Source of the DNA: Oscillospiraceae bacterium
Lineage (GTDB): Bacteria > Bacillota > Clostridia > Oscillospirales > Ruminococcaceae
NCBI GenBank assembly: GCA_017472965.1
Contig: JAFUNR010000006.1
Location: forward strand, 1-64,000
Direction of reading: 5' to 3'
Length of the DNA: 64,000 bases
The notes beneath the pieces are model-generated. The model saw only the letters and a list, made by a program, of their open reading frames with translations, was not told where the DNA came from and did no database searches. Below, one piece after another: positions 1 through 64,000 of this stretch. The translations under genes and the position numbers were made by a program. Numbering within the stretch: position 1 is the first letter of the stretch; every line of letters starts with the position of its first letter.

Positions 1-14
1 GAGAAAGCCCCGTC

Positions 15-43
15 TTGCTTTTTTGGTCGATTTTGCGTATAAT
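15..43 (+). promoter_or_regulatory. predicted sigma-A promoter of a possible small RNA
   Basis: A -35 hexamer TTGCTT at 15-20 and a perfect -10 TATAAT at 38-43 are separated by 17 bases. No convincing gene follows; the next strong signal is the terminator at 253-280. The promoter therefore appears to drive a transcript of about 230 nt. Seen in sequence; activity is inferred. Confidence 0.5.
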
Positions 44-49
44 ATTATT

Positions 50-285
50 GTTAGGGTGACAACCACCCGAAACAACTGTGTTGCCCCTCCCATGGTGGTT
101 TATCACCACTGATAAGATTTTGATAAGCATCCATCGTACAGTTAAGATAATATGGGTAATCAAAATAATCAGAACGGCAGGCACAATATCTTCTAAACAA
201 GATTGTTTAAGATGTAAGCCCCTGCAACGAGTGGGAATGATCTCACAGGTCGAAAAAGCCCGGTCATCACCGGACTTTTTAAGGA
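50..285 (+). ncRNA. candidate small non-coding RNA of unknown family
   Basis: The stretch lies between a consensus-like promoter (15-43) and an intrinsic terminator (253-280), is AT-rich, and can form local hairpins such as GTGGGA/TCTCAC near 231-246 and ATCTT/AAGAT around 190-210. The only reading frame (78-290) has no clear ribosome binding site and an unremarkable composition. I could not match it to tmRNA, SRP RNA, RNase P RNA or a T-box. It could also be a leader for something lost, or the edge of a mobile element. Low to moderate confidence. Confidence 0.3.
253..280 (+). terminator. intrinsic terminator
   Basis: The hairpin AAAAAG-C-CCGGT / ACCGG-A-CTTTTT with a four-base loop is flanked by an A-run and a T-run, so it can work in both directions. 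It closes the possible small RNA that starts near 50. Confidence 0.7.
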
Positions 286-337
286 TTTGAGCCATTCGTG
301 GCAACGATCTGGCAACAAAATTTCATGATTCATAAGT

Positions 338-376
338 AAAGAGCTAACTGATCTCGATTGAGTCGGTTAGCTCTTT
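338..376 (+). terminator. intrinsic terminator
   Basis: A 12-base stem, AAAGAGCTAAC pairing with GTTAGCTCTTT, has an 11-base loop and a T-run. It stands alone between the possible small RNA and the promoter at 534. Bases 380-530 hold nothing recognisable. Confidence 0.7.
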
Positions 377-533
377 TCGCTGGGCGCGTTTTTTTGCTGT
401 CCTGTGCCGGTATTTGGCGGCAATCGATAAAAATGCAAAAAATTTCCGCTGTTCACAAGGATGAAAGAGAAAATTTGTGCAAATTGCGCGAATTGTGATG
501 AAAATAATGTGTTCTTATCAATCAAAATCTCAA

Positions 534-562
534 TTGACTTTTCTTTGTTCGGCTGATAAAAT
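534..562 (+). promoter_or_regulatory. promoter of the nucleoside importer operon
   Basis: The -35 TTGACT (534-539) and -10 TAAAAT (557-562) are separated by 17 bases. Transcription from about 570 gives a leader of about 300 nt containing the riboswitch at 599-750. Confidence 0.75.
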
Positions 563-598
563 TTGATATGTATTATTTATTAAAAAAATATTACCGAA

Positions 599-673
599 GC
601 GTTCGATACATCGCAAATGATATGGATTTGAAGTTTCTGGCCGGATGCCGTAAATGTCCGGGCTATCGATCGC
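599..673 (+). promoter_or_regulatory. variant purine-class riboswitch aptamer
   Basis: This is a three-way junction typical of the guanine/adenine/2'-deoxyguanosine family. P1 is GCGTTCG (599-605) with CGATCGC (667-673), one T-T mismatch. P2 is CAAAT/ATTTG with loop GATATGG (619-625). P3 is CCGGATG/TGTCCGG with loop CCGTAAA (648-654). J2/3 holds AAGTTTCT (631-638) and J3/1 is GCTAT (662-666). By alignment with B. subtilis xpt recalled from memory, U47 (634), U51 (638) and the specificity base C74 (663) are kept. U22, A52 and A73 are replaced by C609, G639 and G662, and C53 by G640. The C at position 74 predicts guanine-like Watson-Crick recognition. The altered triple predicts a changed pocket, for example 2'-deoxyguanosine or another purine. 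It precedes a BMP-family nucleoside importer. Confidence 0.88.
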
Positions 674-750
674 GTTGTTCCCTTCTGCGGGATAGTCGAA
701 ACAACGCACCGATAGGGTATTGTGTACCTTGATCGGTGTTTTTTGTTTTT
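663..750 (+). terminator. riboswitch expression platform with antiterminator and terminator
   Basis: The terminator stem is CACCGAT (707-713) with ATCGGTG (732-738), extended by AGGGTA/TACCTT and followed by a T-rich tract at 739-750. The competing antiterminator pairs CTATCG (663-668) with CGATAG (710-715) and GCGTTGTT (672-679) with AACAACGC (700-707). It takes bases from both the aptamer P1 3' strand and the terminator 5' strand. Ligand binding should stabilise P1, free the terminator and switch the importer off. Confidence 0.85.
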
Positions 751-868
751 GCCGCAGCCCGCGGAAAAAAAGAGGGATCGGCCGCAAAGGCCTGTGAAAA
801 TGTATCCTGCCCCGTGAGGGGTTATGATAAAGAAACAAACCAACGAACCAAATGAGGAGAGGTAAAGA

Positions 869-2053
869 ATGAAAAAGATTATCGCACTGCTGCTCGTTCT
901 GGCTATGGCGTTTTCCTTTGCTGCCTGCAGCAGCGGAAGCGCTGATGATACCGCTGATTTCAAGGCCGGTTTCATCTTCCTGCACGACGAGAACTCCACC
1001 TATGACCTGAACTTCATGAACGCCACCAAGGAAGCCTGCGAGGCTCTGGGCGTTGAGTATGTGACCAAGGTCAATATCCCCGAGTCCGAGGCCTGCTATG
1101 ATGCCGCTGCCGAGCTGGTTGAGGATGGCTGCACCTACATCTTCGCCGATTCCTTCGGCCATGAGCCCTACATGCTGCAGGCTGCCAAGGAATTCCCCGA
1201 TGTTCAGTTCTGCCATGCCACCGGTACGCAGGCTCACACCGCCGGTGTTGAGAATTACCACAACGCTTTCGCCAGCATCTACGAAGGCCGCTTCCTGGGC
1301 GGTGTTGCTGCCGGCATGAAGCTCAATGAGATGATCGCCAACGGCGAGTTCACCGCTGACGAGGCCAAGGTCGGTTACATTGGCGCTTTCCCCTATGCTG
1401 AGGTTATCTCCGGTATGACCTCCTTCTTCCTGGGTGTCCGCTATGTCTGCCCCACTGCCACCATGGATGTGACCTTCACCAACTCCTGGTATGATCCCAC
1501 CCTGGAGCAGGAAGGCGCTGTCAAGCTGATCAACAACGACTGCAAGCTGATCTCCCTGCATGCCGACTCCATGGGCGCTCCCACCGAGTGCCAGAACAAC
1601 GGCGTTCCCTTCGTGTTCTACAACGGCTCCGCTATGGATGCCTGCCCCGATACCTACATCGTTGCTTCCTACATCAACTGGGCTCCCTACATGATGTACT
1701 CCATGGAGGCTGCCATGAAGGGTGAGCCCATCGCCGCCGACTGGATCGGCACTCTGGAGAACGGCGGTGTTGCTCTGAAGGAGCTCAACGAGTCCGTTGC
1801 CGCCGAGGGCACTGCTGCCAAGCTGGAAGAGGTCAAGAACGCTCTGCTGGATGGCTCTCTGAAGGTCTTTGACACCGACACCTTCACCGTGAACGGCGAG
1901 GCTGTCGACAGCTACCTGGCTGACGTTGACGATCTGGGCGACTTTGTTCCCGAGACCGAGGTTGTGATCGACGGTTACTTCCATGAGTCCGAGTTCCGTT
2001 CCGCTCCCTACTTCGATATGTTCATCGACGGTATCACCAACCTCGACGCATAA
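869..2053 (+). CDS. BMP-family nucleoside-binding lipoprotein of an ABC importer
   Basis: This is the extracellular substrate-binding lipoprotein of a BMP/PnrA-type (YufN-like) ABC importer, a family that captures purine and other nucleosides. The 394-residue product starts with a lysine-rich signal peptide and a lipobox ending FAAC near residue 20, followed by a Ser/Gly linker. The start ATG has a GAGGAGAGG site about 8 bases upstream. The gene is first in a four-gene operon with the ATPase and two permeases that define this importer class. A purine-type riboswitch and terminator sit in its 300-nt leader, which supports a purine nucleoside substrate. Codon use is strongly biased to C- and T-ending codons, as expected for an abundant binding protein. 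The exact ligand is inferred. Confidence 0.9.
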   Translation: MKKIIALLLVLAMAFSFAACSSGSADDTADFKAGFIFLHDENSTYDLNFMNATKEACEALGVEYVTKVNIPESEACYDAAAELVEDGCTYIFADSFGHEPYMLQAAKEFPDVQFCHATGTQAHTAGVENYHNAFASIYEGRFLGGVAAGMKLNEMIANGEFTADEAKVGYIGAFPYAEVISGMTSFFLGVRYVCPTATMDVTFTNSWYDPTLEQEGAVKLINNDCKLISLHADSMGAPTECQNNGVPFVFYNGSAMDACPDTYIVASYINWAPYMMYSMEAAMKGEPIAADWIGTLENGGVALKELNESVAAEGTAAKLEEVKNALLDGSLKVFDTDTFTVNGEAVDSYLADVDDLGDFVPETEVVIDGYFHESEFRSAPYFDMFIDGITNLDA

Positions 2054-2114
2054 GAAAGCTTTTTGAAGCTGTACGCGAAAAAAGCTTTCGCATACAGATT
2101 CCGCAGATACTCAT

Positions 2115-2202
2115 GGGGCTGCTGCAGTTTTTGCAGCAGCCCCTGCAGTGCTGTAAAGGGCAGCCCAGTGACAGATACAGCCGCTGAGCTGCCCTTTGCA
2201 GC
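2115..2202 (+). terminator. two tandem hairpins between binding protein and ATPase genes
   Basis: Hairpin one is GGGGCTGCTGCA (2115-2126) with TGCAGCAGCCCC (2132-2143), a perfect 12-bp stem. Hairpin two is 2150-2164 with 2188-2202, 15 bp with one G-T wobble. Neither has a long T-run, so they are more likely partial attenuators or 3'-end stabilisers. Such elements keep the binding-protein mRNA more abundant than the membrane subunits. Inference from position. Confidence 0.55.
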
Positions 2203-2247
2203 TTTGTGGAGTGCCCATCATTTTATACAGAACTGGAGGACGAGCCT

Positions 2248-3777
2248 TTGGAGAAGAAAATTGCCACTGTAAAAATGCGGAACATCACCAAAACGTTCGG
2301 TACGGTTGTCGCCAATGACAAGGTGTGGCTGGATATTTATAAGGGGGAGATCCTTGCGCTGCTGGGCGAAAACGGCAGCGGAAAGACGACCCTGATGAAT
2401 ATGCTTTCCGGCATTTACTTTCCGGATGAAGGCGATATTTTCATCAACGACGAAAAGGTGGTCATCCGCTCCCCGAAGGATGCCTTTGACCACGGTATCG
2501 GTATGATCCACCAGCATTTTAAGCTGGTCGATGTGCTTACCGCTGCGGAAAACATCATTCTGGGTCTGGAAGGCAAACTGGATCTCAAGGCGGCGACCGA
2601 GAAGATCCGCCGGATCTGCGAGGCCTACGGCTTTGAGGTGGATCCCAACCAGAAGGTCTACGATATGTCCGTATCCCAAAAGCAGACGGTGGAGATCGTC
2701 AAGGTTCTTTTCCGCGGCGCTGACATCCTGATTCTGGATGAACCCACTGCCGTCCTTACCCCGCAGGAGACGGATAAGCTGTTTGCGGTGCTGCGCAATA
2801 TGCGCAACGACGGAAAAGCCATCGTGATCATCACCCACAAGATGCATGAAGTGGAGAAGCTTTCCGACCGGGTGGCCATTCTGCGCCATGGCCAGTTTGT
2901 CGGTGATCTGCCCACAGAGGGAACCGATGCGCAGGAGCTGACCAACATGATGGTCGGCTATTCCGTGAATCTGAATATTGCCCGCCCCGATCCGGTGGAT
3001 CCCAAGCCCCGTATCGAGGTGAACGGCCTGACAGTGCGCTCCATCGACGGTGTGCTGAAGCTGCAGGATGTTTCCTTTACCGCCATGAGCGGCGAGATCC
3101 TTGGTATTGCCGGTATTTCCGGCAGCGGCCAGAAAGAATTGCTGGAGGCCATTGCCGGTCTGCAGCCGGTGGAGAGCGGCTCCATCTGCTATGTGGAGGA
3201 TGACGGCACCCGCGATGAGCTGCTGGGCAAGGATCCGCTGAGTATTGCCGAAAAAGGCATCAGCCTTTCTTTCGTTCCCGAAGACCGTCTGGGCATGGGG
3301 CTTGTGGGCGGCATGGACCTGAGCGACAATATGATGCTCCGTTCCTTCCGCAAGGGCAGGAGCGTCTTCACCGACCGTAAGAGTCCGCGCCGTCTGGCAA
3401 AGCAGGTGGTGGAAGAGCTGAATGTCAAAACCCCCAGCATCGAAACGCCGGTGCGCAAGCTTTCCGGCGGCAACGTGCAGAAGGTTCTGGTCGGCCGCGA
3501 GATCGCCTCGGCGCCCAAGGTGCTGCTGACCGCCTATGCGGTGCGCGGTCTGGATATCAATTCCTCTCATACGATCTACGATCTGATCAACCAGCAGAAG
3601 CAGAAGGGTGTGGCCGTCGTCTACGTCGGCGAGGATCTGGATGTGCTGCTGGAGCTCTGCGACCGCATTCTGGTGCTCTGCGCCGGCAAGGTGAGCGGCA
3701 TCGTTCCCGGCAGAGGTGCGAAGAAGCGGGATGTGGGTATGATGATGACCCGCCTTGGAGGTAACAGCAATGAATAA
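2248..3777 (+). CDS. ABC transporter ATP-binding protein, two fused nucleotide-binding domains
   Basis: This cytoplasmic energiser of the nucleoside importer is YufO/PnrB-like. Its 509 residues hold two ATPase domains. The first has a Walker A motif GENGSGKT at residues 40-47, a Q-loop in HQHFK, a relaxed signature MSVSQKQ and Walker B ILILDEPTA. The second has the degenerate GISGSGQKE loop usual in this family, a canonical LSGGN signature and the RGLD segment. I place the start at TTG 2248 because GGAGGA lies 7 bases before it and the product then begins MEKKIATVKM. An in-frame upstream GTG at 2206 falls inside a hairpin and lacks a site. The last 8 bases overlap the next gene. Confidence 0.9.
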   Translation: MEKKIATVKMRNITKTFGTVVANDKVWLDIYKGEILALLGENGSGKTTLMNMLSGIYFPDEGDIFINDEKVVIRSPKDAFDHGIGMIHQHFKLVDVLTAAENIILGLEGKLDLKAATEKIRRICEAYGFEVDPNQKVYDMSVSQKQTVEIVKVLFRGADILILDEPTAVLTPQETDKLFAVLRNMRNDGKAIVIITHKMHEVEKLSDRVAILRHGQFVGDLPTEGTDAQELTNMMVGYSVNLNIARPDPVDPKPRIEVNGLTVRSIDGVLKLQDVSFTAMSGEILGIAGISGSGQKELLEAIAGLQPVESGSICYVEDDGTRDELLGKDPLSIAEKGISLSFVPEDRLGMGLVGGMDLSDNMMLRSFRKGRSVFTDRKSPRRLAKQVVEELNVKTPSIETPVRKLSGGNVQKVLVGREIASAPKVLLTAYAVRGLDINSSHTIYDLINQQKQKGVAVVYVGEDLDVLLELCDRILVLCAGKVSGIVPGRGAKKRDVGMMMTRLGGNSNE

Positions 3778-4867
3778 AACAAGAGAGCCTCTTTTCCATA
3801 TTGTCAAGCGGGGCGAGATGCCCTGGTACTTCGGATGGTCTGTCCGTGCGGTCTCCATCGTGCTGGCTCTTGCCTGCTGCGGTCTGATCACTGTGCTGGT
3901 CACCTCCGAAAACCCCATCAAGATCTTTTCCACCATCATTGACGGTTCTTTCGGCTCCAGCCGCAAATTCATGGTGCTGCTGCAGAATACCGCCATGCTG
4001 CTGTGCATTGCACTGGCGCTGACTCCTGCATTCAAAATGCGCTTCTGGAATATCGGCGGCGAGGGTCAGGCTCTTGCGGGTGCGCTGGCCTCTGCAGCAT
4101 GTATGATCCTGATGAAGGATCAGCCCAATCTGGTGGTGATCCCCTGTATGGTTGTCACCAGCATTCTGGCGGGTGCGCTCTGGGGCGCTGTTCCGGCCTT
4201 CTTCAAAGCCAGATTCGGCACCAACGAGACCCTCTTCACGCTGATGATGAACTATGTGGCCACACAGATCGTGGCCTACTTCTCCGTGGTGTGGGAAAAC
4301 CCCAAGGGCTCGGGCAATATCGGCGTGATCAATCCGTTATCAAAGGTGGGCTGGTTCCCGGAGATCTTCGGATCCAAATATGCCCTGAATATCATCATCG
4401 TCGCGCTGGTGACCGTCGCCATGTACATTTATCTCAACTATTCCAAGCACGGCTATGAGATCTCCGTTGTCGGCGAGAGCGAGCGTACCGCCAGATACAT
4501 CGGCATCAAGGTGGAGAAGGTCATCATCCGCACCATGCTGATCTCGGGCGCTGTCTGCGGCCTTGCCGGTCTGCTGCTGGTGGGCGGCACCAATCACACC
4601 CTCAATGCGGATATCGTTGCCGGCCGCGGCTTTACCGCCGTTATGGTCTCCTGGCTGGGCAAATTCAATCCCGTCTGGATGATCTTCACCAGTGTCCTGC
4701 TGGTTTTCCTTGAGCGCGGCGCCGGCGAGATCGCCACCGATTTCGGCCTGAACGCCTCCTTCGGTGATATTCTGACCGGTGTGATCCTGTTCTTCATCAT
4801 CGGCGGCGAATTCTTTATCAATTATAAGCTCAGTTTGACAAAAGCTGCGAAAAAGGAGGGGAAATGA
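3770..4867 (+). CDS. ABC importer permease (YufP/PnrC-like)
   Basis: This is one of the two membrane subunits of the nucleoside importer, 365 residues with about ten hydrophobic segments and the BPD_transp_2 character of sugar and nucleoside importers. Typical stretches include the glycine-rich NIGGEGQALAGA region near residue 90 and TNETLFTLMMNY near 150. The start ATG 3770 follows GGAGGTAACAGCA and overlaps the ATPase stop, which indicates translational coupling. It pairs with the permease that follows, whose start overlaps its stop by 4 bases. Confidence 0.9.
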   Translation: MNKTREPLFHIVKRGEMPWYFGWSVRAVSIVLALACCGLITVLVTSENPIKIFSTIIDGSFGSSRKFMVLLQNTAMLLCIALALTPAFKMRFWNIGGEGQALAGALASAACMILMKDQPNLVVIPCMVVTSILAGALWGAVPAFFKARFGTNETLFTLMMNYVATQIVAYFSVVWENPKGSGNIGVINPLSKVGWFPEIFGSKYALNIIIVALVTVAMYIYLNYSKHGYEISVVGESERTARYIGIKVEKVIIRTMLISGAVCGLAGLLLVGGTNHTLNADIVAGRGFTAVMVSWLGKFNPVWMIFTSVLLVFLERGAGEIATDFGLNASFGDILTGVILFFIIGGEFFINYKLSLTKAAKKEGK

Positions 4868-5868
4868 TCATGCTCGAAGCGATTCTTTCTTTCATTCCCC
4901 GTGCCATTGCACAGGGCGTGCCGCTTTTGTACGGAGCCACCGGCGAGATCATCACCCAGAAGTCGGGTAATATGAATCTGGGTATCCCCGGTGTCATGTA
5001 TGTCGGCGGCATCTGCGGTGTCATCGGCGCTTTCCTGTATGAGCAGAGCCTGCCCTCGCCCGAGGCCATCAACCCGGTGCTGGCCGTGCTGATCCCCACG
5101 CTGTTCAGTCTTATCGGTTCGCTGCTGATGGGCCTGCTTTTCTGTTTCCTCACCGTGACCCTGCGTGCAAACCAGAATGTCACCGGCCTTGCCATGACCA
5201 CCTTCGGCGTGGGTTTCGGCAACTTCTTCGGCGGCTCTCTGGTCAAGCTTTCCGGTGCGGATATGCCTTTTCTGGCACTTTCTGCCACCTCCAACTGCTT
5301 TAAGAAAACCCTGCCCTTTGCAGATAAGCTGGGCGTTTTCGGCGACCTTGTGCTGGGCTACAGCTTCCTTGTGTATCTGGCCATTGCCATTGCACTGATC
5401 GCCGCCTTTGTCATCAACCGCACCCGTACCGGCCTGCACCTGCGCGCTGTCGGCGAAAATCCCGGCACTGCGGATTCCGCCGGTATCAATGTCAACCGCT
5501 ACAAGTATTTTGCCACCTGCCTTGGCTGCATGATCGCAGGTCTGGGCGGTCTGTACTATGTCATGGATTACGCCAGCGGTATCTGGGCCAACAATGCTTT
5601 TGGCGACAGAGGCTGGCTTGCCATTGCACTGGTCATTTTCACTATCTGGCGGCCCAATGTGGGCGTGCTGGCTTCCTTCCTGTTCGGCGGCCTGTATATC
5701 CTGCATATGTACATTCCCTCCGGCATGAATCTTGCCGTGAAGGAGCTGTACAAAATGCTGCCCTATGTGGTGACCATCGTGGTGCTGATCATCTCTTCGC
5801 TGCGCAACCAGCGCGATAAGCAGCCGCCGCAGTCCCTCGGTTTGCCGTATTTCCGCGAGGACAGATGA
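4864..5868 (+). CDS. ABC importer permease (YufQ/PnrD-like)
   Basis: This second membrane subunit of the importer has 334 residues and multiple transmembrane helices. Recognisable family stretches are TGEIITQKSGNMNLG near residue 25 and LRAVGENPGTADSAGI near residue 195, typical of the shorter permease of BMP-linked importers. Its ATG overlaps the preceding TGA as ATGA and has AAGGAGGGG just upstream. It is the last gene of the operon; a terminator hairpin follows at 5913-5954. Confidence 0.9.
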   Translation: MIMLEAILSFIPRAIAQGVPLLYGATGEIITQKSGNMNLGIPGVMYVGGICGVIGAFLYEQSLPSPEAINPVLAVLIPTLFSLIGSLLMGLLFCFLTVTLRANQNVTGLAMTTFGVGFGNFFGGSLVKLSGADMPFLALSATSNCFKKTLPFADKLGVFGDLVLGYSFLVYLAIAIALIAAFVINRTRTGLHLRAVGENPGTADSAGINVNRYKYFATCLGCMIAGLGGLYYVMDYASGIWANNAFGDRGWLAIALVIFTIWRPNVGVLASFLFGGLYILHMYIPSGMNLAVKELYKMLPYVVTIVVLIISSLRNQRDKQPPQSLGLPYFREDR

Positions 5869-5912
5869 CCGGCTTCTTATAATCGCACCTGTTTGAACGA
5901 AATGGATTCAGG

Positions 5913-5954
5913 AGACCCTGTGCCATCCGCTGCGGATGACGCAGGGTCTTTTTT
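5913..5954 (+). terminator. intrinsic terminator, copy 1 of a repeated stem-loop
   Basis: AGACCCTG with CAGGGTCT plus an inner CATCCGC/GCGGATG stem is followed by six T. Almost the same stem-loop recurs at 11087-11131. Confidence 0.85.
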
Positions 5955-6031
5955 GTTGCTGTACCGGAACGGATACGATAACATTTTTCTCCCTGCAAAT
6001 AATAAAAAACAACACAGTTTTCAATTTCTTC

Positions 6032-6060
6032 TTGCATCCTGCCGCAAAACAGGGTATAGT
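6032..6060 (+). promoter_or_regulatory. promoter of the oxidoreductase/lyase gene group
   Basis: TTGCAT (6032-6037) and TATAGT (6055-6060) are spaced 17 bases apart, about 60 bases before the start codon at 6121. Confidence 0.65.
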
Positions 6061-6120
6061 GAAAGCGAAAAGACACCTGCGGCGCAGCCGCAGCGTAAAG
6101 GAGAAAAAGGGGAAAAGAAC

Positions 6121-7650
6121 ATGAGAATTGTTGTGATTGGTTCAAGCGGTCACAGTATTCTGTATATGCCGGTGCAGCATATGCCGGACCGTGACTTTGT
6201 TGCTGTTGCGCCGGGCAGCGCCGGTGAATCCATGGATGTTATTCTGAACAGGCTGACGCAGAGCGGCTATCAGCCGAAGCTGTACGCCGATTACAAAGAG
6301 ATGCTGCGCATGGAAAAGCCGGATGTTGCCATTGTGGATAATTACTACGGCGAGCACGCCGGCGTTATTCTGGATGCCTTTGCGGCGGGCTGCCATGTGC
6401 TGTCCGATAAGCCGGTTGCCGCAAGCCTGCAGGAGCTGGAGCAGGTGGAGGCGGCCTGGCGCAAAGCGGGTACCTGCTTTGCCGCTATGTTCACCTACCG
6501 CTACGAGGGCGCGTTTTTCCGGGCATGGCAGCTGGTGCAGCAGGGCGCTGTGGGCAGGGTCCGTCTGGTCAACACGCAGAAATCCTATAAATTCGGCAAG
6601 CGGCCCGATTTTATGAGCCGGCGCGAAAGCTATGGCGGAACGATCCCGTGGGTCGGTATTCACGGTCTGGAATGGATCAAGTGGATGAGCGGGGGCAGGC
6701 TGGAGGCGGTAAGCGCCGTGCAGGCGGCACAGGAAGCGCCCAACGGCGTCAGTCCGGAGACCACCGCGCTGATCCAGCTGCGGCTGAATGACGGCATGAT
6801 GGCCTCTGTCACCGTCGATTATCTGAATCCGGCGGCAGCGCCCAACCACGGCGATGACCGCATCCGCGTTGTGGGTACGGAGGGCGTGCTGGAGGTACGG
6901 GAGGACCGGATCATCCTGACCAATGCTGACGGCGTGCAGTATCCGGAATTCCCCGCTCATGCCGATATGCTCACGGATTTTCTGGATCAGGTGAATGGCG
7001 TGGGCGTGTGCCGCGTTTCGGCAGAGGATGCGCTGACGGTGACCCGCTGGGCGCTGCTGGCGCAGCAGGCAGCGGATACCAACAGGATTATTTACGACTG
7101 TCCGCAGGCGGCGCAGCGCCCTTTTACACAGGAGGAGTTTGAGCGCTATGTGGCGCTTGACTCCACCACCGACAATCTGCAGGATAATCTGCGCCGCGCC
7201 GAGCTTCTTGGCTTCGGCGGCAAGCAGATCACCATAGCGCCGGGGGCGGTCGTCCGAACCGCTCCGGAGAAAATCGGCCGCGAAGTGTTTATCGGTCTGT
7301 ACAGCTATATCAACGGGGATGTCACCGTGGAGGATCATGTCCTGATCGGCCCGCGCTGCTCGCTGACGGCGGGACACCACAAATTTGATCCGGTTACCGG
7401 CTGTTTTTCGGCGCGTACCGAGCAGGATTACGACAATTCCGTTCGTATCGGGTTTGGATCCTGGCTGGCAAGCAATGTGACCGTCACTGCCGGCGTGAAG
7501 ATCGGTCGTGCCAATCTGATTTGTGCCGGCGCGGTGGTCACGCATGATACACCGGATTATGCCATCATGGCGGGCATTCCCGCCAGACAGGTCGGGGAGA
7601 TCGATCCCGCAACGGGGGAATACCGCTGGTTCGGGAGAAAGGAAGGCTGA
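6121..7650 (+). CDS. Gfo/Idh/MocA oxidoreductase fused to a hexapeptide-repeat acyltransferase
   Basis: The 509-residue protein joins two enzymes. Residues 1 to about 340 form a Gfo/Idh/MocA NAD(P)-dependent sugar dehydrogenase: a Rossmann start MRIVVIGSSGHS, and SDKPVA near residue 100, which matches the usual EKP catalytic/cofactor motif. Residues from about 375 to the end form a left-handed beta-helix of hexapeptide repeats (GREVFIGLYS, VLIGPRCSLTAGHH, VRIGFGSWLASNV) ending with AIMAGIPARQVG, typical of sugar O- or N-acetyltransferases. The histidines in TAGHH are the expected catalytic site. The start is supported by a purine-rich AGGAGA site. A lyase gene follows after 3 bases. Oxidation and acylation of the same sugar is inferred. 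Confidence 0.85.
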   Translation: MRIVVIGSSGHSILYMPVQHMPDRDFVAVAPGSAGESMDVILNRLTQSGYQPKLYADYKEMLRMEKPDVAIVDNYYGEHAGVILDAFAAGCHVLSDKPVAASLQELEQVEAAWRKAGTCFAAMFTYRYEGAFFRAWQLVQQGAVGRVRLVNTQKSYKFGKRPDFMSRRESYGGTIPWVGIHGLEWIKWMSGGRLEAVSAVQAAQEAPNGVSPETTALIQLRLNDGMMASVTVDYLNPAAAPNHGDDRIRVVGTEGVLEVREDRIILTNADGVQYPEFPAHADMLTDFLDQVNGVGVCRVSAEDALTVTRWALLAQQAADTNRIIYDCPQAAQRPFTQEEFERYVALDSTTDNLQDNLRRAELLGFGGKQITIAPGAVVRTAPEKIGREVFIGLYSYINGDVTVEDHVLIGPRCSLTAGHHKFDPVTGCFSARTEQDYDNSVRIGFGSWLASNVTVTAGVKIGRANLICAGAVVTHDTPDYAIMAGIPARQVGEIDPATGEYRWFGRKEG

Positions 7651-7653
7651 GGA

Positions 7654-9804
7654 ATGGCGGAAGAAAAGAAGATTCGTTTGGCATTTCCTGCGAAACGGAC
7701 ACACGGCGAGCAGGTTTTCCCCAGCCCTGCTGACGGGGAGACCGTGGCCGAAAACCCGCCGGTGCTGGTCTGGCTGCCGCCTGTGCCGGAGCAGGGCGAT
7801 CTCTCCGGCGTGAAGTTTCGCTATCACTGTGCGGTGACGAACACACAGGGGCAGGAGGTCTTTGCCTGTGATACCGGCTCGACAGCCGTGTGTATCGATG
7901 GGCCTCTGGAGCCGGGCGAATATACATGGGATGTGACTGTGCCGGAATACGGTACCGCGCGCGGAAAGCAGCGCTTTACCGTGCCGGAGGATGCGGTTTC
8001 ATGGCAGCGTCCTGGTGTGGAAGATGTGCTGGCAGGGCTGCCGGCAGAGCGCCCGCGCCACCTGTTTACCAAGAAGGAGATCCCTGCGATTCTGGCTTCG
8101 CACAACGAGGAACTCGAAGTGCTGAAGCGCAACATCGCGCAGGCCTATCTGGACGGCCTGCCGGAGCGCCCGATGTTCCATACAGATGAAAGCGCTCTGC
8201 CGTACCGGGAGTATTTTGGTCGTTTCCGCGATTTCTGCGACCGGAATCTGGTGGCCTGTTCCTTGGGTTACGCTCTGCTGGGGGATGAAAAAGCCGGTGC
8301 TTTTGCCAAAAAGCTGTTTTTGCATCTTTGTGACTGGAACCCGGAGGGCCCCTGCGCACTGTACCCGGCCCTGTGGGGCGACGAAGTGGGGCTGAGCTGT
8401 GCCCGATGCTTTCCGGCGGTGTTCGATCTGCTTTATCCGCTGCTTTCGGAAAAGGAACGGCTGTATGCGGGTGCGGCAGTCGCCGCCTATGCCCTGCAGT
8501 GCGAAAAGCGGATCGATGCGCAGAACTACGAGCTGAATCCGGGCAATTCCCACACGGGCCGCCTGCCTGCTTATCTGGGTGAAGCGGCGCTTGTGCTCTG
8601 GGGCTGCGGTATCTGCCCGGAGGATGTGCTGAAAAAGTGGCTGGAGAAAGCTCTCGGCATCTACAACGGCATCTTTCTGTATTACGGCGGTGCGGACGGA
8701 AGCTGGGCGGAGGGCACCTTTTATTCCACCAGCTATACAAAATGGTATCTGCCTTTCTTTTCGGCAGTGTACCGTTATTCCGGCTGTACCTTTCTGGAGC
8801 GCCCCTTCTTCCGCAACTATGCCCGCTTCCTGCTGCACTTTGCCCAGCCGGATCATGAGCTGCATCCCTTCTGCGACGGCTATTGGTGCACCCCCGAATC
8901 GGCGGAGTGGCCCGGCTTTTTCGCGCAGAACCCGTTCCGAATCTATGCCGGTCTGTCCGGACTGCCGGAGGCGTTGGAAATGGAGCGGAAGCTGGCGGTG
9001 CCCGGACTTTTCTATCTGCATCTGCTGGATGTGTTTCTGCCGCCGGTGCCGGCAGGCTCCGGAGCGGCGGCTCCTGTCACGGATGCGGATGCCTTCCGGG
9101 ATGCCGGCTTTGTCAGTCTGCACAGCGACCGTACCGACCCGCAGCGGGATCTGCACCTGATGGCCCGCGCCAGCAAATACGGCCCGGGCAGCCATCGGCA
9201 GCCGGATAACGGCAGCTTCCATCTGTTCTGCGGCGGTACGGCGCTGCTTTGCCCCTCCGGTTATTTCGGGCGGGAATGCGCCTCCACCCATCACATGAAA
9301 TGGTATAACACCACAAAAGCGCATAACGCCATTCTGATCGACGGCATCGGCCAGAGCTATCTGGATTACCGTCACACGGGAAAGATCCTTTCCTGCGGGA
9401 TAGAGGCGGACGGTTCACGAAAGGCTGTTCTGGATCTGTCGGAATCCTACCCCATGTTGGAAAAGTGGGTGCGCACCCTGACGGTAGCGGACGGTCACAC
9501 GGCGGTCATCGAGGATACTGTTATCGCCGAAAACGCTGTGACGGTCACCTATGCGCTGCACACCATGTCCGAGCCGCAGCCCTGTGGCGAGGGCTTCGCG
9601 GTGGAGCGCGGCGGTAAACAGATGGAAGTGATCCCCGCGCCGGGACAGTTTATCTCGCGGAGCTTTTCGGATACCTATGATGTGGATCTGAACGCCGATG
9701 TTCCCGAAGCGTATCATGTGACGATGCCGCAGCAGTACCATGTTTATTTTGAGACAGAAAAAAAGAGCGTTCATCACCTGCGCGTTGTGATCAAGGTAAA
9801 ATAA
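7654..9804 (+). CDS. heparinase II/III-family polysaccharide lyase-like protein
   Basis: The 716-residue protein resembles heparinase II/III or oligoalginate lyases that cleave acidic (uronic-acid) polysaccharides. Residues 1-115 are an immunoglobulin-like N-domain with the phrase FPSPADGETVAENPPVLVW, usual in this group. The middle is an alpha-toroid including NPGNSHTGRL near residue 295. The C-terminal half is a beta-sandwich with GPGSHRQPDNGSFHL near residue 510, where the conserved His and Asn of the family occur. No signal peptide is visible, so it probably acts on imported oligosaccharides in the cytoplasm. The start lies 3 bases after the oxidoreductase stop. Lyase class and substrate are not certain. 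Confidence 0.8.
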   Translation: MAEEKKIRLAFPAKRTHGEQVFPSPADGETVAENPPVLVWLPPVPEQGDLSGVKFRYHCAVTNTQGQEVFACDTGSTAVCIDGPLEPGEYTWDVTVPEYGTARGKQRFTVPEDAVSWQRPGVEDVLAGLPAERPRHLFTKKEIPAILASHNEELEVLKRNIAQAYLDGLPERPMFHTDESALPYREYFGRFRDFCDRNLVACSLGYALLGDEKAGAFAKKLFLHLCDWNPEGPCALYPALWGDEVGLSCARCFPAVFDLLYPLLSEKERLYAGAAVAAYALQCEKRIDAQNYELNPGNSHTGRLPAYLGEAALVLWGCGICPEDVLKKWLEKALGIYNGIFLYYGGADGSWAEGTFYSTSYTKWYLPFFSAVYRYSGCTFLERPFFRNYARFLLHFAQPDHELHPFCDGYWCTPESAEWPGFFAQNPFRIYAGLSGLPEALEMERKLAVPGLFYLHLLDVFLPPVPAGSGAAAPVTDADAFRDAGFVSLHSDRTDPQRDLHLMARASKYGPGSHRQPDNGSFHLFCGGTALLCPSGYFGRECASTHHMKWYNTTKAHNAILIDGIGQSYLDYRHTGKILSCGIEADGSRKAVLDLSESYPMLEKWVRTLTVADGHTAVIEDTVIAENAVTVTYALHTMSEPQPCGEGFAVERGGKQMEVIPAPGQFISRSFSDTYDVDLNADVPEAYHVTMPQQYHVYFETEKKSVHHLRVVIKVK

Positions 9805-9822
9805 ACAGGAGAGGTGTTTCAT

Positions 9823-10953
9823 ATGGTGGAATTCATCCGGGCGGATAAAAGCCAAAAAGCAGACATGATCGATTTTATCACATATGTTTTTTCCTATCAT
9901 TATGAACCCCATGAATTCAAAAAGCTTGTGCCGAAGGTATATGCAGACACAGCGGAAGATGATAACGTGACCCACTATATGGCGATGGAGGACGGCAGAA
10001 TAAAGGCAGTGGTCAGTAACCGGCTGATGGAGGAAAAAGTCGGTGCACACACCCTGAAATACGGCCTGATCGGCGCGGTTTCCGTTCATCCCTATTCCAA
10101 GGGAAAGGGCTATATGAAAGCGCTGATGAAAATGGCTCTTGACGATGCACAGCGCGACGGTCTTGACGTCATGGCGCTGGGCGGACAGCGTCAGCGGTAT
10201 GCTTATTTCGGCTTTGAACGTGTGGGTACCAGCTATCAGTACACCCTCAATAAAAACAATATACGTCATTGCCTGAAGGATGTGGATACCACCGGTGTGA
10301 GTTTTGAGCTCATCAATGACCCGGATGCCGCGGAGCTCGATAAGATAAAAGAACTTTATGAAAGACGCCCCGCCCACGGAGTGCGCCCGCGCAAAGAGCT
10401 GTTCCACATCATGCACAACTGGGCGTCTGAGCTTCGGGTGATCCGAAAAGACGGCCGCATGATCGGCTATGTGTACAGCAATATGGCAGAGCTGGTGCTG
10501 GAGGACAATGCTTTGCTTCCCGAGGTGACAAAGGCGTGGTTTGAGCAGGTGAGCAGCGAAACGCTGAGTCTGTCCATTCCCATGTACGAACAGGCGCAGT
10601 GTGCTTTCTTCACCCGCATCTGCGAGCGGATGTCCATTCTGCCTGTGGAAATGGTCTGTGTGCTGAACTGGGAAAGAATGCTGCAGGCCATGCTGGAATT
10701 CAGAAATCGCTTCTGCCCGCTGCAGGATGGGGAGGTGGAGTTCCAGATCGAGGAAGAGGCGTTCCGCATTCAGGTGAACGGCGGAAATGTCTGTGTACAG
10801 AAAATATCCGCTGACGGCAAAACACTGCCGGAATACACGCATAATGAAGCTGAGCTGCTGTTTTTTGGTATGCAGAACATGCTCATCCCGAAAACGGAGT
10901 ACAAAAACTGGCTGCCGCTGCCCTTCTGCATCGATCTGCCGGATACATTCTGA
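9823..10953 (+). CDS. GNAT-family acetyltransferase (Eis-like)
   Basis: This 376-residue protein has an N-terminal GNAT fold; the acetyl-CoA loop can be read around VSVHPYSKGKGYMKAL near residue 85. It then has a second acyltransferase-like part and a C-terminal SCP2-like region, as in Eis-type lysine or aminoglycoside N-acetyltransferases. The start is ATG 9823 with AGGAGAGG 8 bases upstream; the in-frame GTG 9814 falls inside that site. It follows the lyase by 18 bases and is probably in the same transcript, although its slightly different codon use suggests it may be accessory. Target unknown. Confidence 0.75.
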   Translation: MVEFIRADKSQKADMIDFITYVFSYHYEPHEFKKLVPKVYADTAEDDNVTHYMAMEDGRIKAVVSNRLMEEKVGAHTLKYGLIGAVSVHPYSKGKGYMKALMKMALDDAQRDGLDVMALGGQRQRYAYFGFERVGTSYQYTLNKNNIRHCLKDVDTTGVSFELINDPDAAELDKIKELYERRPAHGVRPRKELFHIMHNWASELRVIRKDGRMIGYVYSNMAELVLEDNALLPEVTKAWFEQVSSETLSLSIPMYEQAQCAFFTRICERMSILPVEMVCVLNWERMLQAMLEFRNRFCPLQDGEVEFQIEEEAFRIQVNGGNVCVQKISADGKTLPEYTHNEAELLFFGMQNMLIPKTEYKNWLPLPFCIDLPDTF

Positions 10954-11086
10954 TCGATCCGGCGTTCCCGGTCCATACTGATATGCCGGTTTTGACCGTC
11001 TGCAGGCAGCCGGGAACGAAGTGAACTGAACGGGGAAGGGTGGTATTCTCTTATAAAAGCAGCCCCTTCTTGCTGATAGAACAGAA

Positions 11087-11131
11087 AAAGCCCTGTGCCA
11101 TCGCTGCGGATGACACAGGGCTTTCTTTTTT
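11087..11131 (+). terminator. bidirectional terminator, copy 2 of a repeated stem-loop
   Basis: AAAGCCCTGTG (11087-11097) pairs with CACAGGGCTTT (11114-11124), followed by T-runs. It separates convergent genes, and its sequence is nearly the one at 5913-5954. Confidence 0.85.
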
Positions 11132-11136
11132 GATTC

Positions 11137-11937
11137 TTATACCGGTTCGTCGCCGTGCGCGGCGATCCACTGTCTGGTGTACTCCACGGCCTCAAAGCCG
11201 AGATCGGCCACCGTATTGGAAAGCAGGATAATGCCTTCTGCCTCGCCGGAGCGGATCGCCTTTGCATAGCGTTCCAGCTGGAAGGCCATCTGCTCCTTTG
11301 TCAGCTGCCTGTGGTTGCCGTAGTCGTACAGATAGCAGCCCAGCAAAAGCCGTTTGCCGGCGCATTTTTCCCGCATCCGTGCATAATTCTCCTCGAATTT
11401 ATCCAGATCCTGCCCGAACCATGTCCAGTAGGTAACGCCGTCAAAATACGTCAGATAATCCTCCTTGACGCTGTCCAGCATATAGTCGTAAACCACCACC
11501 CAAAGATCCAGCTTTCCGGAAGGGGCTTCGTGCAGCCTGCGCTGCACCTCGGCGATCTTCTCCACCGTGTAATCCTTCATCCGGCTTTCAAAGAAGAAAT
11601 CGTCGAAAATGGCGCCTTTCAGGTTGGGGTGCTTTTGTGCAATGCGCAAAATCTCCTCCAGATGCCCCAGACTTTCGGCGTTGTTGTCGCATTCGCTGGC
11701 GCCGACAACGGACCAGATGGTCTCATTCAAGCTGTCCAGCGCCATGGCCTCCTGATCAAAAGGCGGCACCGGCTTGTTTTCGTAGCAAACCATGATACAG
11801 TTTCTTGCGCCCAGATAATAGGCGCTCTCGCACGGGGTCATTCTGGAATGCAGCGGCTCAAAGCCCCAGCCCTTATCATGGCTGCCGGCGGTGTGTCCCC
11901 AGATCCAGATGCAGTCTTTCAGCGTTTTGTTTTCCAT
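11137..11937 (-). CDS. uncharacterised protein, possible TIM-barrel
   Basis: I do not recognise this 266-residue protein as a named family. It has no signal peptide. Alternating hydrophobic strands (CIWIWGH, NCIMVCY, KGAIFDDFF, DLWVVVYDY, GVTYWTWFG, RLLLGCYLYDY, GIILLS) at regular spacing suggest a TIM barrel. The acidic residues in FDDFF and the aromatic WTWFG recall glycoside-hydrolase-like folds. I chose ATG 11937 because GAAGGG lies at proper distance, whereas the ATG two codons upstream directly abuts it. It is divergent from nothing nearby and shares its strand with the AraC/GyrI regulator upstream, 189 bases away. Confidence 0.6.
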   Translation of the reverse strand: MENKTLKDCIWIWGHTAGSHDKGWGFEPLHSRMTPCESAYYLGARNCIMVCYENKPVPPFDQEAMALDSLNETIWSVVGASECDNNAESLGHLEEILRIAQKHPNLKGAIFDDFFFESRMKDYTVEKIAEVQRRLHEAPSGKLDLWVVVYDYMLDSVKEDYLTYFDGVTYWTWFGQDLDKFEENYARMREKCAGKRLLLGCYLYDYGNHRQLTKEQMAFQLERYAKAIRSGEAEGIILLSNTVADLGFEAVEYTRQWIAAHGDEPV

Positions 11938-12126
11938 TTTCATCCCTTCGTGTGCTGTGTGTTTGGCACAGAATGCAGCTTTGATGAAATCAGCATAGCA
12001 TGTTTCCGATTTAAATACAAGATCCGACTGCGCATAGCCGCGGATGGGGAAGGATGTGGAGTATGATTCCACATCCTTCTGCTGTGTGCTCTGTTCCGGT
12101 GGCAGAACAAAGAGGAATGCGGCTGT

Positions 12127-13005
12127 TTATACCGCCTCCACCGGGATCCAGACCTCGTACCAGCGGTTTTTCTGGCGCTCATCATGGTCTGTCTGCAGGT
12201 GCAGCACCTCGATGGCAAGATCTCCTTTATGCCGGTAGCCGGAATCCGGCAGCCAGCATTCGAAGATCTGGGCAAAAAGCCGGGGGAATTCCTCCCACGC
12301 GACTCCGCCACGGCCGGTGCGGAAGGCGGCGTAGGTGCCTGCAGGCAGGGTGAATTTTTCCAGCGCAGACGGATCCTTCGCATCCCCGGCTTCGCGGGCG
12401 ATCCTGTATTTGCCATTCTGCCAGATGCCGTACCACACGCCGTCATAGGCGTGGCTGCCCGGCTGGTTCCAGCGACCCTCGCAGATGTGTCCCGGCACAT
12501 CGTCGCAATCTGCCGACCACATTCTGTGGCGCAGCTCCTCCCGTGTGCGGTAGCCCTCTCCGTCAAACTGTTTTGCCGCACCGAAAACCTCGGTTTCGGG
12601 CAGCTCAAAGATCTGCATATCCATTTCATTCGCTCCTTTGATGATGATGTGAAAGGAGGCGGGCGGATACACCCGCAGACGGCCGCCGTGTCTGCGATAG
12701 GCTGCGGGCGAGATCCCGTGCTGCTTTGCAAAGGCCTTTGCGAAGGCATCAGCACTGTCATAGCCGTATTTTACGGCGATATCGATGATGCGCAGCGGCG
12801 AGCGGCGCAGTTCCTGCGCGGCAAGGGTCAGTCTCCGCCGGCGGATATACTCCTTCAGCGACATCCCGGTCATGTAGCTGAAGAAGCGTTCAAAACTGTC
12901 CACGCTTACGCAGGCGAGCCGTGCGGCTTCACCGATATCCGGCTTGCCGCACAGTTCCCGCTCGATGCAGGCGATGGCGGCGTTGAGCTTTTCGGGTGTG
13001 TCCAT
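12127..13005 (-). CDS. AraC-family regulator with GyrI-like effector domain
   Basis: This 292-residue transcription regulator begins with an AraC double helix-turn-helix (residues about 5-105, including GYDSADAFAKAFAKQHG and SPAAYRR), followed by a GyrI/Rob-like small-molecule-binding domain (residues about 125-290, with the typical ending YEVWIPVE). This layout is common in drug or metabolite sensors. The start is ATG 13005 with AGGAGG 7 bases ahead; an in-frame GTG three codons earlier overlaps that site. The effector cannot be predicted. The closest downstream gene is the uncharacterised protein at 11137-11937. Confidence 0.88.
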   Translation of the reverse strand: MDTPEKLNAAIACIERELCGKPDIGEAARLACVSVDSFERFFSYMTGMSLKEYIRRRRLTLAAQELRRSPLRIIDIAVKYGYDSADAFAKAFAKQHGISPAAYRRHGGRLRVYPPASFHIIIKGANEMDMQIFELPETEVFGAAKQFDGEGYRTREELRHRMWSADCDDVPGHICEGRWNQPGSHAYDGVWYGIWQNGKYRIAREAGDAKDPSALEKFTLPAGTYAAFRTGRGGVAWEEFPRLFAQIFECWLPDSGYRHKGDLAIEVLHLQTDHDERQKNRWYEVWIPVEAV

Positions 13006-13130
13006 TCCTGTCACCTCCTGCTGTTATCATACCGGAAATGCGGCGGCAATGTCCGACTTTCTGCGGGCGGATCCTGCCGGTACGAAAAACGGGGCATGTG
13101 CCGGATCGGCAGCAGCCCCGCTTGTACTGA

Positions 13131-13751
13131 TCACTTTTTCATGCTGTCCAGATAGCTCTTTACATCAAAGGGCTGCGGCGCTTCATCCTTGCGCAGATAA
13201 AGCGGATGGTGCGGGTGACCCGCCCTGGAAACCGCGCCGAAGCGTACCCACGGTGTGTGATAGGCATCGGTCACAGCCACCAGTTCACGCATCAGGTCCG
13301 GCAGGTAATCACGCTTTTCGATCAGCGTGCCCCACGCCGCCCACATGGTGGCCTGTTTTTCCTGCAGCACAGCCTCCAGCCATGCCAGATTGCGGGTATG
13401 CCATTCCAGATTGGGAACGGTATGCATATCGTTGGGGTCGGTGGCGCGCTGGGGATAGACATTGAACATGATCCAGCCGTCAAAGCCGTTGGCCAGTGCC
13501 AGCCGCTCCACGCTTTTCAGGGTGGGATCCAGCGCCGCGGGATTGGCGGTGCTGGGATTGATGCCCACGCATACCAGCGGGCGGCTGCCCGGACGGCCCA
13601 GAATATAGCGGTGATCGCACCAGATGTTCGGCTCGTAATACCATGCGCCGTTCTCGTAATCGTACAGGCGCAGCGGATTGGCGGGGGCGGGCTCCTGCTC
13701 CACCGGCAGCGGCGGCAGCAGCGCGGGCACGGCGTGGGCGATACGGCTCAT
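13131..13751 (-). CDS. DUF1643 domain protein
   Basis: This 206-residue protein is of unknown function with DUF1643 hallmarks: LVCVGINPSTANP near residue 60, the DPTLKSVERLA helix, MFNVYPQRATDP near 95, and the closing GHPHHPLYL. The family often occurs near DNA-modification or mobile functions, but nothing here shows that. Its start overlaps the stop of the upstream DUF5662 gene by 4 bases (ATGA), so the two are translationally coupled. It is the last gene of the GntR operon. Confidence 0.85.
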   Translation of the reverse strand: MSRIAHAVPALLPPLPVEQEPAPANPLRLYDYENGAWYYEPNIWCDHRYILGRPGSRPLVCVGINPSTANPAALDPTLKSVERLALANGFDGWIMFNVYPQRATDPNDMHTVPNLEWHTRNLAWLEAVLQEKQATMWAAWGTLIEKRDYLPDLMRELVAVTDAYHTPWVRFGAVSRAGHPHHPLYLRKDEAPQPFDVKSYLDSMKK

Positions 13752-14284
13752 GGACGGCCCTCCTTTTTCAAAACCTCGGTGCGGATGTAGCGGAAAACGG
13801 CATCCTCACCCTCATCCTTCAGCATGGTCAGCAGCGTTACCAGCAGCTGTTCGGTATCCGGGTGCAGATTGGCGTGGTCGTGGCCTTTCATATAATAGTC
13901 CCATGCCGAGGCATCGGTGTAAGCCTCTTTTTCATAGGTGCGGCTGGCGGCAATGCGGTCGCAGAAGGTCTCCACCACATAGCGGGCGGGAATACGCACG
14001 CCCACCAGCTTTTTGTCGATGTAATCCGTCCAGTATTCCAGATGGTGACGGTTGCGGCCCTTGTGGTGCATCCATGCCAGCGAATAGCCGTTTGCATTGC
14101 GCTCGGCTTCGTTGGGGCTGCGGTTGCCCTGAAAATATTTCACCCCCGGCAAAAACTCCGTGGGTGAAAATTTGGACAGATCGTGGGTAAGTCCCTGCCG
14201 GTACAGGCCTGCGCGGAAGCAGTAGCGGGCGACCAGCGCCTTGTGCCGGCAAACGGTGGAAAGATGTCCCCAAAAGCTGCTCAT
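13748..14284 (-). CDS. DUF5662 family protein
   Basis: The 178-residue protein matches what I know of DUF5662: an N-terminal helical part with HDLSKFSPTEF near residue 35, then HHKGRNRHHLEYWTDY near residue 75. These His/Asp-rich helices recall HD-type metal-dependent phosphohydrolases. Function is not established. Its start overlaps the GntR stop by 4 bases and its stop overlaps the DUF1643 start by 4 bases, so it sits in the middle of a tightly coupled three-gene operon. Confidence 0.8.
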   Translation of the reverse strand: MSSFWGHLSTVCRHKALVARYCFRAGLYRQGLTHDLSKFSPTEFLPGVKYFQGNRSPNEAERNANGYSLAWMHHKGRNRHHLEYWTDYIDKKLVGVRIPARYVVETFCDRIAASRTYEKEAYTDASAWDYYMKGHDHANLHPDTEQLLVTLLTMLKDEGEDAVFRYIRTEVLKKEGRP

Positions 14285-14937
14285 ACCTTCTCCTTTACGG
14301 TATCGGGATACAGCGCGGCCAGCCGGTCGCGGGCACTGCAGATGTGCTGTACGGTCAGTGTTTCGGCGGCATCGCCGTCGTGGGCGGTCAGCGCTTCGAA
14401 AATGGCGCGGTGCTCTGCCAGCGAGCGGGCGGCACGCTCCGGATCGGACAGGCTGGAACGGCGGAACCGCTGCAGACGATGGTGCAGACCGGTGAGCATA
14501 TCCGTCAGGATCGGACTGCCGCAGTCACTGTACAGTGCGCGGTGAAAATCCGTATCCAGCCGGTGCAGCTCCTCGGGGCGCTTCTTGGCGGTGTAAAATT
14601 CTTGCAGATCCAGTATCTTGCCCAGCGCCTGCAGCCCTTCCTCTGAAATGTAAAGTGCGCTCCAGCGGGCGGCAAGTCCCTCGATGCGCATACGGATGTT
14701 GTAAATATCCAGCATATCCTGTGCCGATACTCCCGCGACCACTGCACTGCGGTTGGGCTGCACGGTGACGAGACCGGCGGTCTCCAGCCGGCGCATGGCC
14801 TCGCGCACCGGTGTGCGGGATACCTGATACTGGCTGCACAGGCCCAGCTCAGTCAGTGCATCGCCCGGCTGCCGCACGCCGTTCAGGATCTCCTGTTCCA
14901 GTGTGCGGTAGACCTGATCGGCAAGTGAATCCTTCAT
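14281..14937 (-). CDS. GntR-family (FadR/FCD) transcription regulator
   Basis: This 218-residue repressor-like protein has a winged helix-turn-helix (residues 5-70, including LSQYQVSRTPVREAMRRLE-type recognition) and an all-helical FCD ligand domain with the metal-binding pattern D...H...H of the FadR subfamily (DTDFHRALY near 115). These proteins usually sense organic acids or sugar acids and control adjacent genes. ATG 14937 is preceded by GAAGGAGAAAA. A TATAAT -10 at about 14972-14977 on this strand fits its promoter. It heads the DUF5662-DUF1643 operon and lies divergent to the CBS gene. Confidence 0.88.
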   Translation of the reverse strand: MKDSLADQVYRTLEQEILNGVRQPGDALTELGLCSQYQVSRTPVREAMRRLETAGLVTVQPNRSAVVAGVSAQDMLDIYNIRMRIEGLAARWSALYISEEGLQALGKILDLQEFYTAKKRPEELHRLDTDFHRALYSDCGSPILTDMLTGLHHRLQRFRRSSLSDPERAARSLAEHRAIFEALTAHDGDAAETLTVQHICSARDRLAALYPDTVKEKV

Positions 14938-15066
14938 GGTTTTCTCCTTCGGTGCAAAAAATGATCTGTATTCATTATACACCACCCGTGTCATTTTTGG
15001 TAGTCTTTTGCGGTCATAAAAATTTTACAGTATTTTTTTGAAATCTATGTGCAGGAAACACAAATC

Positions 15067-15077
15067 TATGGTATACT
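15067..15077 (+). promoter_or_regulatory. extended -10 promoter of the CBS gene
   Basis: TGG precedes TATACT (15072-15077), an extended -10 element. No good -35 is visible at 17 bases. Confidence 0.4.
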
Positions 15078-15130
15078 GATAATGGTAACAAAATATTTAC
15101 AGACCGAAGATGAGAAACGAGGTGTATGCT

Positions 15131-15574
15131 GTGAATATTGTTATTCTGCTCAAGCACAAAAGTCAGGTGGCGTATGTATATGAGGACAGCACCCTGCGTC
15201 AGGCGCTGGAAAAGCTGCGCACCCATAATTATACCGCGATCCCTGTGATCGCCCGCAGCGGTGAATACATCGGCACCATCAGCGATGGCGACTGCCTGTG
15301 GTTTCTGGTGGATAACAATGTCTGCGATATGCGCGCTGCCGAAAACTATCCGGTGAAGAACCTGCTGGTCAAGGAGCGGCACCATCCGGTGAATATCGCC
15401 TCCACCATGCAGGATCTGCTGGCGGGTGTGATGGATAAAAACTTCGTCCCCGTTGTGGATGGCCGCAATATGTTCATGGGCATCATCACCAGAAAGGATG
15501 TGCTGAAGCATTTCGCCAATGCACAGACCCCGGCGGGGGAAGCTGCAGACCTGAAAAAGGATATCGGAAGCTGA
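15131..15574 (+). CDS. CBS-domain protein
   Basis: The 147-residue cytoplasmic protein consists of two CBS repeats (about residues 5-65 and 75-130), which normally bind adenosyl ligands such as AMP, ATP or SAM as an energy sensor. Motifs are AIPVIARSGEYIGTISDGD in repeat one and FVPVVDGRNMFMGIITRKDV in repeat two. The start GTG 15131 has a GAGGTG site 7 bases upstream and gives the family-typical N-terminus VNIVILLKHKS. The frame extends upstream to ATG 15110, which lacks a site. It is a single-gene unit ending in a strong terminator. Confidence 0.85.
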   Translation: MNIVILLKHKSQVAYVYEDSTLRQALEKLRTHNYTAIPVIARSGEYIGTISDGDCLWFLVDNNVCDMRAAENYPVKNLLVKERHHPVNIASTMQDLLAGVMDKNFVPVVDGRNMFMGIITRKDVLKHFANAQTPAGEAADLKKDIGS

Positions 15575-15591
15575 AAAAATGAAAAAAGCAG

Positions 15592-15636
15592 AGCAGCCGC
15601 ACGGTGCAGAAAGGTGCACGGTGCGGCTGCTTTTTT
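15592..15636 (+). terminator. bidirectional terminator
   Basis: GCAGCCGCAC (15593-15602) pairs with GTGCGGCTGC (15621-15630), with an extra inner GTGCA/TGCAC stem, a T-run after it and an A-run before it. It serves the CBS gene and the converging M20 operon. Confidence 0.9.
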
Positions 15637-15656
15637 GGGGTTTGCAGATAAGCGGT

Positions 15657-17105
15657 TCAGCGGTTTTCCTGCGCACGGATGATGGCCTTGTAGTAATCCA
15701 CCGCAGCGGGCAGGGTGCCGGTCTCGATGTTTTCGTTCAGACCGTGCATGCCTGCCATCTGCTCCGGTCCGTAGCATACCGGCGAAAAACGCACACAGGC
15801 ATCGCACACACCGTCGTAAAAGCGGGCATCTGTGCCGCCGGTGACCACATAGGGCATCACGCCCACACCGGGGAAGATCTGACCGATGACGGATCTGGTG
15901 ATGGCGAAGGGTTCGCCGGAAAGATCCAGTGATCGGCTGGGTTTGCCGGCATACAGCACCTCGGTCTCCAGACCGTATTTTTTTGCCATGGCGGTGATCA
16001 GCTGCAGACTCTCATCGGTGCTCTGGTGGGGGATGAAGCGCAGATTGGCGCATACGCTGGCGGATTGCGGCAGCACATTGTAGCCGGAGGAACCGTTTTG
16101 CATGGTGAATGCAATGGTGGTGCGCAGCATGGCGGCGGCCTGTGCGCTGACCAGCGGGAGAATTGCTTTGACCAGCGGACGGAACAGCCACAGATTGCCC
16201 AGCACCAGCCGCATCCAGAAGGGCCCGGCATAGGGGGCAACCTCGCTGAACATGGCGGTGACAGCGGGGGAGAATTTGCTTTTGAAGGGGCTCTTTTTCT
16301 CCACAGCGCAGATGAATTTCGCCAGACGGGGGATGGGCGTGCCGCGCCCCGGCGTACTGGCATGACCGCCGTTGCTGTGGGCGGTGAAGCGCACATCGCC
16401 ATAGCCTTTTTCAAAGATGCCCACAGCGGCAAAATGTCCCTTGACACCCATCACAGGATCCTGCACAATGCTGCCGCCCTCATCGCACAGCATGAACAGA
16501 TGCACACCGTGCTCCTTCAGCCAGCCGGCCAGCCTGGGTGCACCGCTGCCGCCGATCTCCTCGGTACAGCTGCTGGCAAGATACACATCGCACGCGGGGG
16601 TGTAGCCCGCCTGCAGCAGCTCCTCCGCAGCCTGCAAAAAGGCCATCAGGCTGCACTTGGTGTCGCCCGCACCGCGGCCCCACACCTTGCCTTCGGCGAT
16701 CACGCCGCCAAAGGGGGGATATTTCCACTCGCCGGTGGCTTCCACCACATCCATGTGCGCCATCAGCAGAATGGGCTCTTTATCGGAAACACCTTTCCAT
16801 TTCAGCAGCAGATTGCCGTCGATCTCGATCTTTTCGCAGGCGGCGAAAACGGTGGGAAAGAGCTGCTCCAGCAGCCCGTGAAAAGCGCGGAATTTATCGA
16901 TGGCCGGGTCGGCACGGTCGGAGATGGTCTCCATCTGCACCATGCGGGAGAGCTTTTGTGCGTAGGCATCGATACGTTCGCTGTCATCGGAAAGCCGGCA
17001 GTGCGTGGTTTTGCGGGGGGTGAGCAGCGTGCGGATCACCGCAGCGGCAAGCAGCACCAGTGCCGCGCCCAGCACGCAGGCAAGCAGGATCAGAATGGTT
17101 CGCAT
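15657..17105 (-). CDS. membrane-anchored M20-family metallopeptidase
   Basis: The 482-residue protein resembles PM20D1/carboxypeptidase S-type M20 enzymes that hydrolyse N-acyl amino acids or dipeptides. A single N-terminal transmembrane helix (residues 3-27) is followed by the two-metal site: H117 and D119 in AHMDVVEATGEW, D148 in GRGAGDTK, and E182-E183 in SCTEEIGG. A dimerisation-type domain follows near residues 230-380. The start has GGAGGAATAAGCC just upstream and lies 3 bases after the preceding gene's stop. It is the last gene of an operon with two multi-helix membrane proteins, suggesting it processes what they transport. The orientation of the catalytic domain is not clear. Confidence 0.85.
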   Translation of the reverse strand: MRTILILLACVLGAALVLLAAAVIRTLLTPRKTTHCRLSDDSERIDAYAQKLSRMVQMETISDRADPAIDKFRAFHGLLEQLFPTVFAACEKIEIDGNLLLKWKGVSDKEPILLMAHMDVVEATGEWKYPPFGGVIAEGKVWGRGAGDTKCSLMAFLQAAEELLQAGYTPACDVYLASSCTEEIGGSGAPRLAGWLKEHGVHLFMLCDEGGSIVQDPVMGVKGHFAAVGIFEKGYGDVRFTAHSNGGHASTPGRGTPIPRLAKFICAVEKKSPFKSKFSPAVTAMFSEVAPYAGPFWMRLVLGNLWLFRPLVKAILPLVSAQAAAMLRTTIAFTMQNGSSGYNVLPQSASVCANLRFIPHQSTDESLQLITAMAKKYGLETEVLYAGKPSRSLDLSGEPFAITRSVIGQIFPGVGVMPYVVTGGTDARFYDGVCDACVRFSPVCYGPEQMAGMHGLNENIETGTLPAAVDYYKAIIRAQENR

Positions 17106-17108
17106 GGC

Positions 17109-17843
17109 TTATTCCTCCGCGGCGGCGGTTTCGGCCGCATCCCCATCGGCTGCCTGTGCGGCAGCTCTGGTCTCTTTGCGGAACAGCAGGAAGGCGTGGG
17201 CGATGCAGATGGCGCCGCTGACGATCATCAGGAAGCCCACACTGGAGATCAGGCTGGGCACAAAGATGAAAAGCAGTGTCATCACGGTCAGGGGGATCGC
17301 CACCAGCTTTTTGCCCTTGCGGAAATATTTGGTGGCCATCGCGCCGAACAGCGCGGGTACCACATTGTTGAAGGCGGGCTGCAGCTCCGGCATTTCCAGC
17401 ACCGGCTGCAGCGGGATCAGCAGCAGCACGCCCACGGTGATCACCAGCGTGGTCACCAGCGAAGAGGTGGCAATGGAAAGGGTGGAGACGATCTCATTCT
17501 CCGGTGTGCCGGCCTTGGCATCCACGATATCCCGCGCGTTGATGGCGCAGGGGATCTTCATGTTGATCAGATTGCCGGTGATAAAGGCAAGATAGCTGCC
17601 GCCGGCGCCCAGCATGGGGGTGTAGATCAGAAACTCCACGATGCAGCTGGGAATGTAGACGATGGCTACCTGTGCGAAGCCCTTCCAGAAAGCGCCCATA
17701 TCGGGCATGGCGCCCAGCACAGCACCCACGGCAAAGGGCACGGCGAGCATCATCAAAAGACCGGTGAGCAGACCGATGCGGCCCACCAGATGGGTGCGCT
17801 CATTGTATTTTGCAAAGTATTCCTGTTTTTGCAGCTCTGTCAT
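17109..17843 (-). CDS. multi-pass membrane protein, partner of DUF5058
   Basis: I do not know a name for this 244-residue protein. It has about six hydrophobic helices and two conserved-looking polar loops: GGSYLAFITGNLINMKIPC near residue 85 and GTPENEIVSTLSIATSS near residue 115. These resemble substrate-binding re-entrant loops of transporters. The C-terminus is an alanine/glutamate-rich tail. I chose ATG 17843 because the GGGGG site lies about 10 bases ahead; the ATG three codons earlier abuts it. It sits between DUF5058 (18-base gap) and the M20 peptidase (3-base gap), so a two-subunit transporter is a reasonable guess. Confidence 0.65.
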   Translation of the reverse strand: MTELQKQEYFAKYNERTHLVGRIGLLTGLLMMLAVPFAVGAVLGAMPDMGAFWKGFAQVAIVYIPSCIVEFLIYTPMLGAGGSYLAFITGNLINMKIPCAINARDIVDAKAGTPENEIVSTLSIATSSLVTTLVITVGVLLLIPLQPVLEMPELQPAFNNVVPALFGAMATKYFRKGKKLVAIPLTVMTLLFIFVPSLISSVGFLMIVSGAICIAHAFLLFRKETRAAAQAADGDAAETAAAEE

Positions 17844-17861
17844 GTCACACATCCCCCTTTC

Positions 17862-18617
17862 TTAAAAGATCATGCCGCAGACAACGGCGGCGGTCATGCC
17901 CACCAGCATACTGCCGGCGATGGAGAAATTTTCCACCCAAGGTTTGTGTTTCTTTTCGGCGATCCAGATGAAAACACCCATAGCCAGCGCGGCGCCCGCC
18001 AGTGTCATCAGCTGCAGATACTGCCCCGTGATGACCAGTGCGCCGTTTTGCAGCTGCACCAGCTGACCGATGTAGCTGCCGATGTATGCGGTGATCAGAC
18101 CGATGAACATGGCGTTCATGGCATCATCTCCAAAGCTGCGGCCGCCCTTTTTCTTGCCGCCCTGCAGCTTGGAGCAGTACTTTTTGCCGAACAGCAGCAT
18201 ACAGACCAGTCCCCAGATGATGCCCGCAGTCATCACCAGCGCGATGGTGGTGAAGGCCTGCAGCGTCATCTCCTCGGCGCGCAGTCCGGAAAGCCCGACG
18301 CTTTTGGCCGCGATATCCGCAACGCTGGCCTCATAGTGCAGTGCGCCGATGACGGAAAGCCGCAGCCACGGCAGCGGGATGCCCAGCGTACCGGAAAGCG
18401 CGATCACGCCCAGCAGAATGCTGATGGCGGGCAGCACGGTAAAGGTCATGCTGGAAGTGACAGCGCGTTTGAGCTTGGTGCGGTCCATGCCGACGGCGAT
18501 ACCGGCTTTCCATGCACGCACCAGCAGCACAAGGCTGAAGATGGCGACGAACAGGATCACCGCGCCGCAGATCAGATAGACCGGCAGACTGCTCATCTGT
18601 TTTAAAATGTCCTGCAT
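17862..18617 (-). CDS. DUF5058 family membrane protein
   Basis: The 251-residue protein has six or so transmembrane helices. Family-like features are the cytoplasmic loop VRAWKAGIAVGMDRTKLKRA near residue 33, TSSMTFTVLPAISILLGV near 55, and PLPWLRLSVIGALHYE near 80. Function of DUF5058 is unknown to me. The start ATG 18617 has GAGGAGG 10 bases upstream and a near-consensus promoter at 18676-18704. It is first in the operon with a second membrane protein and an M20 peptidase. Confidence 0.8.
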   Translation of the reverse strand: MQDILKQMSSLPVYLICGAVILFVAIFSLVLLVRAWKAGIAVGMDRTKLKRAVTSSMTFTVLPAISILLGVIALSGTLGIPLPWLRLSVIGALHYEASVADIAAKSVGLSGLRAEEMTLQAFTTIALVMTAGIIWGLVCMLLFGKKYCSKLQGGKKKGGRSFGDDAMNAMFIGLITAYIGSYIGQLVQLQNGALVITGQYLQLMTLAGAALAMGVFIWIAEKKHKPWVENFSIAGSMLVGMTAAVVCGMIF

Positions 18618-18675
18618 AACAGAATTCCTCCTCTTTTTGCTGCTTTATACAAAACAGCAGGTTTCTTTGTAAAAA

Positions 18676-18704
18676 ATTATACCTTCTTGGGCAAAACATT
18701 GCAA
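18676..18704 (-). promoter_or_regulatory. promoter of the DUF5058-M20 operon
   Basis: Read on the minus strand, TTGCAA (18699-18704) and TATAAT (18676-18681) are separated by exactly 17 bases. Confidence 0.75.
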
Positions 18705-18820
18705 GGTTCTCTTTTCTTTTTTGCGGAATCTGTTAAAATAGAAATAACGCAGCCGGAAGATATGCTGCGCACAGTATCTCCGGCAGGAAATCGGATAAGA
18801 GGATATGTGGAGGAGTGACG

Positions 18821-21727
18821 ATGTTCAACCGGAAATATATTGCAAACCATCATTTGTTTGGCGAGAATCGGCTCCCGACCCGTTCGCTGCTGCTGCCCGC
18901 ACAGGAAAAGGGGATCACATGGAAAAACTTCCCCGCCTCCGACCGCATTCAGCTGTTGAACGGTATGTGGAAGTTTTCCTGGCTTGCCGAAGATACTGCC
19001 GATGCGTTTTTTGCGCCGCAGTGGGAGGATGCCGGTTGGGATGATCTGCCTGTGCCCTCCATGTGGCAGTTCCACGGCTACGGCAGCTGTTTGTATCCCA
19101 ATGTGCGCTACTGCTTTCCTTACGATCCGCCGTATATTCACCGGGATAATCCGGTGGGGCTGTACCGGCTGCACTTTTGCGCTCATAAGCCCGAAGGCCG
19201 GGCCGTGCTGCGCTTCCTCGGGGTGGACAGCGCGTATTTTGTCTGGCTGAACGGAGAATACGTGGGCTTTTCCAAGGGCAGCCGCATTGCAGCGGAGTTT
19301 GATGTCACCGATGCCCTGCGGGAAGGGGAGAACCTGCTGGCGGTCAAGGTGTATACCTACTGTGACGGCTCCTATCTGGAAAATCAGGATATGCTGATGG
19401 CAAGCGGCATCTTCCGGGATGTGATGCTGGTTTATACCGGTAAAAATGCCCTGTGGGATTATACGCTGCTGCCCGATCCGGCAGGTTTTACAGTAAAATA
19501 CAGCTGTACCGTCGGCGATGTACCCGCCGCTGTGCGCTTTACGCTGCAGGATGCGCAGGGGAAAACGGCTGCGTGTGCAGTCGGTGCGATGCGTGCGACC
19601 GGTGAGGTTTATCTGCCGCTGGAAAACCCCGTCACATGGAATGCGGAATATCCCTATCTTTATACGCTTTTCATCGAGGTTGAGGAAAACGGAGCGGTCA
19701 TCGAAACGCACACGAAAAAAGCGGGCATTGCACACAGCTGCATTGATGGACATTTTCTGAAAATGAACGGCGTTCCCATCACGCTGAAGGGTGTCAACCG
19801 GCATGACAACAACCCCCGCCGCGGCCGCGCCGTCACGATGAAGCAGATCGAAGCCGAGCTGCGGGAGATCAAAGAAAACGGCCTGAACGCCATCCGCTGT
19901 TCCCATTACACAAATCATCCGTTCTTTTATGAGCTGGCATCCGAGCTTGGCATTTATGTGATGGATGAGGGCGATTGTGAATCTCACGGTGCCGAGACCA
20001 CCGGTGACCGCGGCGCGCTGAATAAGGATCCGGACTGGTTCGATGCTTTCTTTGACCGGTTTTCCCGGATGTATTATCTGAATAAAAATGAGACCTGCAT
20101 CAATATCTGGTCACTGGGCAATGAGAACGGCGCAGGGGGTAATGATGAGCGCTGCGCGGCATGGCTGGAACAGCAGGATGTGAAAAAACCGATCCGTTCC
20201 GATTGCGATCAGGAATTCTGCAATTTCCGTCAGATCGGCTATATGCCCATGCAATCGCTGCTGGATGCCCCGACGGATAAGCCTGTTCTCAACACCGAAT
20301 ACGCCCATGCGATGGGCAACAGCCCCGGCGGGCTGCAGGATATCTGGAACTGGATCTATGAGAATGAGCACGCCTGCGGCGGCTATGTGTGGGAATATAA
20401 AAGTCACGGCTTTTATACCGAAGGGCGCAAGGGCCGTCCGCGGTATCTGTACGGCGGTGATTTTCCGGATCATCATCATTGGTCCAACTTTTCACTGGAT
20501 GGCTTCCACACCAGCGACGGTACGCCGAAGCCGGCGTGGGAAGAGCTGCGCGAAGCGCTGGCGCCGGTCCATGTGCGCTGGGAGGCCGCCGGTATCTGTA
20601 TCAGAAACACATACGATTTCAAAACGCTGGACGGCGTTATGCTGCACTGGTCTGTGAATGCAAACGGTCTGCCTGTACGCAGCGGCTCACTTCCGCTGGA
20701 CGGACTTGCCCCGCACGCATGGCGCAGTGTGTCCCTGCCGCTGGAAACACAGGGCCTGAACGGAATTATCACAGCGGACTGTGAATTCTATGATGGCGAA
20801 AGGAAAATTGCTCATAAGCAGAAGATTCTGGCAGAGATTCCGCTCGAAAGGCAGGCGCCTGCCGCCTTTGTACACACGGTGGAAGCCTTTGATACGGATG
20901 TGACGGTGAGGGGGGCGGATTTCACCGCAGAGATCCGTAACGGTGTGCCCGCAAAGCTCATCAAAGACGGCAAAGTTGTGCTGGATGCACCCATGAGGCT
21001 CAACTGCTGGCGCGCTCCCACGGATAACGATGGCATCATCGGCTTTTCGCCGCGGCTTGCCGGTGAGTGGGCGGATCAGCTGGTGCACACCATGCGCTTT
21101 GGGTGTCATCGGGTGGAGGTGGACGATGCACCCGATGCGGTGACAGTGACCGCCTGCGGAAAATTCCTGCCGGAAAGCCATCAGTGGGGCTTTGATGTCT
21201 CTCTCACCTGCCGCATTCTGGCACACGGTGAAATGCTGCTTTCCTTTGATCTGCGCCCGTACGGCACCATCGGACCGAAGCTTTTGCCCCGCGTGGGTGT
21301 GTGCTTCGCACTGCCGGAGGATTATACACACTGTGAATGGCTTGGCCGCGGCCCCGGTGACAGCTATGCCGATCGCAAGGGCGCAGCGCCGATCGGCCTG
21401 TATGCTGCGGATGTGGAGCAGATGAACTTTCTTTACGATGTCCCGCAGGAGACCGGCAACCACGAGGATTGCCGTCGTCTGAAGGTTGCAGGCAGCGGGC
21501 GCGCATTGCGTTTTGAGGGGGAATTCTCCTTCTCGCTGCACGATTTCACACTGGAGGATCTAACTGCGGCGCGGCATTGTGACGAGCTGGAAAAAAGTGC
21601 GGAAAAATATCTGTACATCGATCATCGCCACCGCGGGCTGGGCTCCAACTCCTGCGGGCCGCAGCCGGAAAAGGAATACGAACTGCCCAACGGCGCTTTC
21701 GCTTGGGCGATTCGCATGATCCCGTAA
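18821..21727 (+). CDS. GH2 beta-galactosidase
   Basis: This 968-residue GH2 enzyme hydrolyses terminal beta-D-galactosides such as lactose or glycan galactose. Domains run in LacZ order: jelly-roll sugar-binding domain (about 1-200), Ig-like domain, TIM barrel (about 300-610), Ig-like linker and C-terminal beta-galactosidase small-chain domain (about 700-960). The acid/base is Glu435 in SLGNENG and the nucleophile is Glu493 in NTEYAHAMGN. NRHDNNPRRGRA and RCSHYTNHP are the usual barrel motifs. There is no signal peptide, so it is intracellular. I chose ATG 18821, 6 bases after GGAGGA. No lactose permease lies beside it. It is divergent from the DUF5058 operon. Confidence 0.95.
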   Translation: MFNRKYIANHHLFGENRLPTRSLLLPAQEKGITWKNFPASDRIQLLNGMWKFSWLAEDTADAFFAPQWEDAGWDDLPVPSMWQFHGYGSCLYPNVRYCFPYDPPYIHRDNPVGLYRLHFCAHKPEGRAVLRFLGVDSAYFVWLNGEYVGFSKGSRIAAEFDVTDALREGENLLAVKVYTYCDGSYLENQDMLMASGIFRDVMLVYTGKNALWDYTLLPDPAGFTVKYSCTVGDVPAAVRFTLQDAQGKTAACAVGAMRATGEVYLPLENPVTWNAEYPYLYTLFIEVEENGAVIETHTKKAGIAHSCIDGHFLKMNGVPITLKGVNRHDNNPRRGRAVTMKQIEAELREIKENGLNAIRCSHYTNHPFFYELASELGIYVMDEGDCESHGAETTGDRGALNKDPDWFDAFFDRFSRMYYLNKNETCINIWSLGNENGAGGNDERCAAWLEQQDVKKPIRSDCDQEFCNFRQIGYMPMQSLLDAPTDKPVLNTEYAHAMGNSPGGLQDIWNWIYENEHACGGYVWEYKSHGFYTEGRKGRPRYLYGGDFPDHHHWSNFSLDGFHTSDGTPKPAWEELREALAPVHVRWEAAGICIRNTYDFKTLDGVMLHWSVNANGLPVRSGSLPLDGLAPHAWRSVSLPLETQGLNGIITADCEFYDGERKIAHKQKILAEIPLERQAPAAFVHTVEAFDTDVTVRGADFTAEIRNGVPAKLIKDGKVVLDAPMRLNCWRAPTDNDGIIGFSPRLAGEWADQLVHTMRFGCHRVEVDDAPDAVTVTACGKFLPESHQWGFDVSLTCRILAHGEMLLSFDLRPYGTIGPKLLPRVGVCFALPEDYTHCEWLGRGPGDSYADRKGAAPIGLYAADVEQMNFLYDVPQETGNHEDCRRLKVAGSGRALRFEGEFSFSLHDFTLEDLTAARHCDELEKSAEKYLYIDHRHRGLGSNSCGPQPEKEYELPNGAFAWAIRMIP

Positions 21728-21781
21728 AGCACAGAACGGTAACACAATAGAGCAATCAAACGAAACGGAGGACGTTTCTTT

Positions 21782-22444
21782 ATGAATCTGAGTATTTTTG
21801 AAGTGCTGGGTCCCGTGATGATCGGCCCCAGCTCCAGTCACACGGCCGGCGCCGCCAAACTGGCGCGGGTGGCCGCCATGATCGCGGCGAAGCCTTTCAA
21901 CAAGGTGGATTTTGCGCTGCATGGCAGCTTCCTCAAGACCGGCCAGGGACATGGTACCCGTCTGGCGCTGCTGGCCGGTGCCATGGGTATTGCCGAGGAT
22001 GACGAAAGGCTGAAGGCTGCCGAGGCAATTGCGGCTGAAAAGGGTGTGGAGTACAGCTTCACCGAAGCCGAGCTGGATGATGTTCACGAAAATACAGCCT
22101 GCATCACCTTTTTCCATACCGATGGCAGTGTGAGCAGCATTACCGGCTGCAGCATCGGCGGCGGCCGCATCCGCATCACGGATGTGAACGGCATGGCTAC
22201 GGATATCTCCGCCGAGCAGCCCACCCTGCTCATCGAGCAGAATGATGTCAGCGGTGTCATCAGCACCATCTCTACGGCGCTGGCGGCAGAGGGTGTCAAC
22301 ATCGGCGTGATGCGCGTTGGCCGCAGCACCCGCGGCGGCGTGGCTTCCACCATCCTCGAGCTGGACGAGCCGGTTTCCGATGCGCTGGCGGCATGGCTGC
22401 AGGCCCTGCCCAATGTGCGGCGTGTCTGTGTCATCAATCTGTAA
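21782..22444 (+). CDS. sdaAB: L-serine dehydratase, iron-sulfur-dependent, beta subunit
   Basis: With the alpha subunit this cytoplasmic enzyme deaminates L-serine to pyruvate and ammonia using an oxygen-sensitive 4Fe-4S cluster. The 220-residue product has the SdaAB start FEVLGPVMIGPSSSHTAGAAK and a C-terminal ACT domain (about 147-220, starting PTLLIEQNDVSGVIS). The start has GGAGGA about 12 bases upstream. The split two-gene form is typical of Firmicutes. The alpha subunit follows after 15 bases. Confidence 0.95.
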   Translation: MNLSIFEVLGPVMIGPSSSHTAGAAKLARVAAMIAAKPFNKVDFALHGSFLKTGQGHGTRLALLAGAMGIAEDDERLKAAEAIAAEKGVEYSFTEAELDDVHENTACITFFHTDGSVSSITGCSIGGGRIRITDVNGMATDISAEQPTLLIEQNDVSGVISTISTALAAEGVNIGVMRVGRSTRGGVASTILELDEPVSDALAAWLQALPNVRRVCVINL

Positions 22445-22459
22445 GGGAGGGCGTCTGTC

Positions 22460-23335
22460 ATGTATCATTCCGTACGCGATCTGATCGATCAGGCCACCCA
22501 GCGGGGCGTTACCATCGGTACTGTTGTGCTGGAAAACGAGATGGCCTTTACCGAAAAAACTGCCGAAGAGGTGCGCAGTGAGCTGCGCCGCCGCTACGGC
22601 ATCATGAGCGAAAGCATTGTCCGTGCTCTGAATGAGCCGCAGCACATGGTGCTGGAGCTGATCAGCGGCCAGAGCAAAAAGCAGAATGACTACACCGCTG
22701 CCGGCAATACGCTGTGCGGTGAGCTGTTGGGCCGCATTATGTCGCGGGCGCTTTCCGCCTGCGAGGTCAATGCCTCCATGGGCCGTATTTGCGCCGCCCC
22801 CACGGCGGGCAGCTGCGGCATCGTGCCCGCCGTCGTCAGCGAGGTTGCCCGTGCGCGTGCCGTCAGCGAAGAGGTGCTGATGGATGCGCTGCTCACCGCC
22901 TGCGGCGTGGGAGCAGTCATCACCCGCAATGCCACTGTAGCCGGTGCCGAGGGCGGCTGTCAGGCCGAATGCGGCACAGCTGCGGCCATGGCGGGCGCTG
23001 CAGCCGTTATCATGGCGGGCGGCAGTGCCGAAATGGTGGATGCCTGCGTTGCCATTGTGCTGATGAACTGCATGGGTCTTGTCTGCGATCCGGTGGCAGG
23101 TCTGGTACAGCTGCCCTGCTCCTACCGCAATGCATCGCAGGCGGTCAATGCTGTGCTCAGCGCCGATCTGGCCCTTGCCGGACAGAACAGCGTGATCAGT
23201 GCGGACGAGGCCATCGCCGCCATGTATAAAGTGGGCCGCCAGCTGCCGCCCGAGCTGCGCGAAACCGCTGCCGGCGGTATTGCCGTTACGCCCACCGGTA
23301 AGAAGCTGCATAAAGAGCTGAAAAAGATGCAGTAA
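22460..23335 (+). CDS. sdaAA: L-serine dehydratase, iron-sulfur-dependent, alpha subunit
   Basis: This catalytic subunit of anaerobic-type L-serine dehydratase has 291 residues. The signature region GRICAAPTAGSCGIVPAV lies near residue 115, and cysteines suitable for the 4Fe-4S cluster occur at AGSCG, AECGTAAAM and MNCMGLVCDPVAG, the last a very conserved family stretch. It is coupled behind sdaAB with its own GGGAGG site. Pyruvate from serine would feed fermentation. Confidence 0.95.
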   Translation: MYHSVRDLIDQATQRGVTIGTVVLENEMAFTEKTAEEVRSELRRRYGIMSESIVRALNEPQHMVLELISGQSKKQNDYTAAGNTLCGELLGRIMSRALSACEVNASMGRICAAPTAGSCGIVPAVVSEVARARAVSEEVLMDALLTACGVGAVITRNATVAGAEGGCQAECGTAAAMAGAAAVIMAGGSAEMVDACVAIVLMNCMGLVCDPVAGLVQLPCSYRNASQAVNAVLSADLALAGQNSVISADEAIAAMYKVGRQLPPELRETAAGGIAVTPTGKKLHKELKKMQ

Positions 23336-23448
23336 AGTCCTGCGGCGCACCCGCTTTTGTCAGTGCGCTGTATTCCGTTCTTTTTTGCCGCTTAAAGACG
23401 GACAGCTGCGGCTGTTCCCGCCTGTGTGATGGAAAGCGAGGCTTTGCG

Positions 23449-24486
23449 ATGAAACAGCTTATCCGCCCGTCCCGGCTGCAGCCGGGCGATACTGTAGCTA
23501 CAGTCAGTCTTTCTGCCGGTCTTGCCGGCACGCCGCAGCTTCGCTGGCGGTATGAGCAGGGCAAGCGCCGCCTGCAGGAGGTTTTCGGCCTGCGTGTGGT
23601 GGAAATGCCCCATACCCTTGCGCCGCAGGATCATGTTGCGGCGCATCCCGAGGACCGCGCCGCCGATCTGATGCAGGCCTTTGCCGATCCGCAGATCAAG
23701 GCGGTCTTTTCCTGCATCGGCGGCAGCGACAGCATCCGGCTGCTGCCGTATATCGATTACGATGTGATCGCCGCCAATCCGAAAATTTTCTGCGGCTATT
23801 CCGATACCACCGTCAACCACCTGATGTGCTACAAGGCGGGGCTTGCCTCCTTTTACGGCCCGGCAGTGCTGACGGATTTTGCCGAAAATGTGGCCATGTC
23901 GCGCTACACGGTGCGTGCGGTGCGCCAAAGCCTGTTTGAAACCGACCCCGTGGGCAATGTGCCTGTGGCGGGCGCGGTCATTGCACCGCGCTCCAACTGG
24001 GATGAGGCCAACAAAAAGCTGCAGCGCTGCTATGAGCCCAACGCTCCCTATCTGCTGCTGCAGGGCAGGGAAACGGTGCGCGGGCGGCTCATCGGCGGCT
24101 GCTTTGAGGTGCTGAGCAATCTGCGCGGCACGGAGCTTTTTCCGCCGGCAGAGGATTTTGACGACGCTATCCTGTTTTTGGAAACCAGCGAGGTGCACGC
24201 TCCGGTCTGGATGATCGAGGACGGTCTGCGCACGCTGGGGGCAATGGGCGTTCTGCAGCGGCTTTCCGGCATTCTGTGGGGCCGTCCGCAGGGCGGTGTG
24301 CTGTTTGAGGAATACGCTGCCGCCATCCCCGCCGTGCTGGCGGAATTCGGCTGCACCGAGCTGCCGGTGCTGTACAATGCCAGCTTCGGCCACAATGAAC
24401 CGAAAATGATCCTGCCCTATGGCACACTTGCCGAGATCGACAGCGAAAAATGCCGTTTTGCCATTCTGGAAAGCGGCGTGGTGTAA
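23449..24486 (+). CDS. S66-family LD-carboxypeptidase (LdcA/MccF-like)
   Basis: This 345-residue serine peptidase of clan S66 normally removes the terminal D-alanine from murein tetrapeptides during cell-wall recycling; MccF-type relatives cleave acyl-sulfonyl adenylates. Visible are SLSAGLAGTPQ at the N-terminus, the strand FSCIGGSDSIRLLPYID, the nucleophile Ser118 in FCGYSDTTVNH, and the closing NASFGHNEPKMILPYG bearing the catalytic His. No signal peptide is present, so it is cytoplasmic. It sits immediately before the alpha-galactosidase gene (14 bases), so the two may be co-transcribed. MccF-like activity cannot be excluded. Confidence 0.88.
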   Translation: MKQLIRPSRLQPGDTVATVSLSAGLAGTPQLRWRYEQGKRRLQEVFGLRVVEMPHTLAPQDHVAAHPEDRAADLMQAFADPQIKAVFSCIGGSDSIRLLPYIDYDVIAANPKIFCGYSDTTVNHLMCYKAGLASFYGPAVLTDFAENVAMSRYTVRAVRQSLFETDPVGNVPVAGAVIAPRSNWDEANKKLQRCYEPNAPYLLLQGRETVRGRLIGGCFEVLSNLRGTELFPPAEDFDDAILFLETSEVHAPVWMIEDGLRTLGAMGVLQRLSGILWGRPQGGVLFEEYAAAIPAVLAEFGCTELPVLYNASFGHNEPKMILPYGTLAEIDSEKCRFAILESGVV

Positions 24487-24500
24487 AAAGGAGAACCCCG

Positions 24501-26558
24501 ATGAACGCGGAAAAATTCACCCTCATTGTCACGCCTGCGGATGCGGCGGAATATACCCTTACGCTTTCCGTGGGCGAGACCGTCTGCGGAAAGGATTTTG
24601 ATGTCACCCTTACCTGTGAAAACAGCGTTTTTCAGCCGGTGCTGACGGCGCATACGGATGTGTGCCTCAAGGAGCTGAACCTGCAGCTTGCGCTGCCCGC
24701 CATGCCGTGGGATGACGAGCTGTATCTTTTCACCAATGTGCAGTTCACCAACGATGTGGCGCAGGTGTATCCGTGGGCAGAGCACAGGGATCTGCGCGCC
24801 CGCGATCTGCTGGTGCTGAAAAACCGCGCCACCGTCGATCTGTTTGCGCTGGGCATGGTCACCGCCCACCGCTTTTACAGCGAGGTTTGCCTCTGCGCGG
24901 GCGGCCTTGCCGTCTATACCGATATGGAGGGAAAGGCTCTTGTACCCGGCGCCGAATACCGGCTGGAACGGTTCATTCTGATGGAGCAGGGCGAAGGGGA
25001 GAACGCCTTCCTTGAGCGCTATGCCGATACGGTGGCGAAGATCAACAACGCCGTCCCGCTGAAAACCACTCCGGTGGGCTGGTGCTCCTGGTCGCGGTTC
25101 TATCAGAAGGTCAATACGGAAAATCTGTGCCGCGCCGCTGCATCCACCGGAAAATACATCAAGGATCTGGGGGCGAACATCTTTCAGATCGATGACGGCT
25201 GGCAGATCGATGCCAGCTTCCCCGGTAAATATGTGGTGGATAAGGAGAAATTCCCGCAGGATCTGGATGCGGTGGCGGAAACAGCCCGCGCCGGCGGCAT
25301 GGATTTCGGCCTGTGGCTTGCCCCGCTGATCATCTCGGAGGGCTCGCGCTGGTTTGAAGAGCTCAGGCCGCTGACGGTGGATTATGTCACCTCCGGCGCT
25401 CCCGGCAGCCGCACCTATCCCTTCGATCCCGAAAACGAGGAATTCCAGAGATTCCTCTACATCGAATTTGCCGACCTGACAAAGCGCTACAATGTGCGCT
25501 ACTATAAGCTGGATTTCCTCGTCTTTGCATGGCGCAATATGGTCACGGGCGAGCGGGTCTACGGCAAAGGCGATTACATGATCGCCCTGTTCCGCCGCAG
25601 CCTGCAGACCATCCGCGATGCCGTCGGGCCGGATGTTACGCTGGTGGCCTGCGGCTCGCCGCTGCTGGAATGTGCCGGCATTTTCAATGCCAGCCGCATC
25701 ACCTGCGATATCATCTGGGGCAAATCGCCGCAGAATCCCACCTATTGGGAGATCATGCACTGGGTGGTCAAAACCGTGCTGTATCGCTATTTTTACAACA
25801 ATGTGGTCTTTACCAACGATCCCGACGGCCTTGTGCTGCGCGATCAGGATGTGGGCGATGGTTTTGACTGCACATGGGCGGAGGCAAAGCTCTGGGCCAC
25901 GGTGGTGGCACTTTCCGGCGGCTCCACACTGCTCAATGAGATCATGGATGAGCTGAGCCCCGCCCGCCGTTCGCTGGTCACCGCACTGGTGCCGCCGCTG
26001 GGGGTTGCCGCAAAGCCGGCCGATCTGTTCGAAACACCGGTGCCCACCGCCGCTGTGGCGCAATACGGCGAGCACCGTTTTGTGGGGCAGCTCCACTTTG
26101 GCGATAAGATGCAGCCGGTCCACAGCTTTGCTGCGGCTGATTTCGGTCTGGAGAAAGCGCTGGTCATCCGCTGCTGGGATAAGGCGGTGCTGGGCGTGAC
26201 GGATACGGTCACCGAAACCGGCCGTATGCCCCATTCCGGTGAGCTGTACGATCTGCGCCCCGTACCTGAAAAGCCCTGCTTCCTGTATGCCGAAGGCCAC
26301 ATCTTCGGCGGCGTCAACCTGTATGATGCCCGCGTGGAAAACGGCGCGTGGGTGATCACACACACCGGCGATGTTGAGCTGGAAGGTGCACTGTACGGCT
26401 GGATCCCCGCCGGTCAGCCTGTGGCCGGTACTCCCGTGGCCGAGGCTCCCGGCGGTACGGTGGTAAAAATCAGGGAAGCCTGCGGCACGCAGGCTGCTGC
26501 GGCGGCGCAGAGCCTGAACCCCACCGGTTTTATACTGACCACCGATACGCCGAACTGA
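24501..26558 (+). CDS. GH36-type alpha-galactosidase (clan GH-D)
   Basis: The 685-residue enzyme has an N-terminal beta-supersandwich, a TIM barrel from about residue 185 to 530 and a C-terminal beta domain. Barrel motifs are PVGWCSWSRFY near 190, NIFQIDDGWQID near 230, FGLWLAPLI near 270, the expected nucleophile Asp near residue 338 in YKLDFL and a probable acid/base Asp near 403 in ITCDIIWG. Clan GH-D enzymes cleave alpha-galactosides of the raffinose type or alpha-N-acetylgalactosamine. No signal peptide is seen. The start ATG 24501 has AAAAGGAGA 5 bases upstream. Exact sugar specificity is not settled. Confidence 0.88.
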   Translation: MNAEKFTLIVTPADAAEYTLTLSVGETVCGKDFDVTLTCENSVFQPVLTAHTDVCLKELNLQLALPAMPWDDELYLFTNVQFTNDVAQVYPWAEHRDLRARDLLVLKNRATVDLFALGMVTAHRFYSEVCLCAGGLAVYTDMEGKALVPGAEYRLERFILMEQGEGENAFLERYADTVAKINNAVPLKTTPVGWCSWSRFYQKVNTENLCRAAASTGKYIKDLGANIFQIDDGWQIDASFPGKYVVDKEKFPQDLDAVAETARAGGMDFGLWLAPLIISEGSRWFEELRPLTVDYVTSGAPGSRTYPFDPENEEFQRFLYIEFADLTKRYNVRYYKLDFLVFAWRNMVTGERVYGKGDYMIALFRRSLQTIRDAVGPDVTLVACGSPLLECAGIFNASRITCDIIWGKSPQNPTYWEIMHWVVKTVLYRYFYNNVVFTNDPDGLVLRDQDVGDGFDCTWAEAKLWATVVALSGGSTLLNEIMDELSPARRSLVTALVPPLGVAAKPADLFETPVPTAAVAQYGEHRFVGQLHFGDKMQPVHSFAAADFGLEKALVIRCWDKAVLGVTDTVTETGRMPHSGELYDLRPVPEKPCFLYAEGHIFGGVNLYDARVENGAWVITHTGDVELEGALYGWIPAGQPVAGTPVAEAPGGTVVKIREACGTQAAAAAQSLNPTGFILTTDTPN

Positions 26559-26586
26559 GCCGGTTTGTAAAAGAGAGGAAAAAGCA

Positions 26587-27126
26587 ATGACGGAAAACGA
26601 AATGCTGGCACTGGCAAAGGCCGCAGGCTTTGATGCCGCCTGCGTGGTGGATACCGCCGATATCGTATTCGATCCGGCCTTCCGCCCCTACTGCGCCGCC
26701 AACTATTGCGGTCAATACGGCGCAAACTACACCTGTCCGCCGGATTGCGGCGAGCCGGAAGCGATGAAGCAGAGGATCACCGCCCACAAAAAGGCGCTGG
26801 TGCTGCAGACTTTGTGGGAGATCCCCGACTGGCACGATACCGCGCGCATCAAAAACTCCAAGAGCAGCCACAATGCGGGTGAGCTGAAAGTGATGAAAAT
26901 CCTGCGGGAAGCTGGTATCCTCGGCTTTATCGTGGGCTCCAGCAACTGCAGCCTGTGCAGCCCCTGCGGCGCGCAGACCGGCAAGCCCTGTCCCCATCCG
27001 GACGAGCGCTGGAGCTGTATGTCTGCCTACTGCATCTATGTCAAGGCGCTGGCCGAGCGCTGCGGCATGATGTATGACAACGGCCCCGGCAAGGTGGCCT
27101 TCTTCGGCATGTATGTGTTTGATTGA
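26587..27126 (+). CDS. DUF2284 predicted metal-binding protein
   Basis: The 179-residue cysteine-rich protein fits DUF2284. Cysteines fall in patterns typical of iron-sulfur or zinc binding: PYCAANYCGQYG, YTCPPDCG, SNCSLCSPCG and KPCPHPDERWSCMSAYC. No signal or membrane helix is present. These proteins occur in anaerobes, sometimes near methyltransferases or redox enzymes, and their role is unknown. It follows the alpha-galactosidase by 28 bases with its own AGAGAGG site and ends in a strong terminator. Confidence 0.85.
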   Translation: MTENEMLALAKAAGFDAACVVDTADIVFDPAFRPYCAANYCGQYGANYTCPPDCGEPEAMKQRITAHKKALVLQTLWEIPDWHDTARIKNSKSSHNAGELKVMKILREAGILGFIVGSSNCSLCSPCGAQTGKPCPHPDERWSCMSAYCIYVKALAERCGMMYDNGPGKVAFFGMYVFD

Positions 27127-27137
27127 TACAGAAGCAT

Positions 27138-27185
27138 AAAAACAGGGAGCGTACCGTTTTTAACGGAAAACGCTCCCTGTTTTTG
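27138..27185 (+). terminator. bidirectional terminator
   Basis: AAAAACAGGGAGCG pairs with CGCTCCCTGTTTTT (27171-27184). It sits between the converging DUF2284 and glpP genes. Confidence 0.9.
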
Positions 27186-27236
27186 TATGTATTCTGCGGA
27201 TCGCTTTTTGCAGTCACTCAAAAAGGAGTGCCGCTG

Positions 27237-27803
27237 TCACAGCTCCCACACCGCCGGCGCGGTGGTGGAGATAGCCGCCGCACCGGCACGCAGAGCGGCT
27301 ACCACCTCTTCCTTATACTGGATCAGCCCGCTGGCGATCAGCGGCACTTCGGTGATCTGCGCCACATCGGTGATCACCCGGGGCATCAGCCCGGGAAGTA
27401 CCTCCACAAAATCCGGCTTGCCGATCTTCAGCTGGCTTTGCAGCCCCCGCAGCGACATGGAGTCAATGACAAAAAAGCGCTGCACCGTCAGCAGCCCCAG
27501 ATGCCGCGCTCGCCGGATCTGGGCGGCCCGGGTGGATATGATACCCTCCGGCCCGGCCATGGCCTTCAGTGAATCCACGGCAATCTCCTTGCTGGAAAGC
27601 CCCTCGATCAGATCCATGTGCACAAAGGCGAGCTTGCCCGCCGCCTGCGTCCGCTTCACCAGTCCGGTCACGGTCATCAGATTGCCGTACAGCAAAAACA
27701 CCACCCGGCAGCTGCTTGCCAGCGCCTCGGTCAGGCTGTCGTCATCCTTGGCTGCGGCGATGATGGGGTTTTCCTCCAGAGCGTTGAGCACTCGCTGCTT
27801 CAT
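27237..27803 (-). CDS. glpP: GlpP-type glycerol-3-phosphate-responsive antiterminator
   Basis: This 188-residue RNA-binding regulator, when bound to glycerol-3-phosphate, prevents termination in leaders of glycerol genes. It is a small TIM-barrel with family stretches FLLYGNL near 37, FVHMDLIEGLSSKEIAVD near 60, DFVEVLPGLMPRVI near 132, and EVPLIASGLI near 150. I placed the start at ATG 27803 because GGGAGGT precedes it; the longer frame has no site. It is encoded near, and divergent from, the glycerol genes at 29466-34424, whose leader holds an intrinsic terminator. That supports the assignment. Confidence 0.9.
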   Translation of the reverse strand: MKQRVLNALEENPIIAAAKDDDSLTEALASSCRVVFLLYGNLMTVTGLVKRTQAAGKLAFVHMDLIEGLSSKEIAVDSLKAMAGPEGIISTRAAQIRRARHLGLLTVQRFFVIDSMSLRGLQSQLKIGKPDFVEVLPGLMPRVITDVAQITEVPLIASGLIQYKEEVVAALRAGAAAISTTAPAVWEL

Positions 27804-27846
27804 GCCCGATACCTCCCGTACAGATAAGAATATACTCTCTGCTTTT

Positions 27847-27875
27847 ATCTTATCATGCATAAATGCCGAACACAA
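27847..27875 (-). promoter_or_regulatory. possible promoter of glpP
   Basis: On the minus strand TTGTGT (27870-27875) and TAAGAT (27847-27852) are spaced 17 bases. The match is moderate. Confidence 0.4.
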
Positions 27876-27936
27876 GAGAAAATTCGCACCGTACCGGAAA
27901 AGCCGCAAATTCGTATGAGTATAATGTGCAAAATAA

Positions 27937-27966
27937 TTGACAGATATTGAATAAGCGTGCTACACT
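27937..27966 (+). promoter_or_regulatory. promoter pointing into the REP-flanked region
   Basis: A perfect TTGACA (27937-27942) and TACACT (27961-27966) are separated by 18 bases. About 65 bases downstream is GGAGG (28017-28021) followed by very short frames that end at once. The native gene of this promoter may have been interrupted, or it now drives the creatininase-family gene. Confidence 0.55.
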
Positions 27967-28072
27967 AAAATTACACAAAAAAGGTCAAAATGCACTGCTG
28001 CGGCACAAAAGGATCTGGAGGCGGGCGTTGAAGTATGATCGGGAATAACAGTTGTAACGTTATTTTCGCATG

Positions 28073-28205
28073 ATGTCAAGAGAACCGTCCCCTTGGCGCC
28101 CCGGTAGAGTTTATTTCCCAAGATGTGGATACCGGCAAACAACAAATCGTAAAGCAAATCTATTGTTTTCCCCAAAGTCAGGGGATGCAGGGACGGTTTT
28201 CTGTG
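28073..28205 (+). repeat. REP-like repeat pair, left side of the cassette
   Basis: AGAACCGTCCCC at 28081-28092, preceded by TGTCAAG, is inverted relative to GGGACGGTTTTCT at 28190-28202. Both are versions of the GGGACGGTTCTC element seen at 29091-29102. Such hairpin-forming repeats are familiar in Clostridia as REP or RAYT-linked elements. No transposase gene is present here. Confidence 0.6.
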
Positions 28206-28318
28206 TTCCAGCCTCAACTCAGCAATTTAGTCGATTAACCGGAACCGGTTTTAGTGTGATACGAAAAAACACAAGGAAGCGCTCTCTGTCTTTGTTTGAA
28301 GAAAGGTTTGGTATAAGA

Positions 28319-29047
28319 ATGCGAACATATCGTTATGAAGAAATGACTCCGAAGGAATTTGAACGGGCAGTAAAGGAGATGCCGATATTCCTGGTTCCTA
28401 CAGGATTATTGGAATGGCATGGCAATCATCTTCCGCTGGGACTGGACGGACTAAAGGCCCACGGCATATGCTGCCGTATTGCGGAGCGGTTGGAAGGTGG
28501 CATTGTGCTGCCAGCCAATTATTTGGGACGCCCGGGTTTTTCTTCCTATCTCGGAACGCTGACATATTCCGAATCTTTGGTGAATGGATACTTTTATGAG
28601 TTGTTCCACCAGTTAAAGAAGATTGGAGCCAGAGTTATTTTTGTTCTTACAGGGCATTATGGGCCGTTGCAGGTGGAGTGCTTGGAACGGGTTGCAGCCT
28701 GCTTTGAGAGGGAGAATCCTTCTGTACGTGTGATTGCGCAGCCGGAATATCAAGATATTGTGTGTCACGAAACAATACCTGCTGACCATGCAGGTTTGTG
28801 GGAGACATCCATCATCCGGCACTTGGTTCCCGAATTGGTTCATATGGAGGAACTGGAACGGCCAGTCATTGGGCAGAAGGTGTATGATGCACCGCCGAAC
28901 GATTATTATCATGAGGACGAAATGTGGCAATTTGTGAATGATGTACGGTCTGCAACTGCAGAATTAGGTGCAGAGGTTGTGGAAGCAGTTACGGATCGTG
29001 CGGTGAACATGTTGAAAATGGAACTAAAAAAGCAGCTTCTTCCGTGA
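28319..29047 (+). CDS. creatininase-family amidohydrolase
   Basis: The 242-residue protein belongs to the creatininase/MftE-like family of metal-dependent amidohydrolases. Visible motifs are PTGLLEWHGNHLPLGLDG near residue 22, with the Glu, His and Asp that bind metal, LTGHYGPLQ near 105 and the acidic DHAGLWETS near 150. It lacks a signal peptide. Its codons are richer in A and T (about 48 % GC) than the genes on both sides. It sits between REP-like repeats (28073-28205 and 29083-29109), so it was probably acquired. The start ATG 28319 follows GAAGAAAGG; the frame is open further upstream through the repeats, but that part looks non-coding. The substrate is unknown. Confidence 0.82.
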   Translation: MRTYRYEEMTPKEFERAVKEMPIFLVPTGLLEWHGNHLPLGLDGLKAHGICCRIAERLEGGIVLPANYLGRPGFSSYLGTLTYSESLVNGYFYELFHQLKKIGARVIFVLTGHYGPLQVECLERVAACFERENPSVRVIAQPEYQDIVCHETIPADHAGLWETSIIRHLVPELVHMEELERPVIGQKVYDAPPNDYYHEDEMWQFVNDVRSATAELGAEVVEAVTDRAVNMLKMELKKQLLP

Positions 29048-29082
29048 GAAAATAAAACAGGGGGCAAGTGGGTCGGAATAAG

Positions 29083-29109
29083 GTGTCAAAGGGACGGTTC
29101 TCCTGACAC
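29083..29109 (+). repeat. REP-like palindromic repeat, right side of the cassette
   Basis: GTGTCA (29083-29088) and TGACAC (29104-29109) enclose AAGGGACGGTTCTCC. The core is the reverse complement of the AGAACCGTCCC element at 28081. Together they bracket the creatininase-family gene. Confidence 0.6.
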
Positions 29110-29290
29110 TCGGTAGGCCGGAAGCGGCTTTCCGTCATTTTCATGCCTGCGGATGCAGCCGTGGGTTCTTCGACCCGGTACTGAAAAACGCCGCAGGCGC
29201 GGTGTATTTTGACACCCTGCAGATGGAGAACGGCGCGGTTATGAACGCCTGCAATCTGGTGCAGTACGCCGACTTCGTAAGAAAAATTTC
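29110..29290 (+). pseudogene. possible truncated gene remnant
   Basis: Right after the repeat the GC content rises. An open frame reads through GFFDPVLKNAAGAVYFDTL and MENGAVMNACNLVQYADF, with codon use like the host genes, and loses coding character near 29290. It has no start signal and I cannot name its family. It may be the 3' part of a gene cut by the cassette. Low confidence. Confidence 0.35.
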
Positions 29291-29309
29291 CCTCACCGCG
29301 GCGAATTGC

Positions 29310-29339
29310 TTGCAATCCGTATATAAAATATGGTATAGT
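29310..29339 (+). promoter_or_regulatory. promoter of the glycerol dehydrogenase operon
   Basis: TTGCAA (29310-29315) and TATAGT (29334-29339) are separated by 18 bases. Transcription would start near 29346, just before the leader terminator. Confidence 0.65.
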
Positions 29340-29362
29340 ATAGACAAATGGAAGCGGTTGTC

Positions 29363-29419
29363 AAGAGCGAGAGAGTACAGCCACAGCCTTTTGGCTGTGT
29401 TTTGTGCGCTCTTTTTTGC
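29363..29419 (+). terminator. leader terminator, likely GlpP antitermination target
   Basis: AAGAGCG (29363-29369) pairs with CGCTCTT (29408-29414), and CACAGCC pairs with GGCTGTG around a TTTT loop. A T-run follows. It lies between the promoter at 29310 and the start codon at 29466, so it would stop transcription before the operon. The nearby glpP gene supplies the expected antiterminator. The regulatory link is inferred. Confidence 0.7.
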
Positions 29420-29465
29420 TTTTCGGCGGTCGCATTTCACTGTAAACAACAAAGGAGAAAATGAC

Positions 29466-30905
29466 ATGACTGATGTATTGATCATCGGCTGCGGTGTCAT
29501 CGGCGCCGCCTGTGCCTACGAGCTGGCCCACAGCAATGTATCGGTGACCGTGCTGGAAGCCGACAACGATGTGGCCAACGGCACAACCAAGGCCAACAGC
29601 GCCATTCTGCACGCGGGCTACGATCCCCATCCCGGCACCCGTATGGCCGCGCTGAATGTGGAGGGCGTCGCCCTTGCCCGCGATATCTGCGCCCGTCTGG
29701 ATGTTCCCTATGATCCCATCGGCAGCCTTGTGCTGGCCTTTGATGAAAAGGATCTGGAAACGCTGAACGTCCTGTATGACCGCGGCATCAAAAACGGCGT
29801 GCCCGATATCGAGCTGCTCACCGCCGACGAGGTCCACGCCATGGAGCCCAATCTGGCGGATAATGTCTGCGGCGCGCTGTATGCGCCCTCCGCTGCCGTG
29901 GTCAGCCCGTGGGAATATTGCCTTGCCATGGCCGAGGTCGCTGTGAAGAACGGTGTCGAGCTGCACCGCAACAGCCCCGTTACCGCCATCGAGCAGATCG
30001 AGGGCGGCTTCCGCGTTCACACTCCGGATGCGGTGTACGAGGCCCGCTACATCCTGAATGCAGCCGGTGTCAACGCGGGCGCGGTGCATGAGCTGGTCGC
30101 TCCCAAGGAGTACCACATCACCCCCAACCGCGGCGAATACTACCTGCTGGATAAGAATCAGGGTCAGCAGGTCAGCCATGTTATTTTCCAGTGCCCCAAT
30201 GAAAACGGCAAGGGCGTGCTGGTGTCTCCCACCGTGCACGGCAACCTGATCGTCGGCCCCAATGCCGAGGGCGTGAGCGCCGCCGATGATACCGAAACCA
30301 CCTCTGCCGGTCTGGAATTTGTGATGAATGCCGCCCGCCGCAGCGTGCCCGGCATCAACTTCCGCGAGAACATCCGCAATTTTGCCGGTGTACGTGCCAA
30401 CCACAGCAGCGATGATTTCCTCATCGCCGAAAGCAAATTCGTGCCCGGCTTCTTCGATCTGGCCGGCATCAAGAGCCCCGGCCTGTCCGCTGCGCCCGCC
30501 ATCGCCAAAGAGGCTGCCCGTCTGCTGGCCGGTGCCGGTCTGGAGCTGCCCCCCAAGGCCGATTTTGCGGATGGCCGTACCCGCGTGCGTTTCAACGAGT
30601 GCACCCCCGAGGAGAAAAACGCCCTCATCGCCGAGGATCCCCGCTACGGCCGCATCATCTGCCGCTGCGAGACCGTCACTGAAGGTGAGATCGTCGCCAC
30701 GCTGTCCACCCCCATCCCGCCCATGAGTGTCAATGGCGTCAAACGCCGCGTGGGCGCGGGCATGGGCCGCTGTCAGGGCGGCTTCTGCGGTCCCCGCGTG
30801 CAGGATATCCTTGCCCGTGAGCTGGGCTGCTCGCCGGTGGATATCCCCATGGATTCCAACGGCACATGGGTGCTGTGCGGCGAAACCAAGTCCAAAGCCA
30901 ACTGA
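29466..30905 (+). CDS. GlpA-like FAD-dependent glycerol-3-phosphate dehydrogenase
   Basis: The 479-residue enzyme oxidises glycerol-3-phosphate or a related hydroxy acid to the keto form, passing electrons to partner proteins. Residues 1-30 are an FAD-binding Rossmann motif (LIIGCGVIGAACAYELA). A DAO-type oxidoreductase domain runs to about 375, and a BFD-like 2Fe-2S domain closes the protein with CRCETVTEGEI near 400 and CQGGFCGPRV near 440. This long form is typical of anaerobic GlpA-type enzymes in Clostridia. The start ATG 29466 follows AAAGGAGAAAATGAC. It precedes an FAD oxidoreductase and DUF1667, the usual trio. Specificity for glycerol-3-phosphate is inferred from glpP and glpK. Confidence 0.88.
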   Translation: MTDVLIIGCGVIGAACAYELAHSNVSVTVLEADNDVANGTTKANSAILHAGYDPHPGTRMAALNVEGVALARDICARLDVPYDPIGSLVLAFDEKDLETLNVLYDRGIKNGVPDIELLTADEVHAMEPNLADNVCGALYAPSAAVVSPWEYCLAMAEVAVKNGVELHRNSPVTAIEQIEGGFRVHTPDAVYEARYILNAAGVNAGAVHELVAPKEYHITPNRGEYYLLDKNQGQQVSHVIFQCPNENGKGVLVSPTVHGNLIVGPNAEGVSAADDTETTSAGLEFVMNAARRSVPGINFRENIRNFAGVRANHSSDDFLIAESKFVPGFFDLAGIKSPGLSAAPAIAKEAARLLAGAGLELPPKADFADGRTRVRFNECTPEEKNALIAEDPRYGRIICRCETVTEGEIVATLSTPIPPMSVNGVKRRVGAGMGRCQGGFCGPRVQDILARELGCSPVDIPMDSNGTWVLCGETKSKAN

Positions 30906-30974
30906 TGCCCCCCTCTTTTTTCACCCGAAAGGAACATATACCGACAAGATTCATACAGAGAGGATAATAAATCG

Positions 30975-32237
30975 ATGTATCAACTGATCGTTATCGGCGG
31001 CGGCCCTGCCGGACTTGCCGCTGCATTGAAGGCCAAGGAAGAAGGTCTGGAAAATATCCTGATTCTGGAGCGTGACAAAGAGCTGGGCGGCATTCTGAAC
31101 CAGTGCATCCACAACGGCTTTGGTCTGCACTACTTCAAAGAGGAGCTCACCGGTCCCGAGTATGCCGGCCGCTTCATCGCTCAGCTGGAGGGCACCGGTA
31201 TCGAAGTCAAGGCCGATACCATGGTGCTGGATATCACCGCCCGCGAGGACGGTGTCAAGGTGGTCAGCGCCGTCAATGGCGCCGAGGGCTACATGACGCT
31301 GGAGACCGCCACCGTGGTGCTGGCCATGGGCTGCCGCGAGCGCACCCGCGGCGCGATCTCCATCCCCGGCGCCCGCTGCGCGGGTGTGTACACCGCCGGC
31401 GCTGCCCAGCACTTCCTGAATATGGAAGGCTATATGGTGGGCAAGCGGGTGGTCATTCTCGGCTCCGGCGATATCGGCCTGATCATGGCCCGCCGTATGA
31501 CGCTGGAAGGCGCCAAGGTGCTGGCCTGCGTGGAGCTGATGCCCTATTCCGGCGGTCTGAACCGCAACATCGTCCAGTGTCTGAATGACTACGATATCCC
31601 GCTGTATCTGTCCCACACCGTGGTGGATATCCGCGGCAAGGACCGTGTGGAGCAGGTGGTGGTGGCCAAGGTCGGCCCCGATCGCAAGCCCGTGCCCGGC
31701 ACCGAAATGGTGTTTGATTGCGATACCCTGCTGCTCAGCGTGGGTCTGATCCCCGAAAACGAGCTGTCCCGTCAGGCCAATGTGGTGATGGATCCCCGCA
31801 CCAACGGCGCGGTGGTCTACGAGAACATGGAGACCTCGCTGCCCGGCGTATTTGCCTGCGGCAACGTGGTGCATGTGCATGATCTGGTGGACTTTGTCAC
31901 CGCCGAAAGCCAGCGCGCCGGCGCCGCTGCCGCCGCATGGGTCAAGAACGGCCCCGCTGCAAGCGCCCGCACCATCGAGCTGAAGAATGGCGCAGGCGTG
32001 GGCTACACCGTGCCCCAGAAGCTGCGTCTGGATGCCGTGGATAAGGCTGAGATATTCTTCCGCGTGCGTCAGGTCTACGGCAATGCATCCATCCGTGTGA
32101 TGGATGGGGAAAAGCAGCTGGCCGCTTTCAAGCGGGAGCACATGGCTCCCGGCGAGATGGAGCGCATCACCCTGCCGCGCAAGCTGCTGGAGATGGCCGC
32201 CGGCGATACCCTGACCGTTGAGATCGCGGAAGCCTGA
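30975..32237 (+). CDS. FAD/NAD(P)-dependent oxidoreductase, GlpA partner
   Basis: The 420-residue flavoprotein has two dinucleotide-binding motifs: VIGGGPAGLAAALKAKEEG at the start for FAD, and RVVILGSGDIGLIMARRM near residue 160 for NAD(P). GCRERTRGAISIPG near 118 is a hallmark of this clostridial group found with GlpA-like dehydrogenases. A C-terminal beta-rich extension begins near residue 340. It probably moves electrons from the dehydrogenase to NAD or another carrier. It starts 69 bases after the previous gene behind an AGAGAGGA site. Confidence 0.88.
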   Translation: MYQLIVIGGGPAGLAAALKAKEEGLENILILERDKELGGILNQCIHNGFGLHYFKEELTGPEYAGRFIAQLEGTGIEVKADTMVLDITAREDGVKVVSAVNGAEGYMTLETATVVLAMGCRERTRGAISIPGARCAGVYTAGAAQHFLNMEGYMVGKRVVILGSGDIGLIMARRMTLEGAKVLACVELMPYSGGLNRNIVQCLNDYDIPLYLSHTVVDIRGKDRVEQVVVAKVGPDRKPVPGTEMVFDCDTLLLSVGLIPENELSRQANVVMDPRTNGAVVYENMETSLPGVFACGNVVHVHDLVDFVTAESQRAGAAAAAWVKNGPAASARTIELKNGAGVGYTVPQKLRLDAVDKAEIFFRVRQVYGNASIRVMDGEKQLAAFKREHMAPGEMERITLPRKLLEMAAGDTLTVEIAEA

Positions 32238-32259
32238 TACAGGGGAAAGGAACAAGAAT

Positions 32260-32604
32260 ATGAAAGAACTCATCTGCATCGTCTGCCCCAAGGGCTGCCA
32301 CCTGAAGGTGGATGAAGAGAATAACTATGCCGTCACCGGCAATGCCTGCCCCCGCGGCGCCGAGTACGGCGCTGCCGAGCTGCAGCACCCCGTGCGCGTG
32401 CTGACCAGCACTGTCAAGCTGAACGGTGCTGCCCGCCGCTGCCCGGTTAAGACCAACGGCAGTATCCCCAAAGGCCTGCTGTTCGAAGCCATGCGTGTGC
32501 TGGATGATGTGGAGCTGACCGCCCCCGTCACCGTGGGTCAGGTGGTCGTGCCCGATCTGCTGGGCACCGGCGTGGATGTGGTCGCCACCAAATCCTTTGC
32601 CTGA
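32260..32604 (+). CDS. DUF1667 iron-sulfur-type protein
   Basis: This 114-residue protein has the cysteine set CIVCPKGCHL near the start and GNACPRGAEYG near residue 28, the DUF1667 pattern thought to hold an iron-sulfur cluster. It is nearly always encoded behind the GlpA-like dehydrogenase and the FAD oxidoreductase, as here, and probably acts as their third subunit. The start ATG 32260 is preceded by GGGGAAAGGAA. A strong terminator follows. Confidence 0.9.
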   Translation: MKELICIVCPKGCHLKVDEENNYAVTGNACPRGAEYGAAELQHPVRVLTSTVKLNGAARRCPVKTNGSIPKGLLFEAMRVLDDVELTAPVTVGQVVVPDLLGTGVDVVATKSFA

Positions 32605-32632
32605 CCAAAAAACATCAGCAATAAAAAAGACG

Positions 32633-32664
32633 GCGGTGCTGCTGGCTGAGCAGCACCGCTGTTT
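32633..32664 (+). terminator. intrinsic terminator
   Basis: GCGGTGCTGCT pairs with AGCAGCACCGC (32650-32660), followed by TGTTTT. It ends the three-gene glycerol dehydrogenase operon. From 32670 to 32850 I see nothing except unlikely short frames. Confidence 0.85.
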
Positions 32665-32853
32665 TAGCCGCCTTCGTGATGCAGGCGGCTGTTTATTTTG
32701 GGTGGATCTTTTTCATGCTATACCGGATTTCCAGGGTATGAAAGGAGATCACAACTGCCGTGAAACACAATAGGATCTGCGGCTTTTGTGCCCTGCTTCG
32801 CCTTGTTTTTTTGTATGCGGCAGATGAATTCTGCGCACGGTGTGCGGCGCCCC

Positions 32854-32882
32854 TTGTATTTCCCTCTTTTATCTCTTATAAT
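32854..32882 (+). promoter_or_regulatory. promoter of glpK
   Basis: TTGTAT (32854-32859) and a perfect TATAAT (32877-32882) are spaced 17 bases. It lies 51 bases before the glpK start, so glpK has its own promoter. Confidence 0.7.
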
Positions 32883-32933
32883 AAGAAAAAAGGCCGCGGC
32901 GGCCGCACCGCCGCACAAAAAGGAGGAGACCCT

Positions 32934-34424
<1,491 letters not shown>

Positions 34425-34431
34425 ATAAGCG

Positions 34432-34472
34432 AAGCACCGCTTTGACAAATCATGTCGGAGCGGTGCTTTTTT
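34432..34472 (+). terminator. intrinsic terminator
   Basis: AAGCACCGCT (34432-34441) pairs with AGCGGTGCTT (34459-34468), followed by six T. It ends glpK. Confidence 0.85.
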
Positions 34473-34484
34473 CATGGGATATTC

Positions 34485-34513
34485 TTGTTTTGTTCACATT
34501 CCTGTGGTAGACT
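34485..34513 (+). promoter_or_regulatory. possible promoter of the AI-2E-type permease gene
   Basis: TTGTTT (34485-34490) and TAGACT (34508-34513) lie 17 bases apart. This is a moderate match, 35 bases before the GTG start. Confidence 0.4.
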
Positions 34514-34547
34514 GAATGTGGAATAATTTGAAGAGGGAAGTGGAAGC

Positions 34548-35807
34548 GTGAAACTGTTCAAAGAGAGAACCGGCGGAAAGCTGGAGCACAGCGATATGAT
34601 CCGCATCGCACAGCTGCTGGTATTTGCTGCCGGTCTGCTGCTGGTGTGGAAATATTTTGATACCGTTATCGATGTGGTCGCCGCCTTTTTTAAGGTGCTT
34701 TCGCCGTTTCTCGTGGGCGGTGCCATCGCCTTTGTGCTGAATGTACCGATGCGCTCCATCGAAAAGCTGCTGTTCGGCGGCAAAAAGGCCCGCTCCATCC
34801 GCGCTTTGCAGAAAATGGCCCGTCCGGTCAGTCTGGTGCTGACACTTCTGTTCGTGGCAGCGCTGCTGGCGCTGTTCTTCGGGGTGCTGGTGCCGCGGCT
34901 GAGCGAAACGGTGGAGATCATTGCCCAGAGCGCACAGGAATTCTTCCCCAAAGCAGAAGCCTGGATCATCAAGACCTTTGAGGATAACCCCCAGATCATT
35001 GAATTTGTGAATAACCTTGAGCTGAACTGGGAAAAACTTGCATCGGATGCCGGCGATGTGCTGCAAAGCGGCATCAGTACTGTTGTCACCTCCGGTGTCA
35101 ATGCGGTGGTGGCGCTGTTCTCCGGTGTGGTCAATGCGTTTATCGGGCTGATCTTTGCCTGTTATGTGCTGGTGCAGAAGGAAAAACTGGGCAATCAGGC
35201 TTACCGGCTGCTGCACGCGGTATTCCGTCCCCGTACGGCGGATAACATCTGCGGCGTGGGCCAGCTGGCATTCAATACATTCTCCAGCTTTGTGCGCGGC
35301 CAGTGTCTGGAGGCCGCCATCCTCGGCTTACTGTTTGTGATCACCATGCCCATCTTCGGCCTGCCGTATCCGCTGATGGTGGGTGTGATCGTCACCTTTA
35401 CCGCTCTGATCCCCATTTTCGGTGCATTCATCGGCTGCGTGATCAGTGCACTGGTGATCCTGATGGTGGATCCTTTCAAGGCGCTGATATTCGTGATTCT
35501 GTTCCTTGTGCTGCAGCAGCTGGAAGGCAATCTCATTTATCCCCATGTGGTGGGCAACAGCGTGGGTCTGCCCTCCATCTGGGTGCTGGTGGCCGTCACC
35601 GTGGGCGGCAATCTGATGGGCGTGCCGGGCATGCTGCTGTTCATTCCGCTGTGCAGCGTGGGGTATGCGCTGCTGCGCAGCTGGGTCAACCGCCGCAATG
35701 CGCTGCGTACTGCCGAGGTCGCCGCACAGCAAGCCTTGACGGAGGCGAGGGGAGAGACCGGGGAAGCCGAAGCAGAAGTGCCCGAAACCGAAGGAAAAAC
35801 CGAATAA
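34548..35807 (+). CDS. AI-2E family (PerM/YtvI-like) membrane protein
   Basis: The 419-residue membrane protein has about eight helices in the AI-2E exporter-family arrangement: two helices near the N-terminus (LLVFAAGLLLVWKYF; AFFKVLSPFLVGGAIAFVLN), a long extracytoplasmic segment (about 115-190), then a block of helices with TFSSFVRGQCLEA near 245 and a glutamate/alanine-rich tail. Members are linked to signal export or ion transport; the true substrate here is unknown. The start is GTG 34548 behind GAGGGAAGTGGAAG. It is a single-gene unit with its own promoter and terminator. Confidence 0.85.
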   Translation: MKLFKERTGGKLEHSDMIRIAQLLVFAAGLLLVWKYFDTVIDVVAAFFKVLSPFLVGGAIAFVLNVPMRSIEKLLFGGKKARSIRALQKMARPVSLVLTLLFVAALLALFFGVLVPRLSETVEIIAQSAQEFFPKAEAWIIKTFEDNPQIIEFVNNLELNWEKLASDAGDVLQSGISTVVTSGVNAVVALFSGVVNAFIGLIFACYVLVQKEKLGNQAYRLLHAVFRPRTADNICGVGQLAFNTFSSFVRGQCLEAAILGLLFVITMPIFGLPYPLMVGVIVTFTALIPIFGAFIGCVISALVILMVDPFKALIFVILFLVLQQLEGNLIYPHVVGNSVGLPSIWVLVAVTVGGNLMGVPGMLLFIPLCSVGYALLRSWVNRRNALRTAEVAAQQALTEARGETGEAEAEVPETEGKTE

Positions 35808-35814
35808 AGCAATG

Positions 35815-35846
35815 AAAAAAGCTCCGCCACGCGGCGGAGCTTTTTT
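35815..35846 (+). terminator. bidirectional terminator
   Basis: AAAAAAGCTCCGCC pairs with GGCGGAGCTTTTTT around an ACGC loop, between converging genes. Confidence 0.92.
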
Positions 35847-35864
35847 GTGTGCGGATATAGCAGA

Positions 35865-36704
35865 TCAGCTGTCGTAGTTGACCTTCTCGGGCGGGGTCTC
35901 CAGTGTGGTGGGATCCTCCAGATAGTGGCGCAGACGGCGGAAGGCCAGCGCAAAATAGCTGCCGGAGGCAATGCGCTCGTCCATGACCACACCGATGGGC
36001 ATGCAGCGCTCAAAAACCACCTCGCCCTGCTTCATTTTGGTCACATAACGGGGATTGCCCAGCGCCATGCCGACACTGGTGGTGCCGAACTCGTACACAT
36101 GGTGGAAGATGTGGTTGGTACGGATACTGGCCAGATTGGTGATCAGCAGGGTGGCGTGGAACGGGCTGAAATCCACCACGGTTTTGGGCAGAATGTTGTG
36201 GCGGTCCATCCATTTTACCAGAGGAACGCCGAAGCGCAGCAGACCGGGCAGACTGGTGAAGAAGCGAACCAGCTTTTCGGTGCCGTTATCCTGCGAGGTG
36301 CGGTTTTCCTGAATGTAGGCAGCCATCTTTTCCTCCACCTGAAAGATGGTGTCGGTGGGTTCAAAGGTCACCTTGGACATGGTGCCGTGATCCTCCATGC
36401 TGCCATCCTTCAGCACCACCATGGCAACCTTGATCTCCTTGTGGGCATAGGGCTCCTTGTTCATGATGAAGCGGTTCAGACCCGGAAACTCAGAGATTAC
36501 GCGCACATATGCAGCGATGATCACCGCCAGATGGGAAAGGTTGTGCCCGCGGCGCTTGGCATCCTTCAGATAGGCTTTGATGGGATCCAGCGGGATATCG
36601 ATGGTGACCATATTCATGGCATCGTAGCGTTTGTCCATGACATGGCAGGCCACGCGGTACATGGGATCGACATTTTTCAGATGGTAGCCGTCAACTCGGT
36701 TCAT
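35865..36704 (-). CDS. chloramphenicol-acetyltransferase/2-oxoacid acyltransferase-fold protein
   Basis: The 279-residue cytoplasmic protein has the fold signature of the catalytic domain of 2-oxoacid dehydrogenase E2 and CAT enzymes: GHNLSHLAVIIAAYVRVISEFPGLNRFI near residues 53-80, a central LLITNLASIRTNHIF stretch near 188 and a closing GVVMDERIASGSYFALAF near 238. In active enzymes that last motif normally reads DHR with the catalytic His; here it reads DER. So it may have lost acetyl transfer or use another base. No lipoyl domain is present. AAAGGAG precedes the start, and a consensus promoter lies at 36771-36799. Confidence 0.75.
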   Translation of the reverse strand: MNRVDGYHLKNVDPMYRVACHVMDKRYDAMNMVTIDIPLDPIKAYLKDAKRRGHNLSHLAVIIAAYVRVISEFPGLNRFIMNKEPYAHKEIKVAMVVLKDGSMEDHGTMSKVTFEPTDTIFQVEEKMAAYIQENRTSQDNGTEKLVRFFTSLPGLLRFGVPLVKWMDRHNILPKTVVDFSPFHATLLITNLASIRTNHIFHHVYEFGTTSVGMALGNPRYVTKMKQGEVVFERCMPIGVVMDERIASGSYFALAFRRLRHYLEDPTTLETPPEKVNYDS

Positions 36705-36770
36705 AAAGAAGCTCCTTTGGATGAATGATCGGTCGGATCAATTCACATTTTGTTAACAAATTACTGCTTT

Positions 36771-36799
36771 ATTTTACACAATTTGACATAAAATTGCAA
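36771..36799 (-). promoter_or_regulatory. promoter of the acyltransferase-fold gene
   Basis: On the minus strand TTGCAA (36794-36799) and TAAAAT (36771-36776) are separated by exactly 17 bases. Confidence 0.65.
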
Positions 36800-36852
36800 C
36801 CTTTAATTCAAAGAAAACGATTTATCCCGGCACAAAAACTGTGAAAAAACTG

Positions 36853-36886
36853 TGAAAAAAGCTGCCGCAGAATATACGGCAGCTTC
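36853..36886 (-). terminator. intrinsic terminator
   Basis: On the minus strand AAGCTGCCG pairs with CGGCAGCTT, followed by a T-run. It ends the FKBP lipoprotein gene. Confidence 0.85.
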
Positions 36887-36912
36887 TTTGGATGAATATA
36901 CGGTGCAGAGAA

Positions 36913-38070
36913 TTATTCCTCGCCCTCCACGATGGCAGCGTCGGCGATCTTGGTGAAGCAGGTCTGAGCGTTGGCAGCCATGTAGGCGTAGCCCTCGCCA
37001 TAGGTGGTGATCACCTCGCCGTAGTCGGTACCCAGCAGAGCCATGACCTCAACGGAGTTCAGGCTGACATCCAGTGTCTCCACCAGAGCCTGTGTCAGCA
37101 GCATGGACTTGACCTCGGCGAGGATCTCCTCGACGTTGTTGTCCAGATAGCTTTCGATGTTGGGGTAACCGCTCCAGTTCAGCAGAACAGGCAAGGTGAC
37201 CTCGTAGGCGGCGGCGTTGACAGCCAGACTGTACAGGCGGCAGGCGGCAATATGATCGATCAGCTCACGGGGCAGCTCCTCGGTGTAGGTGGCAGCCGTG
37301 GCGATCTTGTTGGTGGCTTCGGAGTAGATGTTCTGGGTGCGGAAGTAATCGTTCATATCGGCACGCAGTTCCTCGACGGTATGAATATCGTCGCTTTCAC
37401 CCAGCGTGGCATCCACCCATTCATCGGTCAGCTCGGGATAGGTCTTTTCCGTGCCGTGGATGTAGTTGATGGTAACAACAAAAACGGCATCGCGGCCGGC
37501 CAGCTCCATGATGTTGCCGTCAGCATCGGTGGTGGCGCCGTAGCCGTCGGGGAAGGTGACTTCCACATCAAAGGTCTCGCCGGGCATATGGTCGATGATC
37601 TGGGTCAGGAAGTCGTCAATGAACTCGTTGGAGCCGGCGGTGACATCGTAACCCATACCCTCGGAGTTGCCGCCGGGGAATTCCTCGCCGTCCACAGAAC
37701 CAACGAAATCGATGTTGACCAGATCGCCCTCTTCCACGGCGCGGTCGGTGATCTCGTCAGAGACGGCATACTGCGCCAGCAGATCGTTCACCTTGGCATC
37801 CAGATCCTCTTCGGACAGGTTGATGTCGTCGGCGGTGAGGGTGACGCCCAGAATGGTCTCGGGCAGGGTAATGTACTCCCAGACATCGATATCCTTCAGG
37901 TTGCCCTTGGAATCGTAGACCTCGCCGGGGTTGACGAACAGATAATCCAGCTCGGTCAGATCGAAGCTGATGCCGTAGGGGTTCAGCCACACATAGTCGC
38001 TTTTGCCGCAGCCGGTCAGGCAGGCGAAGCACAGCAGCGCTACAAGCAGCAGACTGATAATTTTCTTCAT
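36913..38070 (-). CDS. FKBP-type/trigger-factor-like peptidyl-prolyl isomerase lipoprotein
   Basis: The 385-residue protein is an exported lipoprotein with signal peptide and lipobox LTGC (Cys near 21). An FKBP-like domain spans about residues 110-215 (GDLVNIDFVGSVDGEEFPGG, then FDVEVTFPDGYG and LAGRDAVFVVTINYI), followed by a helical C-terminal part like trigger factor's SurA-like arm (EELRADMNDYF to the end). It lacks trigger factor's ribosome-binding domain, so it likely helps folding of exported proteins on the cell surface. I chose ATG 38070 because AGGAGAA lies 11 bases upstream; the ATG three codons earlier is too close. Two further lipoproteins and a DUF4349 protein follow upstream on the same strand. 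Confidence 0.82.
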   Translation of the reverse strand: MKKIISLLLVALLCFACLTGCGKSDYVWLNPYGISFDLTELDYLFVNPGEVYDSKGNLKDIDVWEYITLPETILGVTLTADDINLSEEDLDAKVNDLLAQYAVSDEITDRAVEEGDLVNIDFVGSVDGEEFPGGNSEGMGYDVTAGSNEFIDDFLTQIIDHMPGETFDVEVTFPDGYGATTDADGNIMELAGRDAVFVVTINYIHGTEKTYPELTDEWVDATLGESDDIHTVEELRADMNDYFRTQNIYSEATNKIATAATYTEELPRELIDHIAACRLYSLAVNAAAYEVTLPVLLNWSGYPNIESYLDNNVEEILAEVKSMLLTQALVETLDVSLNSVEVMALLGTDYGEVITTYGEGYAYMAANAQTCFTKIADAAIVEGEE

Positions 38071-38271
38071 GGTGGTCATTTCTCCTGTTTTTTGTCATTT
38101 TTCCGCATAAAAGAAGCGGTGTTGCAAGTCAACAGACCTATTATACACTATTCTGTGTGAAAAGTGGATAACAATTTTGAAATTTCTTTGCATTTTTTCA
38201 AGAAAACTGCGCAAAATCCCGGTTTTGGAAGAATTTACAGTCTTTGGAGCACCTGCCGCACTGCCGGAGGT

Positions 38272-38303
38272 GCAAAAACGGAGCCCTGCGGCTCCGTTTT
38301 TGC
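38272..38303 (-). terminator. intrinsic terminator
   Basis: GCAAAAACGGAGCC pairs with GGCTCCGTTTTTGC around a CTGC loop. It separates the DUF4349 gene from the FKBP lipoprotein gene. Confidence 0.85.
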
Positions 38304-38340
38304 ATGCGATGATCGTCTTTGTACGGCGGCTCAAAAGCGT

Positions 38341-39312
38341 TTATGTCTCGTCTGCAGACGGTGCGGGCGGCACGGGCGGCACAGAGGCGGCTTTCCTTGC
38401 AGCCTTTTTCGCGCGGTGCTTTTTCGCAAGAAGCACCGTGGGTACCAGCACCGCGGCAAGCAGTGTCAGATAGGGGAAGGCTGCGATGATAAAGAACAGC
38501 AGATCCTGCAGGAACTCCACAAAGTCCTCGCCGGTATCCTTGATGACCTCCCACAGTTCCTCGCCGAAGGTGGGCTGTACCACGGTGTAGTCACGCACCT
38601 CGTACAGCGAGACCTCCACGGTGGAATAGCTGATGCGGTTGTCATAGGAATTCTTCAGCGATGCGTAATACTGCAGCTCGGCGCGCACGGTGGCAAGCCG
38701 GTCCTCGATGGTCAGCAGCTCCTCCAGTGTTTCGGCCTTTTCCATCAGCTCCAGCAGGCGCTCCTGCTGGGTCTTGAGGGATGCCAGATAGCTTTCGGTC
38801 TCGATATAGCTTTCGGTGATATCCTGCGATTTCTGCTCCAGATTGGTCACATTGGCGATACCGCTCAGCCCGCCGATGAAATCATCGAATTGGACGCTGG
38901 GGATGCGCACAGTCAGCTGCACCTCGCGGCGGCCGTAATCGTAGTCGCGGCGGGCGGATACATAGCCGCCCAGCGTGCTGACCTTTGATAGCAGAGCATT
39001 CAGCGCGGCATCGTATTCCTTGGCCTCCAGCCCCACATTGGCGCTCAGGATCACCTTGCGGCCATCCTGCGGCACCGAGATGGCGGTGGAGGGTACTGTA
39101 CCGGCGGCGGTGTCCATGGTGACGGAACCGAATTCCATGTCGGAGATAGCTTCCTCGGTTTCGACGGTGACCTCGCTCCATGCACCGGAGCTGTAGTTTT
39201 CCGTACTGGCGGCGCTGTCCTTGGCAGCGGCGCCGCAGCCGGTGAAGCTCACCGCCAGCAGTGCGGCGGCCAGCAGCAGGGAAAGAGTTTTTGCAAGCAT
39301 TCCTTTTTTCAT
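38341..39312 (-). CDS. DUF4349 lipoprotein
   Basis: The 323-residue exported protein has signal peptide and lipobox FTGC (Cys near 26), then a DUF4349 domain (about 75-300) with the phrase LTVRIPSVQFDDFIGGL near residue 130 and a predicted coiled coil around ESYLASLKTQQERLLELMEK. It ends with a membrane helix near 275-300 and a Lys/Arg-rich cytoplasmic tail. It would be anchored at both ends. Role unknown; the family resembles parts of membrane-fusion or anti-sigma-type proteins. The start is preceded by GGAGG. Confidence 0.82.
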   Translation of the reverse strand: MKKGMLAKTLSLLLAAALLAVSFTGCGAAAKDSAASTENYSSGAWSEVTVETEEAISDMEFGSVTMDTAAGTVPSTAISVPQDGRKVILSANVGLEAKEYDAALNALLSKVSTLGGYVSARRDYDYGRREVQLTVRIPSVQFDDFIGGLSGIANVTNLEQKSQDITESYIETESYLASLKTQQERLLELMEKAETLEELLTIEDRLATVRAELQYYASLKNSYDNRISYSTVEVSLYEVRDYTVVQPTFGEELWEVIKDTGEDFVEFLQDLLFFIIAAFPYLTLLAAVLVPTVLLAKKHRAKKAARKAASVPPVPPAPSADET

Positions 39313-39357
39313 AGTGTTTCCTCCTTTTTCCTATCCTTCACCGCGCGGGGCGGTGTG

Positions 39358-39723
39358 TTATTCATCGGGCAGCTGCCAGTGCACATACATCCACTGAAGC
39401 CGGGTGGTATCCACCGTGTCGCTGCCGACGGGGGTGCCGGTCAGCTGGCAGGTGTAAAAGTCCTGCAGCGGTTGTTGTGCGGGATCGGTGTAGTATTCCG
39501 TTCCCGCAAGCCCGGTGGTGTGGGCGGCGGCTTCATCCAGCACGCCGGCGTATTCATAGCCCTGTGGCAGCTCGTACACCGGCATATGCGGCGCATAAAA
39601 ATAGTTTCCTTCCAGAAAAATGCAGGGCGCAGGGGTGTTCGGTTCGGCAGGCGGCGGCGCGGCGGCACAGCCGACAGCGGCCAGAGCGAGCAGTGCGGCA
39701 AATAAAAGCAAAGAGCGTTTCAT
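39358..39723 (-). CDS. small lipoprotein of unknown function
   Basis: The 121-residue product has a short signal peptide and lipobox VGCAA (Cys 19), then a proline-rich linker and a compact domain with several tyrosines (GNYFYAPHMPVYELP). I cannot assign a family. The start ATG 39723 has AGGAGG about 7 bases upstream. It lies 45 bases upstream of the DUF4349 gene on the same strand and 66 bases downstream of another small lipoprotein, so these are probably one transcript. Confidence 0.7.
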   Translation of the reverse strand: MKRSLLLFAALLALAAVGCAAAPPPAEPNTPAPCIFLEGNYFYAPHMPVYELPQGYEYAGVLDEAAAHTTGLAGTEYYTDPAQQPLQDFYTCQLTGTPVGSDTVDTTRLQWMYVHWQLPDE

Positions 39724-39789
39724 ACACCGTTCCTCCTGTTTTAATTGTAGAGGATAAGTATCGGGTTTGCAAGTCCCGCGAAGCAAAAA

Positions 39790-40308
39790 TTACTCAGTGC
39801 CGCAGATTGCGGCAACATCCGCACCGGCAAAGGGCGTACCGAAGGCTTCCTCCAGTGCAAAACGGATCCCCGCATCCCTTCCGATATACAGGATGATGCG
39901 GTCGCCATCCAGATAGAAATGGGGAGTATCCACCCACGATACCTGCACCAGGCTCACCTCATCCCCCTCCAAAGGAAACCGGAAGCCGTAGCCGTCGGCA
40001 TCGATGCACGCAGCTTCCGCCTGCGCAGCCTTGGCGCTTTCGTAGCGGAATACCGATACCGCGTGCAGTCTGTCGCCATCCAGCTCCGCATAATAGCGCT
40101 GTGCGTGCAGAATGCCCGGCTCGGTGCTGACGGGTGTGACCGTGTGGCCGCAGCCGGTGATCAGATCCAGCACATCCTGCGGCGCATCGCCCTGCCAGCT
40201 TTCGGCGGGCGGCTCGTAAAGAACAGGCTCTTCCTGCCGCGCGGTGCAGCCGGTCAGCAGAAGAATTGCTGCGCTCAGCAGCAGAAACAGAGGGAAAAAC
40301 CGTTTCAT
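39790..40308 (-). CDS. small lipoprotein of unknown function
   Basis: The 172-residue product has a hydrophobic signal peptide and lipobox LTGC (Cys 21). The mature part has mixed alpha/beta character, with GCGHTVTPVSTEP and DTPHFYLDGDRIILYIGRD as notable stretches. No family is recognised. It is the first of three adjacent lipoprotein genes on this strand and has an AAAGGATG-type site. It is divergent from purM. Confidence 0.7.
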   Translation of the reverse strand: MKRFFPLFLLLSAAILLLTGCTARQEEPVLYEPPAESWQGDAPQDVLDLITGCGHTVTPVSTEPGILHAQRYYAELDGDRLHAVSVFRYESAKAAQAEAACIDADGYGFRFPLEGDEVSLVQVSWVDTPHFYLDGDRIILYIGRDAGIRFALEEAFGTPFAGADVAAICGTE

Positions 40309-40419
40309 GAGTCCACATCCTTTCCTTTTTCCTTACCTATAAAAACGCATACGAAAGGGGCATTCCTTCATCCGGCAGGAAAATTTTTGTGTTTTTTTCG
40401 CCGGAAAGCGGTACACATC

Positions 40420-40448
40420 TTGCAAAAAAACTGCAAAAAAGGTAACAT
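40420..40448 (+). promoter_or_regulatory. promoter of purM
   Basis: TTGCAA (40420-40425) and TAACAT (40443-40448) are spaced 17 bases, about 55 bases before the start codon. No purine riboswitch is seen here. Confidence 0.55.
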
Positions 40449-40503
40449 GATAGAGGAATACAGCAGCCGCCGTTCAAAAGGCGGCAGGGGGAGAGGATCA
40501 CAT

Positions 40504-41577
40504 ATGGAAAAAATCGAAAAGAAAGAAAAGAAATATCTGGAAAGCTATAAGGCTGCGGGCGTGGATATCGCTGCCGGTCAGAAGGCCGTCAAGCTGATGA
40601 AGGCCTCTGCCGAGCGTACCATTGTCGGCCCCGAGCTGAACAGCCGCGTGCTGGGCGCTTTTGAAGCCACCAACGGCCTGTACGATCTGACCGGCCTTGG
40701 CAATGCGCCGGTGATGGTCACCTCCACCGATGCGGTGGGCTCCAAGCTGAAGATCGCCGCCATGCTGGATAAGCATGATACCGTAGGCATCGACTGCGTG
40801 GCTATGTGTGTCAACGATCTGCTTTGCTGCGGCGCCCGTCCGCTGGTGTTCACCAACTATCTTTCCATGAGCAAGCTGGTGCCCGAACAGGCGGATGCCA
40901 TCGTCGCCGGTGTGGCCGAGGGCTGCATCCAGAGCGGCTGTGCACTGCTGGGCGGCAAAACCGCCGAAATGCCGGATTTCTATGCCGCCGGGCAGACCGG
41001 TCAGTACGATCTGGCCGGTGTGGCGGTGGGCGTTGTGGAACGCAGCCGCCGTATCAACGGCAGCGGCGTGCGCCGCGGGGATGTCATTCTGGGTCTGGCC
41101 AGCTCCGGCATCCATGCCAACGGCTACGCGCTGGTGCGCAAGGTGTTCCAGATCGAGGAAAAAGGTCTTGACCGCTTTGAGACCGTGCTTGGCCGGTCGC
41201 TGGGCGAGGTGCTGATGGATCCCAGCCGTATCTATGTTAAGCCCATTCTGGCTCTGCTGGAGGAAATTCAGGTCAAAAGCATCTGCCATATCACCAAAGG
41301 CGGTCTGTATCTGAATGTGCCCCGCAGCCTGCCGGAGGGCCTGACCGCCCGCATCAATATGGCTGCTCTCAAGACCCAGTCCATCTTCCATCTGATACAG
41401 CGTGTGGGCAACATTCCCCAGAAGGATATGTTCGCCACCTTCAACATGGGTGTGGGTATGACTGTCACTGTCGCGCCCGAGGATGTGGAAGAATCGCTGC
41501 GCATCCTGCGTGCCGCAGGCGAAAAAGTAAGTATCATCGGCGAGGTCGTTGCCGGTGACGAGATGATCCTGGACTGA
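40504..41577 (+). CDS. purM: phosphoribosylformylglycinamidine cyclo-ligase (AIR synthetase)
   Basis: This cytoplasmic enzyme makes aminoimidazole ribotide from FGAM and ATP, step five of purine synthesis. The 357-residue product has the PurM landmarks DIAAGQKAVKLMK near residue 20, STDAVGSKLKIA near 80, DCVAMCVNDLLCCGARPL near 100, LLGGKTAEMPDFY near 150 and FNMGVGMTVTV near 315. The glycine-rich motif usually read as HITGGG is HITKGG here, which departs from the norm, so PurM-like activity should be confirmed. The start ATG 40504 follows GAGAGGATCACAT. No other pur gene adjoins it, unlike the usual pur operon. Confidence 0.85.
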   Translation: MEKIEKKEKKYLESYKAAGVDIAAGQKAVKLMKASAERTIVGPELNSRVLGAFEATNGLYDLTGLGNAPVMVTSTDAVGSKLKIAAMLDKHDTVGIDCVAMCVNDLLCCGARPLVFTNYLSMSKLVPEQADAIVAGVAEGCIQSGCALLGGKTAEMPDFYAAGQTGQYDLAGVAVGVVERSRRINGSGVRRGDVILGLASSGIHANGYALVRKVFQIEEKGLDRFETVLGRSLGEVLMDPSRIYVKPILALLEEIQVKSICHITKGGLYLNVPRSLPEGLTARINMAALKTQSIFHLIQRVGNIPQKDMFATFNMGVGMTVTVAPEDVEESLRILRAAGEKVSIIGEVVAGDEMILD

Positions 41578-41623
41578 ATCGGAAAAAGAAAAGGGACGGA
41601 TGTTTAAAAACAGGAGAATGTAT

Positions 41624-44473
41624 ATGGAACTGTACGCACGGTACGCTGCCCTGAAGCAGAAGGTGGGCGGCAATCTGGAAAAACACAGCTTTGAGCACAC
41701 GATGTTCCCCGGAGTATACGATCAGACCGGTCTTACCCGTCCTGCAGCGGTGATAAAGCGCATACTTTCGCAGCTGGAGTTTGCCATCAAGCTTTCCTCC
41801 CGCTATGACGGAAAATGGGATGCCGATGTGGAGGCCGCCCTTTCTCTGCTGGAGAAAACGATGGCACAAGAGGATGTGCTTACCCGCAGCGCCTGTATGG
41901 CTGCCGAGCGGCTTCTGCTGCCCATGGCCGATGCAGCCCGCGAATATCAGGTGATCTTTGTCGGTCATGCCCATATCGATATGAACTGGATGTGGGGCTG
42001 GCAGGAGACGGTGGCCGCCACCCTTTCCACCTTCCGCACCGTTCTGAATCTGATGCGGGAGTATCCGGAATTCACCTTTATGCAGTCGCAGGCCTCCGTG
42101 TATAAGATCGTGGAGGAATACGATCCTGAGATGATGGAGGAGATCAAGGCCCGCATTGCCGAGGGCCGCTGGGAGGTCACTGCCAGTGCATGGGTCGAGA
42201 CCGACAAGAATATGCCGGATACCGAAAGCCTGCTGCACCACATCAAGGTCACCCGCGATTACCTGCACCGGGTCTGGGGCGTTGCGCCGGATTCCGTCAA
42301 GGTGGATTTCTCTCCCGATACCTTCGGGCACAGTGTCTGTGTGCCCGAGATCAATACCTTCGGCAGCGTGCCTTATTATTATCACTGCCGCGGCCAGAAG
42401 GAGGATGTGCTGCTGTACCGTTACCGCGCACCCTCCGGCGCCGAGGTGCTGATGTACCGCGAGCCCTACTGGTACAACCGTGCCGTTGAACCGGATTCCG
42501 GCACCGGCGTGTTCGAGCTGGAGAAAATGTCCTTCGGTCTGAAAACCTCGCTGGCAGTTTACGGTGTGGGCGACCATGGCGGCGGCCCCACCCGCCGCGA
42601 TGTGGAAGCTGTGCTGGAAATGCAGCAGTGGCCGGTATGGCCAGCCATGCGCTTCGGTGCGCTGCATGAATACTTTGCCATTGCCGAGACTGTGCGCGAA
42701 AAGCTGCCCGTGCAGACGGAGGAGCTCAACGGCATGCTCACCGGCTGCTATACCACCCAGAGTCGTATCAAGCTGGCCAACCGCCGTGCCGAGGCAGCCC
42801 TTGTGGATTCCGAGCGCATGAGTGCACTGGCTCATCAGGCGCTGGGCACCCGCTTTGCCGCCGGAGCCTACGATAAGGCGTGGCAGGATACCCTGTTCAC
42901 CCATTTCCACGATATCCTCACCGGCTCCTGTGTGCAGGAGAGCCGCGAGCACGCCATGGGCCTGCTGGCACAGGCCGTTGCCGTTGCCCAGACCCAGCAG
43001 AGCAAGGCCTACGAAAAACTGTCGCAGGCGGTGGATACCTCCATGTTTACCTGCGACGATGACATTGCCCGCACCAAATCCGAGGGCGCCGGCGTGGGCT
43101 ACGGCCTGACCCGCTATGCGGGTGTGCCAAATCCCGAGCGCGGCGCGGGCAGACACCGCATCTACACCGTGTTCAATCCCTCCGCCGCGCCCCGCAAAGA
43201 GCTGGTGGAGGTCACCGTCTGGGATTATGCCGGCGATGTCGGTCTGCTGGAGGCCGTGGACAGCACCGGCCGCACCGTACCGCTGCAGGTGCTGGACCGC
43301 ACACCCCGGAACTACTGGGATCATTTGTACCACCGCGTGCTGTTTGAAGCCGAGGTCCCCGCTTTCGGCTGGGCGACCTATGAGCTGCGGCAGAAAAAGG
43401 TCACCGATTATCCCACCTACCGCAACACGGCCATGGGTGAGCGCATTGAGACACCCAACCGCGCCATCGTGCTGGAAAACGAGCACATCTGCGCCCGCTT
43501 TGACACCGGCAGCGGCCAGCTGCATTCGCTGGTGGATAAGGCCAGCGGCAAAGAGCTGCTTGCCGCCCCCGCCGGTCTGCAGCTGGTGCACACCAACAAT
43601 GCCGGCATGTCTGCCTGGCTGGTGGGCCGCTATCTGGGCATGGAGCCTGTCACCGCCACCACCCATGTCACGCAGGAAGCAGGCAGCCTGCGCAATTCGG
43701 TCACCTTCAAGCAGGAGGTCATGCACTCCACCGTTACGATGACGGTCTCGCTGGATGCGGGCGCAAAGGCATTGCACTATGCGCTGGAGATCGACTGGCA
43801 CGAGAACGGCAAAGCACAGGAGTGGCTGCCGGTGCTGGTATACCGTCTGCCCACTGCCGGCGGCGCAAAGACCATGCTCAACGATATCCCCGCCGGTGCG
43901 ATCGTCCGCACGCCCGAGGAGATCGAGCGCCCCGCGCTCAGCTATGCCTGCCCTGCGGATGAGGGCCTTGCCGCCGCACTGATCTGCGACTGCAAGTACG
44001 GCTACCGCCTGACACAGGATGCATTGTTCTGCACCCTGATCAACACCGGCATGGAGCCCGATCCGTACCCCGAGCGCGGCATCCACCATATCCAGCTGTA
44101 TGTGGCTGCTGCTCAGCCTGAGCCCGCCGCATTGAAGGTGACCGCCGAGCAGCTGATCCGTCCTATGGCGGGCGTGCCCACCGCCGCTCATCCCGGCAGT
44201 CTGCCCGCCGCGGGAACACTGCTGGGCGCCGAGACCGGCAGCTGCGTTGTCACCGCTGTTTCCGCTGCACAGGATGGCGCACTGCTGGTGCGCTGCTACG
44301 AGACCGAGGGCAAGCCCTCTGCGCTGAAGCTGACCCCGCCCTTTGCTCCGGCGCGTGCCGCACTTGTCGATCTGAATGAAAAGGAGCTTGCTCCCGCCGC
44401 TGTGGAAAACGGCACTGTCGTCGCCGGGGTTGCGCCGTATTCCATCGCCGCCGTCAAGATCTGGAAGGCATAA
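41624..44473 (+). CDS. GH38 alpha-mannosidase
   Basis: The 949-residue intracellular enzyme releases alpha-linked mannose from oligosaccharides. The zinc-dependent GH38 catalytic domain spans about residues 105-390: GHAHIDMNWMW with His117 and Asp119, the nucleophile Asp232 in SPDTFGHS, and THFHDILTGSCVQE near residue 427 carrying another zinc ligand. It is followed by the middle helical domain and C-terminal beta-sandwiches. No signal peptide is visible. I chose ATG 41624, 6 bases behind AGGAGA; an in-frame ATG at 41600 abuts GGGACGG. A terminator follows at 44503. It may use N-glycan or fungal mannan fragments. Confidence 0.92.
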   Translation: MELYARYAALKQKVGGNLEKHSFEHTMFPGVYDQTGLTRPAAVIKRILSQLEFAIKLSSRYDGKWDADVEAALSLLEKTMAQEDVLTRSACMAAERLLLPMADAAREYQVIFVGHAHIDMNWMWGWQETVAATLSTFRTVLNLMREYPEFTFMQSQASVYKIVEEYDPEMMEEIKARIAEGRWEVTASAWVETDKNMPDTESLLHHIKVTRDYLHRVWGVAPDSVKVDFSPDTFGHSVCVPEINTFGSVPYYYHCRGQKEDVLLYRYRAPSGAEVLMYREPYWYNRAVEPDSGTGVFELEKMSFGLKTSLAVYGVGDHGGGPTRRDVEAVLEMQQWPVWPAMRFGALHEYFAIAETVREKLPVQTEELNGMLTGCYTTQSRIKLANRRAEAALVDSERMSALAHQALGTRFAAGAYDKAWQDTLFTHFHDILTGSCVQESREHAMGLLAQAVAVAQTQQSKAYEKLSQAVDTSMFTCDDDIARTKSEGAGVGYGLTRYAGVPNPERGAGRHRIYTVFNPSAAPRKELVEVTVWDYAGDVGLLEAVDSTGRTVPLQVLDRTPRNYWDHLYHRVLFEAEVPAFGWATYELRQKKVTDYPTYRNTAMGERIETPNRAIVLENEHICARFDTGSGQLHSLVDKASGKELLAAPAGLQLVHTNNAGMSAWLVGRYLGMEPVTATTHVTQEAGSLRNSVTFKQEVMHSTVTMTVSLDAGAKALHYALEIDWHENGKAQEWLPVLVYRLPTAGGAKTMLNDIPAGAIVRTPEEIERPALSYACPADEGLAAALICDCKYGYRLTQDALFCTLINTGMEPDPYPERGIHHIQLYVAAAQPEPAALKVTAEQLIRPMAGVPTAAHPGSLPAAGTLLGAETGSCVVTAVSAAQDGALLVRCYETEGKPSALKLTPPFAPARAALVDLNEKELAPAAVENGTVVAGVAPYSIAAVKIWKA

Positions 44474-44502
44474 AGGCCATTTTGTGATCCTCCGTATACA
44501 GG

Positions 44503-44542
44503 AAGAGAGCCGCTGCTTCATCTGCTGCAGCGGCTCTCTTTT
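44503..44542 (+). terminator. bidirectional terminator
   Basis: AGAGAGCCGCTGC pairs with GCAGCGGCTCTCT, followed by TTT. It lies between converging genes. Confidence 0.85.
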
Positions 44543-44565
44543 GTTATGTCGGAAAAAGAGATGAA

Positions 44566-45420
44566 TCAAAACGGAAACTGCTGTGCGAAAAGCTGCCCCA
44601 GCCTGATCACGCAATCGGTGTCGTAGTGATAGGTATCCGGCTCCTCCGGCGGCTCGAATTCCGTGGTCAGTCCGGCTTCGACGGTATCCAGATACACGCA
44701 ATCATTGCGGGTGAGGGCATAGCTCTTCTTGGCGGCATTGATCACATCGTGGCATTTCCAGATTTGGCTGATGCCGGCATCGATAAAGCGGCAGTTATCC
44801 GCGTAGCCGGAAAAAGCGGCGCGAAGATCCTGCAGCATGGCATCATACAAACCGATATACTGTGCGGCGGTATCGGCCGCTTCAGCGTCGCTTTCCCCCT
44901 GCATCCAGCAAAAAGCGCAGATGGCAGGCGTATAACCTTTTGCTTCCAGCGCGGCGATGCTTTCTTGCAGCAGCTTCACCAGCTCATTGTAACACCAGCC
45001 GGCGCGGACAGGCTTGCCGCTGAAAACGGACAGGATCATATCCTCGTACTGATCGGCAAAAGCGGTTGGATCGTAGCTTCCGCCGCAGGAGGGTGAACGG
45101 AAATCCCTCCACAGGCTCATGCCGCCGAAGGCACATTTGACGATGAAAAATTCTTCGCCGGGAAAATTCTGTGTCAGGTATTCCGCCATGCCTACCTCTG
45201 GACCGATGGTGTCCTTGGTTTTTTCGGTGCAGCCGGCGGCGGTGGTCACAAACCCGCCGCTCTTTTTATCGTGGGAAAAATAGTTGATGCGGATATCCGG
45301 GTAGCCTTCCATGTATTCCCGGATCTTTTCGGCGCTGAAGTGTCGCGGCAGACATTTGACATGCCCAACACCCACGGCGTTGGACTGTCCTGCCAGAACG
45401 ATGATTCTTGCTTTTTTCAT
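44566..45420 (-). CDS. SASA/CE6-type carbohydrate acetylesterase
   Basis: The 284-residue protein is an SGNH-like esterase of the SASA (sialate O-acetylesterase/acetyl xylan esterase) group. The nucleophile is Ser13 in GQSNAVG, the oxyanion/charge region WMQGESDA lies near residue 166, and the catalytic Asp/His pair is near the C-terminus in EPDTYHYD. No signal peptide is seen, so it would deacetylate imported oligosaccharides. CAGGAGATA precedes the start. It follows the UroD-family gene by 18 bases on the same strand and is probably co-transcribed. Confidence 0.85.
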   Translation of the reverse strand: MKKARIIVLAGQSNAVGVGHVKCLPRHFSAEKIREYMEGYPDIRINYFSHDKKSGGFVTTAAGCTEKTKDTIGPEVGMAEYLTQNFPGEEFFIVKCAFGGMSLWRDFRSPSCGGSYDPTAFADQYEDMILSVFSGKPVRAGWCYNELVKLLQESIAALEAKGYTPAICAFCWMQGESDAEAADTAAQYIGLYDAMLQDLRAAFSGYADNCRFIDAGISQIWKCHDVINAAKKSYALTRNDCVYLDTVEAGLTTEFEPPEEPDTYHYDTDCVIRLGQLFAQQFPF

Positions 45421-45438
45421 ACGGTATCTCCTGTACAG

Positions 45439-46461
45439 TTATGCATTGTCGGTGTCCAGCGCAGCCTGCCGCAGCGCCATGTAGTTTTCAATGGGGATGT
45501 ACGGCGCAATGCTGTTGCCGGTGCCCAGTGTGTAGCCGCCGCGTTCGGCGGTGCGCTCCAGCATGGCGCGGGCACGGGCGTAAATGGCATCCGGCGTACC
45601 GGAGGTCATCAGGTTCATATCGATGCCGCCCATCACAGTGATGCGGCCGTTCAGCAGCTCGTAGGCATCCTCCACGGGGCAGATGTTATCCTCGTAGGAA
45701 TGCCGTGCGTCAAAGCCCATATCCTCCACGATGTCATCGATCACTGCACGGAATTCGCCGCAGGAGTGCAGCATACAGGGCTTGCCCGCCGCATGGGCAG
45801 CAGCCACGATCTTTTTGTGCCACGGGAAGATGTATCTGCGCATGGCTTCCGGGCTCAGGAAAGTCTGGGTGTTGAAGCCCCAGTCGTCGTTGGAGCACAG
45901 AAAGCCGATCGCTTCGTGTCCGGCCAGAGCCTCATAAAGGCTTACCATTGTACTGCCGATCTTATCGGTGATGGCCTGTACCAGCTCCGGATCATCATAC
46001 AGCAGATAGCACAGATTGTCGTAGCCCACAATGGCAATGGTGTTTTCCAGCACGCCGCCGGGGCCCCGCAGACACAGCTTCATGCCCTCGGGCATATAGT
46101 CGGCAAGTGCATCCAGGATGGAAAGGTCGCAGCGGCTGATATCGGGCCAGACATATTTTTCAAAGCTTTCCCAGTCGGTGATGATACCCTGTCCGTTCAG
46201 CGAATGGGTGGAAGCCCGCTCTCGAGCCTGCTTGGGATAATAGAAATCCGGCAGCAGGAACGGCGCATAATCATAGCCGCCCGCCGCCATGGCATCCACC
46301 ACCATCTTTTTGTAGGAAAGCCGTGTTTTGCCGTCCCAGCCGTGACCGGCCAGCCTTTCATACAGCTCATCATATAAAAACAGTTCAAACATGGTGGCCC
46401 GTTCCGGCCTTTCGCCGCGCAGTGCGCGCAGCAGGTTGTGCTCAAAATCGGGTTTTCGCAT
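45439..46461 (-). CDS. uroporphyrinogen decarboxylase-family protein (methyltransferase-like)
   Basis: The 340-residue TIM-barrel protein belongs to the UroD/MtaA/CmuA superfamily. It has LRGPGGVLEN near residue 131 and the zinc-binding motif LHSCG (His232, Cys234) near the end of the barrel, which marks corrinoid or thiol methyltransferases rather than true heme-pathway decarboxylases. No hem genes are nearby. Many gut Clostridia carry such genes beside sugar-use genes. Here it precedes an acetylesterase and a mannosidase. A consensus promoter lies at 46511-46539. The methyl donor and acceptor are unknown. Confidence 0.82.
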   Translation of the reverse strand: MRKPDFEHNLLRALRGERPERATMFELFLYDELYERLAGHGWDGKTRLSYKKMVVDAMAAGGYDYAPFLLPDFYYPKQARERASTHSLNGQGIITDWESFEKYVWPDISRCDLSILDALADYMPEGMKLCLRGPGGVLENTIAIVGYDNLCYLLYDDPELVQAITDKIGSTMVSLYEALAGHEAIGFLCSNDDWGFNTQTFLSPEAMRRYIFPWHKKIVAAAHAAGKPCMLHSCGEFRAVIDDIVEDMGFDARHSYEDNICPVEDAYELLNGRITVMGGIDMNLMTSGTPDAIYARARAMLERTAERGGYTLGTGNSIAPYIPIENYMALRQAALDTDNA

Positions 46462-46510
46462 AACGGATCCTCCGTTTCGGCTGGCAGTGAGAAAGAAATC
46501 TCCTGACTAA

Positions 46511-46539
46511 ACTATATCCCACGGCGGCGGGAAAGTCAA
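46511..46539 (-). promoter_or_regulatory. promoter of the UroD-family/esterase operon
   Basis: On the minus strand TTGACT (46534-46539) and TATAGT (46511-46516) are separated by 17 bases. Confidence 0.7.
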
Positions 46540-46556
46540 TAAAAACCGGCGGACGG

Positions 46557-46585
46557 TTTACTTTTTTGCCGGTAATCATTATAAT
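46557..46585 (+). promoter_or_regulatory. promoter of the 146-residue membrane protein gene
   Basis: TTTACT (46557-46562) and a perfect TATAAT (46580-46585) are spaced 17 bases. It is divergent from the promoter at 46511. Confidence 0.6.
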
Positions 46586-46616
46586 GATAATAAAGAGATA
46601 TAAAAGGAGAAGAACG

Positions 46617-47057
46617 ATGCCGAACAGCTGGAAAAACGAGGATCCCCGTGTGCTGCTGGCCGTGGCGCTGGGGATCGCTGCTGCCGTGGGCTGTGGCCTG
46701 CTGACCAATTGCATCCGCCGCCGGCGGGAAAAGGCCATCACAGCGGCGCGGCAGGCGGGGCGTGTTTGTGAGGCGGTTCGCATCAGCAGCCGCAGCGGCG
46801 GCCGGGGCGGGGCTGCGGTGCAGACCGGGGTCTATGAATACACCTTTGAGGGCAAAACCTGCCGGCGCCGTATTCACAGCCGTTACCGCACACCGCCCGC
46901 CAGAGTGAATTTGTATTACGGCGAAGGCTCAAAGCGCATGCTTTCGGAATATGACCATGTGGAGGCGGTCGGCTACACTGCGGCAACCTTCATTGGCATC
47001 GGCGTATGCCTGCTGGTGATGGCGTTCACCGGCTGTTTCACTGAACCGGTGCTTTAA
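46617..47057 (+). CDS. small membrane protein of unknown function
   Basis: The 146-residue protein has an N-terminal helix (residues 13-32, LLAVALGIAAAVGCGLL), a basic segment, a beta-rich soluble part (VYEYTFEGKTCRRRIHSRY) and a C-terminal helix (about 120-140). The layout resembles DUF3592-type membrane proteins, but I am not certain. AAAAGGAGA precedes the ATG at 46617. It is a single-gene unit with its own promoter and a strong terminator. Confidence 0.65.
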   Translation: MPNSWKNEDPRVLLAVALGIAAAVGCGLLTNCIRRRREKAITAARQAGRVCEAVRISSRSGGRGGAAVQTGVYEYTFEGKTCRRRIHSRYRTPPARVNLYYGEGSKRMLSEYDHVEAVGYTAATFIGIGVCLLVMAFTGCFTEPVL

Positions 47058-47060
47058 ATG

Positions 47061-47095
47061 AAAAACTGCCGCACCCCTCCGGTGCGGCAGTTTTT
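47061..47095 (+). terminator. terminator, first of two identical stem-loops
   Basis: CTGCCGCACC pairs with GGTGCGGCAG around CCTCC and is followed by five T. The same stem, loop and tail occur at 47645-47673. Confidence 0.9.
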
Positions 47096-47134
47096 CTATG
47101 TCTGTAAAGGAACGGTTGGATTGCTCCGCGGGAC

Positions 47135-47341
47135 TTATTCCTCGGCGGAAGGCTCTACCACACACCGCTGCAGCGCAAAATCCAAAAACAGATTGATCAG
47201 TTCGTTACGGCTGCGGCCGGTTTTGGCGGCAATGGTGTCCAGCTGTTCGGCAATATCCTCCCGCACACGGATAGAAAACACCCGGTGTCCATCCTCGCCC
47301 TTGGGCCGTCTGGGCTTGATGATCAGTTGCTCGTTCTCCAT
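47135..47341 (-). CDS. ribbon-helix-helix (CopG/Arc-type) DNA-binding protein
   Basis: The 68-residue protein fits a ribbon-helix-helix repressor: a strand at HRVFSIRVREDI (residues 22-33), then two helices IAEQLDTIAAKTG and SRNELINLFLDFALQR. The proline/lysine-rich N-terminus is probably disordered. I chose ATG 47341, behind AAAGGCGG. It is divergent from the 67-residue protein at 47441. The 100-bp gap holds an 11-bp AT-rich inverted repeat that overlaps a promoter, so autoregulation is likely. Confidence 0.78.
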   Translation of the reverse strand: MENEQLIIKPRRPKGEDGHRVFSIRVREDIAEQLDTIAAKTGRSRNELINLFLDFALQRCVVEPSAEE

Positions 47342-47373
47342 AGATTCACCGCCTTTCAATCTTTATTGTAGGA

Positions 47374-47402
47374 TTGAAATTGAGTGGAATATATGTTATA
47401 TT
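47374..47402 (+). promoter_or_regulatory. promoter of the 67-residue protein gene
   Basis: TTGAAA (47374-47379) and TATATT (47397-47402) are spaced 17 bases. The -10 element lies inside the palindrome at 47389-47420. Confidence 0.6.
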
Positions 47403-47420
47403 ATATGTGATAACATATAT
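47389..47420. promoter_or_regulatory. AT-rich palindrome, candidate operator
   Basis: ATATATGTTAT (47389-47399) and ATAACATATAT (47410-47420) are a perfect 11-bp inverted repeat with a 10-base spacer. It covers the -10 of the rightward promoter in the gap between an RHH regulator and a small gene. Operator role is inferred. Confidence 0.55.
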
Positions 47421-47440
47421 TTGATGCGGAGGGGTTTGCT

Positions 47441-47644
47441 GTGAGTTCGGAGCAAAAAGGAGAAAAAGCGTTTCCGCTTGAACGGCTGCAGGTTTTGGCT
47501 CAGTTTGGAAGCCTGCCGCAAAGCGCTGCGGCAGATCCGGCTTTCCTGAAGGATTGGGCAAAGGAATATCTGGAGCAGCACCGCGGCAGCGAGCCTGCAC
47601 TGGAAGAGCTGTGGAAACTTTATTGTGAATATGATATCCTCTGA
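47441..47644 (+). CDS. small acidic protein of unknown function
   Basis: The 67-residue product is helical and acidic (PLERLQVLAQFG, FLKDWAKEYLEQH, LEELWKLYCEYDIL). It has no signal peptide and matches no family I know. The GTG start at 47441 has GGAGGGG 6 bases upstream, which strongly supports translation. It is divergent from the RHH protein and shares the palindromic control region, so the two might be a regulator-partner pair. A toxin-antitoxin role is possible but unproven. Confidence 0.65.
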   Translation: MSSEQKGEKAFPLERLQVLAQFGSLPQSAAADPAFLKDWAKEYLEQHRGSEPALEELWKLYCEYDIL

Positions 47645-47673
47645 TGCCGCACCCCTCCGGTGCGGCAGTTTTT
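47645..47673 (+). terminator. terminator, second of two identical stem-loops
   Basis: TGCCGCACC pairs with GGTGCGGCA around CCTCC, followed by TTTTT. It overlaps the stop codon of the 67-residue gene by a few bases. Confidence 0.9.
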
Positions 47674-47697
47674 CTGCAAAAAAACGCTGCCTCGGGC

Positions 47698-47727
47698 TTT
47701 ACCTTTGCCGCGAATCTGTGCTATTAT
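47698..47727 (+). promoter_or_regulatory. possible promoter of the PQ-loop/esterase genes
   Basis: TTTACC (47698-47703) and TATTAT (47722-47727) are separated by 18 bases. Confidence 0.4.
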
Positions 47728-47769
47728 TGTCTGTAACAGAATATATCTTTGAAAGGAGAACCTATACTT

Positions 47770-48078
47770 ATGTCTGAGCTTCTGGAAATTATCATGATCG
47801 TCAGCTTCGGCGCCTCGTGGCCGCTGAATGTGGCAAAATCGCTGCGCACCCGCAGTGCCAAGGGCAAGAGCGTTGCATTCCTGCTTTTCATCTTCTTCGG
47901 CTATATCGCCGGTATCGCCTCCAAATTCACCAATGCCGCTTATATGGCGCAGTTTGCCGATAAGTGGTATGTGCTGGTGTTTTATTTCCTGAATCTGAGC
48001 ATGGTGGGGCTGGATATCATCCTGTACTTCCGCAACCGTAAGCTGGATAAGGAGCGCGAAAAGAATGCGGGCGTATAA
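47770..48078 (+). CDS. small PQ-loop/SemiSWEET-like membrane protein
   Basis: The 102-residue protein has three hydrophobic helices in the arrangement of PQ-loop or SemiSWEET proteins. The first helix and loop read SFGASWPLNVAKSLRTRS, where the usual Pro-Gln pair is Pro-Leu and KxxRT is kept. SemiSWEETs are sugar transporters that act as dimers. The start ATG 47770 lies about 11 bases after AAAGGAGA. Its last 14 bases overlap the start of the esterase gene in another frame, so both are translated from one mRNA. Substrate unknown. Confidence 0.7.
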   Translation: MSELLEIIMIVSFGASWPLNVAKSLRTRSAKGKSVAFLLFIFFGYIAGIASKFTNAAYMAQFADKWYVLVFYFLNLSMVGLDIILYFRNRKLDKEREKNAGV

Positions 48079-48826
48079 AGAGATCAACTACACCGGCGGC
48101 GAGCGGTCGGCCTGCGTGCTGGATCTGTTTGCGCCGGAAGGGGATTTTGATACCGTGTTCGTGTATTTCCACGGCGGCGGTCTGGAGGCGGGCAGCAAAG
48201 ATTGTCCGCCGTATCTGGTACGGGATCTTCTGACAAACGGCGTCGCACTGGTCAGCGCCGATTACCGGATGTACCCTGATGCGCGCTGGCCGGATTTCAT
48301 CCATGATGCAGCCGCTGCGGTAAAGTGGGTATGTGATCACATCGGCGAATACGGCCCCTGCAAAAATATCTTTGTGGGCGGATCCTCGGCGGGCGGGTAT
48401 CTTTCCATGATGCTGTGCTTCGATCCTGCCTATTATGCCGCCGCCGGTGTGGATGCGGCGCGCATCACCGGTTATATCCACGATGCGGGCCAGCCCACCG
48501 CGCATTTCAATGTGCTGCGCGAGCGCGGTCTGGATACCCGCCGCGTGATCGTGGACGAAAGCTGTGCGCTGTACCATGCGGGCACGCAGCCGCAGTACCC
48601 GCCCATGCTGTTCATCGTGGCGGATAACGATATGCAAAACCGCTATGAGCAGACGGTGCTGCTGCTTTCCACCCTGAAGCATTTCGGCCATGAGGAACAG
48701 TGCACCCTGAAGCTGATGCATGGCACCCACTGCTCGTATACCTATGCGGCCGATGCACAGGGCAGCAGCGTTTTTGCCGGTGTTGTCAACGGGTATATCA
48801 ATGGTGTTCTGGAAAAAAATAAATGA
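48065..48826 (+). CDS. alpha/beta-hydrolase (esterase/lipase-like)
   Basis: The 253-residue cytoplasmic hydrolase has the hormone-sensitive-lipase-like oxyanion motif YFHGGGLEAG near residue 34, the nucleophile elbow GGSSAGGYLS near 105, a likely Asp in IVADNDMQNR near 188 and His in MHGTHCSYT near 220. It should cleave small esters. Its ATG lies inside the end of the PQ-loop gene. Its TGA stop is part of the Fur-type palindrome at 48824-48838. Confidence 0.85.
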   Translation: MRAYKEINYTGGERSACVLDLFAPEGDFDTVFVYFHGGGLEAGSKDCPPYLVRDLLTNGVALVSADYRMYPDARWPDFIHDAAAAVKWVCDHIGEYGPCKNIFVGGSSAGGYLSMMLCFDPAYYAAAGVDAARITGYIHDAGQPTAHFNVLRERGLDTRRVIVDESCALYHAGTQPQYPPMLFIVADNDMQNRYEQTVLLLSTLKHFGHEEQCTLKLMHGTHCSYTYAADAQGSSVFAGVVNGYINGVLEKNK

Positions 48827-48838
48827 GAATAATTCTCA
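48824..48838. promoter_or_regulatory. Fur-family box upstream of rubrerythrin
   Basis: TGAGAAT-A-ATTCTCA is a perfect 7-1-7 inverted repeat, the classic Fur-family (Fur/PerR/Zur) site. It begins at the stop codon of the esterase gene and lies 20 bases before the -35 at 48858. Iron or peroxide control of rubrerythrin is inferred. Confidence 0.7.
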
Positions 48839-48857
48839 ATAATTTTTCAAAAACCTA

Positions 48858-48886
48858 TTGCAATCCTATGAAAGATATGCTATAAT
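48858..48886 (+). promoter_or_regulatory. promoter of rubrerythrin
   Basis: TTGCAA (48858-48863) and a perfect TATAAT (48881-48886) are spaced 17 bases. An 84-base leader with a small GGGAG/CTCCC hairpin follows. Confidence 0.8.
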
Positions 48887-48970
48887 AAAGCCACAGTCAG
48901 GGAGGATGGCTCCCCCGGACGAAGAAACGAAAAAATAAATTCCAAAAAGGAAAAACGGAGGATAAAGATT

Positions 48971-49513
48971 ATGGCTAAATGGGTATGTCAGGTTTGCGGT
49001 TATGTTCATGAGGGCGATGCCGCCCCCGAAGCTTGCCCCGTGTGCAAGGTTCCTGCCAGCAAGTTCACCAAGCAGAGCGAAGAGAAGGTCTGGGCTGCCG
49101 AGCATGTTGTCGGCATCGCCGCCGATGTTGCCGAGGATATCAAGGCTGATCTGCGCGCCAACTTTGAGGGCGAGTGCAGCGAGGTCGGTATGTATCTGGC
49201 CATGGCCCGTGTGGCTCACCGCGAGGGTTACCCCGAGATCGGCCTGTACTGGGAAAAGGCCGCATGGGAGGAAGCCGAGCACGCCGCCAAGTTTGCCGAG
49301 CTGCTGGGTGAGGTCGTGACCGCCTCCACCAAGAAGAATCTGGAGCTGCGCGTGGATGCCGAGAACGGCGCCACCGCCGGCAAGTTCGATCTGGCCAAGC
49401 GCGCCAAGGAAGCCAATCTGGATGCGATCCATGATACCGTCCATGAGATGGCCCGCGATGAGGCCCGTCACGGCAAGGCTTTCGAGGGCCTGCTGAAGCG
49501 CTACTTCAACTAA
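48971..49513 (+). CDS. reverse rubrerythrin (NADH-linked peroxidase type)
   Basis: The 180-residue non-heme iron protein reduces hydrogen peroxide in anaerobes. The rubredoxin domain is at the N-terminus (Cys6, Cys9, Cys22, Cys25 in WVCQVCGY and EACPVCKVP), the reverse of the classical order. A ferritin-like four-helix domain follows with di-iron ligands in [22 protein letters not shown] and [19 protein letters not shown] precedes the start. A small rubredoxin gene follows after 46 bases, so an electron-donor pair is likely. It lies behind a Fur-family box. Confidence 0.93.
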
Positions 49514-49559
49514 AAAATAATTCTGATCAAAATATTCAAGCTTATAAAGGAGCATCACC

Positions 49560-49694
49560 ATGAAATATGTGTGCAATGTCTGCGGCTGGGTCTACGATGA
49601 GGACGAAGCCGGTGTCAAGTGGGAGGATCTGCCCGAGGATTTCGCCTGCGAGCTGTGCAGTGTAGGTAAGGAAGACTTCTCTGCCGAAGAATGA
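49560..49694 (+). CDS. short rubredoxin
   Basis: The 44-residue protein has the rubredoxin knuckles VCNVCGWVYDEDEAG and FACELCSVGKEDF, four cysteines binding one iron. It is several residues shorter than ordinary rubredoxins because the loop between the knuckles is trimmed, and the second knuckle reads CELC instead of the usual CPVC. AAAGGAG lies 7 bases before the ATG. It follows rubrerythrin and is its probable electron donor. A strong terminator ends the pair. Confidence 0.88.
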   Translation: MKYVCNVCGWVYDEDEAGVKWEDLPEDFACELCSVGKEDFSAEE

Positions 49695-49701
49695 TCAAAC
49701 A

Positions 49702-49738
49702 GAACAGGGGAACGGCCGCCGCCGTTCCCCTGTTTTTA
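49702..49738 (+). terminator. bidirectional terminator
   Basis: AACAGGGGAACGG pairs with CCGTTCCCCTGTT around GCCGC, followed by TTT. Confidence 0.9.
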
Positions 49739-49775
49739 TTGTGATGCAGATGAACTCTTTGCCGCAGAGCGTCCG

Positions 49776-49949
49776 TCAGGAAAGTGTATTTTCCTCCTCG
49801 GCGCTCTTTTCCCCGGCGGCTGTTTGGTTTTCCGGTAAGGAAGCTTTTACTGTGCGGATCGCCCGCCGCATCTTTTGTGTGGCATTGCGCAGGAGCAGCA
49901 TTGCCAGTTGCGCCAGTGTGGTCAGTCCCATGATGATCGCATGCAGCAT
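49776..49949 (-). CDS. small single-helix membrane protein
   Basis: The 57-residue product has one hydrophobic helix at its start (residues 3-20, HAIIMGLTTLAQLAMLLL), a basic stretch (RNATQKMRRAIRTVK) and an acidic tail. AAAGGTG lies 8 bases before the ATG at 49949. The frame is open further upstream without start signals. No family is recognised. It is a single gene converging on the rubrerythrin operon. Confidence 0.5.
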   Translation of the reverse strand: MLHAIIMGLTTLAQLAMLLLRNATQKMRRAIRTVKASLPENQTAAGEKSAEEENTLS

Positions 49950-50147
49950 AGTCGGTACACCTTTCTGTGTGTCATACGGTTTCTCGCCTTGATTTGATGG
50001 TAACACATCAGTCAAAAGAATGCAAGCGGTTTGAAAATTTCTTTTTTGCGCCGCCCGCAGAAGACGGTGCACTCTGTCAGATAGCCGAAATATCTGAAAC
50101 GGGACTTTTGACTGTATACGGGAAAAATGAATGTAATGCGGGCTGTA

Positions 50148-50176
50148 TTGCATTTGCATAGTATATATGGTACTAT
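50148..50176 (+). promoter_or_regulatory. promoter of the acyltransferase 3 gene
   Basis: TTGCAT (50148-50153) and TACTAT (50171-50176) are spaced 17 bases, 35 bases before the start codon. Confidence 0.6.
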
Positions 50177-50211
50177 GTGAGTGCAAATATCACAAAAAGG
50201 AGAATTCTGCC

Positions 50212-51381
50212 ATGAAGGAAAGCGCAAAGCCGGCTGCACCGAACCGCAATCACGGGCTGGATCTGCTGCGCATCATCGTGACGGTGATGGTGGTGGTCAT
50301 CCATTTGCTGGTGTACGGCGGGCTGCAGCAGAATACGGCGCCGTTCACAGAGAGCTACGCACTGCTGTGGTTTTTTGGAATCATGGCAGATTGCGCTGTC
50401 AACTGTTTTGCGCTGATATCAGGTTATGTTTCCTATGAATCAAAATTCCGGTATACAAATGTCGTTAGACTGCATTTGACAGTGCTGTTCCACGGCGTAC
50501 TGCTGACGCTTCTGTTGAGCTGTCTGCTTCCGGGGCAGGTGAGCGGTATGGATATCATCCGTTCCTGTTTTCCTCTGCTCAGTAATACATATTGGTATTT
50601 TACGATGTATGTGGGCGTTGTGCTGCTTTCGCCGCTGCTCAACTGGCTGATGCGCTGCCTCAGCCAACAGTGGTCTGCGGTGCTGGTCATCGGGATCATT
50701 CTGCTCCTGTCCGTGCTGCCCACCGCTACCCAGCGCGAGGCGTTCACCGCCGTGACAGGTTTTGGTCGGGCATGGCTGACAGTGATGCACGCCGTCAAGA
50801 ATTTTGTGAATGTCAACCGGGGGTTCAGCCTGCAATGGCTGGCGGCGCTGTATTTTATCGGCGCCTATATGAAAAAATACCGCGAAGAACTGCGCTGCAA
50901 AAAATGGGTTATCCTGCTGGGTTATTTCGGCTGTGTTGCCTTGACCTGGGTGCTGAAACTGGTGCTCGAGGGCTGGACGGTCTGTGTACAGGGCAGTATG
51001 GCGGATCTTTCCATGCTGATCGACTATTGCTCACCCACCGTGCTGTTTGCGGCCATCGCGCTGGTGTTGTTTTTTTCGGCGCTGCAGGTGCCGCAGTGGG
51101 CGCTGCGGGGGCTTTCTGTTTTTGTGCCGCTGTCCTTCAGCGTGTATATCATCCACGATCACCCGCTGGTGCGTCGCCTGATCATTCAGGACAGCCTTTT
51201 GCCGGTGCTGGGGCTTTCGCCATGGCTGCAGCTGTTGGTGGTGGCATTCTGCGCTGTTAAGATCTGGGCGATCTGTTCCGGTGCGGACTGGATCCGCCTG
51301 CACATTTTTAAGCTGCTGCGTATCGACCGTGCACTGCAGGCGCTGGAGCGTTTTCTGGTGCGGCCTTCTGAAAAGACATAA
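50212..51381 (+). CDS. acyltransferase 3-family integral membrane protein
   Basis: The 389-residue protein has about ten transmembrane helices and matches acyltransferase 3 (OafA/WecH-like) proteins that O-acylate cell-surface glycans. NHGLDLLRIIVTVMVVVIHL near residue 11 carries the family's conserved Arg and His. The last helices include LSFSVYIIHDHPLV near 310, another typical stretch. The start ATG 50212 has AAAAAGGAG 8 bases ahead. No glycan-synthesis genes adjoin it. The acceptor is unknown. Confidence 0.85.
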   Translation: MKESAKPAAPNRNHGLDLLRIIVTVMVVVIHLLVYGGLQQNTAPFTESYALLWFFGIMADCAVNCFALISGYVSYESKFRYTNVVRLHLTVLFHGVLLTLLLSCLLPGQVSGMDIIRSCFPLLSNTYWYFTMYVGVVLLSPLLNWLMRCLSQQWSAVLVIGIILLLSVLPTATQREAFTAVTGFGRAWLTVMHAVKNFVNVNRGFSLQWLAALYFIGAYMKKYREELRCKKWVILLGYFGCVALTWVLKLVLEGWTVCVQGSMADLSMLIDYCSPTVLFAAIALVLFFSALQVPQWALRGLSVFVPLSFSVYIIHDHPLVRRLIIQDSLLPVLGLSPWLQLLVVAFCAVKIWAICSGADWIRLHIFKLLRIDRALQALERFLVRPSEKT

Positions 51382-51400
51382 GAAAGAAACGGTGCGCCAC

Positions 51401-51429
51401 TTGAGTTTTCCGGCTGCGGTTGCTATAAT
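51401..51429 (+). promoter_or_regulatory. promoter of the glycyl radical enzyme gene
   Basis: TTGAGT (51401-51406) and a perfect TATAAT (51424-51429) are spaced 17 bases. Confidence 0.75.
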
Positions 51430-51509
51430 GAGGGTGTGAAACCGGCACGGAGGGACTGCCCGCCAGCGTGGATGATATGCCGGGCAAAACGGAAAAAGGA
51501 GTGTGCGCT

Positions 51510-53699
51510 GTGAATTTTGATTTTCAGCAGATGAAACCGCTGATCCAGCAGGAGTTTGATGCGGTTCTGGATCACTATCCCACGGATCTTTCCCATATCA
51601 CAGATGCAGTTCCCACAGGCGGCGATCCTTACGAGCGCAAGCGCATTCTGGTGGAGCGTGCCGCTGCCGAGTGTCCGGTACACCTGTTCGGCCACTATCC
51701 CTTTGCTATGGAGCTGGATGTGGGCGAGGTGCGGGATATCTGTTATCAGGGCATCGGCAACCGCTGCCGCGATAAAAGCGGTGTGGATTTTTCTCCGCTG
51801 CTGGAATTTGCCATACAGATGAACAAATACAATCTGTATTACGGCGGCAGCTATACCGATCCGCTGCACAATACGCTGGATCACGATCTGCTGCTGGAGC
51901 AGGGCTTCCGCGGCGTGTATGAGCGGTGTGAAGCATTGAATGCAACCGAGTCGGATGAAAAAAAGCGCCGTTGGCGCGAACTGGTCATGACCTGCTGCCG
52001 TGCGGTACAGACAATCGGTCTGCGGCTGCGCGGGCTGGCACAGCAGCTGCTGCCGCAGGCGCAGGATGAGGATGTGCGCTACAATCTGCAGCGGATCGCA
52101 TCCTCGCCCAATACCCCGTGGGAGCCCGCCGTCACCATGTTCGATGCGCTGAATTCCATCCTGTGCACCACGGTGCTTATCTCCGGTCTGGATGGCGTGG
52201 AGATGAACGCTTATGGTCAGCTGGATCGGCTGATCATGCCTTTTTATGAAAAAGACCTTGCCGCCGGGCGCATCACCCGGCAGGAGGCTTTCTTCCTGAT
52301 CTGCTGCTTCCTGCATAAAACGGATCTGCACTGCCATTTCAATGAGCAGCGCAACACCCACTATGATAATGGCACCAGCGTGATGATCGGCGGCTGTGAT
52401 TCGGATGGCAGACCTCTTTACAACGAGATCACCCGCATGGTGCTGGAGGCCTACACCGATAATAAACTTATCAATCCCAAGCTCAATGCCCGCGCCAGTG
52501 CGGAAAGTCCGCGGGAATACATCGAAGCGCTGGCGGCTTTGCAGCGTACCGGCAACAATAACCTGATCATTGAAAATGACGATTATATCATTCCCATGTT
52601 TGAACGCATGGGACTTTCGGTGCAGGATGCCCGCCGTTATGTGGGCAACGGCTGTCAGGAGGTCATCTGCCCCAACCAGCTGCACAGCCGCGCATTTGTC
52701 TATCTGAATCCGGTACAGGTTCTGCTGGATACGCTGCATCACACACAGGATACCCTGCCGGCAGGGCTGCAGGCAGTCTACCGGTACGGCTGCTTTGAAA
52801 AAGGGGATTATACCCGTCTTCACGCTTCGTTTTTAGCCAATTTCCGCTCGCTCATCCGGGTGATCGCAGAGGCTTATGCTCCCTATGAGCGGCTGCATCC
52901 CACCGTTTGCCCCGAGCCGATGCACTCCGCTTTTACCGCCGACTGTGTGACAAAAGGACAGGATCTTGCCGAGGGCGGTGCAAGGTATAATCACAAGACG
53001 CTGTCCATTGTGGGCTTTGGTACCCTGTGCGACAGCTTGCTCAGTCTGCGCCGCGCCTATGCGGCGGGCGGGCAGGAGGAACTGATCCGGGCGATTGCCT
53101 CAAATTTTGAAGAGTTCGGGCCGCTGCGGCAGAAGCTTCTGAAAAGCAGCGACCGGTTCGGACATTCTGCGGCGGCGGATGATTTTGCGCGTGCTCTTGC
53201 CGATGAGCTGGCGCAGGTATCCCGCGGCGTATATAACGCCTGCGGCATTGAATGGCGTACCTCGCTTTTTACCTATTCTGTGTTCGTTCCGATGGGGAAT
53301 GCCACCGGTGCCACGCCGGACGGCCGCCGCGCGGGAGAGGTGCTTTCCCGCCAGATGAATATGGCACAGATCCCTTCGCTGACGGATGCGGCGCGTTCTA
53401 TGGCGGTGCTTGGCGAAGCGGATTTCAACGATGTGGGTGTGTTTGACCTGACGCTGCCGCTGACAGTGACCGACAGCGAAAATGCCCTCAGTGCGCTGAC
53501 GGACTATATCCGTACCTGCCTTGCACTGAAGCTGCCGGTGCTGCAATTCAATGTGGCGGATGTGCAGACCATGCGCGAGGAAAGGGAGAAAAAGGGCACA
53601 CACCCCGATCTGGTGGTGCGTGTATGCGGCTACAGCGCCATCTTCGGCGGTCTGTCGGAAGGGCAGCAGGACGAGATCATTTCCCGCGCACGGAGCTGA
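51510..53699 (+). CDS. glycyl radical enzyme of the pyruvate formate-lyase superfamily
   Basis: The 729-residue oxygen-sensitive enzyme has both catalytic marks of the superfamily. Gly707 in VRVCGYSAIF is the radical glycine, 22 residues from the end. Cys382 in NGCQEVICP, with Glu two residues later, has the C-x-E pattern of dehydratases and lyases rather than the Cys-Cys pair of pyruvate formate-lyase. The substrate could be a diol, an amine or a sugar derivative; I cannot tell which. The start is GTG 51510 behind AAAAAGGA. No radical-SAM activating enzyme is encoded beside it, which is unusual. The gene after it is interrupted by a stop codon. Confidence 0.85.
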   Translation: MNFDFQQMKPLIQQEFDAVLDHYPTDLSHITDAVPTGGDPYERKRILVERAAAECPVHLFGHYPFAMELDVGEVRDICYQGIGNRCRDKSGVDFSPLLEFAIQMNKYNLYYGGSYTDPLHNTLDHDLLLEQGFRGVYERCEALNATESDEKKRRWRELVMTCCRAVQTIGLRLRGLAQQLLPQAQDEDVRYNLQRIASSPNTPWEPAVTMFDALNSILCTTVLISGLDGVEMNAYGQLDRLIMPFYEKDLAAGRITRQEAFFLICCFLHKTDLHCHFNEQRNTHYDNGTSVMIGGCDSDGRPLYNEITRMVLEAYTDNKLINPKLNARASAESPREYIEALAALQRTGNNNLIIENDDYIIPMFERMGLSVQDARRYVGNGCQEVICPNQLHSRAFVYLNPVQVLLDTLHHTQDTLPAGLQAVYRYGCFEKGDYTRLHASFLANFRSLIRVIAEAYAPYERLHPTVCPEPMHSAFTADCVTKGQDLAEGGARYNHKTLSIVGFGTLCDSLLSLRRAYAAGGQEELIRAIASNFEEFGPLRQKLLKSSDRFGHSAAADDFARALADELAQVSRGVYNACGIEWRTSLFTYSVFVPMGNATGATPDGRRAGEVLSRQMNMAQIPSLTDAARSMAVLGEADFNDVGVFDLTLPLTVTDSENALSALTDYIRTCLALKLPVLQFNVADVQTMREEREKKGTHPDLVVRVCGYSAIFGGLSEGQQDEIISRARS

Positions 53700-53761
53700 C
53701 ATTGGCATAGACAAAATGAACCGGTACGGATATACCGGCAAACGGATGGAGTTATAATAAA

Positions 53762-54340
53762 ATGAAACTGGATTTTTCCGCCGGCGCATGGTAGCCGGAG
53801 GGGCAGGTGACCTACGCCTATTCCTGCCGCTTTGAACAGACCCCCGTTTTTACGCAGCTGCCGGATCATATCGCGAGCAGGGCAGAACCGCAGGCGGTCT
53901 ACGGCTTCGAGAACATCTCGCTGCTCTCAACGCGGAAATATACCGCCGGCACAACTGTCACAACACGCTGTGCCTTTGAGGGCGACGCCGCTCCGCTGAT
54001 CGTGCTGGCGAAAGATCTTCAGCCGGATGCGCGCGGCGTACAGCGCTACGGCGAGTATCTGGAGATCGTGCTTTATAAAAACGGTGTCAATGTCTGGCAT
54101 ATGCGGATGGTTGACGGTGCGGTCACATGGAAAAAGCAGCTGGGCGTGGAATTCCCCGTGAGCGAGGGCGAGCCGCACACCTTGAGCGTGCGCGTGCAGG
54201 GCGAACAGCTGCTCATCGCCGCCGATGAACATAAAATGTCGGTGCTGGTGGAGGATATGTACCCTGCATTCTACGCCGGTATCGATGCCTGCGAGGGGAT
54301 CTGCCGCTTTTATTCGCTGGAGATCGGCGAAGCGGAGTGA
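53762..54340 (+). pseudogene. conserved-looking gene interrupted by an in-frame amber codon
   Basis: From ATG 53762 the frame reads ten codons (MKLDFSAGAW), then TAG at 53792-53794, then continues in the same frame without a break for 181 residues starting PEGQVTYAYSCRF. A GGAG site precedes the ATG. The later part could restart at GTG 53807, which is close behind GGAGGGG, so a 177-residue product is possible. The protein has beta-sandwich character (YLEIVLYKNGVNVWHMRM) and may be a concanavalin-like domain. A single change of TGG or CAG to TAG would explain the stop. It lies 62 bases after the glycyl radical enzyme gene and is likely in its operon. Confidence 0.65.
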
Positions 54341-54363
54341 TCTTCAGGTGATCCGAAACAGAA

Positions 54364-54405
54364 AAAACAGCGGTGCTGTCCGGCAAAGGACGGCGCCGCT
54401 GTTTT
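54364..54405 (+). terminator. bidirectional terminator
   Basis: AAACAGCGG and CCGCTGTTT, with an inner GTCC/GGAC stem, form a hairpin between converging genes. Confidence 0.8.
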
Positions 54406-54443
54406 GGCGTCGGCAATATACAATTACGCTGTGCAAAGCGATC

Positions 54444-55022
54444 TCAGCCGCGGCTGAACAGGTGGTACGGTGTGGGCTTGTTGGTGGTATCCGCAGCAAG
54501 CTCCTCCGGCTTGCAGAAGGCGAAGGGGTATTCTACCCGTACCTTGCCGCGGCGGCTCTCCTCCTCGTAGCGGCCCTCCTCATAAGCGGGATCCAGAATG
54601 CGCAGCTCGCCGTTTTCCTGTCCCACCGCCAGGATATAATGCCCCACATGGGAGAAAAGACCGATATGCCCGTCGTGGTCGCCGCCCACATTCACAATGA
54701 CCTCACCGCCGGCGGCAAGATGAGCGAGCATCTCGTCCAGGCTGTCGGTGGCGCGGTAGGCAAGGCCGAAGCGCTGCGCCGCCGCCGTGCCCAGCAGCGG
54801 CATACGGGTTCCGATTTTCCGGTTGGCGCCGCATTCCACCGCCATCTGTACGCATTCCTCAATGGAAAGGCTTTCACCGGTCAGGTGCGCCACGACCATG
54901 CATACGCAGCACAGCCCGCAGCCGGAGGTTGCCACATTGCGTCTTTCCGGTGCAACACCGCCGTTATCCAGATTGTGTTCATAATGGACATGACGGTAAT
55001 CCAGCTGATTCAGATAAAGCAT
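54444..55022 (-). CDS. C39-like (papain-fold) cysteine peptidase
   Basis: The 192-residue single-domain protein resembles C39-type peptidases. The catalytic Cys lies in TSGCGLCCVCMV near residue 33, the His in HIGLFSHVGHYILAVG near 125, and the Asp in RILDPAYEEG near 145. No signal peptide or ABC transporter domain is attached, so it is not a bacteriocin exporter. The start ATG 55022 follows GGAGGATATC. It lies 52 bases downstream of the AraC gene on the same strand and may be co-transcribed with it. Role unknown. Confidence 0.78.
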   Translation of the reverse strand: MLYLNQLDYRHVHYEHNLDNGGVAPERRNVATSGCGLCCVCMVVAHLTGESLSIEECVQMAVECGANRKIGTRMPLLGTAAAQRFGLAYRATDSLDEMLAHLAAGGEVIVNVGGDHDGHIGLFSHVGHYILAVGQENGELRILDPAYEEGRYEEESRRGKVRVEYPFAFCKPEELAADTTNKPTPYHLFSRG

Positions 55023-55074
55023 GATATCCTCCGATCGCATGACGAAAAAGAGCTCGCGCTTTGCGGTGTGTTTT

Positions 55075-55893
55075 TTACATGATCCGCGCCATGCGGCGGG
55101 CAAGCGCGGCGGGGGTCTCGTGATAGCGCTGCCGGAACAGCTTGTTGAAATGACTGACACTGGAATAGCCAATCTTATCGGCGATCTCCTCGCTGGAAAG
55201 CTTGCCGGCGCACACCAGCTCCCACGCGGCACTCAGCCGCAGCTCCAGAATATACTGCTGCGGGGTCTTGCCGGTGTGGGCCTTCATCAACCGCACCAGC
55301 TGCGGACGGCTGTAGCCGGACATCTCCTCCAGCGCGGGCACGCCCTGCCGCAGCATCGAAAGATCGGCGATGCGCTCCAGCGCGGCTGCCAGCGAAAGCG
55401 GCATCGGCTTGTGCAGCGCGATCGGATTGCGGCGCAGCAGATGGTGCATATAGGTGCCAAGGATCAGCTTGCAGCAGCGGCGGCTGGAATCCTCGTCGAT
55501 ATTTGCCCGGTCATACAGCGCCAGCATCTGGCGCAGGGTCTCCTCGGGCAGCGGATCCGGCTCTGTGGGCAGCTGATGCACCGAAAGATCGTAGGCATTC
55601 AAAAACAGCTGCATCTCCACACCGACCACAGAAAGTGCCAGCAAATTGATACCCTCCGTCTGCGAGAGATACCGGTGGGTATCGCCGGGACGCATCAGCA
55701 TCGCTTCGTTTTTGCGGAAGGTATAGACGGTGCCGTTGTATTCGTGCCTGCATTCGCCGGAGGCGACTATCAGAAGATCGTAATACGTATGGGCGTGCAG
55801 TTGATCCCACAAAGTCTTGCCGCAGGTCAGCCGCAGCCGGTAGCCGGTTTTGTCCAGTTCCGGCGAGATGGTCTGGTCAAGCAGTTTTACCAT
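55075..55893 (-). CDS. AraC-family transcription regulator with cupin sensor domain
   Basis: The 272-residue regulator has an N-terminal cupin-like sugar-sensing domain (about 10-130, with HAHTYYDLLIVASGECRHEY and MRPGDTHRY) and a C-terminal AraC helix-turn-helix pair (about 170-270, with GYSRPQLVRLMKAHTG and GYSSVSHFNKLFRQRY). AAAAGGAG precedes the start. It is divergent from the GH127 gene across a 255-bp AT-rich gap and is the most likely controller of it, an arrangement common for sugar utilisation genes. Confidence 0.9.
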   Translation of the reverse strand: MVKLLDQTISPELDKTGYRLRLTCGKTLWDQLHAHTYYDLLIVASGECRHEYNGTVYTFRKNEAMLMRPGDTHRYLSQTEGINLLALSVVGVEMQLFLNAYDLSVHQLPTEPDPLPEETLRQMLALYDRANIDEDSSRRCCKLILGTYMHHLLRRNPIALHKPMPLSLAAALERIADLSMLRQGVPALEEMSGYSRPQLVRLMKAHTGKTPQQYILELRLSAAWELVCAGKLSSEEIADKIGYSSVSHFNKLFRQRYHETPAALARRMARIM

Positions 55894-56082
55894 TTTGCTG
55901 CTCTCCTTTTTACTGTTGATTTCTACTCATACAAATGTACACCTTTTTGCGTGGAAATACAAGTCGTTTTGTTAAAATACAGGCAATTTTTTGTAAAAAG
56001 AAAGAATTTTTTTGCTTTTACACGAAAAAATGATTGTTTAAAAAAGCGAGCAAAAAGCGGAATTTGATCATTGGCAGCCCTG

Positions 56083-56111
56083 TTGTCGTTGGAAGTAATT
56101 CGTGATATACT
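56083..56111 (+). promoter_or_regulatory. promoter of the GH127 gene
   Basis: TTGTCG (56083-56088) and TATACT (56106-56111) are spaced 17 bases, 38 bases before the start codon. The divergent AraC regulator probably acts here. Confidence 0.6.
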
Positions 56112-56148
56112 GTTTACGGAGCCGAAAAAGGAGAAAAGGAGAACTGTC

Positions 56149-57960
56149 ATGGGAAAATGGGAGCTTTACACCGCAAAGGAGATCCGGGCAAAAGGCTGGC
56201 TGGCACGACAGCTGCAGCTTCAGGCGCAGGGTTTGAGCGGAAATCTGGATAAGATCTGGCCGGATGTGCGGGACAGTGCATGGGTCGGCGGCGACCGTGA
56301 AGGGTGGGAGCGTGTGCCCTACTGGCTGGATGGATTTATTCCGCTGGCCTATCTGCTGCAGGATGCGGATATGATCGCCCGCGCAAAGCGCTATATCGAT
56401 GCCATTCTGGAGCGTCAGCAGCCGGATGGGTGGATTTGTCCCTGTACCGAAGAGCGGCGCCCCCGTTACGATACCTGGGCGGTACTGCTCATCAGCAAGG
56501 TGCTGACGGTCTATTACGAATGCTCGCAGGATGAACGCATCCCCGGGGCGCTGTACCGCGTGCTGAAAAATTACCATGCCCTGCTGAAGGACGGCACACT
56601 GCACCTGTTCGACTGGGGCAAGTCACGCTGGTACGAGGGTCTGATCGCCATCCGCTTCCTTTATAAGATCTTCCCGGAGGAATGGCTGCCGGAGCTTGCC
56701 GCCATACTGCAGCAGCAGGGTGCGGATTACAATGAATTCACGGAGCAGTGGAAGCGTCCGCTGAATTTCTGGCGGCAGACCACCCATATCGTCAATCTGG
56801 CCATGATGCTCAAGGCCGAGGCGGTCAGCTGTGAGCTTTCGCAGAAGGAATATACGGACAATGCGGAATATCTCTATGATATCCTCTATCGTTACAACGG
56901 CACGCCGGTGGGACTTTTCACCGGCGATGAGTGCCTGTCCGGCCTCAGCCCCATTCAGGGCACCGAGCTGTGCGCCGTAGTGGAGCAGATGTACTCCTTC
57001 CAGCTGCTTTATGCTTTCACCGGTGATGAAAAATGGGCAGAGCGTCTGGAGGTGCTGGCCTTCAATGCGCTGCCCGCCACCGTCAGCGCGGATATGTGGA
57101 CACATCAGTATGTGCAGATGAGCAACCAGATCGCCTGTCAGAAATTCCCGGGCAGATCCCTGTTCCGCACCAACAACGAAGAGGCACATCTGTTCGGACT
57201 GGAGCCGAACTACGGCTGCTGCACCGCCAATTTCAATCAGGGCTGGCCCAAGTTTGTGCTTTCAGCCTTTATGCATCAGGGCGATACTGTCATCAGCAGC
57301 ATGCCGGTACCCTCGGAGCTGAAGGCTGATATCGGCCATATCGTGCTGGATACCGATTATCCCTTTGAAAACACCTTTACCTATACGGTCGAAGCCGCCG
57401 CACCCTTCACCCTTGTGATCCGTGTGCCCTCCTTTGCAAAGAACCTTACCGTAGATGGCGCTGCCGCGCAGGATGAACAGCTGGTTTTCCGTTTTGCTGC
57501 TGGGGAAAAGCGCACGCTGCGCATTGCCTATGAGGCCGAGCCTTATCTGGAAAAGCGGCCTCACGGCCTGAACACGGTGCGCTGCGGCTCACTTGTGTTC
57601 TCGCTGCCTATCCGGTACGAAAAGAAAATGCTGGAATATGAGCGTGGCGGTGTGGAGCGGCGCTTCCCCTATTGCGATTATGAGCTTGTGCCTGTTTCGG
57701 ATTGGAGTTACGCCTACTGCGGCGGTGAGCTTACGCTGCAGCGCCGCGGTGTAAGCGATATCCCCTTTGCAGATGATGCGCCGCCGGTAACGGTGAGAGC
57801 TGCTGTCAAGGAGATCGACTGGGGTCTGGAGGACGGTTTTGAAACCGTCTGCGCCAAGGTACCGCAGTCCACCGTGCCTCTTTCCGAAGCAAAAGCCGTG
57901 GAGCTTTACCCCTATGGCTGCGCCCGTCTGCGCATGACGGAGCTGCCGGTAGTGGAATGA
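56149..57960 (+). CDS. GH127-family beta-L-arabinofuranosidase-like enzyme
   Basis: The 603-residue protein has the alpha/alpha-barrel and beta-sandwich layout of GH127 (former DUF1680), which cleaves beta-L-arabinofuranosides of plant extensin and related glycans. The zinc thiolate site is visible: the Glu in GTELCAVVEQMYSFQ near residue 290, a Cys in MSNQIACQ near 330 and the paired Cys357-Cys358 in NYGCCTANFNQGWP, where the first Cys is the nucleophile in studied enzymes. No signal peptide is present. The start ATG 56149 has AAAAGGAG 6 bases upstream. It is a single gene with its own promoter. Confidence 0.88.
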   Translation: MGKWELYTAKEIRAKGWLARQLQLQAQGLSGNLDKIWPDVRDSAWVGGDREGWERVPYWLDGFIPLAYLLQDADMIARAKRYIDAILERQQPDGWICPCTEERRPRYDTWAVLLISKVLTVYYECSQDERIPGALYRVLKNYHALLKDGTLHLFDWGKSRWYEGLIAIRFLYKIFPEEWLPELAAILQQQGADYNEFTEQWKRPLNFWRQTTHIVNLAMMLKAEAVSCELSQKEYTDNAEYLYDILYRYNGTPVGLFTGDECLSGLSPIQGTELCAVVEQMYSFQLLYAFTGDEKWAERLEVLAFNALPATVSADMWTHQYVQMSNQIACQKFPGRSLFRTNNEEAHLFGLEPNYGCCTANFNQGWPKFVLSAFMHQGDTVISSMPVPSELKADIGHIVLDTDYPFENTFTYTVEAAAPFTLVIRVPSFAKNLTVDGAAAQDEQLVFRFAAGEKRTLRIAYEAEPYLEKRPHGLNTVRCGSLVFSLPIRYEKKMLEYERGGVERRFPYCDYELVPVSDWSYAYCGGELTLQRRGVSDIPFADDAPPVTVRAAVKEIDWGLEDGFETVCAKVPQSTVPLSEAKAVELYPYGCARLRMTELPVVE

Positions 57961-57997
57961 ACCGCCGGAGCAGTATCTTTTGACGCCACATTCTTAT

Positions 57998-58040
57998 AAA
58001 CAAAGATCCGCTGCCGAAAAAAGGCAGCGGATCTTTGTTT
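57998..58040 (+). terminator. bidirectional terminator
   Basis: AAACAAAGATCCGCTGCC and GGCAGCGGATCTTTGTTT form a perfect 18-bp stem between converging genes. Confidence 0.95.
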
Positions 58041-58074
58041 GCAGGTAGTTTTGCTTGAAAGAGGAATCGGAAGG

Positions 58075-58848
58075 TCATTTGTGCTTCTGCTGCTTCATCC
58101 AGATGTTCATCACCAGCCGGTGGGGCAGCAGCTTGACACCCAGTACCTGCAGCTTGATGGGCAGACCGTGGATGGAAACATCCTTTTTGGTGCGATACAG
58201 ATCGTGCAGACCGGTAGCGACCACATCCTTTGCTTCATACATCACATTGAAATAGGTCACCGCATCATCGCCGGGCTTGATGGCGTGGTCAAAGAATTCA
58301 GTTTTCACCCATGCGGGGTTCATGGACATCATGCGGATGCCTTTGGTTTTCAGTTCGCGGTTCAGCGCACGGCTGTAGCTCATGACAAAGGCCTTGGTAG
58401 CGCCGTAGACATTGATATACGGTACCGGCTGGAAAGAGGAGAGCGATGCCAGCTGCAGCACGCGCCCCCCTTTTTTCATGTAGGGCAGACTGATCTGGGT
58501 CATGGCGACCAGCGCCTTGCAGTTCAGGTCGATCATATCCATATACACTTCGGTGGGCACGGCTTCGGTCAGGGCAAAGCGGCCAAAGCCTGCGGCATTG
58601 ACCAGAAGCGCAACCTCCGGCTTCTCGGCGGCAAGCAGGTCGGCATATTGCTGCCATGCGGCGGGTTCGGTCAGATCCAGCGGCAGCGGGCGTACGGGGA
58701 TATTCACCAGCGGCTGCAGTGCTTCCAGTGCTTCGCGGCGGCGGGCGATCACCCAGATCTCGTCAAAGCTTTCCCATGCGGGCAGCTGCAGCACAAATTC
58801 CTTGCCCATGCCGGAGCTTGCTCCGGTGATCACAGCGATCTTTTTCAT
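58075..58848 (-). CDS. short-chain dehydrogenase/reductase
   Basis: The 257-residue SDR enzyme has the cofactor motif TGASSGMG (residues 8-15), NAAGFGRF near residue 85 and the catalytic Tyr-x-x-x-Lys in NVYGATKAF near 147. It resembles the DltE-like or general SDR-superfamily oxidoreductases of Firmicutes. It is coded 23 bases after a sugar isomerase-like gene and is probably in the same operon. The substrate, perhaps a sugar or polyol, is not known. Confidence 0.88.
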   Translation of the reverse strand: MKKIAVITGASSGMGKEFVLQLPAWESFDEIWVIARRREALEALQPLVNIPVRPLPLDLTEPAAWQQYADLLAAEKPEVALLVNAAGFGRFALTEAVPTEVYMDMIDLNCKALVAMTQISLPYMKKGGRVLQLASLSSFQPVPYINVYGATKAFVMSYSRALNRELKTKGIRMMSMNPAWVKTEFFDHAIKPGDDAVTYFNVMYEAKDVVATGLHDLYRTKKDVSIHGLPIKLQVLGVKLLPHRLVMNIWMKQQKHK

Positions 58849-58871
58849 AGGTTTTTCTCCTCGCTTTGCTT

Positions 58872-59750
58872 TTATTTACGGTTCGCTTCGGCGCGGCTGA
58901 TCAGATAACGGCCGGTTTTGACCATCAGCGCTGCGGCATCGGGCAGCAGCTCGGTGGGGAAGGGCCGCAGGAAGTTGTCGGCCTCAAAGGTCAGATCGCC
59001 GGTGTAGCCGATCTCGCCCAGTGCGGCAAAGACGCTCTCCCAATCCAGCTTCTGCATAAAGGGCATGGTATGGTTATCCTGTTTGTAGTCCACATCGTGC
59101 ACATGCAGCGCCTTCAGACGATCGGGACCCATGGCGCGGATGAAATCGGCGGGATCCTGTCCCACCAGCGCACAGTGGCCGATATCCAGACAACCCACGA
59201 TCCACGGGCTGTTCACCTCGTCCAGCAATGTGCAGAATTCCTCCGGTGTGGAGCAGACACTGTCTATGATGCAGCCGCGGTCGTTATCGTACTGCCACAT
59301 ATTTTCGGCACAGACATGGATGTTGAACTTTTCGCAATAGGGGATCAGCTTGCGGTAAAGCTCCACATTCATATCCCACAGCAACTTTTTGTTTTTGGCA
59401 TAGGGGATGTGGTGAATGGGGTGCACGACGATGTTGCGCACGCCCAGAATGGAGGAAACCTCCATCGAGCGGATGATCCAGTTCCACACGGTGGAATCAT
59501 AGGGCTCCTCATCCAGCAGTGTGGGGAAGGGGGCGTGTGCCTGATTGGCGGTGATGCCAAGCTCATCCTGCAGCGCACGCATCGTCAGGGCATACTCGCG
59601 CCAGTTATCCTGACACCAGGGACCCTCGGTGTTGCGCATGGGAAAGAAAGACCAGTCAATGCAGTCATAGCCGGCGGCAGCAAGGATACGCACGGCGGCT
59701 TCATCGCCCAGACGGGCGGCAATGATATCGGTCTGCGTGGAAAGCTTCAT
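58872..59750 (-). CDS. sugar phosphate isomerase/epimerase-like TIM-barrel protein
   Basis: The 292-residue protein belongs to the xylose isomerase-like (AP endonuclease 2) superfamily, with metal-binding residues in IVVHPIHHIPYAK near 113, HVCAENMWQY near 145, VGCLDIGHCALVG near 185 and LTFEADNF near 265. Such enzymes isomerise or epimerise sugars, keto-sugars or inositols. It starts behind AAAAAGGAGATA and has a promoter at 59807-59835. The SDR gene follows, so the pair may act on one sugar. Confidence 0.85.
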   Translation of the reverse strand: MKLSTQTDIIAARLGDEAAVRILAAAGYDCIDWSFFPMRNTEGPWCQDNWREYALTMRALQDELGITANQAHAPFPTLLDEEPYDSTVWNWIIRSMEVSSILGVRNIVVHPIHHIPYAKNKKLLWDMNVELYRKLIPYCEKFNIHVCAENMWQYDNDRGCIIDSVCSTPEEFCTLLDEVNSPWIVGCLDIGHCALVGQDPADFIRAMGPDRLKALHVHDVDYKQDNHTMPFMQKLDWESVFAALGEIGYTGDLTFEADNFLRPFPTELLPDAAALMVKTGRYLISRAEANRK

Positions 59751-59806
59751 CTTCGTATCTCCTTTTTCTTCGCCGCAGGGCGGCGGGTTTCTTTTCCGAT
59801 GATTTC

Positions 59807-59835
59807 AGTATACACCACCGGCTCAAATCGGACAA
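59807..59835 (-). promoter_or_regulatory. promoter of the isomerase/SDR operon
   Basis: On the minus strand TTGTCC (59830-59835) and TATACT (59807-59812) are spaced 17 bases. It is divergent from the metK promoter. Confidence 0.65.
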
Positions 59836-59858
59836 TCCTTTTTTGGAAAAAATAACAC

Positions 59859-59887
59859 TTGACATTTCCTGTATAAATGTTTATAAT
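59859..59887 (+). promoter_or_regulatory. consensus promoter of metK
   Basis: TTGACA (59859-59864) and TATAAT (59882-59887), both perfect, are spaced 17 bases. Confidence 0.9.
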
Positions 59888-59928
59888 ATCTCTTTAGACA
59901 AAGTGATGTCCGTTCAAAACCGAATACT

Positions 59929-60025
59929 GCTTATCAAGAGTGACGGAGGGGACAGGCCCTGTGAAGTCCGGCAACCTGCTGCAAGGTAAGGTGCCAAATC
60001 CTGCGGTAAATGCCGAAAGATAAGT
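59929..60025 (+). promoter_or_regulatory. SAM-I (S-box) riboswitch
   Basis: P1 pairs CTTATC (59930-59935) with GATAAG (60019-60024). The conserved core reads AAGAGTGACGGAGGGAC, then GAAGTCCGGCAACCTGC, then GGTGCCAAATCCTGC, the S-box landmarks. It precedes metK, a standard target, and is followed by a terminator. Confidence 0.95.
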
Positions 60026-60030
60026 CTTGT

Positions 60031-60067
60031 GACTGCCCTGGCCTTTATCGGTCCGGGCAGTTTTTTT
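60031..60067 (+). terminator. terminator of the SAM riboswitch
   Basis: ACTGCCC pairs with GGGCAGT and is followed by seven T. Binding of SAM to the upstream aptamer should let this hairpin form and stop metK transcription. Confidence 0.9.
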
Positions 60068-60143
60068 GCGGCCGTTTGGCCGGAATGCCTGATTTATCGA
60101 AAATACCGATGAAAATGTGTTGTGCAAAAAGAAAGGAAAGAAC

Positions 60144-61289
<1,146 letters not shown>

Positions 61290-61316
61290 GCGAAAAAATA
61301 TTCAGGAACATAAAGA

Positions 61317-61356
61317 TCCCCGGCCTGCGGGTGCGATCGCATCCACAGGCCGGGGG
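61317..61356 (+). terminator. bidirectional terminator
   Basis: CCCCGGCCTG (61318-61327) pairs with CAGGCCGGGG (61346-61355) with an inner stem. It lies between metK and the converging ZIP gene. Confidence 0.75.
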
Positions 61357-61374
61357 TTATTCTTTTTGAAGGTT

Positions 61375-62124
61375 TTATCCCAGCAGCACATCGGTGATAA
61401 GCATGATGCAAAAGCCCACCAGCAGCGCATAGGTCACACCGCGGCTGTTGTCGTGGTGAGTTTCGGGGATCATTTCATCACTGATCACATACAGCATGGT
61501 GCCGCCGGCAAATGCCAGCGCAAAGGGCAGAATAGCGGAAGCCACGCTCACGGCAAAATAGCCAAGCAGCGTGCCGACAACCTCCACCAGTCCGGTGAGC
61601 ATGGCGCAGAAAAAGGTGCGCCGTGCCGGAACGCCTGCCGCCAGCATGGGTCCGATGATGACCATGCCCTCGGGAATGTTCTGCAGCGCAATACCGCCGG
61701 CGATCACCAGTGCCTGTGCGGTATCACCCGCACCGAAACCAACGCCCGCGGCAATGCCTTCGGGCAGGTTGTGGATGGCGATGGCGGTCACGAACAGCAG
61801 CACGCGGCTCAGATTGGCATTGTTGTGGCTTTCCGGCTCTGCGCCGGCCAGCCGGTGCAGGTGGGGCACCAGCTTGTCGATCAGATTCAGACACAGCGCA
61901 CCGGCAAAGATGCCGGTCACTGCATACAGCAGCCCGAACTGTCCGCCGTATTCCAGCGAGGGCAGGATCAGCCCCAGCACGGCGGCGGCAAGCATGACGC
62001 CGGCGGCGAAAGAAAGCACGATATCCGAAAACTTATGAGAGATGCGCCGGAAGATAAAACCGATCAGCGATCCCGCCACGGTGGCGCCGCCCACACCAAG
62101 GGCGGTCAGCAATACCATCTGCAT
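61375..62124 (-). CDS. ZIP-family metal transporter
   Basis: The 249-residue membrane protein has eight predicted helices and the ZIP signature in helices four and five: HNLPEG (residues 118-123) and QNIPEG (148-153), which line the metal path. A histidine-bearing loop (PHLHR, ESHNN) lies between helices three and four. It would import zinc, iron or manganese. AAAGAAAGGAA precedes the start. It lies 40 bases downstream of the flavo-diiron gene on the same strand and may be co-transcribed. Confidence 0.9.
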   Translation of the reverse strand: MQMVLLTALGVGGATVAGSLIGFIFRRISHKFSDIVLSFAAGVMLAAAVLGLILPSLEYGGQFGLLYAVTGIFAGALCLNLIDKLVPHLHRLAGAEPESHNNANLSRVLLFVTAIAIHNLPEGIAAGVGFGAGDTAQALVIAGGIALQNIPEGMVIIGPMLAAGVPARRTFFCAMLTGLVEVVGTLLGYFAVSVASAILPFALAFAGGTMLYVISDEMIPETHHDNSRGVTYALLVGFCIMLITDVLLG

Positions 62125-62164
62125 AGCTTGTTCCTTTCTTTACAGCAGCTTTGTGCCGCAGTAT

Positions 62165-63313
62165 TCAGCGCAGTTCCGCGCACAGGGCGTTCAGCTGCGT
62201 ATCGGTGGCTTCATCGGGTGCGGACAGGATCTTCACACTGTTTGCGGCGAAAGTCAGATTCCTGCACTTTTCCAGCATGCCCTGCATGATGCGCGCCGCA
62301 ACCGGTGCCCAGCTGCCGTTTTCGATGAAAGCGACCGTGCGGTTGGCAAAGCCGCGCTCGGTCAGATGATCGATAAACTGCTTCATAAAGGGGAAGATGT
62401 CCCCGTTGTAGGTGGTGGTGGCCAGCACCAGTCTGCTGTAACGGAAGGCATCCGCCACGGCCTGCGACATATCGCAGCGCGCCAGATCGTAAACCTTCAC
62501 CGTGCTGCCGGCAGCGGTCAGCTTTTCTGCCAGCTGCAGCGCTGCCTTTTTGGTGTTGCCGTAAACGGAGGTGTAAGCGATGACCACACCATCCTCCTCG
62601 GCACGGTAGGCGGACCAGATATCATACAGGCGCAGATATTCGCTCAGATCGCCGGTCAGCACCGGACCGTGCAGCGGGCAGATGGCTTTGATCTCCAGAC
62701 CGGCGGCCTTTTTCAGCAGCGCCTGTACCTGTGCGCCGTATTTGCCCACAATGCCGATGTAATAGCGGCGGGCCTCGTCTGCCCAGGGCTCCTGCGTATC
62801 CCAGGTGCCGAATTTGCCGAAGCCGTCGGCGGAAAACAGCACCTTATCGGCGGCATCATAGGTCACGATGACCTCGGGCCAGTGTACCATCGGCGCAGTG
62901 AGGAAGGTCAGCTCGTGGCGGCCCAGCGAAAGGGTGCTGCCCTCGGCAGCCGTCACCTGACGGCCGGCGAAATCCGTGCCGAAGAAATTCTTCATCATGG
63001 CAAAGGCGCGGGCAGAGGCCACGATCTTTGCCTCGGGGTAAGTATCGGCGAACAGGCGGATACCGGCGGAATGATCCGGCTCCATGTGGTGCACCACCAG
63101 ATAATCCGGGGTACGGTCACCCAGCACGGCCTGCAGGTTTTCCATCCACTCGTTGATAAAATGAGCGTCAGCCGTATCCATAACGGCGATTTTCTCATCC
63201 AGAATAATGTAGGAATTGTAGGACATTCCGTTGGGTACCGGATACTGTCCCTCAAAAAGATCCAGCTTGCGGTCGTTTACGCCGATATACAGGATGTCGT
63301 TGCTGATGTTCAT
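62165..63313 (-). CDS. flavo-diiron protein (A-type flavoprotein)
   Basis: The 382-residue enzyme reduces oxygen to water (or nitric oxide to nitrous oxide) in strict anaerobes. The metallo-beta-lactamase-like domain has the di-iron ligands His76, Glu78, Asp80 and His81 in HHMEPDHSAG, plus MVHWPEV and CPLHGPV. A C-terminal flavodoxin domain (from about residue 245, VVIAYTSVYGNTKKAA) binds FMN. Electrons normally come from rubredoxin; the window's rubredoxin is at 49560. A promoter lies at 63359-63388. Confidence 0.95.
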   Translation of the reverse strand: MNISNDILYIGVNDRKLDLFEGQYPVPNGMSYNSYIILDEKIAVMDTADAHFINEWMENLQAVLGDRTPDYLVVHHMEPDHSAGIRLFADTYPEAKIVASARAFAMMKNFFGTDFAGRQVTAAEGSTLSLGRHELTFLTAPMVHWPEVIVTYDAADKVLFSADGFGKFGTWDTQEPWADEARRYYIGIVGKYGAQVQALLKKAAGLEIKAICPLHGPVLTGDLSEYLRLYDIWSAYRAEEDGVVIAYTSVYGNTKKAALQLAEKLTAAGSTVKVYDLARCDMSQAVADAFRYSRLVLATTTYNGDIFPFMKQFIDHLTERGFANRTVAFIENGSWAPVAARIMQGMLEKCRNLTFAANSVKILSAPDEATDTQLNALCAELR

Positions 63314-63358
63314 GATGACTTTTACTTCCTTCTTTCAGAATCGTTTTGCTTTCCCTTA

Positions 63359-63388
63359 TTATAGCAGAAGAAATCGGTATTGTTCAAG
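63359..63388 (-). promoter_or_regulatory. promoter of the flavo-diiron gene
   Basis: On the minus strand TTGAAC (63383-63388) and a perfect TATAAT (63359-63364) are spaced 18 bases. Confidence 0.7.
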
Positions 63389-63407
63389 GGGTTCCTGTGT
63401 GCGGCGT

Positions 63408-64000
63408 TCAGAAGCATTTGCCGCTGCGGCAGTCTTCTGCCTCCGTACCGCGGAAGCACAGCTCGTTGGGGCACTGTCCGTCCGTCTGCAGCTTTAGCAG
63501 ATTCTGCACTGTGGTCTCGGCAATGTTGGCAAGCGCCTCCTCTGTCAGGAATGCCTGATGCGAGGTCACAAGCACGTTCGGCATGGACATCAGCCGCGCC
63601 AGCGTGTCATCCTCCAGAATATGGCCGGAATTGTCCTCAAAGAACAGATCGGCTTCCTCCTCGTACACATCCAGACACGCCGCACCCACCTGACGGGATT
63701 TGATGCCCGCCAGCAGGGCTTCCGCGTCTACCAGAGCCCCGCGGGAGGTATTCAGCAGCACCACACCCCGCTTGCAGCGTGCAAGAGAGGCGGCGTCGAT
63801 GATGTGATGGGTATCCTCCGTCAGCGGGCAGTGCAGCGAGATGATATCGCTGCCGGCGAACAGTTCGTCAAGAGAAACATACCGCACCGTATCACCGTTG
63901 TCAAGACCCTTGGCGGGGAATTTGTCGTAGGCGAGCACCTTCATGCCAAAGCCGCGGCAGATATCGATAAATACCCGTCCGATGCGCCCCGTGCCGATGA
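63408..64000 (-). CDS. D-lactate dehydrogenase-type 2-hydroxyacid dehydrogenase, 5' end outside the window
   Basis: The gene runs off the right edge, so only the last 197 or so residues are visible. They begin in the NAD-binding motif (IGTGRIGRVF, read from the edge), continue with SLHCPLTEDTHHIID, LLNTSRGALVD with the conserved Arg, DVYEEEADLF near the active-site Glu and SHQAFLTEEA with the catalytic His. This C-terminal half is characteristic of fermentative D-lactate dehydrogenases, which reduce pyruvate with NADH. It lies 94 bases upstream of the flavo-diiron gene on the same strand. Confidence 0.9.
   Translation of the reverse strand, partial: IGTGRIGRVFIDICRGFGMKVLAYDKFPAKGLDNGDTVRYVSLDELFAGSDIISLHCPLTEDTHHIIDAASLARCKRGVVLLNTSRGALVDAEALLAGIKSRQVGAACLDVYEEEADLFFEDNSGHILEDDTLARLMSMPNVLVTSHQAFLTEEALANIAETTVQNLLKLQTDGQCPNELCFRGTEAEDCRSGKCF

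Follow-up and report, generated by a model that had tools for sequence, protein, structure and literature searches.

The window analysed here, a 64,000-nucleotide stretch of Oscillospiraceae bacterium DNA, holds a purine riboswitch in which the core pair U22-A52 has been exchanged for C22-G52. This RNA is probably an OFF riboswitch that still senses guanine, with its ligand specificity unchanged and its core rewired. It belongs to the RF00167 family, and would act on transcription and shut off a nucleoside-type ABC importer operon. The C22-G52 pair is shared by seven relatives, giving eight such aptamers in all, in agreement with the first-pass annotation, which had described a variant purine riboswitch at this place.

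The Rfam Purine model RF00167 matches positions 584-685 of the window (+) over the whole model and without gaps (54.3 bits, E 1.7e-6), a score above the gathering cut-off of 37 bits. A search of the whole genome found no other RF00167 purine riboswitch. The aptamer core at 597..675 (+) aligns gaplessly with 25 others. It is made up of P1 (601-608/664-671), P2 (612-618/626-632) with the L2 loop GATATGG (619-625), and P3 (641-647/655-661) with the L3 loop CCGTAAA (648-654), all on the forward strand. The first-pass annotation had named these helices and loops, and the Rfam search bears them out. P1 contains a single U.U mismatch (602/670). Usual numbering was transferred from the model columns, giving C609 as C22, G633 as G46, U634 as U47, U638 as U51, G639 as G52, G640 as G53, G662 as G73 and C663 as C74; the four changed nucleotides (C609, G639, G640 and G662) and the retained U47, U51 and C74 all lie where the annotation had placed them. 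The aptamer alone folds no better than shuffled sequence (z -0.42), and its fold stability is therefore no evidence for an aptamer.

The bases that contact the ligand in guanine-I riboswitches, U47, U51 and C74, are present at 634, 638 and 663, the last being the guanine-pairing nucleotide in known structures. In place of the U22 and A52 of guanine-I, the window has C609 and G639, a compensated change. In place of the A23-G46-C53 triple it keeps the canonical A23 and carries G640 at position 53. The base of P2 is unpaired (C25.A45 and G26.A44), and U24 stands in place of A24; both are common, U24 occurring in 70 of 258 distinct aptamers and its combination with C25.A45 in 27. The proposal that substitutions are confined to the layer stacking on the ligand therefore does not hold, given U24, the unpaired P2 base and a G53 that lies in the next layer.

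Covariation was assessed on an alignment of aptamers from 285 sources, with 26 of these aptamers serving to build the model; repeat loci of places already included and the lower-ranking BmpA hits L167-L174 did not enter it. The 284 aligned matches reduced to 265 distinct rows, and 258 of these with standard junction lengths were counted. Seven rows were dropped: a 20.5-bit chance match (L036, other strand) and six real aptamers (L046, L024, L026, L035, L071 and L210), all of which are U22-A52 by their listed junctions. In the 258 aptamers, counted as sequences and not as evolutionary events, the 22-52 pair is U-A in 245, C-G in 8 and U-G in 5, with none mispaired. C22 at 609..609 (+), where the consensus is U, thus belongs to a set of eight in which it always faces G52, six of them found with a pattern requiring G52. 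Such selection accounts for 11 of the 13 G52 aptamers; in these 11, position 22 is C in six and U in five, never A or G. The remaining 247 aptamers are U-A in 245 cases and C-G in two, the window and L139. Since the standard pair is kept with or without pattern selection, the alignment shows the exchange of U-A for C-G to be compensated. Within the 26-sequence alignment, 22-52 forms a standard pair in 26/26 rows, with both sides changed in eight.

Position 73 behaves differently. The first-pass annotation had treated 22, 52 and 73 as a triple that changes together. Positions 22 and 52 do change together, but position 73 is shown by the same alignment to vary independently of them: G73 is found in 54 of the 245 U22-A52 aptamers, and A73 is kept in four of the eight C22-G52 RNAs. 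The triples counted were UAA (184), UAG (54), UGA (5), UAU (5), CGA (4), CGG (4) and UAC (2), and a coupled 22/52/73 unit was rejected because G73 is common with U22-A52. As judged from these counts, G73 at 662 is ordinary variation and the G53 at 640 is the rare change, replacing consensus C next to a G52 that replaces consensus A (639..640, +). The 46-53 combination is G-C in 247 of the 258, G-G in six, G-U in three and U-U in two; in the 26-sequence alignment it is paired in 21 rows and lost in five. G73 accompanies G53 in five of the six G53 RNAs. The L315 aptamer (L332 3696-3774 (-), genome G813) has G53 and G73 with a normal U22-A52 pair, apparently an independent instance of this combination. 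It sits between purB (TIGR00928, 552.5 vs 326.2 bits) and frames that appear purL-like by eye, the purL-like gene being several short frames under table 11. The sole adenine-type aptamer among the 258, with C74U, is that at L226 1501-1577 (-) in genome G1299.

Relatives of the variant were sought in several genome sets. The RF00167 model was applied to 61 relatives and 297 family genomes (overlapping sets), and all 84 listed places were retrieved; among the aptamers at those places, C22 or G52 occurs only in the window's. GTDB 220 species genomes were scanned with a pattern requiring G52, TATGG in L2, GTYTCTG in J2/3 and CCGTAAA in L3, which gave 30 stretches. By eye, 19 of these were something else and 11 were purine aptamers: L089, L093, L095, L096, L098, L100, L103, L107, L114, L115 and L116. 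The window's set of C22, G52, G53 and G73 recurs exactly in L098, L100 and L103, whose records are of uncultured Clostridia or Clostridiales. L116 has C22, G52, G53 and A73, and L093 and L107 have C22, G52, C53 and A73. U22 with G52 was found in L089, L095, L096 and L115, which bear Bacillaceae-type names, and in L114. Genomes of the family (396), order (394), phylum (398) and class (177), in overlapping sets, were then searched with a covariance model made from seven C22-G52 RNAs, as were 21 genomes of the family of G501; sets of more than 40 genomes used stricter filters, which lose weak matches, and six matches without a locus were left out. The model added one RNA, L139 in genome G501, with C22, G52, C53 and A73. 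The C22-G52 aptamers are therefore those of the window, L093, L098, L100, L103, L107, L116 and L139, and from these searches they appear to be a rare group whose named members come from Clostridia. The letters of L2, J2/3 and L3 were fixed by the pattern in six of the eight, so that their conservation there is by construction; L2 varies among the C22-G52 relatives.

Positions 53 and 73 change separately in this natural series, which runs from U-A through U.G to C-G at 22/52 and offers ready evolutionary intermediates: C-G with C53 and A73 (L093, L107, L139), with G53 and A73 (L116), and with G53 and G73 (window, L098, L100, L103). The U22.G52 RNAs precede genes that, judged from their translations, we take to resemble xpt (L089), guaA (L095, L096) and purE (L115); the frame after the fifth, L114, is oxidoreductase-like and not a purine gene. 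Bacillus sp. V3B (L095) has three purine aptamers within 5 kb (2976-3054, 5026-5104 and 7840-7918, +), the first of which is the U22.G52 aptamer ahead of the guaA-like gene.

The leader downstream of the aptamer contains the complete antiterminator/terminator switch at 663-750 that had been described before, both elements being fully Watson-Crick and mutually exclusive. The antiterminator at 663..715 (+) pairs 663-668 with 710-715 and 672-679 with 700-707, and is also exclusive with P1. The intrinsic terminator at 707..750 (+) has a stem 707-713/732-738 with an inner stem, followed by the T-rich 739-750. The whole leader (z -2.27) and the antiterminator stretch (z -2.17) are more stable than shuffled sequences. 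A simple terminator scan of 400-900, with scanner loops restricted to 3-8, reported none. Folding was performed with pairs enforced as hard constraints. For RNA ending at nt 722, the fold that keeps P1 and the one with the antiterminator had energies of -32.4 and -32.6, 0.2 kcal/mol apart, whereas for RNA ending at nt 745 the P1-plus-terminator fold was favoured by 8.9 kcal/mol. As expected, these modelled energies match those of an OFF switch that would be tipped by its ligand. Terminator-like hairpins of differing sequence were also seen by eye 3' of the aptamers in relatives. A promoter-like TTGACT-17-TAAAAT, its -10 preceded by TG, lies at 534..562 (+; 10/12 matches in a consensus scan), and P1 starts 38 nt downstream; since 400-900 holds four promoter-like sites where shuffled sequence gives 1.2 on average, this match is suggestive only.

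We infer both the direction of control and the ligand. Guanine bound to C74 would hold P1 and block the antiterminator, and the terminator at 707-750 would stop transcription. Without guanine, 663-679 would pair with 700-715 and the importer genes would be read.

The first gene of the operon (869..2053, +) encodes a BmpA-type lipoprotein, the substrate-binding protein of an ABC importer (PF02608, PnrA-like, 88 bits vs cut-off 24.1). It is followed on the same strand by the ATPase of this importer (2206-3777, PF00005, 149.6 bits) and by its two permeases (3755-4867 and 4864-5868, PF02653, 104.5 and 92.7 bits). Among the NCBIfam matches listed for the four proteins (for the ATPase, 25 of 190), none was above cut-off. 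Sequence comparison with solved structures gave a basic membrane lipoprotein (3s99) and an atrazine-binding protein (6pi5) as the closest chains. By protein family, these four genes likely encode a nucleoside importer.

The neighbourhoods of the C22-G52 RNAs were compared. Seven of the eight are followed by a BmpA-type gene and none by a nucleoside hydrolase gene. The eighth RNA, L116, precedes a xanthine phosphoribosyltransferase (xpt) gene (NF006671, 271.7 bits vs cut-off 177), and an xpt gene also lies immediately upstream of the L098 aptamer. In the closest importer orthologue, G253, the aptamer at the same place has U22, A52, C53 and U73. Its BmpA is 89% identical to that of the window (84% over 411 gapped columns), P2, L2 and P3 are nearly alike, and by eye the terminator layout is the same. 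In G001, from the window's genus, an aptamer with U22, A52, C53 and A73 lies ahead of xpt (NF006671) and then bmpA. Homologues with U-A-A at the same locus, which the first-pass annotation had named as speaking against its reading, were found in substance: a U22-A52 purine aptamer lies upstream of bmpA in 11 of the 20 rows of a BmpA tree, including G253 and G001, the latter with A73 as well.

The BmpA tree is poorly resolved, with 9/17 inner branches open; the L093 row is truncated at 278 aa, and L149 and L154 are ungrouped, with no aptamer in reach. It requires two changes of 22-52 state, and the starred branches alone force two. Both states are found inside the starred group of the window (window, L107, L093, L139 and G253). 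A history with one change only, from which all C22-G52 RNAs would stem, does not fit this count. The history of the pair may have been one gain with a reversal in G253, two gains, or an exchange of leaders, and these are indistinguishable on the BmpA tree.

Comparison with known classes places the RNA closest to guanine-I (RF00167) in its three-way junction, L2 and L3 letters, U47, U51, C74 and A21-U75, as well as in OFF control by termination (predicted in the window) and association with purine transport or salvage genes. Guanine-I has U22-A52 and C53, whereas the window has C22-G52 and G53. The 2'-dG-I riboswitch of Mesoplasma florum is like the window in having C and G at 22 and 52 (C31 and G59), which presumably pair with each other; as described in PMC8872408, it has C58 at position 51, in contrast to U51 (U638) of the window. 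Its L3 is shorter than the seven-nucleotide L3 of the window. 2'-dG-II shares the three-way junction and C74. It is likewise described as having C at position 51 (PMC8872408), together with a G-C top P1 pair and a two-nucleotide J3/1 insertion, whereas the window has U638, A608-U664 and a two-nucleotide J3/1. The adenine riboswitch has U74 where it is described (PMC3764141), and the window has C663.

Three further classes, 2'-dG-III, guanine-II and xanthine-II, resemble the window in being rare RF00167-like variants from Firmicutes (PMC9295807). According to the descriptions in that paper, guanine-II has a one-nucleotide J2/3 insertion, and the J2/3 of the window is eight nucleotides long and gapless. 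Xanthine-II has U51G with J2/3 and J3/1 insertions, whereas the window keeps U638 and is gapless to the family model. 2'-dG-III precedes a purine nucleoside hydrolase gene and is predicted to be an ON switch, and the window's RNA precedes an ABC importer and is predicted to be OFF; the genes given for these variants are nucleoside hydrolase or xanthine oxidation genes (PMC9295807). Compared in this way by description, identity with 2'-dG-III was rejected on the genes that follow the C22-G52 RNAs. A U51G purine aptamer (GTCTCGAC) was seen at L074 2008-2086 (-) in genome G238, ahead of a gene above the cut-off for xanthine dehydrogenase XdhA (922 vs 780 bits); it resembles the xanthine-II class, but the alignment lacks the J2/3 insertion published for that class.

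The first-pass annotation had taken the importer gene to fit a nucleoside ligand. On that account the changed layer beside the ligand would shift specificity to 2'-deoxyguanosine or guanosine. A C22-G52 pair is also compatible with such a ligand by analogy with 2'-dG-I, where C and G occupy the equivalent positions (PMC8872408), rare guanine-riboswitch variants with new ligands are on record (PMC9295807), and a BmpA-type importer gene follows most of the C22-G52 RNAs. However, U51 is kept, whereas C51 is called critical for nucleoside selectivity in 2'-dG-I and 2'-dG-II (PMC8872408), and J3/1 is without insertion. U22-A52 aptamers stand upstream at the orthologous loci and xpt follows L116; on these two points a nucleoside-specific class was rejected. 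The importer gene does not itself point to a nucleoside ligand, because in Bacillus subtilis the yxjA guanine riboswitch turns down a nucleoside transporter and, as that report describes it, is likewise an OFF switch with strand exchange between P1, a central helix and the terminator (PMC9756952). The transporter of the window is a BmpA-type ABC importer, and the likeness to yxjA drawn here is one of regulation. A switch of specificity to a nucleoside is consequently improbable. Continued sensing of guanine is also consistent with the report that U22 meets the ligand through its 2'-OH (PMC3764141), so that C22 can keep this contact. The same 2013 account lists U22, A23, G46, U47, C50, U51, A52 and C53 as universally conserved (PMC3764141). 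Because G53 abolishes the G46-C53 pair, with its partner visibly unchanged, and because of that reported conservation, some loss of affinity or an altered pocket is plausible.

To assess the availability of C74, secondary structures were predicted for those of the 265 distinct aptamers that form gapless 79-mers, 148 in number and without L114 and L115. In the four G52-G53-G73 RNAs, C74 is predicted to be paired at a probability of 0.93-0.98, the four highest values of the 148, either with G52 across a G53.G73 mismatch or with G53. G52 would have C22 as its partner in the ligand-bound fold and C74 in the predicted free fold. Pairing of C74 is 0.07-0.18 in the three C22-G52-C53-A73 RNAs, 0.50 in L116 and 0.19-0.48 in three U22.G52 RNAs. 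The median for 137 A52 aptamers is 0.01; two of these reach 0.5, both through pairing outside J2/3, and L282 (A52) shows 0.47 through J2/3. Freeing C74 in the G52-G53-G73 RNAs costs 1.6-2.5 kcal/mol in this folding, from which it follows that its sequestration would weaken guanine binding roughly 14- to 57-fold. Nearest-neighbour folding leaves out the L2-L3 contact and the base triples, and for L116, L139 and L315 it misses the known structure.

These values raise the concern that the switch is degenerate or independent of its ligand, with G52-C74 extending P3 onto P1 so that the RNA is OFF without ligand, or with no binding left. The strong predicted pairing of C74 favours this, as do the lost G46-C53 pair (5/26 rows) and the weak base of P2, and with C74 paired at 0.93 in the free RNA the window's switch could respond poorly. 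On the other side, C74 and the uppermost P1 pairs A21-U75 and U20-A76 are kept in 8/8 C22-G52 RNAs though no search pattern required them. The window and L139, both found without the pattern, keep U47, U49, C50, U51 and L3 (L139 was found with a model trained on the other C22-G52 RNAs and is not wholly free evidence). The differing terminator-like hairpins seen by eye behind relatives also argue against decay, and 1.6-2.5 kcal/mol is small compared with nanomolar guanine binding. A degenerate switch is therefore considered unlikely. Within the preferred reading of a guanine-sensing OFF switch, G52 or G53 would act in the free RNA of this subgroup as an internal stand-in for the ligand, weakening rather than re-targeting binding. 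We infer such internal competition from the folding. Its fullest form, a self-competing aptamer in which a guanine of the RNA holds C74 and stacks P3 on P1 until free guanine displaces it, is put forward tentatively, as a reading of low probability. If true, an internal copy of the ligand, and not a change in the pocket, would determine the switch threshold. An error of assembly or chance variation in a single draft genome might be suspected, as the assembly comprises 63 contigs at 85% completeness, with 584 bases between the aptamer and a contig end. This is scarcely credible, since L098, L100 and L103 have the same C22, G52, G53 and G73 and four more records have C22-G52.

A core pair described as unchangeable has here been swapped for an equivalent one, which would mean that nature can rebuild a textbook RNA pocket. 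The 22/52 series is suited to asking which pocket layer determines affinity and which one specificity, and it bears on the possible origin of 2'-dG-I, with its C and G at those positions. Among the matches listed for purine-riboswitch variants and core positions, titles and abstract openings name no natural C22-G52 group of guanine riboswitches. Simulations of core changes have been described for positions 24, 25, 46 and 74 (PMC6649850), a coverage that, as given in that source, does not extend to 22 and 52, and a 2026 covariation study is stated to draw on 2611 RF00167 sequences (PMC13273304). The window also contains a SAM-I (S box) riboswitch, RF00162, at 59928-60026 (+; 78.9 bits).
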